A stretch of 42,513 nt of DNA, taken from NCBI GenBank assembly GCA_005888435.1, contig VAXO01000022.1, forward strand, positions 1 through 42,513, in the 5' to 3' direction. The stretch's first letter is position 1. Each line of letters begins with the position of its first letter. Source of the stretch: Actinomycetota bacterium. GTDB lineage: Bacteria > Actinomycetota > Thermoleophilia > Gaiellales > Gaiellaceae. Of the stretch, positions 1-42,513 are shown in pieces. A program made the position numbers and the translations under genes. The notes beneath the pieces were generated by a model. The model worked only from the letters and a program-made list of their open reading frames with translations. It made no database searches and was not told where the DNA came from.

Positions 1-970
1 CTTCCCAGCGGCGCGAGTGGCCGTCGCGGATGACGAATCCCACGAACACGGCCGCGGCGCCCATGGCGATCAGCTCCACCGGTCGGAAAGCCAGCGTCAG
101 GGGATGTGCGAATGCGAACGAGAGCAGCAGCACGACCGGGACGACGAAGAGCCCGACCTGAGCGCTCGACGTGATCGCGATCTGCGTCGCTAGCTTCATC
201 TTCCCCCGGTTAGCGATCACGACCGCGCCGCCGTGCTCGGCCGCGTTCCCGACGACCGCGACGATCACGAAGGCGATGAAGAACTGCGAAAGGCCGGCCG
301 CTTTGGCGAAGTCCTGCAGCGAGTGGACGAGGATCTCGCTGGTGACGGCGGTGGCCGCGGTCGCCAGGCCGAGTGCGAGCAGCGAGGCACGCATGCTCCA
401 GCCGGGGTTGCCGGGCTCCTCGTCGCGCTCGCGCCGGCGAATGCCGAGGATCGTGACGAAGAGGTAGAGCGCGAGCAGCGCGATCGCGGGCACGATGCTC
501 AGGAGCGCGAGCGAGTGGCGGTTCGGGTCGCCGTGGAAGCCGGGGATCGACGGGATCAGCAGCAGCACGACGGCGGCGGCGACCAGGCCGAGCTGCGCGA
601 GCAGCGAGCGGCGCTGCAGCTGCGAGTGGTCGGGGCCGACGATCATCGCGGCGCCGAGCACCAGCAGGATGTTCGATACGACGCTACCCGCGAGCGAGCC
701 GCGGACGACGTCCGGCAGATTGTCGGCGATGGCGATCAACGCAATGATCACTTCCGGCGCGTTGCCGAAGCTCGCGTTGAGCAGGCCGCCGATCCGCGCA
801 CCGGTGTGCTCGCCCGCATGCTCGGTTGCCTCGCCGATCAGCCAGGCGAGCGGAATGAGCGACAGCGCCGAGAGGACGAACAGCGTGACCTTGCCCGGGT
901 GGGCAACGGCGTCGAGGATCCAGGTGGCAGGCGCAACGGCAAGCGAGGCCCAGAGGATTCGTCGCGCCAC
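1..970 (-). CDS. cax: Calcium/proton antiporter (CaCA/Cax family), 3' end cut by window edge
   Basis: Integral membrane cation/H+ exchanger that would expel or sequester Ca2+ using the proton gradient. Read on the minus strand, the frame is open for 323 codons from a GTG at 970 to the window edge, so the C-terminus is missing. Both alpha repeats of the family are visible: FGNAPE at about residues 68-73 and GNAAEH at about 241-246. Each sits in a hydrophobic segment, with further membrane helices around them and a charged loop (RRRERDEE) between the two halves. The GTG start was chosen because a TAAGCT -10 element lies 9 nt upstream and no Shine-Dalgarno sequence is present. It is divergent from the Cys-rich gene at 998. 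The family call is strong; the exact ion specificity is inferred. Confidence 0.9.
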   Translation of the reverse strand, partial: MARRILWASLAVAPATWILDAVAHPGKVTLFVLSALSLIPLAWLIGEATEHAGEHTGARIGGLLNASFGNAPEVIIALIAIADNLPDVVRGSLAGSVVSNILLVLGAAMIVGPDHSQLQRRSLLAQLGLVAAAVVLLLIPSIPGFHGDPNRHSLALLSIVPAIALLALYLFVTILGIRRRERDEEPGNPGWSMRASLLALGLATAATAVTSEILVHSLQDFAKAAGLSQFFIAFVIVAVVGNAAEHGGAVVIANRGKMKLATQIAITSSAQVGLFVVPVVLLLSFAFAHPLTLAFRPVELIAMGAAAVFVGFVIRDGHSRRWE

Positions 971-978
971 GCCGGCCC

Positions 979-989
979 TAGCTTATAGA
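979..989. promoter_or_regulatory. Symmetric divergent -10 region for cax and the Cys-rich gene
   Basis: The sequence TAGCTTATAGA reads as TAAGCT on the minus strand, 9 nt before the cax GTG, and as TATAGA on the plus strand, 8 nt before the ATG at 998. Only 27 bp separate the two start codons, so both genes are probably transcribed from this spot with almost no leader. Inferred from sequence only. Confidence 0.5.
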
Positions 990-997
990 GCAGCGCG

Positions 998-1462
998 ATG
1001 TCAAGTCTTGCGCCGCGCGGTTTTGGGCATGAAAATTCCGTCATGACGCAACCAGCGCACGGCGCCGCACCGGCGACCGAGCTTCCGCTCCGGCCGCAGG
1101 ACGAGCTCGAGTGCCGGCGCTGCGAGGTTCACTGCGACAAGGTCGTATACCCATCCGCGTGCATCGATCGCGCGTGTCCGTTCCTGTACGCGTTCCAGGA
1201 GTTCGGGCACACCTACATCGGCTGCATGCAGAAGGTGTACGGCGTCGAGATCGACCTGGAGATGCTCCGCGAGGCGGAGGCCCACCGGGAGGGTTTTGGC
1301 GCGATGCGGGCGACCCGTGCGCCGCTCCCGATGTGCCGGGTCGAGATCGAGGAGTGCTTCGGCAGCGAGCGCTCCGGCGACATCGGCTGCGTCAACCCGG
1401 AGTTCCACGAGCTCCCCGTCGGCAGGCCGACCTTCAAGGTCTTCGCTCAGCTAACGGACTGA
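998..1462 (+). CDS. Cysteine-rich protein of unknown function
   Basis: 154 residues with nine cysteines (about residues 39, 42, 46, 55, 60, 76, 113, 120, 131), beginning with a CxxCxxxC cluster. There is no signal peptide or membrane segment, so it is probably cytosolic and may bind a metal or an Fe-S cluster. I do not recognise the family. The ATG at 998 lies 8 nt after a TATAGA -10, fitting a leaderless start. An internal ATG at 1043 (residue 16) is an alternative and would keep every cysteine. The last 29 bp overlap the convergent MFS gene. Confidence 0.7.
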   Translation: MSSLAPRGFGHENSVMTQPAHGAAPATELPLRPQDELECRRCEVHCDKVVYPSACIDRACPFLYAFQEFGHTYIGCMQKVYGVEIDLEMLREAEAHREGFGAMRATRAPLPMCRVEIEECFGSERSGDIGCVNPEFHELPVGRPTFKVFAQLTD

Positions 1463-2606
1463 GTAACACGTAGCCGATCAGGGGGCTCACCGCGGCGAGC
1501 CCGAACGCCAGCCGCCACGATGCGTGGTGAACGATTGCGGCGAACGCGATCGGAGCGACGATCCCGCCGGCCGCGAGGAAGGTCTGCTGGAGTCCGATGG
1601 CGGCGCCGCTGCGCGCGCGTCCGGCCGTTTCGGCGGTCGCGGTGAACGACAGGCCGTTCCAGGACAAGCCGAAGGTCGCCGCGACGATGAGTGCCGGCAC
1701 GACGATCCACGTGGACGCGTCGAGGAGCACGGTCGTGACGGCGACGGAGATGGCGATCCCCAGCCCGACGCGTCGCAGCGGCACGATCCGCATGCGAATC
1801 CGGTCCGACCAGCGCCCGAGCGCGATGCGTGAGATCCCTCCCAGCACCTGGGTGACGGCCAGGGCCGCCGCGGCGACCGCGGTCGAGACGCCGCGATGGT
1901 CGTGCAGGAAGAGCACGAAGAAGCCGAGCAGGCTGAGTTGTGTCGTTACAAAGAACGTGCTGCCGACGCAGATCAGCCACACGCGCGGGTCGCGCAACGG
2001 ACGCGCGAGCGCGGACTGGTCGTCGGTCGGCTCGACACGGATGAACACGAAGGCGACGATCGCGCCGACCAGCGACGCGCCCGCGAGCCCGAGGAAAGCC
2101 GCGCGCAAGCTGACGCGCTGCTCGAGCAGCGGCAGCGCAACCGCCCCGATTGCGCCGCCGAGCGGAACGGCCATCTGGCGAATCCCGAGCGCGAGGCCGC
2201 GCTCCTCCTGACGGAACCACGCCATCACCGCGCGTCCGGTCGCAGAGTTCACGCCGGCGGCCACTCCTCCGGCGACCGCGAGCGCAACGACGAGGATGCC
2301 GAATGACGAAGCGTACGCCGCCCAGACGAGCGCGGCGCTTGCGCAGGCAAGGCCGATGGCCATCACGAGCCGCTCACCGATGCGGTCCGCGACGAGGCCC
2401 CACGCGAGGAGCGTCGGCACAGACCCGAGAAAGCTCGCCGCAAGGACGACGCCGGTCTGCGTCAGCGTGAGGCCGAAGTCGCGCCGGATCGCCGGTGCGA
2501 TCGCGGGCAGCCCGAGGCCGGTCACCGCATACGCCGCCTGCGCGCACACGCCGGCCGACAGAACGGTCCAGCGGTAGCTACGAGGTCGCGCGGGCGTGGA
2601 CGTCAC
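1434..2606 (-). CDS. Major facilitator superfamily transporter
   Basis: 390 residues with about twelve hydrophobic segments. The MFS loop motif between helices 2 and 3 is recognisable as WGLVADRIGER (about residues 69-79), and a similar element, GRWSDRIRMR, follows helix 8. It acts in the cytoplasmic membrane as a secondary transporter; the substrate cannot be read from sequence. Its ATG lies inside the end of the endonuclease IV gene (29-bp overlap, same strand), so the two are co-transcribed and probably translationally coupled. Its own 3' end overlaps the convergent Cys-rich gene. Confidence 0.9.
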   Translation of the reverse strand: MTSTPARPRSYRWTVLSAGVCAQAAYAVTGLGLPAIAPAIRRDFGLTLTQTGVVLAASFLGSVPTLLAWGLVADRIGERLVMAIGLACASAALVWAAYASSFGILVVALAVAGGVAAGVNSATGRAVMAWFRQEERGLALGIRQMAVPLGGAIGAVALPLLEQRVSLRAAFLGLAGASLVGAIVAFVFIRVEPTDDQSALARPLRDPRVWLICVGSTFFVTTQLSLLGFFVLFLHDHRGVSTAVAAAALAVTQVLGGISRIALGRWSDRIRMRIVPLRRVGLGIAISVAVTTVLLDASTWIVVPALIVAATFGLSWNGLSFTATAETAGRARSGAAIGLQQTFLAAGGIVAPIAFAAIVHHASWRLAFGLAAVSPLIGYVLLSPLAERRP

Positions 2607-3420
2607 GCAACTTCTGGATCTCCTCGGCGTTGGGCCCGTGCCCGTCCGCGCCCGGAACCTCCAGCACGACCGGCAGCTTCTGCACTTTCGGATTCGCGAG
2701 GAAGACTCCGAGGCCCTCGCCCATCAGCCCGTCGCCGATGTTGTCGTGGCGGTCAAGGTTCGAGCCCAGCGGGGCCTTCGCATCGTTCGCGTGCAGCATG
2801 CGCAGCCGATCCAGGCCGATCCGCTCGTCGACCTCGCGCAGCGCTCCGTCCCACGCCTGCTCGTCGGTGACGTCCACACCCGAGACGTAGAGGTGACAGG
2901 AGTCGAGGCAGATGCCGAGCCGCTCGTGCCGCCCGAGCCCGTCGAAGAGAACGGCGAGCTCGTCGACAGAGCGCCCGATCGTCCCACCGGCCCCAGCGGA
3001 GTTCTCCATCAGGAGCCACGTGCGCTCGTTGCAGCGCTCGAGCACCTGCTCGAGCGCCGGCACCGCCCGCTCGAGCCCGGCCTCGAAACCCGCGCCGAGA
3101 TGCGACCCGACGTGGAAGACCACCCCGTCCGCGTCGATCGCGCAGGCGGCATCGACGGTGGAGCGCATGGTGTCGACGCTCTTCCGGTAGATCTCATCGT
3201 CGGGGGCCGCGAGGTTGACGAGATAGAGACCGTGCACGAGCGCCGGCATGCCCAGCTCATCGCGCCTGGTGCGGAACGCCTCCAAATCTTTCGGATCGTG
3301 ATTCGGGAAACGCCATGTCCGCGGGCTCTGCACGAAAAGCTGGACGCAGTCGGCGTTCATCGCCTCCGCCTTGTCGAGCGACTTCTTGATCCCACCGGAG
3401 CAATGAGCACCGAACAACAC
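2578..3420 (-). CDS. nfo: Endonuclease IV (AP endonuclease, deoxyribonuclease IV)
   Basis: 280-residue TIM-barrel enzyme that cleaves DNA 5' of abasic sites in base-excision repair. All nine zinc ligands of the Escherichia coli enzyme have counterparts: H63, H103, E139, D173, H176, H210, D223, H225 and E254, in the contexts VHGLY, FHVGSH, LMEN, CLDSCH, LHAND, RHDNIG and LEVPG. Length is normal for the family. The GTG start is preceded by TAGGAT with a 6-nt gap and no Shine-Dalgarno, suggesting a leaderless message. It heads a two-gene unit with the MFS gene and diverges from gltX. Confidence 0.96.
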   Translation of the reverse strand: MLFGAHCSGGIKKSLDKAEAMNADCVQLFVQSPRTWRFPNHDPKDLEAFRTRRDELGMPALVHGLYLVNLAAPDDEIYRKSVDTMRSTVDAACAIDADGVVFHVGSHLGAGFEAGLERAVPALEQVLERCNERTWLLMENSAGAGGTIGRSVDELAVLFDGLGRHERLGICLDSCHLYVSGVDVTDEQAWDGALREVDERIGLDRLRMLHANDAKAPLGSNLDRHDNIGDGLMGEGLGVFLANPKVQKLPVVLEVPGADGHGPNAEEIQKLRDVHARATS

Positions 3421-3426
3421 GTGACG

Positions 3427-3432
3427 ATCCTA
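3427..3432 (-). promoter_or_regulatory. -10 element for nfo
   Basis: TAGGAT on the minus strand, 6 nt before the nfo GTG. Position and hexamer match the leaderless promoter pattern seen repeatedly in this window. Confidence 0.5.
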
Positions 3433-3522
3433 TGTAGACGAGCCGCAGCTAAAACGCTTGGCCCACGACCCCGCCCGCGCCGGCTCTGCCCACGCGCGTT
3501 GCCCGCGCAGCGGCCAACCTCG

Positions 3523-3552
3523 ATGTCCGAAAGCGTCTAGCTTTTCGGACAT
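3523..3552 (+). promoter_or_regulatory. Inverted repeat enclosing the gltX -10 and start codon (candidate operator)
   Basis: Left arm ATGTCCGAAA (3523-3532) and right arm TTTCGGACAT (3543-3552) are perfect inverted copies of 10 bp with a 10-nt centre. The centre and inner right arm contain TAGCTT (3538-3543), 7 nt before the gltX ATG at 3551, and the right arm includes the first two bases of that ATG. Since the mRNA is probably leaderless, this looks more like a protein operator at the promoter than an RNA hairpin. A five-codon frame (ATG at 3523 to TAG at 3538) also lies in the left half. Confidence 0.55.
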
Positions 3553-4810
3553 GGTCAGAGTTCGGATGGCTCCTTCGCCGACGGGGTTCCTCCACATCGG
3601 GAACGTTCGGACGGCGCTCTTCAATTGGCTGTTCGCCCGCCATCATGGCGGCGAGTTCAAGCTGCGGATCGAGAACACCGACACGAGCCGGGAGGTCGTC
3701 GCGGCGACGGAGCAGATCCAGGAGTCGCTGCGCTGGCTCGGGCTCGAGTGGGATGGCGACGTCACGTTCCAGCTCGACCGGATGGCCGACTGCGCCGCGC
3801 TCGCGCGGCAGCTCGTCGAGGAAGGGAAGGCGTACGAGGACGAGGGGGCCACCCGCTTCCGCATGCCCGACGAGGGGGTGACGGCGTGGGACGACGCCGT
3901 TCGCGGCCGGGTCGAGTTTCCGAACGAGAAGCTCGAGGATCTTGTGCTCGTCCGCTCGGACGGACGTCCGACCTACAACTTTGCATCGCCGATGGAGGAC
4001 GTGTGGGACGGGATCACGCACGTCATCCGCGGCGAGGATCACATCTCGAACACGCCCAAGCAGATCAACCTGATTCGCGCCGTCGGCGCCGAGCCGCCTC
4101 GGTATGCGCACGTGTCGCACGTGCTCGGCGCAGACGGGAAGAGTCTCTCGAAGCGACACGGGTCGGTGACGGTCGACGACTTCCGCCATCAGGGCTATTA
4201 CGCGCCGGCGCTTGTCAACTTCCTGGCGTTGCTCGGCTGGAGCTACGACGACAAGACGACGATCATGTCGCGCGACGAGCTCGTCGGACGCTTCGACCTC
4301 GAGCGGGTGGTGCCGAGCCCTGCGACCTTCGACTACCAGAAGCTCGATTGGCTGAACGGCGTTTATCTCCGGGCGCTTTCCCGGGACGACTATGCGGAGG
4401 AGCTCGTGCGCTACCTGCGCGAGACTGGGCACGACTGGGACGAGGAGCTCGTGCGTCGCAGTGTCCCGATCGTGCAGGAGAAGATCGAGCGGTTCGGCCA
4501 GTACCCCGACTTCGCCGGCTTCCTCTTCCGCGACGTGCACCCCGAGCCGGTGTTGCTGGGTGGACGGGAGGCGGTCGTCGAGGCCGCGCGCGACGCGCTG
4601 GCAGAGGTCGAGCCTTTCCGGGCCGAGCCGATTGAAGCCGCGCTGCGCGGGCTCGCCGAGAAGCTGGAGCTTTCCCCGCGCAAGGCGTTCGAGCCGATCC
4701 GCGTCGCGGTCACGGGTTCGAAGGTGTCACCGGGGCTCTTCGAGAGCCTCGAGCTCCTCGGGAAGGACGAGACGCTCCGCCGTCTTACTGCTGCCGTCGC
4801 AGTGGCCTAG
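3551..4810 (+). CDS. gltX: Glutamyl-tRNA synthetase, short form
   Basis: 419-residue class I synthetase that loads glutamate on tRNA-Glu and, if non-discriminating, on tRNA-Gln. The HIGH-type motif PSPTGFLHIGN is at residues 8-18 and the KMSKS-type SLSKR at 198-202; NTPKQIN and GEDHISNTP also fit the family. The enzyme is shorter than the usual 460-490 residues: after AYEDEG (94-99) it runs directly into TRFRMPDEG. The roughly 35-residue segment that in E. coli carries the Cys/His zinc site in the acceptor-binding domain is absent, and the frame is clean. The open frame extends upstream to 3458, but only the ATG at 3551 starts at the conserved N-terminus; it follows a TAGCTT -10 by 7 nt. Confidence 0.95.
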   Translation: MVRVRMAPSPTGFLHIGNVRTALFNWLFARHHGGEFKLRIENTDTSREVVAATEQIQESLRWLGLEWDGDVTFQLDRMADCAALARQLVEEGKAYEDEGATRFRMPDEGVTAWDDAVRGRVEFPNEKLEDLVLVRSDGRPTYNFASPMEDVWDGITHVIRGEDHISNTPKQINLIRAVGAEPPRYAHVSHVLGADGKSLSKRHGSVTVDDFRHQGYYAPALVNFLALLGWSYDDKTTIMSRDELVGRFDLERVVPSPATFDYQKLDWLNGVYLRALSRDDYAEELVRYLRETGHDWDEELVRRSVPIVQEKIERFGQYPDFAGFLFRDVHPEPVLLGGREAVVEAARDALAEVEPFRAEPIEAALRGLAEKLELSPRKAFEPIRVAVTGSKVSPGLFESLELLGKDETLRRLTAAVAVA

Positions 4811-4811
4811 G

Positions 4812-4828
4812 TGGACCCAACGGGTCCA
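4812..4828 (+). terminator. Hairpin just after gltX
   Basis: TGGACCC, AAC loop, GGGTCCA: a perfect 7-bp stem starting 2 nt after the gltX stop. There is no T-run, so it may be a weak intrinsic terminator or only an RNA-end stabiliser. The rest of 4829-4977 holds an AT-rich patch around 4925-4948 and no gene. Confidence 0.45.
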
Positions 4829-4977
4829 GCCGCCGCTGGAAGGCGAGCCAGGCGCGGCGCCGGAACTGCGGCGTCGGCCGCGGAAGGCTCGGGCGGAGAA
4901 AGGCGTCCTCGGAGTGTCGCCTCTGAATTCTCATTTTCAAATAATAAACGGCCGGGGAAGGGATCGAGATACGGGGC

Positions 4978-4983
4978 TAGACT
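4978..4983 (+). promoter_or_regulatory. -10 element for the response regulator gene
   Basis: TAGACT followed by 10 nt and the GTG at 4994. The same TAGACT-10 nt-GTG arrangement recurs before the MBL gene at 36219. No Shine-Dalgarno sequence lies between. Confidence 0.5.
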
Positions 4984-4993
4984 CGGCGTCCTG

Positions 4994-5344
4994 GTGCCCT
5001 CGAACGGCCACACTGTCCTCGTCGTCGACGACGATGCGTCGATTCGGCTCCTCTGTCGGCTCAACCTCGAGCTCGAGAGCTGGCAGGTGCTAGAGGCCGG
5101 GACGCTGACCGAGGCGCGCGCGCTGCTCGACGCCAACCGCGTCGACGTCGTGGTGCTCGACGTGCACGTGGGCTCCGGCAACGGCCTCGAGTTCCTGCAG
5201 GAGCTTCGGCGCGACCGGCCTCACTTGAAGGTGGCGATGCTGACCGGCTCGGAGAACGTCGGCGACGTGGGTAGCGACGGCATCATCCCGAAGCCGTTCA
5301 CGATCGAGCAGCTCACGTCGACCGTTGCGAAGCTCGCCGGATAG
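4994..5344 (+). CDS. Single-domain response regulator (CheY-like receiver)
   Basis: 116 residues forming one receiver domain and nothing else, so it signals by protein-protein contact rather than by binding DNA. The acidic cluster D12-D14, phospho-acceptor D56 (VVVLDVH), conserved T84 (MLTGS) and K100 (PKPF) are all present. The open frame extends upstream to 4811, but that part is low-complexity. The GTG at 4994 begins right before the first beta-strand and is preceded by a good -10. No histidine kinase is in the window. The next gene starts 10 bp after its stop. Confidence 0.85.
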   Translation: MPSNGHTVLVVDDDASIRLLCRLNLELESWQVLEAGTLTEARALLDANRVDVVVLDVHVGSGNGLEFLQELRRDRPHLKVAMLTGSENVGDVGSDGIIPKPFTIEQLTSTVAKLAG

Positions 5345-5347
5345 AGT
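5342..5347 (+). promoter_or_regulatory. -10 element built on the response regulator's stop codon
   Basis: TAGAGT: its first three bases are the TAG stop of the response regulator gene. It lies 7 nt before the GTG at 5355 and supports that start over an in-frame TTG at 5325. Confidence 0.5.
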
Positions 5348-5354
5348 CTTCTCG

Positions 5355-6866
5355 GTGTCGACGACGGCGGTCCGCAGCGCCGCGGAGTTCGAGGAACAGC
5401 TCCAGCGGTATCTCTACGAACGCTCCGAAGAGGGCCGCGCGGTCCGCGTAGGGGAGAAGGAAGTCTCAGAGCAGGCAGCCATCGTCGCCCGTTACGCCGA
5501 CCTCTTCAGTCGCGAGCAGCTCGAGGCAATGCGCGAGGAGGAGGAGCAGGCGAGCGACGGCGACCGGCGCGAGTGGCTCTACCGGCTGCGCAAGACGTGC
5601 GAGGGCGGTCTCGTCGCCGCCGAGCTGGCGGAGCGCGACGACGAGCTCGAGAACGCCCTGCTGGCCGCACGCGTGACCTTCAAGGGCGAGGAGCTACCGT
5701 TGCGCACGGCGCTCGCGCAGCTCTCTGTCATCCCCGACTACAGAGACCGTGACGAGCTCGGCGAGCTCTACAGGCAGAGGTCGGCCGAGTTCAACGAGCA
5801 GCGGCTCGACCTGCTGCGCGCATACGAGGAGCTCGAGGCCGACCTGAGCGAGGAGCCCGATCCGGTCGCGCGCAACGAGGAGGAGAAGCAGATCTCGCTG
5901 CGCGAGCTCGAGTCGGTGCTCGTGGCCGCGAGCGACCAGATCGAGGCGGCGTTCATCGAGCTACGCGAGAGGTGGTTCGAGCGGCTGCTCGGCCCGGACC
6001 GCGAGCCGCAGCCGTCCTCCGCGCACATGGGCTACGTGCGACGGCTGTCCCCCCTCGACGCGACGTACACGAAGGATCGTGCCACCGAGGTGTGCCTGCA
6101 GACGCTCTCGGCGCTCGGTTTCGACCTCGCGTCGGACACCAACATCAAGCTCGATCTCGACGACCGTCCGCAGAAGTCGCCGCGTGCGTGCGTGATCGCG
6201 TCCGATCCGCCCAAGGTCGTGCACCTGATCACGCGGGCGCAGGGCGGCCTGCACGACTACCAGGCGTTCATGCACGAAGCCGGCCACGCGCTCCACTACG
6301 CCGGTGTCGATCCCAAGCTGCCGTACACCTTCCGTCGCATCTCGCGCGACCACGCCCTGACGGAGATCTACTCCTACATCTGCGAGGCGATCACGCGCGA
6401 GCCGGGCTGGCACGCCGAGTACTTCGGTCTCTCCGAGGAAGAGGCGCGCACGAACGCCCAGGCGACGACGTTCCTCGAGGCGCTCCTCTTCCGCCGCTAC
6501 ACCGCGAAACTGCGGTTCGAGCTCGGCTTCTGGTCCGCATTCGAGCAGGCCGGGACGACCAGCGACGACTACGCCGAGAAGCTGACGGCGGCGACCGGAG
6601 TCCGCTACCCGAGCGACGGCCACCTCGCCGACATGGATGCCGGCTTCTATTCAGCCGACTACCTCCGCGCGTGGATCCGACATGCGCAGTTACGCGCGCA
6701 CCTGATCGCTGAGGTCGGCGACGACTGGTGGCGCAGCGAGCAGACCGGCGAGCTGCTGCGCGAGCTGTTCGCCGAGGGGACGAAGCCGTCGAGCGAGGAA
6801 ATCGCCGCCCGCCTCGGCTACCAGCCGTACGACACGACGCCGCTGATCAACGAATTGCTCGCCTGA
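5355..6866 (+). CDS. M3-like zinc oligopeptidase/carboxypeptidase
   Basis: 503-residue cytosolic metallopeptidase of the gluzincin type. The HExxH zinc motif is MHEAGHALH (H307, E308, H311), with a downstream glutamate in HALTEIYSY (about E337) as the likely third ligand. The N-terminal 200 residues are highly charged and helical, as in the M3 oligopeptidase and Taq carboxypeptidase groups. It would trim peptides from the cytosol. The GTG at 5355 is preferred because of the -10 at 5342. It is followed after 1 nt by the M14 peptidase gene, so the two peptidases form one operon. Subfamily assignment is uncertain. Confidence 0.85.
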   Translation: MSTTAVRSAAEFEEQLQRYLYERSEEGRAVRVGEKEVSEQAAIVARYADLFSREQLEAMREEEEQASDGDRREWLYRLRKTCEGGLVAAELAERDDELENALLAARVTFKGEELPLRTALAQLSVIPDYRDRDELGELYRQRSAEFNEQRLDLLRAYEELEADLSEEPDPVARNEEEKQISLRELESVLVAASDQIEAAFIELRERWFERLLGPDREPQPSSAHMGYVRRLSPLDATYTKDRATEVCLQTLSALGFDLASDTNIKLDLDDRPQKSPRACVIASDPPKVVHLITRAQGGLHDYQAFMHEAGHALHYAGVDPKLPYTFRRISRDHALTEIYSYICEAITREPGWHAEYFGLSEEEARTNAQATTFLEALLFRRYTAKLRFELGFWSAFEQAGTTSDDYAEKLTAATGVRYPSDGHLADMDAGFYSADYLRAWIRHAQLRAHLIAEVGDDWWRSEQTGELLRELFAEGTKPSSEEIAARLGYQPYDTTPLINELLA

Positions 6867-6867
6867 G

Positions 6868-8550
6868 TTGCGCCCGGTCGCATACGACCACTTCTACGCG
6901 TACGACGAGCTCAGCGAGACGCTGCGCGCGTGGGCCGACGAAGCTCCGAAGCTCTGCACCCTCGAGTCGATCGGCAAGTCGTACGAGGGCCGCGACATCT
7001 GGCTCGTCACGATCACCAACACCGAGACCGGGGCGCACGCCGACAAGCCCGGCTTCCTGATCGAGGCGAACATCCACTCGATGGAGTGGACCGGCTGCAC
7101 GGCCGCGCTCCATCTGATCCACAAGCTGTTGAGCGAGCACGGGGAGAACGAGCTCGTCACGCGCGCGCTCGGCACACGCACCTTCTACGTCATCCCGCGC
7201 CTGAACCCTGACGGTGCGGAACGCGGGCTGCAGCAGCGCCGTTTCATCCGCTCGAGCGTGCGGCCGTATCCGCGCGACGAGCCCGAGGACGGTCTGCAGG
7301 TCGAGGACCTCGACGGCGATGGGCGGGTGCTCGACATGCGCATCGAGGATCCGAACGGCGCGTGGCGGCCGCATCCCGACGAGCGGAAGCTGCTCGTTCG
7401 GCGCGACCCGGTCGACGGGCCCGACGACGGGCCGTTTTACCGGCTGCTCTACGAGGGTCGGCTGCAGAACTACGACGGCTTCACGATCAAGGTGCCGCCG
7501 CCGCTCGAAGGCCTCGATCTGAACCGCAACTTCCCCGCGGAGTGGGCGCCCGAGCACGAGCAGCGCGGCGCAGGGCCGTATCCGACGTCTGAGCCCGAGG
7601 TGCGGGCGATGGTGCAGGCGGTCACCGACCGTCCCAACATCACGGGCCATGTCGCGTACCACACCTTCAGCGGCGTTCACCTTCGCCCCTATGCCGGGCG
7701 GCCCGATGAGGACTTCCCGACGATCGACCTCCGTGCGTACAAGATCATCGGCGAGCGCGGGACCGAGCTGACGGGCTACCCCGCCGTGTCGGTCTTCCAT
7801 GACTTCAAGTACGACCCGAAGCAGACGATCAAGGGCGGCGCGCACGACTGGATGTACGACCACCTCGGCGTCTTCTCGTGGACCACGGAGTTCTGGAGCC
7901 CGCAGCGCCAGGCCGGGCTCTCGGACTACCACTTCACCGACTGGGTGCGCGAGCATCCGATCGAGGACGACCTCGCGCTGATCAAGTGGGCGCGAGACAC
8001 TTACCCGAACGCGTACGTCGACTGGTACGAGTTCGACCATCCGGAGCTCGGCAAGGTCGAGCTCGGCGGCTGGGACATCATCAACTTCTGGTTCAACGTC
8101 CCGTTCGACCGGCTCGAGCAGGAGGTTGCGCCTCACTCCGACTGGGCGATCTTCCACACGCTGGTCTCGCCACTGCTCGAGGTGCGCACGCTTGACGTCG
8201 AGCAGCTGGGAGACACGTCGTTCCTCGTACGGCTGGTGCTCCAGAACTCCGGCTGGCTGCCGACGAACGTCACGCAAAAGGCGGTCGAGCGCCAGGCGGT
8301 GCGGGACCTCGAGGTCGAGCTCGAGCTGCCGGACGATGCGCGGCTCGTCGGCGGCGAGGTGAAGACGACGGCCGGCCAACTCAGAGGCCGCGTCGAGAAG
8401 CGCTCCACGACCTGGTGGGGGAACGACGAGTCGACGACCGACCTCGCGAAGCTCGAGTGGGTCATCGAAGCGCCGGCTGGAACCGAGATCGGGATCGAGG
8501 CGCGCCACCCGCGCGCCGGCACGATCCGCAAGCGCGTCAGGCTGACGTAA
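6868..8550 (+). CDS. M14 zinc carboxypeptidase-like protein
   Basis: 560 residues starting at a TTG one base after the previous stop. The M14 zinc site is complete: H70 and E73 in NIHSMEW, and H265 in YHTFSG. The general-base glutamate is E341 in TTEFW. An insertion of about 80 residues (roughly 135-215, rich in D, E, P and R) separates the first ligands from a conserved DLNRNFP. A beta-rich C-terminal region of about 130 residues follows the catalytic domain. There is no signal peptide, so it is probably cytosolic and works with the upstream M3 peptidase. Substrate unknown. Confidence 0.88.
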   Translation: MRPVAYDHFYAYDELSETLRAWADEAPKLCTLESIGKSYEGRDIWLVTITNTETGAHADKPGFLIEANIHSMEWTGCTAALHLIHKLLSEHGENELVTRALGTRTFYVIPRLNPDGAERGLQQRRFIRSSVRPYPRDEPEDGLQVEDLDGDGRVLDMRIEDPNGAWRPHPDERKLLVRRDPVDGPDDGPFYRLLYEGRLQNYDGFTIKVPPPLEGLDLNRNFPAEWAPEHEQRGAGPYPTSEPEVRAMVQAVTDRPNITGHVAYHTFSGVHLRPYAGRPDEDFPTIDLRAYKIIGERGTELTGYPAVSVFHDFKYDPKQTIKGGAHDWMYDHLGVFSWTTEFWSPQRQAGLSDYHFTDWVREHPIEDDLALIKWARDTYPNAYVDWYEFDHPELGKVELGGWDIINFWFNVPFDRLEQEVAPHSDWAIFHTLVSPLLEVRTLDVEQLGDTSFLVRLVLQNSGWLPTNVTQKAVERQAVRDLEVELELPDDARLVGGEVKTTAGQLRGRVEKRSTTWWGNDESTTDLAKLEWVIEAPAGTEIGIEARHPRAGTIRKRVRLT

Positions 8551-8554
8551 GCAG

Positions 8555-8604
8555 CGTGCCTCCCTCGATCGAGGGAGGCACGTTCCTCCCCCCACCGGGG
8601 GAGG
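8555..8604 (+). terminator. Tandem hairpin terminator after the peptidase operon
   Basis: A perfect palindrome at 8555-8582 gives a 12-bp stem (CGTGCCTCCCTC with a GATC loop). It is followed by TT and a second hairpin at 8585-8604 (CCTCCCCC, CACC loop, GGGGGAGG). Neither has a long T-run. The pair sits 4 bp after the M14 stop. Confidence 0.65.
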
Positions 8605-8705
8605 CATTGCGGAGAAGCCGCGCCTACGTTCCGACGGCCGGGGCGACCCTCGGCCAATGCGGAACTGCGGCCTGCGCGTGAGCGCGGCAGGAGGAACACC
8701 AACTC

Positions 8706-10463
8706 ATGCGAGAATCGACCGGCTGGAAGCGTGGCGTCCGCTCCAATGCCCTCTGGGGCAGTGGATCGCGGGGCGAGTCGCGCAAAAACGCTCTTTGGGG
8801 ATCGGGTGGGCGCGATGGACGGCGCTTTGCAATGGCGGCACTCGTGGCTCTCACGCTCGTCGTTCCGCTGTCGGCAGCGGCTGACGACGGCGGCGGCAAA
8901 AGTGGGAAGGGCGGCAAGGGCAATGGGACGTACATCAGCCCCGGTCTGCTCGAGAACGCCGACAAGAAGCCCAACCAGAAGCTTCACGTCATCATCCAGA
9001 GCACAGCCGGAACCTCCGGAGCCGTCGACAGCGTCAATGGTCTCGGTGCCGACATCCGGCGCCGCCTGCAGTCGGCCGACGCGGTCGCGGTCGACATCAC
9101 GGCCGGCAAGCTTTCCTCGCTCGCGAAGAAGTCCGGGCTGACGATCACGCCGGACTCGACGGTGAAGCTGAGCGCAACGGCTTCGACGACGCAGCTCTGG
9201 CCGTACACGTCGGGGAACGCTTACCTATGGGGCTCGTACACGAACCCTGCGCCGCAGGCGCCGACGATCGCGGTCGTCGACTCGGGGATCGATGCGAAGC
9301 GCGCCGACTTCGACGGCGGAAATCGCGTCGCTGCCCAGGTGAACCTGAGCAGCATGACGCCGAACTCGCCGGGTGACGGCCGTGGTCACGGGACGTTCGT
9401 CGCCGGGATCGCGGCAGGGTCGGCACCAGGGTTCGCGGGCGCAGCGCCCAACGCAAAGATCGTCTCCCTCGACGTGATGGACGACACCGGCACCGCACGC
9501 ACGAGTGACGTGATCGCAGCGTGTGACTGGATCCTCGCGAACAAAGGGACGTACAACATCCGGGTCGCGAACTTCTCGCTGCACTCGGGAGCCCGAACCA
9601 ACTTCTATAACGACCCGCTCGATCGGGCGGTCGAGAAGCTCTGGTTCAACAACGTGTTCGTTGTCGCCGCTGCCGGCAACTACGGCACGGCGTCGGGTCC
9701 GAGCGGCGTGATGTACGCGCCGGGCAACGATCCTTTCGTCATGACCGTCGGCGCAATCGACTTGGGGACGAGCGTCTACGCAACTGACGACACCGCTGCG
9801 CCGTGGTCGGCGTGGGGCTACACAGAGGACGGCTTCTCGAAGCCGGAGATCGGCGCAGCCGGCCGCTACATGATCGGAGCCGTTCCGACGGGCTCGACGC
9901 TCGTGGCCGAGAGGCCCGATCACATCGTCTCACCCGGCTACATGGAACTGTCGGGAACATCGTTCGCCGCCCCGGTCGTGGCGGGCGCCGCGGCGCAGGT
10001 CCTCGCGCGGCATCCGAACTGGACGCCCGACCAGGTGAAGGGCGCCTTGATGTTGACCGCAAGGTCGCTCCCGAGCGCCGTGCGCGGATCGCTCGGCGTC
10101 GGAGGCGTCAATGCCTACCGCGCGGCAATGCTGACCTCTGCACCGAACCCGAACCTCGTACTGCGGAGATTCGTCACCGGTGACCAGCGGTTCGACGCGG
10201 CGTCCTGGCTGGCGACGGTGCAGGCGAGCGCCTCGTGGGCCGACGCCTCGTGGGCGGATGCTTCCTGGGCGGATGCGTCATGGAGCGCGGCTTCCTGGGC
10301 GGATGCCTCCTGGGCGGATGCTTCCTGGGCCGACGCTTCGTGGGCCGACGCTTCCTGGGCAGACGCTTCGTGGGCGGACGCTTCGTGGGCGGATAGCGCG
10401 GGCGACGGCGTCGGCAGCCAACCCGCAGCCTCTTCCGCAGCGATCAACTCGCTGCAACCGTAA
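8706..10463 (+). CDS. Secreted subtilisin-like serine protease with Trp-repeat tail
   Basis: 585 residues. The catalytic triad of the S8 family is intact: D192 (AVVDSGID), H228 (GHGTFVAG) and S419 (GTSFAAP), with oxyanion N325 (AAAGN). The hydrophobic signal segment (about residues 43-60) is preceded by a 40-residue extension holding two copies of NALWGSG. A propeptide-like region (about 80-160) follows. The C-terminus is eleven Trp spaced exactly five residues apart (ADASW units) and then a short polar tail. GGAGG at 8690-8694 places the start at the ATG at 8706, so the pre-signal extension is probably translated. An ATG at 8832 would drop it. It stands alone between terminators. Confidence 0.92.
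   Translation: MRESTGWKRGVRSNALWGSGSRGESRKNALWGSGGRDGRRFAMAALVALTLVVPLSAAADDGGGKSGKGGKGNGTYISPGLLENADKKPNQKLHVIIQSTAGTSGAVDSVNGLGADIRRRLQSADAVAVDITAGKLSSLAKKSGLTITPDSTVKLSATASTTQLWPYTSGNAYLWGSYTNPAPQAPTIAVVDSGIDAKRADFDGGNRVAAQVNLSSMTPNSPGDGRGHGTFVAGIAAGSAPGFAGAAPNAKIVSLDVMDDTGTARTSDVIAACDWILANKGTYNIRVANFSLHSGARTNFYNDPLDRAVEKLWFNNVFVVAAAGNYGTASGPSGVMYAPGNDPFVMTVGAIDLGTSVYATDDTAAPWSAWGYTEDGFSKPEIGAAGRYMIGAVPTGSTLVAERPDHIVSPGYMELSGTSFAAPVVAGAAAQVLARHPNWTPDQVKGALMLTARSLPSAVRGSLGVGGVNAYRAAMLTSAPNPNLVLRRFVTGDQRFDAASWLATVQASASWADASWADASWADASWSAASWADASWADASWADASWADASWADASWADASWADSAGDGVGSQPAASSAAINSLQP
10230..10394 (+). repeat. 15-bp in-frame tandem repeat encoding (A-D-A-S-W)n
   Basis: Eleven units of 15 bp, with Trp codons at 10236, 10251 and so on to 10386. 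Units differ at synonymous positions (gcc/gct, tcg/tcc, gac/gat) and one unit reads SAASW. The array therefore expands by slippage but is kept under protein-level selection. Confidence 0.9.
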
Positions 10464-10474
10464 CGGTGTCTGAC

Positions 10475-10507
10475 TGAGCCCGGCGGCTGTCTCAGCTGCC
10501 GGGCTCA
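10475..10507 (+). terminator. Intrinsic terminator after the subtilase
   Basis: TGAGCCCGGC (10475-10484) pairs with GCCGGGCTCA (10498-10507). An inner GCTG/CAGC stem caps the loop. The hairpin lies 12 bp after the stop codon; the downstream tract is only weakly T-rich. Confidence 0.65.
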
Positions 10508-10627
10508 TCCAACGAGGCTCCTTCGTCGGACGCCGTGGTGCCGATACTCCATGAGACCGTCCGTGCGCGCGGCTGGCGCACGACAGGTGGAGAGCTGCGG
10601 GACCAGGTCGAGTCCGTCGAGCAGGCG

Positions 10628-10655
10628 TAGGCTTGCCTTTCAACGACCTGGAGGT
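10628..10655 (+). promoter_or_regulatory. -10 element and ribosome binding site of the small gene at 10661
   Basis: TAGGCT at 10628-10633 is a plausible -10 and GGAGGT at 10650-10655 is a strong Shine-Dalgarno sequence 5 nt before the ATG. This gives a leader of about 20 nt, unlike the leaderless genes elsewhere in the window. Confidence 0.45.
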
Positions 10656-10660
10656 GCGCA

Positions 10661-10945
10661 ATGGCGCTCGCACGCGTAGTGACGTTCGACGGGGTCAGCA
10701 AGGACCGGATGCAGGAGATGCAGAAGGAGATGGAGGGTGGCCCGCCGCCGGAAGGCTTCCCGCAGAGCGAGGTGATCGTCCTGCATGATGCCGACGCGGA
10801 GAAGTCGCTCGCCGTCGTGATCTTCGACAACGAGGAGGACTACAAGAAGGGCGATGAGATCCTCGGCGCGATGCCGGCCGGCGACACGCCGGGCCAGCGC
10901 ACATCCGTCTCCAAGTACGACGTCGCGGTGCGGATGAAGTCCTAG
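10661..10945 (+). CDS. Small conserved protein, probable dimeric alpha/beta fold
   Basis: 94 residues with no signal or membrane segment. The pattern beta (ARVVTFDG), helix (KDRMQEMQKEM), beta (EVIVLHD, SLAVVIFD), helix (EEDYKKGDEIL), beta (KYDVAVRM) resembles half of a ferredoxin-like ABM-type dimeric barrel. That is a fold-level inference, and no function is claimed. It has a strong GGAGGT site and faces the Dcu-type transporter, with stop codons only 9 bp apart. Confidence 0.75.
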   Translation: MALARVVTFDGVSKDRMQEMQKEMEGGPPPEGFPQSEVIVLHDADAEKSLAVVIFDNEEDYKKGDEILGAMPAGDTPGQRTSVSKYDVAVRMKS

Positions 10946-10954
10946 CCCGGCGCG

Positions 10955-12496
10955 TCAGTGGAAGATCGCCACGATGGCGATCCCTACGATCGCGGTCGTG
11001 ATCCAGGCGATCTGCAGCGGTAACTGGAACGAGTGGTCGATCACGCGCTTGCCGAGCGTGGTCGTTCCGGTCGTGTCCGCCTCCGCGGCCGCGATCTGCG
11101 TGCCGTTGGCCGGCAGGAAGAGGACGCCCATCACCGCGGTCCACATCGCGATCATGTAGCCGGCGCCGATCCCGAGCGCCAGGCCTAACGGGACCATGGT
11201 TCTCGTCGCGGCCGACTGACTCGTGGTTAACGCCGCGACGAGGAAGATCGACACGGCGATCATGAACGGCCACTTCTGCGCCAGGTCGCCGAGCGCCGAG
11301 ACGATCGCGTCTTCGTTGTTGGCGATGAAGGTGTCCGCCATCCACGCGATGCCGAAGAGCGCGATCATCGCGACCATCCCCGACCGGAAGATCGACGTGT
11401 TCGGGATGTCGCCCGCGCCGACCTTGGCGAAGAGGACGATCAAGGCCGCTGCAGTGAGCATGAGCATCTGGATGATCGGGGTGACGGCGAGCGGTTCCGT
11501 GCCGCCGTCCTCCCCGGTGACGGTCGGGCGAATGCCCTCGAACAGGCCGAAGATGCAGATCAGGAGCACGGCGCCCAGGAAGATCGCGACGCTGCGCTTC
11601 GCGTACTGCTTGATCTCGATTGCGGCTGCTGACGGGGGTGCCTGCACCAGCCCCGCCTGGACGCGGCGCTGGTACTCCTCGTCCTGGTCGAGGTCCTTCC
11701 CGTGCCGCGCCATCACAAGGCACATGAGGAAGATGCCGATGATGCTCGCCGGGATCGTGATCAGCAGGACGTCGACGAGGTTGTAGTGGTAGACCTCGAC
11801 GAGCGGCAGAAGCGTCGCCATCGCCGCCGCAACGGGGCTCGAGGTAATGCCCATGGCCGACGCGACGGTCGACGCGGCAAGCGGTCGCTCGGGGCGGATC
11901 TTGTTCGCGTACGAGACCTCATTGATCACCGGGATGATCGAGAAGAAGGTGTTGCTCGTCCCGGTGAGGATGCAGAGCAGGTACGAGATGTACGGCGCGA
12001 AGTAGTTGATCGCCTTCGGTCTCGCTCGCAGGGCCCGGCTGGCGATGGAAACCATGTAGTCGACACCGCCGGCCGCCTGCATCGCCGCGGCGGCCGAGAT
12101 GACGGCGATGATGATCAGCATCGCATCGAACGGCGGCTCGCCGGGGTCGAGTTGGAAGCCGAAGACGAGGACGAGCGTCCCGACGCCGCCCCAGAGACCG
12201 AGGCCGATGCCGCCCGTGCGCACGCCGAGGGCGATGAAGCCGACGACGACCAGGCCCTCGATCGCGATCAGCACCCAGTCGCCGCCGCTCGTCGACGTCG
12301 ATGCCTCTGCGCCGGCTGCAGCTGGAGCCGGCGTGGTGCTCGTCGTCGTGGTCGCCGTGGTCGTGGTCGACGCGGTCGTCGTTGTCGTCGTTGCAGCAGG
12401 AGCTGCCGCAGAGCTGCCGCTCAGCGCGGAGGCGGCGGTGAAGCCGGCGGCCGTGAGCAGCGCGGCGGCGATTGCGATCGCGAGGAACCGCTTCAC
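10955..12496 (-). CDS. Dcu-type C4-dicarboxylate transporter with an unusual N-terminal extension
   Basis: 513 residues. From about residue 75 the sequence matches the DcuA/DcuB family: the stretch VRTGGIGLGLWGG, then PPFDAMLIIIAVI and AAGGVDYMV, followed by about ten further membrane segments. The first 70 residues are foreign to the family: a signal-like hydrophobic stretch (about 1-28) and then a Thr/Ala-rich low-complexity linker (TTTTTTASTTTTATTTT). It would exchange or take up succinate, fumarate, malate or aspartate. The GTG start overlaps the upstream stop by 4 bp, so it is the third gene of the pepD operon. Confidence 0.85.
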   Translation of the reverse strand: MKRFLAIAIAAALLTAAGFTAASALSGSSAAAPAATTTTTTASTTTTATTTTSTTPAPAAAGAEASTSTSGGDWVLIAIEGLVVVGFIALGVRTGGIGLGLWGGVGTLVLVFGFQLDPGEPPFDAMLIIIAVISAAAAMQAAGGVDYMVSIASRALRARPKAINYFAPYISYLLCILTGTSNTFFSIIPVINEVSYANKIRPERPLAASTVASAMGITSSPVAAAMATLLPLVEVYHYNLVDVLLITIPASIIGIFLMCLVMARHGKDLDQDEEYQRRVQAGLVQAPPSAAAIEIKQYAKRSVAIFLGAVLLICIFGLFEGIRPTVTGEDGGTEPLAVTPIIQMLMLTAAALIVLFAKVGAGDIPNTSIFRSGMVAMIALFGIAWMADTFIANNEDAIVSALGDLAQKWPFMIAVSIFLVAALTTSQSAATRTMVPLGLALGIGAGYMIAMWTAVMGVLFLPANGTQIAAAEADTTGTTTLGKRVIDHSFQLPLQIAWITTAIVGIAIVAIFH

Positions 12497-13098
12497 GGCT
12501 GCCCCTCCTTCAGCTCCTGGCAGTTCTTGCTGCCGTTGAGCGCGTCCGCGAGCGCCGGGTCGACGTTCGCCACCTGGTTGAACGCCGCCTGGCCGTCGAG
12601 GATGGAGCGGACGAGCGCGCTCGCCTGCGTCGCGACCAGCGCGTAGGCCTCACTCGTGGAGCCGGGCTTGTGCTTGAGCTCCTGCTTCGCGACCCGGAGG
12701 TTGTGCTCGGTGCGCTGCGCCCACGCGCGGAGCGTGGCCGATGCCTGTGCGCCGTTCGAGACATCTGGATTGCCTGCGCGCTTCAGGCCTTCCTGGAGCG
12801 TGTCCTCGGTGGCGCGGATCGCCCGGTCGATCGCCTCGCGCAGCGTGACCCGTCCTTCGACCGAGTCGCCGCTGCCGCCGTCGTGCTGGCGCGCGGCGTA
12901 GTTGTTGCGCTGGTACTCGTCGCGGATCGCGTGCAGGTCGCCCTCCCACGCGCCCACAGCGCCACATGCTGCATCCGCCCACGTCGACGCGCGGACGGTG
13001 TCGCCGGTATGGTCGCGCCCGTTGCTCGCGGCTGCGACGACGCCGCAGAGAACGACAACGCCGAGTACGACGACGAGGACGGCGACCCAGCCTCTCAT
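12493..13098 (-). CDS. Exported or membrane-anchored helical protein, unknown function
   Basis: 201 residues: one N-terminal hydrophobic segment (about 4-25, rich in V and L), then a hydrophilic, mostly helical domain. That domain has a cysteine near the start (ADAACGAV) and one near the end (SKNCQEL) that could form a disulfide. It is not a clear lipoprotein. I do not recognise the family. Its ATG overlaps the pepD stop by 4 bp and its stop overlaps the transporter start by 4 bp, so it is co-translated with both. It may assist the transporter outside the membrane. An open frame extends further upstream, but that part is the shadow of pepD. Confidence 0.75.
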   Translation of the reverse strand: MRGWVAVLVVVLGVVVLCGVVAAASNGRDHTGDTVRASTWADAACGAVGAWEGDLHAIRDEYQRNNYAARQHDGGSGDSVEGRVTLREAIDRAIRATEDTLQEGLKRAGNPDVSNGAQASATLRAWAQRTEHNLRVAKQELKHKPGSTSEAYALVATQASALVRSILDGQAAFNQVANVDPALADALNGSKNCQELKEGQP

Positions 13099-14564
13099 TG
13101 CTTGGACAGCTCGTCGACGGCGCCGACCAGGAGCCGCCAGAAGCGCTCGGCGGTCGGGATGCTCACACGCTCGTCGGGCGAGTGCGGCGCCTCGATCTGC
13201 GGGCCGAACGAGATCATGTCGAGGCCGGCGACCTTGTCGCCGATCACCGCCGTCTCGAGCCCCGCATGCACGGCGGTGACGATCGGCGGCTCGCCGAACG
13301 TCTGCTCGTACACGCGTTTCGTGGCGGCGAGCGCCGGTGAATCGAGGTTCGGTCTCCAGCCGCCGTAGTTGTGCTTCACCTCGAGCTCGCCTCGGCCGAG
13401 ACGAGCCGCCGCGTCGAGCGCCGCGATCACCTCCGGCAGAGCGGAGTCGTTCGACGAGCGGGAGAGGCTGTGCAGCGTCAGCCGGCCGTCTTCCGTGACC
13501 GCTTCGCCGAGCGAGGTGCTGGTCTCGACGAGGTCGTCGAAGTCGGGGCTCATGGCGAGCGGCCCGGTCGGGACGAGCGAGACGACGTCCAGCAACGTGG
13601 CTGTCCCGTCCTCGGTCCACGCGTCGATTGCCGTATCGGCCGCGTCGAGCTTCACGTTGACGCCCGAGTCCGTCTTCGCATAGGCGTCGCGGATCGTCGC
13701 CGTCGCCTCTTCGAGCGCGCTGCGGAGGTCGGCTTCCTTGTCCGCGGCGACGGAGACCACGGCAGACGCGTCGCGCGGGATCGCGTTCCGGCTCTTACCC
13801 CCGGCGAGCGAGACGAGCCGGAACGGCACCGCCTTGTGGGCCTCGCGCAGCGCGCGGCCGAGGACCTTGACGGCGTTCGAGCGACCGAGGGCGATGTTGC
13901 TTCCCGAATGCCCTCCGAGGCCGCCGCTCGCGGTGACGCGCAGGGTGGCCGCGCCAGAGTCGGTCGGCTCTCGCGGCTGCTCGATGTGGACCCACGTGTC
14001 GGTGCTGCCGGCGCAGCCGACGGTGAGCCGGCCGTCCTCTTCGCTGTCGAGGTTGATCAGGATCGAGCCGTCGACGAGCGCCGCATCGAGCCCGTTCGCA
14101 CCCTCGAGCCCGACCTCCTCGGCGACGGTCATCAGGAGCTGCAGCGGGCCGTGTGGGAGGGAGTCGTCCTCGACGAGCGCCATCATCGCCGCGATGGCGA
14201 CGCCGTCGTCGGCGCCGAGAGTGGTGCCGTTGGCCTTGAGCCAGTCGCCGGCGCGCATCAGCTCGATGCGGCCCTCGGCCGGATCGTTCGGGCTGTCCGG
14301 CTCGCGCTCGCAGACCATGTCGAGATGTCCCTGCAGCGTCACGGCCGGTGCGTTTTCGCGCCCTTCGGTCGCCGGCACGTCGATCACGAGGTTACGGGCG
14401 CTGTCCTCGCGCACAGGCAGCCCGTGGGCGTCCGCCCAGGCGCGCACGTGCTCGATGACCGGCTCCTCGGCCCGGGAGGGGCGCGCGATGCGGGTCAGCG
14501 CTTCGAAGTGATTCCAGAATGAACGCGGTTCGACTCCCGCGAGTACCGAAGTTTCCGTGGCCAT
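13095..14564 (-). CDS. pepD: Aminoacyl-histidine dipeptidase (M20 family)
   Basis: 489 residues, close to the E. coli enzyme (485). It hydrolyses Xaa-His and other dipeptides in the cytosol using two metal ions. Family motifs in order: LQGHLDMVCE (about 78-87, metal His and Asp), LGADDGVA (bridging Asp), TVAEEVGLEGA (catalytic and metal Glu), INLDSEE, GGLGGHSG in the lid domain, and HAGLE near the C-terminus. GGAGG on the minus strand 9 nt before the ATG fixes the start. It is the first gene of the three-gene operon. A leader with a possible terminator lies about 120 bp upstream. Confidence 0.93.
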   Translation of the reverse strand: MATETSVLAGVEPRSFWNHFEALTRIARPSRAEEPVIEHVRAWADAHGLPVREDSARNLVIDVPATEGRENAPAVTLQGHLDMVCEREPDSPNDPAEGRIELMRAGDWLKANGTTLGADDGVAIAAMMALVEDDSLPHGPLQLLMTVAEEVGLEGANGLDAALVDGSILINLDSEEDGRLTVGCAGSTDTWVHIEQPREPTDSGAATLRVTASGGLGGHSGSNIALGRSNAVKVLGRALREAHKAVPFRLVSLAGGKSRNAIPRDASAVVSVAADKEADLRSALEEATATIRDAYAKTDSGVNVKLDAADTAIDAWTEDGTATLLDVVSLVPTGPLAMSPDFDDLVETSTSLGEAVTEDGRLTLHSLSRSSNDSALPEVIAALDAAARLGRGELEVKHNYGGWRPNLDSPALAATKRVYEQTFGEPPIVTAVHAGLETAVIGDKVAGLDMISFGPQIEAPHSPDERVSIPTAERFWRLLVGAVDELSKQ

Positions 14565-14684
14565 GCAGATGCCCTCCAGGCGCTAGAGATCCCGCCGCAG
14601 GCGAGACGTTCTCGCATCGCCGGGGCGGCGTCAGTCACCCGCGAAGGATGAATCGGCGCCGTGCACGAAAGCCCGCGTGCCGCC

Positions 14685-14718
14685 AAATAAAACGGCCCGC
14701 CCTTTGGTGAACGGGCCG
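14685..14718 (-). terminator. Rho-independent terminator on the minus strand before pepD
   Basis: Stem CGGCCCG (14718-14712) with CGGGCCG (14699-14693) around a 12-nt loop, followed on the minus strand by TTTTATTT (14692-14685). The stem plus T-tract is the most canonical terminator on this strand. It lies about 120 bp upstream of the pepD ATG with no annotated gene ahead of it except a 59-codon frame. Confidence 0.65.
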
Positions 14719-14789
14719 CAGATGCGCCGCAGCGATTCCTTTAGGACAAGGGGAGAGTGTCATCCCAAAGGTCGGTCAGAGGCGCAACA
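14685..14789 (-). ncRNA. Candidate structured leader or small RNA upstream of pepD
   Basis: On the minus strand a TAAAAT -10 (14795-14800) is followed by about 100 nt that folds well. An outer stem pairs TGCGCC (14786-14781) with GGCGCA (14728-14723). A 9-bp stem pairs CCTTTGGGA (14771-14763) with TCCTAAAGG (14746-14738) with one G-U pair. A terminator ends the segment. The terminator loop contains CCAAAGG (14707-14701), which could instead pair with CCTTTGG of the earlier stem. That offers a switch between two folds. It could be an attenuator for the pepD operon or a free sRNA. I match it to no known class. Confidence 0.4.
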
Positions 14790-14951
14790 CCCGAATTTTA
14801 CCGCTCTTTGCCGGACGCCCGACGCAGATTTCCTCTCCCCGCGGCGGCCGTCCGGCCATCGAGGAATCGGCCTATGCGCGATCCGGCTTGAGTGTGCGCG
14901 CCGAGTCATGATGGCTCGCGATGCGCAGAGCTTGCGGCAACTCGTCCAGAA

Positions 14952-15131
14952 CTACGGCTTCGATGCTGTCGCGGGCACCGCCGCGAGCGCTGCAACGAGT
15001 TCGTCACGATGAAGCGTGAGTCGCCGGATTAGCCCATCCACTGCCGGATCGCGCAGCGCACGCAGGTCGACGATTGCCGTGGTGTACATCTGGATCAGCC
15101 CGAGCTGGGTCTTGGCCGGGAGATATGGCAC
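14952..15131 (-). CDS. Possible small protein (59 aa)
   Basis: A minus-strand frame from GTG at 15131 to TAG at 14952 with GC-rich third positions and a protein-like composition: an opening segment VPYLPAKTQLGLIQMYTT, then helical VDLRALRDP and IRRLTLHRDELVAAL. There is no good Shine-Dalgarno sequence and no recognised family. It may be a real small gene or the tail of a decayed one. The rest of the 14565-15268 interval holds the candidate leader RNA and nothing else I can support. Confidence 0.35.
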   Translation of the reverse strand: MPYLPAKTQLGLIQMYTTAIVDLRALRDPAVDGLIRRLTLHRDELVAALAAVPATASKP

Positions 15132-15268
15132 TTAAAGAAGGGCCTGTCCGATACGCGGCCAGTCGAAACTAGGGAGATTGGCAGTACGATGTTTGTGACC
15201 GAGGGCGACTCGCTGCCATAGGGCTTTCCCCCGGCCGGCTTGGTTCCGGCTATCGATCGGGGGTCCTC

Positions 15269-15595
15269 ATGCCCAACGCAGAGCGAGAGCTAAGAGCGGC
15301 GCAGAACCAGTTGATGTTTCGCTCCGTGAATGAGCGAATCAAAGAGCTCGGTGAGAAGGTGCTGAACGCCGTCTCAGAACTCGACTTCGCGTGCGAGTGC
15401 GACAACCCGGAGTGCCACAGCCCTATCACGATGACGATCGAGCAGTTCGACGCGATCGACCGCATGGACAATCGATTCATGGTGCTTCGAGGACACGAAG
15501 ACCTCGACGTCGAGGACGTCGTTGCTGAGGACGATGGCTATCTGATCGTCGCCAAGCGCGGCGCCGGCGCCGAGCTCGTCAAAGAGCTGTCCTAA
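15269..15595 (+). CDS. Conserved small acidic protein with a Cys cluster
   Basis: 108 residues, cytosolic. A helical, charged N-terminus (about 1-40, FRSVNERIKELGEKV) is followed by CECDNPECHSPI (three Cys and a His, a possible metal site), a helix around IEQFDAIDR and a beta-rich end (RFMVLRGHEDLDVEDVV ... YLIVAKR). I recall similar proteins in high-GC Gram-positive genomes but no function. The ATG start has only a weak GGGGG upstream. Confidence 0.7.
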   Translation: MPNAERELRAAQNQLMFRSVNERIKELGEKVLNAVSELDFACECDNPECHSPITMTIEQFDAIDRMDNRFMVLRGHEDLDVEDVVAEDDGYLIVAKRGAGAELVKELS

Positions 15596-15709
15596 CCCGC
15601 GCTAATGCCTGGCGTCTGGCGCCGGTTCGACCGCGACCTCATGTTCGCGGAGGGCGGTCGGTGCAAGACTCCCGCGAAACTACGTGTGCTGCGGCGGGAA
15701 AGGAGAGTC

Positions 15710-16186
15710 ATGTTTCGACTGATCCCTAAACCATCGCCGGCAATGTTCGTCGCCTGCCTCGCGTTGGCCGTCGCGCTCAGCGGTACGAGTTACGCAACGA
15801 TCCTCGCGCTGCCGGCTAACAGCGTTGGCACCGTGCAGCTAAAGAACAACGCCGTCATCTCAGCCAAGGTGAAGAACCATTCCCTGCTCGCCGTTGACTT
15901 CAAGCCGGGCCAGCTGCCCGGCATCCCTGGCTATGAGGTGGTCACGGGCCAGACGAGCATCGTGATGAACCAGACTTACAACAGCCTCAGCATCGCTTGT
16001 CCCCCCGGAAAGAAGGCGATCGGAGGCGGCGGGGGTACCGCCGGCGGCATCATTCCCGGCGACGGCCCGTACATCGTCGTCAGTCAGCCTTCCGTCGACG
16101 GCAACAGCTGGCTGGTACAGACGGCGCGCGCGCAGGACGGATACTCGGCGCTCGTCGGTCGCGTCATCTGCGCCACCGTGCCATGA
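15710..16186 (+). CDS. Secreted protein of a lineage-typical family, unknown function
   Basis: 158 residues. The signal peptide MFRLIPKPSPAMFVACLALA is followed by ALSGTSYA and a predicted cleavage site near residue 28. The stretch LPANSVGTVQLKNNAVISAK follows, which in relatives is often repeated as 'NSVG..QLK..AV...K'. The C-terminal half is beta-rich with two Cys (SIACPP, VICATVP) and a Gly-rich turn. AGGAGAG at 15701 gives the start at 15710, although the frame is open from 15605. The role is unknown; it is probably a cell-surface or extracellular protein. Confidence 0.75.
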   Translation: MFRLIPKPSPAMFVACLALAVALSGTSYATILALPANSVGTVQLKNNAVISAKVKNHSLLAVDFKPGQLPGIPGYEVVTGQTSIVMNQTYNSLSIACPPGKKAIGGGGGTAGGIIPGDGPYIVVSQPSVDGNSWLVQTARAQDGYSALVGRVICATVP

Positions 16187-16283
16187 GCTACTCCGAGATC
16201 GGACGGGCGCGGCGGCGGCGCGTCGGCCGGCAGGTAGTACTTCGTCGCGCGTGTATACCCACGCGTCTCCAGACCAACGAGAA

Positions 16284-16303
16284 CCCCGCCGGAGCGGGGC
16301 TTT
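16284..16303. terminator. Terminator hairpin beside the left attachment repeat
   Basis: CCCCGC, CGGA loop, GCGGGG, then CTTTC. On the minus strand it would follow the 3' end of the original tRNA-Gln, mirroring the hairpin at 20000-20025. Most likely it is the native tRNA terminator, now separated from the tRNA by the inserted element. Confidence 0.6.
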
Positions 16304-16309
16304 CGTGAG

Positions 16310-16354
16310 GCTGCGGGGCAGGGACTCGAACCCCGACTACCTGATCCAGAGTCA
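16310..16354 (-). repeat. Left attachment site: 45-bp copy of the tRNA-Gln 3' part
   Basis: Identical over 45 bp to 20032-20076. It covers the discriminator, 3' acceptor strand, T arm, variable region, anticodon loop and 3' anticodon stem of tRNA-Gln. Beyond 16354 the sequence diverges from the tRNA, so this is a fragment and not a functional tRNA. It is the signature left by a tyrosine recombinase that integrated at the tRNA anticodon loop. Confidence 0.88.
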
Positions 16355-16448
16355 CCCGAAAGGCATCCAACTCGTGCCAGGGAGTCCATTCGGCTTGCAT
16401 GGGTGAGCCAAATTCGTGCAGGACGTCCAACGACTTCGTCGCCGTTCG

Positions 16449-16466
16449 TTAGAAGCCGTGTTAGAA
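16449..16466 (+). repeat. Inner repeat TTAGAAGnCG..TTAGAA near the left end of the element
   Basis: TTAGAAGCCGTGTTAGAA here, and TTAGAAGTCGGTTAGAA at 19940-19956 near the right end, in the same orientation, 95 and 75 bp inside the two attachment repeats. They could be integrase arm-binding sites or leftovers of a duplicated integrase end. The rest of 16355-16735 holds no gene; a TAGCCT at 16593-16598 could be a -10. Confidence 0.35.
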
Positions 16467-16695
16467 GGCGCGCTCCTTCCTCGCGGAGAGCTGCGTCGTC
16501 TCACCGAGATTCGCCGCCTCTAGCCGCATCGACCCGACCCTCTCCTATTCGCACTGTCGGGAGGCGGGGCTGTTTGCAAGGCTGTGCACGGCTAGCCTTA
16601 GCGCCGCCGTCGCACCAGCGACCGTGCCAACCCGTTTCCGCCTTGACCTCCGGCGGCGGCGGAGGGAGGATGCGCCGTCGAGAGAGGGATGAGCC

Positions 16696-16717
16696 GCGGG
16701 CGAGCGCGCTCGCCCGC
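16696..16717 (+). promoter_or_regulatory. Perfect 22-bp palindrome before the sialidase-fold gene
   Basis: GCGGGCGAGC followed by its inverse across a GC centre, ending 5 nt before a GGGGGAG ribosome site (16723-16729). As RNA it would form a stable hairpin next to the ribosome site. As DNA it could be an operator. Confidence 0.45.
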
Positions 16718-16735
16718 CGAATGGGGGAGATGCCT

Positions 16736-18535
16736 ATGCATCGCTTCAGCGCTTTCGTGACGGTGGTCGCGTGCATGCTATTCGCCGCGGTCCCCGCCAT
16801 TGCGGGCAACGTCAGCGTCGGCAGTCCGTCGGGCACGACACCGCAGAATCATCAGAACGAGCCGGCCGTCGCGGTCGACGCGAACCATCCGAACGTTCTG
16901 GTGGCCGGCTGGAACGACTTCGTCGACTGGGCGCCGTGCCCGCAGGCCGACGCGACGACCTTCGGAACGTGTGCAGACCCGGCCGACGACGGTGTAGGGC
17001 TTTCCGCGGTCGCATTCTCGTTCGACCGCGGTCACAGCTGGATCCAGCCGAGATACACGGGGTGGACGGCGGCCGACTGCAATCCGACGGCCACATGTGC
17101 TGCACACGAGGGGCCGATTAACACGCTGCCGTGGTACTACGAGAACCGGTTGGTCTCGTCTGGCGACCCGGCTGTGGCGGTCGGGCCGATCGCGGTCAAC
17201 GGCCAGTTCTCGTGGAGCAACGGGTCGCGGGTGTACTACGCGAACCTGACCGGCGCATGGCCGTCCGGCTTCGCTTTCCCGAACCCTGAGTTCCACGGCT
17301 TCCTCGGCGTCGGCGTGTCGCGGATCGACAACCCGACCCCGACGAGCGTGCTGAACAAAGCGAGCTGGAAGCCGCCGGTGATCGTCAACACGAAGACCGG
17401 CCAGACGGCGTTCGAGGACAAGGAGCAGATCTGGGCCGACAACGTCGGGACGAGCCCGTTCTTCGGGCGTGTCTATCTCTGCAATCCGGAGTTTCGGAGC
17501 AACGGTCGGCATCCCGGCCTGGGCGGCAACTTCCCGGCGCCGCTGACGTTCTCGTACTCCACCGATGGCGGCGATAGCTGGAGCACGAAGCAGATCGCGC
17601 CGGCCGGAACGACGGGCAAGGGCCCGACGCTCTGGGGGCTCAGCGGCTGCACCGTGCGGACCGACAGCCACGGCGTCGTCTACGTCTTCGCGGAGATGTT
17701 CGAGAACCCGACGCTGGTCGGGCTGCCGACACACGGGTTCCACGTGATGTTCACGTCGACGGACGGCGGCCGCAGCTTCGGGAAGCAGCAGATCGTCCGG
17801 CAGATCACGGATCCCTGCTTCGTCGTCGATCCGGTCTACGGGCGCTGCGTTATGGACGGCTTCGCCGGCGCCCGCACCGACCTGTCGGCTGCCCCGAGCG
17901 TCGACATCGCGAACGGTGCCCCAACGGGCGCGGGTGCGACGAACGAGATCGTCGATGCGTGGGCCGACGGCGGGTCGAACATCAACGACAACAAGACGCT
18001 CCTGAGCTGGTCGCTGAACGGCGGCACGACATGGAGCACCGCAGCGACGGTGTCATTGGCGGGGGATCGGCCGCTGTACGGGGCACCGGCGATCTCACCA
18101 ACGGGCGACCGCATGTACGTCGTGTACGAGGCGGACACGGCTCCGTGGCGAGGTGCGGACATGACGTCGCCACGGCCGTACCACGGGGTCTTCCTGACGG
18201 CTCCCGTCGGCGCAGGCGGCGCGCCCGCCGGCTGGTCGACCGTCTACAACGGCTCGACAGACACGTCGGCGGGCCACAACGACCTCCGTGGAACATATCC
18301 CGGCCACGACATCTATCAAGAGCGGGTCGGCGACTACGTCTACGCCGTGGCAACCGCGAGCTACGGAGCAGCAGTCTGGACGGATGCGCAGAATGCGACA
18401 GTGTGCGGGCCCGTGCAGGCGTATCGGGCTGCGTCGCTTGCGGCGGGCGAGCTGGCGCTACCGGCGCCGTGGCCGCTCGCGATGTGCCCTGCAACGTTCG
18501 GGAACACTGACACCTGGTCGGCCACCACCGGCTGA
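16736..18535 (+). CDS. Secreted BNR/Asp-box (sialidase-fold) protein
   Basis: 599 residues. A signal peptide (MHRFSAFVTVVACMLFA) ends near AIAG at about residue 22. Several Asp-box motifs of the six-bladed sialidase propeller follow: SFDRGHSW, STDGGDSW, STDGGRSF and a variant, SLNGGTTW. Cysteine pairs are spread along the domain, fitting an extracellular protein. I do not see a clear sialidase arginine triad, so glycosidase activity is not claimed. GGGGGAG at 16723 supports the ATG at 16736; the frame is open from 16403, but that region is low-complexity. It is the only sizeable cargo gene of the tRNA-Gln element, and a GC-rich hairpin follows it. Confidence 0.85.
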   Translation: MHRFSAFVTVVACMLFAAVPAIAGNVSVGSPSGTTPQNHQNEPAVAVDANHPNVLVAGWNDFVDWAPCPQADATTFGTCADPADDGVGLSAVAFSFDRGHSWIQPRYTGWTAADCNPTATCAAHEGPINTLPWYYENRLVSSGDPAVAVGPIAVNGQFSWSNGSRVYYANLTGAWPSGFAFPNPEFHGFLGVGVSRIDNPTPTSVLNKASWKPPVIVNTKTGQTAFEDKEQIWADNVGTSPFFGRVYLCNPEFRSNGRHPGLGGNFPAPLTFSYSTDGGDSWSTKQIAPAGTTGKGPTLWGLSGCTVRTDSHGVVYVFAEMFENPTLVGLPTHGFHVMFTSTDGGRSFGKQQIVRQITDPCFVVDPVYGRCVMDGFAGARTDLSAAPSVDIANGAPTGAGATNEIVDAWADGGSNINDNKTLLSWSLNGGTTWSTAATVSLAGDRPLYGAPAISPTGDRMYVVYEADTAPWRGADMTSPRPYHGVFLTAPVGAGGAPAGWSTVYNGSTDTSAGHNDLRGTYPGHDIYQERVGDYVYAVATASYGAAVWTDAQNATVCGPVQAYRAASLAAGELALPAPWPLAMCPATFGNTDTWSATTG

Positions 18536-18545
18536 GCGGTTGAGT

Positions 18546-18577
18546 CTCCGGAGGGGCGGCCCGCCGCCCCTCCGGAG
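18546..18577 (+). terminator. Strong hairpin after the sialidase-fold gene
   Basis: A 14-bp perfect stem, CTCCGGAGGGGCGG with its inverse, around a CCCG loop, 10 bp after the stop. No T-run. Confidence 0.6.
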
Positions 18578-19075
18578 CCCCTAGTCCGGGCCGCGCGGCG
18601 GTCGGTACTCGTCCGCGCTCGAGGAGGCGGCATCGTCCATCTCAGAGTCGGCGCACCGCGCCGGACCGGAGCCAAGGGCTGCGGCTCCCTAGCCCCAACC
18701 TTGCGGTGCGCCATTGCTCCTGTCGGCAGACGAGACCTACCTTTAAAGGGCGAGTTCGGGCCTCAATGGTGTCCGTGCCAGCTTGCGTTTACATCGTTGC
18801 CCGTCCTCATCGAGTGCGTCGCGGCGGTACTCAAACTGGGGCCGCTGAACTTTCGCTTTCGACCGGGGGATGGGAGCCTAGGTTTCAGCGTCTCGCGCGC
18901 CGGCCTCTGGCTGCGATCAGTGTTTCCGCGGATGACTTCGGTGGTTACGCGCGCTTTGCTGGTGAGGCGGGCGGCTTCGTGTCGGTGAGCGACCGTAGGG
19001 CCGCAAACGGTGCGCTCCCGAAATCCCCCCCGCGGGACCGTCCGCGCCTTCAGCCCTAGTGCAAGTTGTGCACCA
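18578..19075. other. Gene-poor stretch inside the element
   Basis: About 500 bp. A plus-strand frame at 18706-19059 exists, but its composition (Arg/Ser/Pro-rich, no structure) does not look like protein. GTGCA/TGCAC at about 19060-19075 could form a small hairpin. Nothing else can be supported; probably decayed sequence. Confidence 0.5.
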
Positions 19076-19318
19076 CTAGAAGTGTCTGGCGAAACGGCTG
19101 AACTTTGCGGCTAGCCGTGCCCATGGCTGCTTATTGCGTGCCCGTAGCTGATTGTTCTGGGTGCGGAGCAGTTCAGACCGGACGTGCTGGCGCCCGGCCT
19201 TCTTCCGCATTTCCGCAGCCTCACGTCGCATCGTGGCGTCGCATTCCTGCGCCAGCTTCTGCGGGTCGTAACGCATCGCGTCTCCGATCTGCCCGAGGCT
19301 CAATGGCCCGGGGGTCAC
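19076..19318 (-). CDS. Possible small basic helical protein
   Basis: 80 residues from a GTG at 19318. The middle is helical and charged (YDPQKLAQECDATMRREAAE, then MRKKAGRQ) and the end is basic. Third codon positions are GC-rich. There is no recognised family and no clear ribosome site. It lies in the decayed part of the tRNA-Gln element and could be a leftover element gene such as a small DNA-binding protein. Confidence 0.4.
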   Translation of the reverse strand: MTPGPLSLGQIGDAMRYDPQKLAQECDATMRREAAEMRKKAGRQHVRSELLRTQNNQLRARNKQPWARLAAKFSRFARHF

Positions 19319-19513
19319 GAAGTCCCGGAACGGCGTTGGTATCCGGAGAGTGGCCGGGTTAGGCGCCGCTTGCGCCGCCGGCCGATCGCGTGATGCTGCG
19401 CTCCGTTGCGCCTCTCAGAATGGGCCGAATGACCCATTGCGTGTCGGCACGCGCAGCCTCTAGCGTTTTGCGTGGCGTCGCGCGGGTGAGCACTCTGCGG
19501 CCAGAGGGTTCGC

Positions 19514-19943
19514 TCGCGCACGCCAGCTCCGAAGACATCGCGCGGCCGGCGTGTGATCGCGCTCGATGCCGCGACCGTTGCAGCGCTTCGCGAGCATCGC
19601 ACGCGCCAGCTCGACGAGCGGATAGCGATGGGCGAGGCGTGGGGCAACGAGCTCGATCTCGTCTTCACCCAGGGAGGAAGGGACGCCACTCCATCCGCAA
19701 GGCTTTCGGAGGGCTTCGAGCGCCACGTGATTGCGGCCAAGCTGCCGAAGCTGAATCTGCACGGTCTGCGCCCTACGCACGCGACGTTGGCGCTTCGCGC
19801 CGGGGTGCATCCCAAGGTCGTCTCAGAGCGACTAGGCCATGCGTCCGTCGCCTTCACCCTCGACGGAATACACGGACGCGCTCCCAGACATGCAAGAGAC
19901 AGCCGCCGGGGTAGTCGCAGTGCTCGTGCTCGAGCCGGCTTAG
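19514..19943 (+). pseudogene. Tyrosine recombinase (phage-type integrase) C-terminal remnant
   Basis: The catalytic C-terminal half of an integrase: PKTSRGRRVIALD, then HGLRPTHATLALRAG (arginine of the R-H-R-Y set), VSERLGHASVAFTLD, and, after a frame change, EYTDALPDMQETAAG with the nucleophile Tyr (codon 19869-19871). One extra G at about 19864-19866 shifts the frame; correcting it runs in frame to the TAG at 19941. Everything upstream of about 19514 is missing and a TGA lies at 19487. It is truncated at the 5' end and frameshifted, hence inactive. Its place beside the tRNA fits the integrase of this element. Standard members have HDLRH where this has HGLRP. Confidence 0.8.
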
Positions 19944-19956
19944 AAGTCGGTTAGAA
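19940..19956 (+). repeat. Inner repeat near the right end of the element
   Basis: TTAGAAGTCGGTTAGAA, overlapping the corrected integrase stop. Partner of the repeat at 16449-16466. Confidence 0.35.
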
Positions 19957-19999
19957 AACGGCGAGCCGAGCGAGTTCGCGCGATCCGCGCCAGTAACAC

Positions 20000-20025
20000 A
20001 AAAGCCCCGCTCACGCGGGGCTTTT
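20000..20025. terminator. Bidirectional terminator between integrase remnant and tRNA-Gln
   Basis: AAAAGCCCCGC (20000-20010), TCAC loop, GCGGGGCTTTT (20015-20025). The stem is flanked by A-run and T-run, so it works on both strands. It terminates tRNA-Gln on the minus strand. Confidence 0.85.
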
Positions 20026-20031
20026 CTTCTA

Positions 20032-20076
20032 GCTGCGGGGCAGGGACTCGAACCCCGACTACCTGATCCAGAGTCA
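20032..20076 (-). repeat. Right attachment site inside tRNA-Gln
   Basis: Copy identical to 16310-16354. Here it is continuous with the 5' half of the tRNA, so integration restored an intact tRNA gene. Confidence 0.88.
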
Positions 20077-20103
20077 GGCGTCCTACCATTAGACGACCCC
20101 GCA
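20033..20103 (-). tRNA. tRNA-Gln (anticodon CUG)
   Basis: 71 nt. Acceptor stem TGCGGGG/CCCCGCA with G discriminator, D arm, anticodon stem CCTGA/TCAGG around loop CTCTGGA (anticodon CTG, reads CAG), and T arm with GTTCGAGTC. CCA is not encoded. It is preceded by a TACAAT -10 and followed by a strong terminator. With a GluRS and no GlnRS seen here, it may be charged indirectly. Confidence 0.95.
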
Positions 20104-20114
20104 GGGCGGACGGC

Positions 20115-20120
20115 ATTGTA
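20115..20120 (-). promoter_or_regulatory. -10 element for tRNA-Gln
   Basis: TACAAT on the minus strand, 11 nt before the mature tRNA 5' end. This leaves a short 5' leader for RNase P. Confidence 0.6.
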
Positions 20121-20127
20121 GCCGCGC

Positions 20128-20361
20128 TCAGCTTCGATCTTGGGTGCGCCGTTCTTCGGGCGATGTCTCCTCCTGCGGAGCTCCACCCGGCGCTGCCATC
20201 ACGGTGCCGTCTTCCTCCACGACGTCCCGCGGATCGGCCGTTCGGTACTCGTCGCTCTGAGCCCCGCCGCGCGGATCGCCGGCGCGGTCGAGCGCGTGCA
20301 CGTCGCCTTGTTGCTTGTCTGCGCGATGCTTCTCACCGCGTTTGAGCCATCGTCCCAGCAT
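20128..20361 (-). CDS. Small hydrophilic protein, unknown function
   Basis: 77 residues, highly charged and probably disordered. It has a basic N-terminus (MLGRWLKRGEKHRADKQQ), an acidic middle (DPRDVVEEDG) and a Pro/Glu-rich end. No family recognised. GGGAAG lies about 11 nt before the ATG. It sits between the divergent tRNA-Glu and the downstream tRNA-Gln promoter. Confidence 0.45.
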   Translation of the reverse strand: MLGRWLKRGEKHRADKQQGDVHALDRAGDPRGGAQSDEYRTADPRDVVEEDGTVMAAPGGAPQEETSPEERRTQDRS

Positions 20362-20386
20362 GGGATCGATTCTTCCCGGCCCCGGC

Positions 20387-20392
20387 TACACT
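20387..20392 (+). promoter_or_regulatory. -10 element for tRNA-Glu
   Basis: TACACT, 9 nt before the tRNA 5' end, so transcription probably starts at or next to the mature end. Confidence 0.55.
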
Positions 20393-20401
20393 GAACCCCC
20401 C

Positions 20402-20474
20402 GGCGCATTCGTCTAGTGGCCTAGGACACCGCCCTCTCACGGCGGCGGCACGGGTTCGAATCCCGTATGCGCCT
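20402..20474 (+). tRNA. tRNA-Glu (anticodon CUC)
   Basis: 73 nt. Acceptor stem GGCGCAT/ATGCGCC, D arm with TAGTGGCCTAGGACA, anticodon stem CCGCC/GGCGG around CTCTCAC (anticodon CTC), T arm with GTTCGAATC. CCA is not encoded. Confidence 0.95.
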
Positions 20475-20725
20475 TCACCGTCGTCCCCGCGATTTGGAGG
20501 AACGACGGCACCCGGTGGTTGGAACGCACCGCCGTCATGGATCCGGTTTGGACCCACGGGCAGGCGGGGCTAGGTTCCGTCGGTCGTAATCGGCTTCGAA
20601 ACCGGTTGCGACACGTGCGCCGCGACTGTCCTAGCGGACGACACCCTTCACGACATAGCCGCTTTTTACAACCGGCGCCCGGCGGCGTGAAGCCCGCCGT
20701 CGTCGCGAGCATGGTGGGCTGAGGG
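20475..20725. other. Intergenic stretch after tRNA-Glu with one hairpin
   Basis: CCGTCGT (20478-20484) pairs with ACGACGG (20502-20508), a possible tRNA-Glu terminator without a T-run. The remaining 215 bp to the next gene show no convincing frame; a 67-codon plus-strand frame at 20519 looks random. Confidence 0.4.
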
Positions 20726-21028
20726 CTAGCGGCGGCGCGGGCGCGGCGCCAGCGAAAAGTAGTGCTCGGGAAGCTGCCGAATCTCCTTCGGTGACGTAGC
20801 GCCGACGCGCTGCCAGCTACTGACGGCGCAGCTGGCGCGCCCCGTCTCGCGTTTCGCGGGCGGGTCGTACCAGAACTTCCACGACGGCTTCGCGTCGATC
20901 GATGCGACGAAAAAGCAGAACGCTGCGACCCCCACGGCGTCGATCAGATACCCCGTGGCAGCACCTAGCCCTACAACAACGAGCAGGAAGCAGACGAACG
21001 ACGCCGGAGGCTTGCGGAATCGCAGCAC
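20726..21028 (-). CDS. Small predicted membrane protein
   Basis: About 100 residues with two adjacent hydrophobic segments (ASFVCFLLVVVGLGAATG and AVGVAAFCFFVASI) and a soluble basic tail containing WKFWYDPP and RAPRPRRR-like charge. No known family. The start is uncertain: GTG at 21028 is preferred because it gives a short basic N-terminus (VLRFRKPP); the frame is open to 21079. It is divergent from the GT-C gene. Confidence 0.55.
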   Translation of the reverse strand: MLRFRKPPASFVCFLLVVVGLGAATGYLIDAVGVAAFCFFVASIDAKPSWKFWYDPPAKRETGRASCAVSSWQRVGATSPKEIRQLPEHYFSLAPRPRRR

Positions 21029-21170
21029 GATCAAAGTATGCGCCTCCCACCGACGGAATCCAACTACCAGGGGAGGCATCGGTGCCCATCGCGGCGCGAT
21101 GGCAGCTTGTTTGCCTGTTGGACCGGAAATCGATGAACCGGCAGAGGGCTGTCGGGTAGGTCACGTCAAA

Positions 21171-23357
21171 ATGGGGGCCTGGGCAGTTCCTCCGACCGGA
21201 TTGGGCGGCCCGGAGTGGGGGGATGCGCACTCCATCGAACGCTTCGCCGTCAATTCCGACGTTCGGCTGCCGCGGCGTACCCGCTCAGCGTCCGTCTCGG
21301 TGCCTGCGTACTGGGCGGTTGTCAGCTCCATGGTCCTGATCGCCGCCGGGATCGCGGGTTACTACGCGCTGCGCTCGACCAGCTGGGCCGTGATGACGGA
21401 CGAGCTGCAGGTCGTCCGTCTCGCCGAGAGCATCGCGGCGCGGATGTCGCCGGTGCCGCACATCCACGGGACGTACTACGGCGCGCTCGCCCAGCTCTAC
21501 CCGTTGCTGCTGGCGCCTGCGTTCGGGCTCCTCGGTGCGCCTGCCGCGGAGACTGCAGCGCATGCCCTGAACGCGGTCCTGTTGCCGAGCGCAGCGTGGC
21601 CGGCGTACCTGCTCGCGCGCTCGGTCACCGGCTCGCGCCCGGCCGGTCTCGCGGCCGCGGCTCTGACGGCGTTCACGCCCTGGCTCGTGCTCACCTCGAC
21701 GCTCTTGACGGAGAACGCCGCCTACCCGGCCTTCGTGTGGGCGATCTATCTCGCGCACCGGGCGCTGAACGCGCCGAGCAGGGCGAACGACGCGCTCGCA
21801 CTTGCCGGGCTCGGGCTGGCGTTCTTCGCGCGCACGCAGCTGCTCGTGCTCGCGGTCGTCCTTCCGCTCGCCTTGCTTCTACACGCCGGCCCGCGTCGCG
21901 CGTTGAAGAGGCATCCGTTGCTCGCATGCGCGTACGCCGCCGGGCTCCTGCTTGCCGGCGTGCTCGTCTCGGTCGGTTCCCTGGGCATTGTCGTCGGCAA
22001 CTACGCAGTCCCGTTCAGCGGCAACGTGCTTCCTCATGGCGTGTGGGCTGCGACGGCGTCCCACCTCGTCCACGTCGTCGTGGGCGCGGCAGTGGTGCCG
22101 TTTGTGCTCGCCACGACATGGACCGTGCTCACGCTCGCCCGCCGCCGAGGGGACGCGGCACACGCGTTCGCCGCGCTGTTCGCCGTGTGCGTGCCGCTCC
22201 TGTCCCTCGAGGTGGCTTCCTTCGACCTCCGCTTCACGCCGCACGGCTTCAATCAGGACCGCTATCTCTTCTATCTCGTGCCGCTCTTCGCCGTCGGTGC
22301 GACGGCCGCGCTGACTTTTCGGGAGGCGCTGCGGCACTTCGCGCCACTCGCGCTTGTGACGACGGCGAGCGTCGTCTGGCTGCTCTTGCAGTTCGGCGAC
22401 TACGACGACCGGTCCGTGATCTTCTGGGCGGCGCCCGCAGCCGCGATCCACACGATTTTCCCGAACGACGGCGTCCTCGCGCTTTGCGCCGCCGTCCTCG
22501 TCGCATTCGGGCTCGCGCTCATGTGGCGCGCCCCGCGAGCGGCGCTCGCCTCGGTGGCCACGCTCGTGTCGGCCGTCGGAGCAGCACAGGCGGTGTACGT
22601 GTTCGAGCGCTATGAGGATCCGGCGATGACACGGCCGCCGGCGCTGCCGCTTGCGCGTGACTGGATCGACCGGCACGTTCCCGGCACAGCGTCGGTCGCG
22701 CTCGTACCGTCGCCCCGCGACACTTCCACCTACTGGTGGGAGGCGGAGCTCTGGAACAAGCGTGTCGACCACGTGCTGCGCGTCAGCGGGCCGACATTCA
22801 CTCCGTTTCCTGCAGATGACGTACGCGTCGACTTCCGCCACGGAGCCCTGACCGGCGCGCCGCCGAGCGACTTCCTCGTGCTGTCGGGGGGCGAGAAGCG
22901 CTTCCATCCGGTCGGAGCGCGCCGAGTCGCCGGCACCGACGTGCTGCAGCTCGTGCGTGTCGCACGTCCGTACCGGCTCGACTGGGCGACGCGGGGCCTC
23001 ACGCCGGACGGCTGGACGGTCGCAGGCCGACCCGCCACGCTGCGCTTCTACGACGCCGGCGCCGGCGGGCGCCGGCGGGTCGTCGTCGTGCTCGCGGCGT
23101 CCAACCGTGCCGCGCTCCCGCTCGACTTCAGCCTGAAGGGCGGCGGGGTGGAACGCGTCGGCTGGGTCGACCCGGGTGGCGCAAGGCCGCCCGTGCGGCT
23201 GAGCTTCTGCATCCCGCACGGCGGCTTTGTCGACGTGACGCTGCAGACGCACGCCGAGGTTCGCATTCCCGACGGCCGCCTCGTCGGCTTGCATCTCGAC
23301 CGCCTCTCGACGGCCACCGCCGCCGGGTGTCGGGCGTCTCAGGTCTCGAGCCGGTAA
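21171..23357 (+). CDS. Multi-pass membrane glycosyltransferase-like protein (GT-C type)
   Basis: About 728 residues from the ATG at 21171; the frame is open to 20955 and the start is uncertain. About eleven or more membrane segments are followed by a soluble beta-rich C-terminal domain (about residues 520-728). An acidic pair in the first extracytoplasmic loop (MTDELQVVRLAESIA) is where GT-C enzymes such as ArnT and GT39 place their catalytic acid. A histidine-rich HIHGTYYG follows. It would transfer a sugar from a lipid carrier to a surface acceptor. The acceptor is unknown and there are no other cell-wall sugar genes nearby. Its end overlaps the convergent HD gene by 19 bp. Confidence 0.7.
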   Translation: MGAWAVPPTGLGGPEWGDAHSIERFAVNSDVRLPRRTRSASVSVPAYWAVVSSMVLIAAGIAGYYALRSTSWAVMTDELQVVRLAESIAARMSPVPHIHGTYYGALAQLYPLLLAPAFGLLGAPAAETAAHALNAVLLPSAAWPAYLLARSVTGSRPAGLAAAALTAFTPWLVLTSTLLTENAAYPAFVWAIYLAHRALNAPSRANDALALAGLGLAFFARTQLLVLAVVLPLALLLHAGPRRALKRHPLLACAYAAGLLLAGVLVSVGSLGIVVGNYAVPFSGNVLPHGVWAATASHLVHVVVGAAVVPFVLATTWTVLTLARRRGDAAHAFAALFAVCVPLLSLEVASFDLRFTPHGFNQDRYLFYLVPLFAVGATAALTFREALRHFAPLALVTTASVVWLLLQFGDYDDRSVIFWAAPAAAIHTIFPNDGVLALCAAVLVAFGLALMWRAPRAALASVATLVSAVGAAQAVYVFERYEDPAMTRPPALPLARDWIDRHVPGTASVALVPSPRDTSTYWWEAELWNKRVDHVLRVSGPTFTPFPADDVRVDFRHGALTGAPPSDFLVLSGGEKRFHPVGARRVAGTDVLQLVRVARPYRLDWATRGLTPDGWTVAGRPATLRFYDAGAGGRRRVVVVLAASNRAALPLDFSLKGGGVERVGWVDPGGARPPVRLSFCIPHGGFVDVTLQTHAEVRIPDGRLVGLHLDRLSTATAAGCRASQVSSR

Positions 23358-24217
23358 ATCGGCACGAGCCGCTTCTCCGCCTCGGTGTCGATGTGCGCGA
23401 CGACCTCGACGTAGGGCTCGAGCCCGGAGCCCTGCAGCTTTGCCTTGAGCAGGCTGTCCACCTGGTAGATGCCGGACGAGTTGTTCATCGTGATCTCGAT
23501 CAGGATCGGGCGCCGCTCGCCGTCCTTGATCGCGACGTCCTCGATCGCAGCGGCGCTGAGCGAGTGAATCGAGATCGAGCCGCGGGCGAACGGGATACGC
23601 GACCGGCCCTGTTCCATGTCGAGCGCGTCTGCGACGCGCACGATGCCGGCTTCCAGCGTGAGCGGCTTGCCGTAGTCCCGGTGGCTCGTGATCGCCTGCA
23701 GGACCTCCGACGAGAGGACCGTGATGTCCGGCTCCTCGTAGATCCCCTCCAGGAGCTCGCGCAGCTTCGGCTCGGCGAGGAAAAGGCTGAAGTCCTCGTG
23801 GCCTTCTCTGTGCACGGCCATGCCGATGCAGTGCGTGAGCGCGCCGAGCAGGACGACGACCTCGGCGTCGTCGTTCTCGTAGCCGTAGTCGCCGACGAGC
23901 GACGGCTCGACATGGTGCTTCGTCAGCTGGCGCAGGAGCTTCAGCGCGATGTTCGAGACGATCTGGATGTGCACCCACGAGTGGTCGTTGATGCGCATGC
24001 GCACAACGGCGTTGACGTTTGCGGCGTGCCACCAGCCCTTGAGCTGTGCGTCCTCGTTGACACGCTCGAGGATCCGGCGCAGCTTCCGGTTGCCGCGAAC
24101 CGGCACGTTGATCTTCATCTGCGCGACCGCCTGCGCAGGAGTCAGACGTGTCTCGCGCTCGGCCTCCTCCGAGACGGGCTGTTCGATCCTGTCTTCGGTC
24201 TCGCGATCCAGGGACAC
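23339..24217 (-). CDS. HD-superfamily phosphohydrolase-like protein with HC in place of HD
   Basis: 292 residues. It resembles metal-dependent HD-domain hydrolases in order of motifs: NDHSWVHIQIVSN (about 78-90), ALTHCIGMAVHREGHEDFS (126-144), TSHRDYGKPLTLEAG and VRVADALDM. The position of the paired His-Asp reads H129-C130 (codons CAC TGC), so the metal-ligand aspartate appears replaced by cysteine. The C-terminal 90 residues are beta/alpha and may bind a regulator. The GTG start is 7 nt after TAGACT. It may hydrolyse a nucleotide or be a sensor; activity is doubtful if the D is essential. Confidence 0.75.
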   Translation of the reverse strand: MSLDRETEDRIEQPVSEEAERETRLTPAQAVAQMKINVPVRGNRKLRRILERVNEDAQLKGWWHAANVNAVVRMRINDHSWVHIQIVSNIALKLLRQLTKHHVEPSLVGDYGYENDDAEVVVLLGALTHCIGMAVHREGHEDFSLFLAEPKLRELLEGIYEEPDITVLSSEVLQAITSHRDYGKPLTLEAGIVRVADALDMEQGRSRIPFARGSISIHSLSAAAIEDVAIKDGERRPILIEITMNNSSGIYQVDSLLKAKLQGSGLEPYVEVVAHIDTEAEKRLVPIYRLET

Positions 24218-24224
24218 TGGAGCG

Positions 24225-24230
24225 AGTCTA
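24225..24230 (-). promoter_or_regulatory. -10 element built on a stop codon, for the HD gene
   Basis: TAGACT on the minus strand. Its TAG (24230-24228) is the stop codon of the membrane protein gene upstream, and the HD gene GTG follows after 7 nt. Confidence 0.5.
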
Positions 24231-24866
24231 TGTGTGGAGGAGGGGCTTCCCGGGATCGACGATGCGGTAGTAGACGACGTTCAGCGCGTGCGCCGCGAAC
24301 GGCGTCGTCAATGCACTCGCGAGCGTCAGCGCCGGCCAGAGGCCGAGTACGTCAACGAACAGGAGCTCCAGCGCGAGGCTCGTGAGGCCTGCGGCCACAG
24401 TCACCGTGAGGAAGACGGCGAACACGGGCCAGCCGTGGCCCTTGACCAACTCCCTCGACCGGCGCATCGCGTCGATGGGCGAGCGCCCCTCGAGCATCAC
24501 CGCAGGCACAGCGAGCGACCAGCGCGTGAAGAGGATCAAGCCGGGCACGACGAGCAGGAACAGGCCGAGGCCGACGCCGATGCCGGTCAGCATTGAGACA
24601 CCGAGCAACGCGCCGGCTCGTTTCCACGTCGCACGAAAGAGGCCGCCGATCGAACCGCGCTCCCTGCGCTCCTGCTCGACCGCCTCGACCAGCGCGCCCT
24701 GGACGACTGCCGTCCCGACGAACGACAGCAGGACGACCGGCCACGGCCCGACCGTCTCGACGAGACAGACGACGGCGAAGACGAGCGCGGCCATGACGAG
24801 CGTGCGCCAGAACAGCGCGCGGTAGAGCCTGGCAGTGTCCCGCAGAACAGCAGGAAGCGAGAGCAT
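24228..24866 (-). CDS. Integral membrane protein, unknown function
   Basis: 212 residues with about six hydrophobic segments and short loops. A central amphipathic segment before VMLEGRSPIDAMRRSRELVKG resembles the family of bacterial membrane proteins with a glycerophosphodiesterase-like membrane domain (YciC type). The role is unknown. It starts 32 bp after the second ABC exporter gene on the same strand and probably belongs to that operon. Confidence 0.7.
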   Translation of the reverse strand: MLSLPAVLRDTARLYRALFWRTLVMAALVFAVVCLVETVGPWPVVLLSFVGTAVVQGALVEAVEQERRERGSIGGLFRATWKRAGALLGVSMLTGIGVGLGLFLLVVPGLILFTRWSLAVPAVMLEGRSPIDAMRRSRELVKGHGWPVFAVFLTVTVAAGLTSLALELLFVDVLGLWPALTLASALTTPFAAHALNVVYYRIVDPGKPLLHT

Positions 24867-24898
24867 GCTCGTGGCATCGGCGCGCGGGCTGTGCGGCT

Positions 24899-26698
24899 TT
24901 AGGCGGCGGCCCAGTCCCCGTACAGGGAGGTGTAGAGCCCCCGCCGCTGCATCAGTTCGTCGTGCGACCCCTGCTCCACGATCTGACCGTGCTCGAGGAC
25001 GACGATCAGGTCGGCGTCGCGGATCGTCGAGAGGCGGTGCGCGATGATGAACGCGGTGCGGCCGGCGAGGAGCAGGCGTAGCGCCCGCTCGATCTTTCGC
25101 TCCGTCCCGATGTCGACGGACGACGTCGCCTCGTCGAGGATCAGGATGCGCGGGTCGGCGAGCAACGCACGCGCAAGCGCGACGAGCTGGCGCTGGCCGA
25201 GCGAGAGGCGCGAGCCACGCTCCTGCAGCTGCGTTTCGTACCCCTCCTCGAGCCGCGTGATGAAGTCGTGCGCGCCGACCGCCTGCGCCGCGCGTACGAC
25301 GTCTTCCGGCGCAGCATCCGGCCGCCCGAACGCGATGTTCTCGGTGACCGTGCCGGCGAACAGGAAGCCTTCCTGCGGGACGATGCCGAGCTGCCGGCGG
25401 AGCGACCCCTGCGTCACGTAGCGCAGGTCGTGGTCGTCGATCGCGATGCGCCCCGCGGTCGGATCGTAGAAGCGGGCCAGCAGCTTCGCGATCGTCGACT
25501 TGCCGGCGCCGGTGTGTCCGACGAGCGCGACCGTCGTTCCCGGCGGCACGTCGAGATCGAGCCCGTGCAGCACCTCCGGGCCGGTGCCGTAGCTGAAGTG
25601 CACGTCGTCGAACCGCACGTGGCCCTGGACCTCGGGAAGCACGATCGCGTCCGGCGTGTCGGTAATCGCGGGTTCTTCGTCCATGACGTCCATGATCTTG
25701 TCGAGCGCCGCGGTTGCAGACAGAAACGTGTTGTAGAGCTGCGACAGCTGCTGCACAGGATCGAAGAAGTTCTGCACGTAGAGCATGAACGCGAAGAGCG
25801 TGCCGAGCGTGACGCTTCCCTGGAAGTACAGGTGCCCGCCGTAGCCGAGCACCACGGCGAGCGCGATCGACGAGAGCAGGTCGACGAAGGGGAAGTACCA
25901 GCCGTTGAGCACTACCGTCTGCATGTTCGACTCGCGGTAGCGGTCGGCGACCGCGCGGAAGTTCTCGATGTTCTGCTGCTCCCGCGTGAATGCCTGCACC
26001 ATGCGCATCCCGGCGATGTCCTCTGCGAGGGTCGCGGTGAGCAGGCCGAGCCGCTCCCGGACGGCGCGGTACGCGCGCGTCGAGCGGACGCGGAAGATCA
26101 CTGTCGCGACCGACATCAGCGGGATCACCGCGAGCGTCGCCAGCGCGAGCCGCCAGTCGAGGACGAAGAGGAGGATCGCGGTGCCGATGAGGGTCAGCGT
26201 GTTCTGCACCAGGCTCGTGACACCGTCGGTGACGAGCTGGTCGAGCGCCTCGACGTCGTTCGTCAGCCGGCTGATGATCACGCCGGCGCGGTTGCGCTCG
26301 AAGTAGCCGAGCGAGAGGCGCTGTAGGTGGCCGAAGAGGTTGTTGCGCAGGTCGGCGAGGATCCGCTCGCCCACCCAGCCGGTCAGATACGTCTGCAGGT
26401 AGCTCATGCCCCAGTTCGCGAGCCCTGCGAGGAGGAAGATGGCGACGATCCAGCTGAGGGCGGTCAGGTCGTGCTCACGGATGCCGTAGTCGAGCGCGTA
26501 CTTGGAGAGGAACGGCGGCGCGAGCGCGGTCACCGTCGCAGCGAGCAGGGCGAAGACCGAGAGGATCGTGCGCGTCTTGTACGGCGCCGCCAGCCGGGCG
26601 AGCGTGGCCAGCCGGCGGCGCGTGCGCCGCCAGGACCAGTCGTCGACCTTCGAGCCGCGCTCGGCCATCAGGTGTCCGCCGGGCTGCCAGACGCGCAT
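24899..26698 (-). CDS. ABC exporter half-transporter, catalytic-glutamate subunit
   Basis: 599 residues: six-helix exporter membrane domain (about 30-320) fused to an ATPase domain (about 355-595). Walker A is GHTGAGKST, Walker B ILILDEATSSVD has the catalytic Glu, the H-loop is IIAHRLS, and the signature is the degenerate LSLGQ. The partner encoded upstream has the opposite set of defects, so the two should form a heterodimer with one full and one degenerate ATP site. The ATG overlaps the partner's TAA (TAATG). Substrate unknown. Confidence 0.92.
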   Translation of the reverse strand: MRVWQPGGHLMAERGSKVDDWSWRRTRRRLATLARLAAPYKTRTILSVFALLAATVTALAPPFLSKYALDYGIREHDLTALSWIVAIFLLAGLANWGMSYLQTYLTGWVGERILADLRNNLFGHLQRLSLGYFERNRAGVIISRLTNDVEALDQLVTDGVTSLVQNTLTLIGTAILLFVLDWRLALATLAVIPLMSVATVIFRVRSTRAYRAVRERLGLLTATLAEDIAGMRMVQAFTREQQNIENFRAVADRYRESNMQTVVLNGWYFPFVDLLSSIALAVVLGYGGHLYFQGSVTLGTLFAFMLYVQNFFDPVQQLSQLYNTFLSATAALDKIMDVMDEEPAITDTPDAIVLPEVQGHVRFDDVHFSYGTGPEVLHGLDLDVPPGTTVALVGHTGAGKSTIAKLLARFYDPTAGRIAIDDHDLRYVTQGSLRRQLGIVPQEGFLFAGTVTENIAFGRPDAAPEDVVRAAQAVGAHDFITRLEEGYETQLQERGSRLSLGQRQLVALARALLADPRILILDEATSSVDIGTERKIERALRLLLAGRTAFIIAHRLSTIRDADLIVVLEHGQIVEQGSHDELMQRRGLYTSLYGDWAAA

Positions 26699-28497
26699 TA
26701 CGCGACCTCCTCGACGGCGGCCCGTGCCTCGACGGCGTCCGCGAACTGCCGCTCCAGCAATCCGTGCTCGTAGATGTCGCGGTAGACCTGGCTCACCTGC
26801 AGCAGCTCGTCGTGTGTCCCGCGCGCAGCGATGCGGCCGGCATCGAGCACAACGATCTCGTCGGCGAGCGAGATGGTGGAGAGGCGGTGGGCGATGATCA
26901 ACGTCGTCCGGCCGCGCATTGCCTCCCGCAGGCCCAGCCGGATCTTCGCCTCTGTCGTGGCGTCAACCGACGCGGTGGCGTCGTCGAGGATCAGGATCCG
27001 CGGGTCGACGGCGATTGCGCGCGCAATCGCGAGCCGCTGGCGCTGGCCGCCGCTGAGCGTGATGCCGCGCTCGCCGATCACGGTGTCGTACCCGTCGGGC
27101 AGCCGCTCCACGAACTCGTGCGCCTGGGCGAGCCGCGCGATGCGGACGATCTCGTCGTCGCTCAATGCCGGCGCGCCGAAGGTGATGTTCTCGCGCACGG
27201 TGGCCGAGAACAGGAACGGGTCCTGCGGGATGACGCCGACCGAGCGGCGGAGCGAGCGCAACGTCACGTCGCGGACGTCGACGCCGTCCACGAGCAGGCG
27301 CCCTTCGGTGACGTCGTAGAAGCGAGGGACGAGCGACGTGAGCGTCGTCTTGCCCGAGCCGGTGTGACCGATCAGCGCGATCGTCCGCCCCGCGGGCACG
27401 TCGAGGTCGATCTCCTCGAGCGTCGGCCGTCCCTCGATGTAGTCGAAGTCGACGTGCTCGAACTGCAGGCGGCCCCCGCCCGGCGGCAGCTCGATAGCGC
27501 CTGGCCGGTCGGCAATCTCCTCGGGCGCGTCCATGATCTCGAAGATGCGCTCGCCTGCCGCGGTCGCGCGCTGCGCCTGTCCGATCCACATCCCGAGGGA
27601 GCGAAGCGGCATGACGAGCATGCCGAGGTAGAGGTTGAAGGCGACGAAGCCGCCGACGCTCAGCTCGCCGCTCGTAACCATCCGCGCGCCGACGAGCAGC
27701 ACGGCGCCCTGCGCGATGAGCGGGATCCACGAGATGAGCGGGACGTAGAGCGCCCGCTGCCGGTTCGCCTTGATCGTCTGCGCGAAGACGGCCTCGGAGC
27801 GCTGCTCGAACTTCGCTCGTTCCTGTGCCTCCTGAGCGAACGACTTGACGACGTGGACGCCGACGATGTTCTCCTCTGCCACTGTGGCAACGTCCGCGAG
27901 CTTCTGCTGCACGTCGCGCAGAGTCGGGTGCGCGATGTGGCTGTACCTGTACGCGAGCACGACAAGGACCGGCGTGATCGCGAGCGCGATCAGGGCGAGC
28001 TTCCACTCGAACACGAGCAGCACGATCGTCACGGACGCCACCGTCAGGACGTTCTGGAAGAAGAAGATGAGGCCGTAGCCGAGGAAGAAGCGCACGCCCT
28101 GAAGATCGACGGTCGCGCGCGACATCAGCTGTCCGGTCTGGTGGCGGTCGTAGAAGCCGAATGACAGGCGCACGAGATGCGCGTACAGCCCCTGCCGCAT
28201 GTCCATCTCGACTGCAAGCGCCTGCCGGCCGGAGATCAATCGTCGGCCAGCCATCAGGACGGCGCGGACGACCCCGACGACCACGACCGCGATCACGAAG
28301 AGCGTCAGGGCGCGGCTGTCGCGCGGTCTGAGGGCGCTGTCGATCACGTGCTTCGTCAGCCAGACGAGCGCGATCGCCGCAGCCTGTGACCCGACCGCGA
28401 GGACGATGGAGACCGTCAGCGAGCCCTTGTAGGGCGTCAGGAAGCCGAGCAGGCGCGCGAACGTGCTTCGACGCAGCGGTCGGTCCGCCTCTTTCAC
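26698..28497 (-). CDS. ABC exporter half-transporter, degenerate Walker B subunit
   Basis: 599 residues with the same layout as its neighbour. Walker A GHTGSGKTT and signature LSGGQ are canonical, but Walker B reads ILILDDATASVD, with Asp in place of the catalytic Glu. In heterodimeric exporters such as TM287/288 this Asp-bearing subunit pairs with a partner that has an altered signature, as here (LSLGQ). It overlaps the upstream uracil-DNA glycosylase gene by 4 bp and the downstream subunit by 1 bp, so the whole set is co-translated. Confidence 0.92.
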   Translation of the reverse strand: MKEADRPLRRSTFARLLGFLTPYKGSLTVSIVLAVGSQAAAIALVWLTKHVIDSALRPRDSRALTLFVIAVVVVGVVRAVLMAGRRLISGRQALAVEMDMRQGLYAHLVRLSFGFYDRHQTGQLMSRATVDLQGVRFFLGYGLIFFFQNVLTVASVTIVLLVFEWKLALIALAITPVLVVLAYRYSHIAHPTLRDVQQKLADVATVAEENIVGVHVVKSFAQEAQERAKFEQRSEAVFAQTIKANRQRALYVPLISWIPLIAQGAVLLVGARMVTSGELSVGGFVAFNLYLGMLVMPLRSLGMWIGQAQRATAAGERIFEIMDAPEEIADRPGAIELPPGGGRLQFEHVDFDYIEGRPTLEEIDLDVPAGRTIALIGHTGSGKTTLTSLVPRFYDVTEGRLLVDGVDVRDVTLRSLRRSVGVIPQDPFLFSATVRENITFGAPALSDDEIVRIARLAQAHEFVERLPDGYDTVIGERGITLSGGQRQRLAIARAIAVDPRILILDDATASVDATTEAKIRLGLREAMRGRTTLIIAHRLSTISLADEIVVLDAGRIAARGTHDELLQVSQVYRDIYEHGLLERQFADAVEARAAVEEVA

Positions 28498-29102
28498 CCT
28501 TGAAATCTAGCCAGCGCCTCGCGCACCAAAACGGCGGCGTGCTCGGTGAGGCGCCGGTTTGCGGGGAGATTGAGCCAGCCGCTCGCACCGGACGGATGCG
28601 GCAGCGGGATCACGGTTGCCCCGTCGAGCTCGTACCGGCGCCCGATGCACGACGCCAATCCGCTGATGCCGAGCAGGCGCTTGATCGCGAGCCCGCCGAC
28701 TGGGACGATCAGCTCGGGGCGAAGGATCTCGAGCTCCCACTCGCGCCAGAACGCGCACAGCTCCTGCTCCCGCGGCGTCGGCGTGCGGTCCCCGCGACCG
28801 GATGGAGCGCGCCCCGGATAGCAGCGCGTGACCGACGCGCAGTAGAAGGCCGCGTAGAACTCCTCCTCGTCGAGCTCGAGCCAGCGGCGCAGCGTCTTGC
28901 CCGCGCGGCCACGCCACGGCCGGCGTTCCTCGCCCTCGACGATTCCCGGCGCCTGGCCGTACATGTACGCACGCCGGTCCGTGTGGCTGTTCCGGACAGG
29001 CAGCGACTCGAGCGGGTAGCCGGCCTCGATGCACGCGCGGCAGACGGAGAGGTCACGTTGAAGCGATGCGAGCGAGCGGTACGAGCTGCGCCGACGCGTC
29101 AC
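28494..29102 (-). CDS. Uracil-DNA glycosylase superfamily protein, probable Fe-S type
   Basis: 202 residues. Motif 1 is MYGQAPGIVEGEE (about 47-59) and motif 2 is PLPHPSGASGW near residue 165. Four cysteines (C21, C24, C94, C116) are spaced like the Fe-S ligands of family 4/5 enzymes: CxxC near the N-terminus, and two later with a loop between. It would excise uracil or other deaminated bases, starting base-excision repair; endonuclease IV, the next enzyme of that pathway, is also in the window. The exact family is uncertain. It overlaps its neighbours by 4 bp on both sides. Confidence 0.82.
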   Translation of the reverse strand: MTRRRSSYRSLASLQRDLSVCRACIEAGYPLESLPVRNSHTDRRAYMYGQAPGIVEGEERRPWRGRAGKTLRRWLELDEEEFYAAFYCASVTRCYPGRAPSGRGDRTPTPREQELCAFWREWELEILRPELIVPVGGLAIKRLLGISGLASCIGRRYELDGATVIPLPHPSGASGWLNLPANRRLTEHAAVLVREALARFQG

Positions 29103-29686
29103 GCGCGCACGACGACGAACCAGCGCCCTTCGTGCAGCACTTCGCCGTTGCCGAGCTCGGCGGCGAGCTGGTCGCCCGTGAAGACGCGTTTGAGCACCTT
29201 CCAGCGGGAGCCGTCGTTGAGGATGCGTTCCTCGTAGCGCTCCAGCGGGTCGTCGGCACCGGGGATGGAGGCGACGACGACTAGCTCGCCCGCGACGCGC
29301 CTCGCCTCGGACAGGAAGCGTGCGCGCTCGTCCGCTTCGAGATGGCAGTAGAAGTAGCTCGTGAACACGCGGTCGAACTCGCCGTCCGCGAACGGCAGCT
29401 CGAGCGCGTCGCCGTGGACGAAGCGTGCGTCTGGTGCCTGCTCGCGCGCCACCGAGAGCATTCGTTCGCTCTGGTCGAGCCCGACGACGTCACCGGGCAG
29501 GTGACGTGTGAGGAAACCGGTGCCGCAAGCGACGTCGAGCGTGCGCGCGGGCCGCAGTGACGAGATCAGCTCCGCGAGGACGTCGACCTCGTCGTCCCAG
29601 CCGGGCCGCTCGCGATCGGCGAAGCGGCCGCGGCCGAGCCACCAGTCGTCGTACTCGAACGCGCGCCGGTCGTAGTAGGTCTTCAA
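29099..29686 (-). CDS. Class I SAM-dependent methyltransferase
   Basis: 195 residues from a TTG at 29686. Motif I is LDVACGTGFLTRHL, the acidic end of strand 2 is VVGLDQS, and GDALELPFADGEFDRVF covers motifs II and III. It resembles small-molecule methyltransferases of the UbiE/Methyltransf_11 type; substrate unknown. A longer upstream frame exists, but the region before 29686 belongs to the divergent ftcD gene. The TTG is exactly 7 nt after TACTGT, in the shared promoter. It is the first gene of the operon with the glycosylase and the ABC exporter. Confidence 0.82.
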   Translation of the reverse strand: MKTYYDRRAFEYDDWWLGRGRFADRERPGWDDEVDVLAELISSLRPARTLDVACGTGFLTRHLPGDVVGLDQSERMLSVAREQAPDARFVHGDALELPFADGEFDRVFTSYFYCHLEADERARFLSEARRVAGELVVVASIPGADDPLERYEERILNDGSRWKVLKRVFTGDQLAAELGNGEVLHEGRWFVVVRA

Positions 29687-29692
29687 CGCTCG

Positions 29693-29699
29693 TACAGTA
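29693..29699. promoter_or_regulatory. Shared symmetric -10 for ftcD and the methyltransferase operon
   Basis: TACAGTA. The plus strand reads TACAGT (29693-29698), 7 nt before the ftcD GTG. The minus strand reads TACTGT (29699-29694), 7 nt before the methyltransferase TTG. Only 19 bp separate the two start codons. Confidence 0.6.
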
Positions 29700-29705
29700 G
29701 TAAGC

Positions 29706-30608
29706 GTGCTCGAATCGGTCCCGAACTTCTCGGAGGGCCGCGACCGCGCGACGATCGACGCACTCGCCGGCGCGTTGTCCGGGCCGGCGGAACTGCTGGA
29801 CGTCCACTCCGATCCCGACCACAACCGTTCGGTCTTCACACTCGTCGGCGAGGAGGACGCGTTGGTGGCCGCATTGCTCGCCGGCGTTGCGTGCGCGCAG
29901 GAGCGGATCGACCTGCGTGGCCATCGGGGCGCGCATCCGCGCATCGGCGCCGCCGATGTCGTCCCCGTCGTCCCCGTTGACCCGGCGGACGCCGGGCGGG
30001 CACGCGAATGCGCACTCGTCGTCGCCGGCCGCATCGGCGCGGAGCTGGAACTGCCGGTGTTCCTCTACGGCGAGTCGGGCGGTGGGCGTGGCCCGTCGTT
30101 CTTTCGCACCGGCGGCCCCGACGAGCTGCAGACGCGGATCGACGCGGGGGAGCTCGCACCGGACTTCGGCCCGGCGCGCCTCGATCCGCGGGCCGGGGGC
30201 GTGATCGTCGGCGCACGGCGTCCGTTGATCGCGTTCAACGTGAACCTCGCGAGCGACGACGTCGAGGCCGCGCGGGCGATCGCGGCCGTCGTGCGCGAGC
30301 GCGGCGGCGGGTTTCCCGGGGTGCGGGCGCTCGGGCTGTCGTTACCGCGCGCGGGTCACGCCCAGGTGAGCATGAACGTCGAGGACTACGAGGCAGCAGC
30401 GCTGCACGACATCCTCGGCCGCGTCGAGCAGGAGGCGCACGCGCGCGGCGTTGAGGTGTCGGGCGCGGAGCTCGTCGGGTTGATGCCGGCAGGCGCGGCG
30501 GTCGCGGCGGCCGGAAGCAGCCTGCGGATCGCCGGGTTCAATGCTGAGCACGTGCTCGAGCTGCGCCTGTTGCAGCAGGCTGACAAGGCGCGACGAGCGG
30601 CAGGCTGA
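29706..30608 (+). CDS. ftcD: Glutamate formimidoyltransferase
   Basis: 300 residues, the transferase domain alone, without the cyclodeaminase part of the animal enzyme. It moves the formimino group of N-formimino-glutamate to tetrahydrofolate, freeing glutamate in the last step of this histidine route. Family motifs: ESVPNFSEGRD at the N-terminus, DPDHNRSVFT (about 37-46), HPRIGAADVVP (about 78-88), FLYGESG and the NVNLAS strand. The GTG is 7 nt after the shared -10. hutH, hutU and hutI follow, which confirms the pathway. No formimino-THF cyclodeaminase gene is in the window. Confidence 0.93.
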   Translation: MLESVPNFSEGRDRATIDALAGALSGPAELLDVHSDPDHNRSVFTLVGEEDALVAALLAGVACAQERIDLRGHRGAHPRIGAADVVPVVPVDPADAGRARECALVVAGRIGAELELPVFLYGESGGGRGPSFFRTGGPDELQTRIDAGELAPDFGPARLDPRAGGVIVGARRPLIAFNVNLASDDVEAARAIAAVVRERGGGFPGVRALGLSLPRAGHAQVSMNVEDYEAAALHDILGRVEQEAHARGVEVSGAELVGLMPAGAAVAAAGSSLRIAGFNAEHVLELRLLQQADKARRAAG

Positions 30609-30684
30609 TCGCGGCCGCCCAGAACACGGTTCCGGTCGGGGCGACCGGGAGCGCCGTGACGGGATCTGCCACCGCGCCGGAGAC

Positions 30685-30690
30685 TAGAGT
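30685..30690 (+). promoter_or_regulatory. -10 element for hutH
   Basis: TAGAGT, 8 nt before the hutH ATG, with no Shine-Dalgarno sequence. hutH may therefore be transcribed separately from ftcD. Confidence 0.5.
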
Positions 30691-30698
30691 GATCGCCG

Positions 30699-32243
30699 AT
30701 GGCTCAGGCGACGGCGATCCGCCTGACCGGAGACGACCTCCGGATCGACGACGTATGGGCCGTCGCTTGCGGCGGCGCATCGGCTGCGCTGTCGGACGAG
30801 GCGCGGACGAAGATGCGCGCCGCACGCGAGCTCGTCGAGCGCGCCGCGCATGGCACGCGCGAGCACACCTACGGCATCAACACCGGCTTCGGGCGTTTCG
30901 TGTCCAGGTCGATCCCGGAGGAAGAGACCGAGGAATTGCAGCTGCGGCTGCTGCGCAGTCACGCGTGCGGCGTCGGCGATCCCTATCCGGAGGAAATCGT
31001 TCGCGCGGCGATGCTCCTGCGCGCGAACGCGCTCGCCAAGGGGACGTCGGGTGCGCGGGTCGAGACGGTCGAGCTGCTGCTCGACTGCCTCCGGCACGGT
31101 GTCGTCCCGCGCGTGCCGAGCCGCGGGTCGGTCGGCGCGAGCGGCGACCTCGCTCCGCTCGCACACCTGGCACTGCCCCTCGTCGGTGAGGGGGAGGCCG
31201 ACTACAACGGTGAGCTGCTGCGGGGCGCGGATGCCCTGGCAGCGGCCGGGCTCGAACCGACGCGGCTCGAAGCCAAGGAAGGGCTCTCGCTGATCAACGG
31301 CACACAGTTCATGGCTGCGTACGGTGCGCTCGGCCTCGTACGCGCGCACCGCCTCGCGCGTGCTGCCGATCTCGCCTGTTCGCTCTCGCTCGAGGCGCTG
31401 CAGGGGTCGCGCACGAGCTTCCTGCCGCAGATCCATGCGCTGCGCCCGCTGCGCGGTCAGGCCGCGTCGGCCTCGAATGTCCTGCGGCTGATCGAGGGGT
31501 CCGCGATCAACGAGGCTCACAAATGGTGCGACAAGGTGCAGGATGCGTACTCGCTCCGCTGCGCGCCGCAGGTGCACGGCGCCTCGCGCGACCTCCTCGC
31601 CTACGTCGAGGCGACCGTCGCCGTCGAGCTCAACGCAGCGACGGACAACCCACTCGTGCTCGTCGAGGACGAGCTGCTCGTCTCCAACGGCAATTTCCAC
31701 GGACAGCCGCTCGCGTTCGCGTTGGACGCGCTCGCGATGGCGAGCTCCGAGCTCGCGAACATCTCCGAGCGCCGCGTCGAACGTCTCGTGAACCCGAACC
31801 TCTCCGACGGCCTGCCGGCGTTCCTGACCCCGAATGGCGGCCTCAACTCCGGGTTCATGATCCCGCAGTACGTGGCCGCGTCGCTGGTGAGCGAGAACAA
31901 GGTGTTGTGCCATCCCGCGAGCGTGGACTCGATCCCGACGAGCGCGGGACAAGAGGATCACGTGTCGATGGGCAATGCCGCCGGGTTGAAGGCCTGGCAG
32001 GTGCTTGCGAACAGCGAGCGCGCGCTCGCGATAGAGCTGCTCGCGGGCGCGCAGGGGGTTGAGTTCCTCGCGCCGCTCGAGCCGGGAGCCGGCGTGCGCG
32101 CGACGCATGCGTTCGTGCGCTCGCTCTCGCCGCGCCTCGGCGACGACCGGCCGCTCGCCCCGGACATCGAAGCCGTCGCAGTGGCGATTGGCGACGGCTC
32201 GCTGATCGCGGCGGTGGAGTCCGAGGTGGGGGAGCTGGCATGA
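30699..32243 (+). CDS. hutH: Histidine ammonia-lyase
   Basis: 514 residues, normal length. It deaminates histidine to urocanate in the cytosol. The MIO cofactor triad Ala147-Ser148-Gly149 is in VGASGDLAPL. YGINTGFG (about 54-61), the catalytic-tyrosine region near SALERRVER-like NISERRVERL, and QEDHVSMG near residue 420 also match. The ATG is 8 nt after the -10. It is followed by a 126-bp gap with a hairpin and then hutU. Confidence 0.97.
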   Translation: MAQATAIRLTGDDLRIDDVWAVACGGASAALSDEARTKMRAARELVERAAHGTREHTYGINTGFGRFVSRSIPEEETEELQLRLLRSHACGVGDPYPEEIVRAAMLLRANALAKGTSGARVETVELLLDCLRHGVVPRVPSRGSVGASGDLAPLAHLALPLVGEGEADYNGELLRGADALAAAGLEPTRLEAKEGLSLINGTQFMAAYGALGLVRAHRLARAADLACSLSLEALQGSRTSFLPQIHALRPLRGQAASASNVLRLIEGSAINEAHKWCDKVQDAYSLRCAPQVHGASRDLLAYVEATVAVELNAATDNPLVLVEDELLVSNGNFHGQPLAFALDALAMASSELANISERRVERLVNPNLSDGLPAFLTPNGGLNSGFMIPQYVAASLVSENKVLCHPASVDSIPTSAGQEDHVSMGNAAGLKAWQVLANSERALAIELLAGAQGVEFLAPLEPGAGVRATHAFVRSLSPRLGDDRPLAPDIEAVAVAIGDGSLIAAVESEVGELA

Positions 32244-32270
32244 GACCGGCCGGAAGCGGGCTTCGGCTGT

Positions 32271-32292
32271 GAGACGACGCTTACGTCGTCTC
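32271..32292 (+). terminator. Intercistronic hairpin between hutH and hutU
   Basis: GAGACGAC, GCTTAC loop, GTCGTCTC: a perfect 8-bp stem followed by CTTC. It could weaken read-through into hutU or protect the hutH mRNA end. Confidence 0.5.
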
Positions 32293-32369
32293 CTTCAGGC
32301 CGTAGCGGCTTTGCCGGTGCGGCCGTCTGAACTGACCGGTCGACACGCTCGCCGGCAGGAGCTGCGGTC

Positions 32370-34078
<1,709 letters not shown>

Positions 34079-34082
<4 letters not shown>

Positions 34083-35314
34083 GCTCCACGGGCGGCGGTA
34101 GCCGCCTGCTCATCCGCGATCTCGTGCAGCTGGCGACCCCACGCGGGGCTGGTGCGCCGCTCCGCGGCCCCGCTCTCGGCGACGTCGAGGTGCTCGAGGA
34201 TGCGTATGTCCTGTGCCGCGACGGCACTGTCGAGGCGATCGGGCGCATGCGCGACCTGCGGGCTGTCGACGGCGAGGTCGAGGAGCTCGACGCGCGCGGC
34301 CTCTGCGCCGTGCCCGGGCTCGTCGACTGCCACACGCATGCGTGCTTCGCCGGCGACCGCGTGGAGGAGTTCGCGATGCGTGCCGGCGGCGCGACCTACG
34401 AGGAGCTGCACGCGGCCGGTGGCGGCATCATGGCCACGGTCAATGCGACCCGGGCCGCGGGCGAGTCGGGGCTCGCGGAGGCCGTGCGCACGCACCGAGC
34501 GTGGATGCTGCGTACGGGCACGACGACGTTCGAGTCGAAGTCGGGCTACGGCCTCGACCGCGAGACCGAGCTTGCATCTCTGCGCGCGATCGCCGCTGCG
34601 GGCGGAGTGCCGACGTGGCTCGGGGCCCACGCGGTGCCGCCCGAGTTCGCGGATGCCGACGCGTACGTCGACTACCTGCTGTCCGAGGTGCTGCCGCAAG
34701 CGGCCGAGCTCGCGGAGGCCGCCGACGTGTTCCTCGAGCGCGGTGCGTTCGACGCCGCGCAATCGCGTCGCTACCTCGAAGCGTGCGCCGCCGCGGGCCT
34801 CGCTCTTCGGCTGCACGGCGACCAGTTCACCGAGCGGGGAGCGGTTCCGCTCGCGATCGAGCTCGGCGCGCGCTCGGTCGACCACCTGGAGGCGACGGGC
34901 GAGGACGGCGTGCGCGCGCTCGCGGCGAGCGGGGTCGCAGCCGTGTTGCTGCCGGCGAGCGCGCTGTTCCTCGGCCGGCCGATGCCTCCGGGGCGCGCGC
35001 TCGTGGATGCGGGCGCCGCCGTCGCGCTCGCCACGGACTTCAACCCCGGCAGCGCCTTCTCCGAGAGCCTGCCACTCGTCTGCTCGCTGGCGGCGACGCA
35101 ACTCGGGCTCTCCCCGGCCGAGGCGCTCTCGGCCTGCACCGTCAACGCGGCGGACGTCCTCGGCCGCTCGGACCGCCTGGGGCGCCTCGCGCCCGGCTAT
35201 GCGGCGGACATCGTGCTGCTCGACGCGCCCGACTGGCGCTACCTCGCCTACCACCTGGGCGGCCACGTCGTCGGCGGGGTCGTGGTCGCGGGCAGACCGG
35301 TCGCGTTACCCTAG
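34079..35314 (+). CDS. hutI: Imidazolonepropionase
   Basis: 411-residue amidohydrolase that opens imidazolonepropionate to formimino-glutamate, the substrate of FtcD. Metal ligands sit in [13 protein letters not shown] (about 80-92), [15 protein letters not shown] and [20 protein letters not shown] and [12 protein letters not shown] are typical of HutI. The ATG overlaps the hutU stop, so translation is coupled. The frame is open upstream to 33575 only because it runs through hutU. Confidence 0.96.
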
Positions 35315-35319
35315 AGGGG

Positions 35320-35748
35320 ATGCCCACGAAGAAACAGCGCCGGCGGCAGCAAAAGTCACGCCGGCACGAGTACGAATACATCTACGTCGACGACGAGGGC
35401 AACGAGGTCGCGGTCGACCCGGGCGAGCGCCGCGAGGAGAAACAGAACGGCAAGACCGAGGCACGCGCGACCAAGGGCGCGAACAGCCGACCGCGCTCGC
35501 GCGCCGGTCAGAAGGTGATCGAGCCGCCCTCCTGGCGACGCGCCGTGAAGCGCGCCGCGATCTGGGCGCCGCTGCTCGTCGTTGCGATGATGTTGATCAA
35601 CCGGAACGTGTCGCCGATGCAGTGGCTGACGTCGGCGCTGTTCCTGGTCGCCTTCTTCATCCCGATCAGCTACTTCACCGACTCGATGGCGTACCGGATG
35701 TACCGCAAGCGCGTCGACCGGCAGCCGACGACCTCCAAGCCCCGCTAG
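35320..35748 (+). CDS. Small membrane protein with a charged N-terminal domain
   Basis: 142 residues. The basic N-terminus (MPTKKQRRRQQKSRRHEYEY) leads into a disordered charged region. Two hydrophobic segments follow (AAIWAPLLVVAMMLI and LTSALFLVAFFIPISYF), with a basic tail. No catalytic motif is visible and the role is unknown. AGAGGGG lies just before the ATG, 5 bp after the hutI stop, so it is co-transcribed with the histidine genes without an obvious link to them. Confidence 0.75.
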   Translation: MPTKKQRRRQQKSRRHEYEYIYVDDEGNEVAVDPGERREEKQNGKTEARATKGANSRPRSRAGQKVIEPPSWRRAVKRAAIWAPLLVVAMMLINRNVSPMQWLTSALFLVAFFIPISYFTDSMAYRMYRKRVDRQPTTSKPR

Positions 35749-35766
35749 CAACCCCCACGGCGGGCC

Positions 35767-36108
35767 TCAAGGGCTCTTCGCGTCGCCCCGGTAATGCCCC
35801 TCGCCGGGCCATGGCGAGAAGACCATCAACAGCCGCGCGCCGGAGTCGCTCGAGATCGAGCGGCGTTCGTCGGGATCGAACGAGAAGAAGCAGCCGGACG
35901 TTCCCTCGACCGCCTCGCCGCCGGACTCCACGCGCACCGCGCCGTCGATCACCGAGACCAGCGCGCCCTCCTTCACCTGGTGGTCCCCGAGCGCCTGTCC
36001 GGGCTCGAGCGCGATCAACACGGCACGCGCACCCGGATCCGAGCGCAACACGACGGGCGAACGTGTTCCGCGCGGCGTTTCGATCTCGTTGAGGTTCCAG
36101 CTCTGCAT
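35767..36108 (-). CDS. Cupin-domain protein
   Basis: 113 residues forming one small beta-barrel. The two cupin motifs appear as LEPGQALGDHQVKEGALVSV and GCFFSFDPDERRSISS, with His and Glu at metal-ligand positions in the first and a weaker second motif. Such proteins sense or modify small molecules; the ligand here is unknown. The ATG is 7 nt after TAGGAT. It is divergent from the MBL hydrolase gene. Confidence 0.75.
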   Translation of the reverse strand: MQSWNLNEIETPRGTRSPVVLRSDPGARAVLIALEPGQALGDHQVKEGALVSVIDGAVRVESGGEAVEGTSGCFFSFDPDERRSISSDSGARLLMVFSPWPGEGHYRGDAKSP

Positions 36109-36115
36109 CGGCGCG

Positions 36116-36121
36116 ATCCTA
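36116..36121 (-). promoter_or_regulatory. -10 element for the cupin gene
   Basis: TAGGAT on the minus strand, 7 nt before the cupin ATG. Confidence 0.5.
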
Positions 36122-36202
36122 AGTGAATATGCCCCTCGTCAGACACGGACGTGCCGGTCCGAGCCGGCACGTCCTCTGTGGTCGGCGCCGCAAGCGACGC
36201 CT

Positions 36203-36208
36203 TAGACT
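36203..36208 (+). promoter_or_regulatory. -10 element for the MBL-hisS-aspS operon
   Basis: TAGACT followed by 10 nt and the GTG at 36219, the same layout as before the response regulator gene. Confidence 0.5.
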
Positions 36209-36218
36209 CGAACGCCCA

Positions 36219-36854
36219 GTGAGCCTCGTCGTCGATGCATATCCACTCGGACGCGCCGGGACGAACTGTTACGTCGTTCGCGCCGAGCGAGGCGCGCCCG
36301 AGGCGGTCGTCGTCGATCCCGGCGCCGAGGCAGCGCGCCTGCGCCTCGAGCTCGCCGGATTCGGGACGCGCTGTGCGGCGATCCTGATCACGCACGGGCA
36401 CTGGGATCATCTCGGCGGCGTCGCCGACCTGGCGGAGGGCACCGGCGCGCCGGTCCATATGGCCGAGGACGAGCGCACGTTGCTGGAGGACATCAACAGC
36501 TTCGTTCCGCAAGGCGTTCACCTGAGGGCGTACACGCCCGACGTGCTGCTCCAGGGCGACGAGACGCTGGAGCTTGCCGGCATCACCTTCGAGACACTGC
36601 GGGTGCCGGGACACTCTCCCGCGCACCTCGCGTACCACGCCAAGGGTTGCCTCTTCTCGGGCGACGTCCTCTTCGCCGGGTCGGTCGGGCGCGTCGATCT
36701 CCCCGGCGCTGACTGGGACACGCTCGTCGACTCGATCCGCAGGCTCGCCGACCGCTATCCGGCCGAAACGGTCGTCTACCCCGGTCACGGGCCGGAGACG
36801 ACGCTCGGCGGCGAGCTCGCGCGCAATCCGTTCCTCGCGGAGTTGCGCGCGTGA
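36219..36854 (+). CDS. Metallo-beta-lactamase-fold hydrolase (glyoxalase II-like)
   Basis: 211 residues. The zinc motif THGHWDHLGG (about 63-72) is the classic HxHxDH. Further ligands are in VPGHSPAH (about 132-139), FSGDVLFAGSVGR (Asp, about 152-164) and the final VYPGHGPET. It resembles hydroxyacylglutathione-hydrolase-like enzymes that cleave thioesters. The GTG at 36219 is chosen over 36123 because the upstream residues are basic junk and a -10 precedes the GTG. It overlaps hisS by 4 bp, making a unit with the two synthetases. Confidence 0.9.
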   Translation: MSLVVDAYPLGRAGTNCYVVRAERGAPEAVVVDPGAEAARLRLELAGFGTRCAAILITHGHWDHLGGVADLAEGTGAPVHMAEDERTLLEDINSFVPQGVHLRAYTPDVLLQGDETLELAGITFETLRVPGHSPAHLAYHAKGCLFSGDVLFAGSVGRVDLPGADWDTLVDSIRRLADRYPAETVVYPGHGPETTLGGELARNPFLAELRA

Positions 36855-38076
36855 CGCGCTTCGAGGCGCCGCGCGGCACGCACGACATCCTCCCGTCCGA
36901 CCAGCCGGTCTGGCAGTGGGTGACGGGGCAGATGGAGGAGGTGTGCGCCCTGTACGGCTATCGGCGCATCGACACGCCCGGCTTCGAGGACACCGAGCTG
37001 ATCATCCGCACGTCCGGCGGGGGCTCCGACGTCGTGCAGAAGGAGACGTACACCTTCGCGGACCGCGGCGCGCGGTCGCTGACTCTCCGTCCCGAGGCGA
37101 CGGCGCCGATCTGCCGCGCGTACCTCCAGCACGGGTTGCACCGGGAGCCGCAGCCGCAGAAGCTGTACACGATCGGGCCGATGTGGCGGTACGACCGTCC
37201 GCAGAAGGGCCGGTACCGCGAGCACTGGCAGCTCTCGGTCGAGGCGATCGGGAGCGATGATCCCGCGGTCGATGCGGAGGTGATCCAGCTCTATTCCGAG
37301 CTGCTGCGCCGACTCAGCGTCACGCAGTACGTGCTCGAGGTCAACTCGATCGGCGACCGCAACTGCCGACCCGCGTACATCGAGCGGCTTTCCGCCTGGC
37401 TCGACGAGCACGACGCGGAGCTCGACGACGAGGCGCGCTCGAAGCGTGCGACCACGCCGCTGCGAGTGTTCGACGTGAAGAGCGAGCGCGTGCAGGCCGT
37501 CCTCGCCGGCGCGCCGAAGATCGGCGAGTCGCTCTGCGACGAATGCCGCGAGCACTTCGAGCGTGTGCGCGCGTTCCTCGACGCGTACGACGTCGCGTAC
37601 GAGCTGGCGCCGACGCTCGTACGGGGGCTCGACTACTACACGCGCACCACGTTCGAGTTCAAGGACGAGGCGATCGGTGCGAAAGACACGATCTGCGGGG
37701 GCGGACGCTACGACGGCCTGATCGAGGAGATCGGCGGCGCGCCGACGCCGGGCATCGGCTTCGGCGCCGGCGTCGAGCGCCTCATCCTCTCGCTCGGCGA
37801 CCCGACGCGCGACGCGCCGCACGTCGACGTGTTCTTCGTGTGCCAGGAAACGGCCGACCGCGAACGTGTGCTGCCGCTCCTCGCGGAGCTCCGCCGGCGC
37901 GGGCTGCGTGCCGACATGGACTACGGCGGCCGCTCGCAGAAGGGACAGCTGAGCCAGGCGGGCCGGCTCGGCGCCGGGTGGACCGTGATCGTGGAAGACG
38001 GCAAGGCGACCGTGCGCGAGCCCGGACGCGACGACTGGACGACGCAGCTCGACGATCTGGTCGACAGGATCTCCGG

Positions 38077-38080
<4 letters not shown>
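36851..38080 (+). CDS. hisS: Histidyl-tRNA synthetase
   Basis: 409-residue class II synthetase. Order of motifs: RGTHDILP at the N-terminus, TLRPEATAPICRAY, motif 2 in IGPMWRYDRPQKGRYREHWQ, the histidine-binding LVRGLDYYTRTTFEF, GGGRYDGL, and motif 3 in GIGFGAGVERL. A C-terminal anticodon-binding domain follows (about 320-409). Its GTG overlaps the MBL stop and its stop overlaps aspS, so the three genes are co-translated. The histidine-degradation cluster just upstream is probably coincidental. Confidence 0.97.
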
Positions 38081-39819
<1,739 letters not shown>

Positions 39820-39876
39820 AGCGCATCCGAGCCCCTTGGCCTAAAGCCCATTAGGGCATGGCCGATGAAACCTGCA

Positions 39877-39882
39877 TACTTT
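39877..39882 (+). promoter_or_regulatory. -10 element for the coiled-coil protein gene
   Basis: TACTTT, 9 nt before the ATG at 39892. It favours that start over the in-frame codon at 39865. GGCCTAAAGC occurs twice just upstream (39815 and 39838). Confidence 0.45.
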
Positions 39883-39891
39883 CGTCACCCC

Positions 39892-40749
39892 ATGGCCGCA
39901 CAGGAACCCGGACAACAACCGTCTCTGACCGCCCTCCCGAGGCTGGAGGATCTGCCGCGCAAGGGCGACGGGTACGACGCTGACGCGGTCGGCGGTGCCT
40001 TCGACGCGTTCCGACGCCACTCGGCGCAGCTCCAGGCGCAGCTGCGCGTGCTGCAGGCGGCCAGCCGCAGCGGCCAATCGGTCGAGCCGACGGGTCACGC
40101 CGTGCGCATGGACGCGTTGCACCTGATTCGCTCCGCCGCCGAGTTCGCCGACACGCTCGAAGCCGACGCACAGCGTGCGTCCGAAGCGCAGCTCGCGAAG
40201 ACGGAGGAAGAGGTTCGCCGGCGCCGCCGCGAGCAGCAGGACCGCGACGCCGAGATCGAGCGGTACCGGCAGGAGAGCGAGCGCCAGCGCGCGGAGGTGC
40301 TGAACGCCGCCCGGAACGAGGCGCGCGAGCTGCTCGCGAACTCCAACCGCGATGCGACACAGGAGCTGCGCGAGGCGGAGGCGAAAGGCAACCGCCTGCT
40401 CGAGCAGTCACGGCATCAGGCGACCGAGCTGACGAATGCGACTCGTGCCGAGGTCGAGCAGACGCTCGAGTGGGCTCGCGCGCAGGCCGGGGCGATTCTC
40501 AGCCGCGCGCAGACCGGTACGGAGCAACTGCTCGCCGCGGCGGGCCTCGGCGAGCAGGAGATCAAGCGCGTCGCCGAGTCGATCGTCGAGGCGGCGAAGG
40601 GTTCGATCGAAGCAACGCGCACGCAGTCCGCGGCAGCGCGCCCGGCGGCCGCCGTTCTGGCGCCGCCGCCGGTCTCGTCCGAACCGGCCGAGGAAGCCGA
40701 AGCGCCCGCGGCCGTGGAGGACGAGTCGCAGGACGAAAAGCAGCCGTAG
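39892..40749 (+). CDS. Coiled-coil protein, DivIVA/Wag31-like in layout
   Basis: 285 residues. After a short lead (LPRLEDLPRKGDGYDADAVG) comes a long, highly charged helical stretch rich in E, R, Q and A (about 30-240), with a dense basic-acidic core RRRREQQDRDAEIERYRQ. It ends in a Pro/Ala/Glu-rich tail. The architecture resembles polar-growth or cell-division scaffolds and also ATP-synthase b-like coils, so no specific function is claimed. The C-terminal TAG forms the start of the next gene's -10. Confidence 0.7.
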   Translation: MAAQEPGQQPSLTALPRLEDLPRKGDGYDADAVGGAFDAFRRHSAQLQAQLRVLQAASRSGQSVEPTGHAVRMDALHLIRSAAEFADTLEADAQRASEAQLAKTEEEVRRRRREQQDRDAEIERYRQESERQRAEVLNAARNEARELLANSNRDATQELREAEAKGNRLLEQSRHQATELTNATRAEVEQTLEWARAQAGAILSRAQTGTEQLLAAAGLGEQEIKRVAESIVEAAKGSIEATRTQSAAARPAAAVLAPPPVSSEPAEEAEAPAAVEDESQDEKQP

Positions 40750-40752
40750 GAT
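40747..40752 (+). promoter_or_regulatory. -10 element built on the stop codon of the coiled-coil gene
   Basis: TAGGAT. Its TAG is the stop codon of the upstream gene, and the next GTG follows after 6 nt. This is the same hexamer and spacing as before nfo. Confidence 0.5.
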
Positions 40753-40758
40753 CCGCAC

Positions 40759-41319
40759 GTGGTCCTCGGCCCGCGGTTCCTTCTCGAAGCGGGATTCATC
40801 GTTGCCGTCGCGCTCGTCGCGGGATTCGCTGACCTCTCCACCTGGGCGATCATCGGCGTCGTCGCCGCCGCGTGGATCCTCGTCGCTCTGATCGAGATGG
40901 CAGTGTGGGCGCAGCACGCGCCCAGAGCGAAGCGCAGGGGTCTGACCCCTGCGGGGTCAGACCCCGGCCTTTCGAGCCAGGTCGTCGAGCCCGACGCGCC
41001 GAGGATCGTCGCCGCTCCTCCGCCGCCCCCTGAGCCGGAGGCCGAGTCCGCTCCGGAGCCCGCGTCCGAGCCAGAGCCCGAGCCCGAGCCGGCGGTCGCC
41101 TATCTGCCGGCGAACGAGACGCCTCGAGAGTGGAACCTCTGGGAGCTCGAGCGCGTCGCGCGCGAGAACGCCACCGACGACCTCGCGAAGAACGAGGAGC
41201 GCGCGTACCTCCTGATGTACCTGCGGGAGTTCGGAGGGTCCGACGGCACGCTGCCCTCAGACTTCGACGGGCTCGTCCGCGACGCGTTCGGTGACCTGTT
41301 GCACGTCGTCGCCCCGTGA
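40759..41319 (+). CDS. Membrane protein with Pro/Glu-rich linker and C-terminal domain
   Basis: 186 residues: two hydrophobic segments (about 7-24 and 30-50), then a linker that includes the repeat-derived GLTPAGSDPG and a run of Pro/Glu dipeptides (EPEPEPEP). A conserved-looking C-terminal domain follows (about 120-186: REWNLWELERVARENATDD). The shape suggests a bitopic anchor holding a cytosolic helper domain near the division or envelope machinery; function unknown. It overlaps the RlpA-like gene by 4 bp. Confidence 0.75.
   Translation: MVLGPRFLLEAGFIVAVALVAGFADLSTWAIIGVVAAAWILVALIEMAVWAQHAPRAKRRGLTPAGSDPGLSSQVVEPDAPRIVAAPPPPPEPEAESAPEPASEPEPEPEPAVAYLPANETPREWNLWELERVARENATDDLAKNEERAYLLMYLREFGGSDGTLPSDFDGLVRDAFGDLLHVVAP
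40937..40965. repeat. REP-like inverted repeat inside the coding sequence
   Basis: GGGGTCTGACCCC, TGC, GGGGTCAGACCCC: a 13-bp inverted repeat whose arms are themselves near-palindromes. It is in frame and encodes part of a variable linker. Elements of this form are known to me as dispersed repeats in GC-rich bacterial genomes. Confidence 0.75.
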
Positions 41320-41741
41320 GCTCGACGTTCGTCCAGCGCGCGGTCTGGCTCGTTGGCATCTGTTTCGTCGCCGCGATCGCGGCAGTCGCGATCACACGCC
41401 GGGGCGATGACAGCTCGAAGAAGAACCTTCCCGGCGCCGTCCCCGTTCCCGGCACCGAGAACGGCTACTACACCGGACGAGCGGCGCCGTACTCGCCGTC
41501 GGTCGACCATCCGCGGACCGCGTGCGGGCAGCCGTTCACGGACAAGACCCAGGGCGTTGCACACCCCGTCCTCCCGTGCGGCGTCCGCCTGTACATCCGC
41601 TTCCACCGCAGGGAGGTCCTGACGCAGGTAATCGACCGGGGTCCGACGGTCCCGGGTCGCGACTTCGACATCACCAAGGCCCTCGCGAACCGGCTCGACC
41701 TCCACGGCCCGCAGACGATCCAGTGGCGTTTCGCGAAATAG
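41316..41741 (+). CDS. RlpA-like double-psi beta-barrel protein, membrane-anchored
   Basis: 141 residues. An uncleaved-looking N-terminal hydrophobic segment (about 9-26) is followed by a short linker and an RlpA/expansin-like barrel. The barrel shows TACGQPF, AHPVLPCGVRLYI and VIDRGPTVPGRDFDITKALANRL. The aspartate of RxxDIT and of the IDRGP turn match the lytic-transglycosylase site of RlpA, so action on denuded peptidoglycan is plausible. The two Cys could form a disulfide. Its GTG overlaps the upstream stop, suggesting the two envelope proteins act together. Confidence 0.82.
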   Translation: MSSTFVQRAVWLVGICFVAAIAAVAITRRGDDSSKKNLPGAVPVPGTENGYYTGRAAPYSPSVDHPRTACGQPFTDKTQGVAHPVLPCGVRLYIRFHRREVLTQVIDRGPTVPGRDFDITKALANRLDLHGPQTIQWRFAK

Positions 41742-41745
41742 GCGG

Positions 41746-41751
41746 TACTGT
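41746..41751 (+). promoter_or_regulatory. -10 element for the candidate 6S RNA
   Basis: TACTGT, about 7 nt before the 5' end of the long closing stem that begins at 41758. Confidence 0.45.
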
Positions 41752-41757
41752 GAGCGA

Positions 41758-41910
41758 GCCCGATCCTGTTCGTGGCCCGCGCATTCCAACGTAGAACCAA
41801 CAACACTGCTGAGGGAGCCCGCGTCCGGCGAGGCGTTTCGCCGAAACCGGCAGGGCACCCACCTGGTCAGTCCAGGTTCACAGCGGGCGCGGGTCACGGC
41901 AGGATGGGGC
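41758..41910 (+). ncRNA. ssrS: Candidate 6S RNA
   Basis: About 153 nt with the 6S shape: long closing stem, large central bubble, apical hairpins. The closing stem pairs GCCC, ATCCTG, CGTG and CCCGCG (41758-41781) with CGCGGG, CACG, CAGGAT and GGGC (41888-41910), with small internal loops. The 3' side of the bubble carries a small hairpin, ACCTGG-TCAG-TCCAGGT, followed by TCACAGC. This resembles the CACC-hairpin-GGTTACAGC region of E. coli 6S RNA. It lies shortly downstream of aspS, a location I recall for 6S in Firmicutes. 6S binds the housekeeping RNA polymerase and represses it in slow growth. Confidence 0.6.
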
Positions 41911-41919
41911 GAAAAAACC

Positions 41920-41945
41920 GGCGCGCTGCGCGCGCCATGATGTTT
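41920..41945 (+). terminator. Terminator after the candidate 6S RNA
   Basis: GGCGCGC, TGC loop, GCGCGCC, then ATGATGTTTT; an A-run precedes the stem. An outer pairing GGGCGA...TCGCCC may extend it. Confidence 0.65.
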
Positions 41946-41969
41946 TCTCGCCCTCGAGCTTGTTTGTGG

Positions 41970-41996
41970 GCGAGCGCCGGCGAAGCCGGCACTCGC
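41970..41996. terminator. Second hairpin before mnmA
   Basis: GCGAG-c-GCCGGC, GAA loop, GCCGGC-a-CTCGC: an 11-bp stem with one mismatch and no T-run. Confidence 0.5.
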
Positions 41997-42008
41997 GGCG
42001 ATTGGCGC

Positions 42009-42014
42009 TAGCCT
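42009..42014 (+). promoter_or_regulatory. -10 element for mnmA
   Basis: TAGCCT, 6 nt before the GTG at 42021. Confidence 0.5.
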
Positions 42015-42020
42015 GACTTC

Positions 42021-42513
42021 GTGATGCAGCTTGTTGGAGACTCGGCTCGGGGGACTGAGTTTGCGTTTGTTCGGCTGAGGCTCGACGGGGATCGGATCGT
42101 CGATGCTGATGCGCCGGGGCTCGAGCGGTCGCTCGTCGGCTTGACGCTGCTCGAGGCTGCGGCCGTTGGCGGGGAGACGCTCGCCGTCGACGCGCTCGCG
42201 AATGCGATCGGGCCTGCCTTCAGTGCGCGGCGTTCACCGGGCCGGGTCGCGGTTGCGATGAGCGGCGGCGTCGACAGCGCCGTCGCGCTGCTCCGCTCGC
42301 TGCCGAACGCCATCGGCGTGACGCTTCGCCTCTGGCTCGATCCCGACGGGCCTGACGCCGAGCGCGCGTGCTGCTCGCCCGAAGCCGTGATCGCCGCGCG
42401 CGAAACCTGCCACGCGCTCGGCGTGCCGCACGTGACGCTCGACCTGCGCGAGGACTTCCGGCGCGCGGTCGTCGGCCCGTTCGTGCGAGGGTACGCGCGC
42501 GGCGAGACGCCGA
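42021..42513 (+). CDS. mnmA: tRNA-uridine 2-sulfurtransferase MnmA with extra N-terminal domain, 3' end cut by window edge
   Basis: The frame is open for 164 codons to the window edge. From about residue 74 it is MnmA: the PP-loop VAMSGGVDSAVALL, then CCSPEAVIAARETCHALG, and VPHVTLDLREDFR up to GETP, where NPC is expected next. The enzyme thiolates U34 of tRNAs for Lys, Glu and Gln. The first 73 residues are unusual; RLRLDGDRIVDADAPGLE followed by LVGLTLLEAAAVGGE resembles the IscU/NifU N-terminal scaffold fold, but without its cysteines. The start is GTG at 42021, immediately followed by an ATG. Confidence 0.88.
   Translation, partial: MMQLVGDSARGTEFAFVRLRLDGDRIVDADAPGLERSLVGLTLLEAAAVGGETLAVDALANAIGPAFSARRSPGRVAVAMSGGVDSAVALLRSLPNAIGVTLRLWLDPDGPDAERACCSPEAVIAARETCHALGVPHVTLDLREDFRRAVVGPFVRGYARGETP

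Follow-up and report, generated by a model that had tools for sequence, protein, structure and literature searches.

The stretch of DNA analysed here (the window, 42,513 nucleotides) corresponds to contig C78 in a metagenome-type assembly of 2.45 Mb, and its genome shares its family with Gaiella sp. FR_16. What is known of the Gaiellales, an order of actinobacteria, comes mostly from metagenomes, and no paper on the regulatory RNAs of this order was found in the literature. On the minus strand, positions 13095 to 14564 carry a gene for a pepD-like aminoacyl-histidine dipeptidase (TIGR01893, E 9e-143), followed by genes for a small predicted protein and for a transporter of the DcuA/DcuB type. 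Between the start of pepD at 14564 and a divergent gene for a 108-aa protein (15269-15595) lies an element, of which pepD is not a part, that has the features of a small RNA gene of some 175 nt on the minus strand (about 14862-14685; approximately 175-190 nt across its members). Read on that strand, it is composed of a promoter-like CTCAAG-N16-CCGAT block, a hairpin A, a linker, a closing stem P3 around a hairpin B, and a terminator-type hairpin that ends 127 nt before pepD. A first-pass annotation of the window had recognised two stems and a good terminator in this region, and these are present at 14786-14685. The boundary of 115 bp that it gave to the element is too short, and hairpin A (14856-14810) was missed.

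Homologues of the element were found in two other genomes of the same genus. A single-sequence covariance model gave one confident match among 101 relatives, in genome G005 (E 3e-5), and plain alignment of the contig of G005 with the window reached 65 % over 238 nt (E 1e-11). This homology spans positions 14892-14680 of the window, its upstream limit lying well beyond the boundary of the first-pass annotation. A two-sequence covariance model subsequently yielded a third member in genome G009 (E 9.6e-5). The two homologues lie in the regions C115:3130-3360 of G005 and C178:3085-3320 of G009. A later model, consisting of the upstream and central part of the RNA and run against the complete set of 129 genomes from the order and against 399 from the class, scores the three members, from which it was itself built, at 1e-20 to 1e-25. 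The best other matches to this model, with an E-value of 0.05 within the order, of 0.016 within the class sample and a range of 0.016-0.07, lack the pair of loops described below. Beyond the 40 nearest genomes filters reduced the sensitivity of the search, so that more distant relatives may exist. Weak matches to the model (L079-L081, L088-L094, L098, L105-L107), which were examined at least in part, were discarded as chance because they lack the loop pair or are located in apparent coding sequence. BLAST with the 151-nt piece of the first-pass annotation returned chance 24-mers only (61 relatives, 399 class genomes), and plasmids and IMG/VR gave no match to the element. By these searches each member genome has one copy, while no copy could be detected in 7 of the 10 genomes of the genus, some of which are incomplete. 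A strong hairpin, CCGGCGGCACCCGCC..GGATGCCGCCGG (L105, 1558-1513, minus strand), was noticed in G146, a genome from a different family of the class. Its loop is of the GGAGAGGA type and resembles loop A (E 0.016); no C-rich partner loop was seen near it.

Hairpin A (14810..14856, minus strand) is kept in the three members and has a stem of 15-16 pairs, made up of an outer stem GCCGGACG/CGTCCGGC and an inner stem CCGCCGC/GCGTCGG with one C-U mismatch. The outer stem shows an A-U / G-U / G-C change across the three members, and the inner stem also changes. The linker AAAGAGCGGTAAAATTCGGGTGT (14787..14809) has AA.G.G.G.TA conserved in the three-member alignment. It contains, at 14800-14795, the letters TAAAAT that had been proposed as the promoter of the element; these are thus located inside a conserved part of the RNA, they have no recognisable -35 sequence, and a sigma-70 scan finds no site. 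Stem P3 is formed in the fold of this piece of the window by TGCGCC (14781..14786) and GGCGCA (14723..14728). Its counterparts are ACGCGTC/GGCGCAT, with one mismatch, in G005 and GCGTCGC/GTGACGC in G009, so that the sequence of P3 differs between members. P3 was recognised by eye, in the sequences and in the fold of each member, and P3 of G005 is absent from the lowest-energy fold. In G005 and G009 only, P3 also encloses a further small hairpin, the absence of which largely explains why the RNA of the window is shorter.

Hairpin B (14738..14771), the upstream stem of the first-pass annotation, has 12 bp. All 12 pairs are kept between the window and G005, although both bases differ in four of them and a single base in two, and the hairpin is also kept in G009, with one mismatch. 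A shuffle control for this covariation gave 35 of 500 and has little power, as it compares two rows only. The terminator hairpin GCGGCCCGTTCACCAAAGGGCGGGCCGT (14692..14719), obtained both by folding and by a terminator scan, is conserved with a different loop in each homologue (GTTTTCG in G005, AACCA in G009). It is followed at 14685..14691 by a U-rich tail. The window has a good one, whereas that of G005 is weak (TTCTCTA) and G009 has none (ACCATG).

The 108 nt of the minus strand from 14792 to 14685, a piece that had been picked for its stems, fold at -47.2 kcal/mol, against -34.4 +/- 3.5 kcal/mol for shuffled sequences (z -3.7; 0 of 200 dinucleotide shuffles as good). Full-length folds of the three members have z-scores of -2.7, -3.7 and -3.2. 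In each of them the fold of the sense strand is more stable than that of the antisense strand by 11-17 kcal/mol, and this gap, together with the G-U pairs, fixes the strand. A protein-coding reading was discarded, as every frame has a stop or a frameshift in at least one member. The sporadic distribution of the element and its unrelated insertion sites might point to a small non-autonomous mobile element or to some other conserved palindrome in the DNA that is not an RNA. Such an origin is improbable in view of the single copy per genome, the divergence of the members (about 65 %), the compensatory and G-U changes, and the strong strand asymmetry of folding. The conserved, co-varying structure expected of a stand-alone small RNA was found, in three sequences only, and the family of three is very probably a real structured RNA gene.

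Hairpins A and B present complementary loops. Loop A, the G-rich sequence GGGGAGAG (14833..14840), is invariant in the three members. Loop B, CACTCTCCCC (14750..14759), is C-rich and complementary to Shine-Dalgarno sequences; it is the same in the window and G005 despite the differing stem, and its end, CTCTCCCC, is identical in all three members. Among the 129 genomes of the order, CACTCTCCCCNNGTCC occurs only in the RNAs of the window genome and of G005, and the same holds for the 14 fixed bases of CACTCTCCCC-NN-GTCC. The pattern GGGGAGAG-N72..102-CTCTCCCC brought up two extra genomes, G029 and G031, which were rejected since they lack the hairpins and the pattern is close to chance level. 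In each of the three members the two loops are perfectly complementary over 8 bp, both sequences being located in an apical loop. For loops of this size and composition, the probability of such a complement by chance is about 0.0007. With a duplex energy of -17 to -17.8 kcal/mol, the sequences of loops A and B likely form a kissing contact. The helix is invariant in the three members, and covariation therefore speaks neither for nor against it. Dimerisation of two molecules through the loops is equally possible.

Loop A could also be of interest for a protein. Its GGA motifs (GGGGAGAGGA), displayed by all three members at the tip of a strong hairpin, might bind an RNA-binding protein of the CsrA type, with loop B regulating the access to them. 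Sequestering of a protein in this way is an improbable function, given that the RNA has one such hairpin only and that G005 has a single GGA.

The promoter-like block CTCAAG-N16-CCGAT (14866..14892, minus strand) has exactly the same 6-16-5 spacing in the window, G005 and G009, and in all three exactly 9 nt separate CCGAT from hairpin A. The window contains only one match to CTCAAG-N16-CCGAT, with 0.07 expected by chance. GCCGAT resembles the -10 sequence of sigma-28/WhiG-type promoters, a putative assignment. A second CTCAAG-N16-CCGAT is present in G009 (L104, 7057-7083, minus strand), perhaps as a promoter of the same type or perhaps by chance.

According to the first-pass annotation, the element would be a switchable leader of the pepD operon, in which CCTTTGG in the upstream stem pairs with the loop CCAAAGG of the terminator. 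The 7-nt complement does exist in the window. A match equal to it is held by 4 % of shuffled upstream sequences, forcing the pairing costs 14.4 kcal/mol relative to the terminator fold, and the terminator with CCAAAGG left unpaired still has -16.3 kcal/mol; the pairing would leave most of the terminator stem intact. CCTTTGG is for these reasons a poor antiterminator. The pairing is found in neither homologue, and the element itself is absent from the DNA before the orthologues of pepD. The closest of these, with identities of 78, 74 and 72 %, occur in G138 and G106, and no such element was found upstream of any of the three; in Gaiella sp. FR_16, the source of the 78 % orthologue, another gene stops about 20 bases short of pepD. 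A search of the genus beyond the window genome (nine genomes) gave no orthologue of pepD (no match at E <= 1e-40). The covariance searches returned homologues with compensatory changes, none of which stands before an orthologue of pepD. An attenuator of pepD that works by this pairing is, on these grounds, extremely unlikely. As the orthologues lack the element, the RNA does not belong to what is conserved in the pepD operon; very probably it is independent of pepD, and the operon should not carry an attenuator annotation.

The genes around the homologues are unrelated to those in the window and to each other. In G005 a peroxiredoxin gene is located upstream, and the start codon of the gene for an uncharacterised, unnamed protein of 209 aa follows about 19 nt downstream of the terminator hairpin. 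In G009 the element is flanked by a divergent Flp-pilin-like gene and by about 300 nt without a clear gene. Protein matches revealed no flanking gene shared by the window and the two homologue contigs, nor by these two contigs with each other. The divergent 108-aa gene is of no use as a marker of synteny, as it belongs to a multi-copy family. Such unrelated neighbours are to be expected of a free-standing RNA gene.

A cis-acting leader or riboswitch has nevertheless to be considered, in which a ligand or a protein would stabilise a tertiary fold of loops A and B, and this fold would decide on termination and control the downstream gene. In purine and cobalamin riboswitches, two hairpins with pairing loops are followed by a terminator, and conserved loop pairing of this tertiary type is common in riboswitches. 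The new RNA has the same arrangement of two hairpins with complementary loops and a terminator after them, the latter at 127 nt from pepD in the window and close to a start codon in G005. Unlike these riboswitches, it lacks an Rfam match, a consistent gene downstream (pepD, the unnamed 209-aa protein, and no clear gene over about 300 nt in G009) and a conserved antiterminator. With the pepD orthologues lacking the RNA as well, a leader of this kind seems unlikely.

The best reading is that of a small RNA gene which stands by itself, has a promoter-like block and an intrinsic terminator of its own, and is no terminator switch of pepD; about half of our confidence goes to it. That the gene is autonomous is suggested by the three homologues with their co-varying hairpins and invariant complementary loops, by the promoter-like block at fixed spacing, the promoter activity of which is putative, by the terminator, and by the unrelated neighbours. 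As judged from its sequence, it is a small structured RNA, uncatalogued before, in three related actinobacteria of one genus. A cmscan of the whole window against Rfam 15 at gathering thresholds detected two tRNAs only and no riboswitch or leader, and nothing relevant appeared at permissive thresholds in the region of the element or in the homologue loci. Together with the compensatory changes in the homologues, this bears out the earlier view of a structured RNA belonging to no known class. The family is new and its kind is known; the gate that the two loops would form is unusual, and putative.

The system nearest in kind is the actinobacterial 6C RNA (RF01066), the C-rich loops of which bind mRNAs, as stated in the title of Mai et al. 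(2019), cited in PMC9569102. It is likewise a free-standing actinobacterial small RNA with hairpins, a C-rich loop and a terminator. It is excluded as the family of the new RNA: no match to RF01066 was obtained at gathering in the window, at E 10 in positions 14560-15000, or at E 5 in the homologue loci. Where 6C RNA has two hairpins with C-rich loops, the three members have one C-rich (B) and one G-rich (A) loop, and the C-rich loop would be paired with the G-rich one in a molecule that also has a closing stem around hairpin B. The C-rich (UCCC) apical loops of staphylococcal RNAIII and of other small RNAs from Gram-positive bacteria can pair with Shine-Dalgarno sequences. Loop B would have the same ability, in an RNA that has no sequence relation to RNAIII-type RNAs, differs in size and organism, and carries a self-complementary partner loop.

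For the free-standing RNA a mechanism can be proposed. An alternative sigma factor would transcribe it from CTCAAG-N16-CCGAT, and the G-rich loop A would kiss the C-rich loop B and so mask it. When this contact opens, or when a better partner competes for it, loop B (CUCUCCCC) would be free to base-pair with target mRNAs at ribosome-binding sites of the GGGGAG type and to block their translation. We infer transcription, promoter type and function alike, and the anti-Shine-Dalgarno mechanism is tentative, with somewhat less than an even chance of being correct. If the contact between the loops does gate the anti-Shine-Dalgarno loop, we would have here a compact regulatory RNA that inhibits itself. 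A wider proposal is a new class of small RNAs with Shine-Dalgarno-like and anti-Shine-Dalgarno loops in one molecule, in which the kissing contact would switch the RNA from silent to mRNA-binding and back, with a ligand, a protein or a competing mRNA as the trigger; this is conceivable and rather doubtful. With its conserved loops, promoter-like block and exact coordinates, the three-member family is a ready test object.

The genes next to the RNA have some peculiarities of their own. The 108-aa protein (15269-15595, plus strand) contains a conserved Cys-rich motif (FACECDNPECHSPI) and has no Pfam or NCBIfam match. It belongs to an uncharacterised, expanded family present in 71 of 101 genomes of the bacterial family, with up to 13 copies per genome. 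At the DNA level, pepD and the transporter gene match their counterparts in Gaiella sp. FR_16 (L032) at 79-80 % identity, and in both genomes a small gene lies between the two. This cluster of pepD, small protein and DcuA/DcuB transporter (10955-14564, minus strand) has a distribution that is patchy, or it has been acquired horizontally. The DcuA/DcuB-type transporter (10955-12496, minus strand) carries an unusual N-terminal extension of about 60 residues that is rich in Thr, Ser and Ala, and its domain match begins at residue 82.
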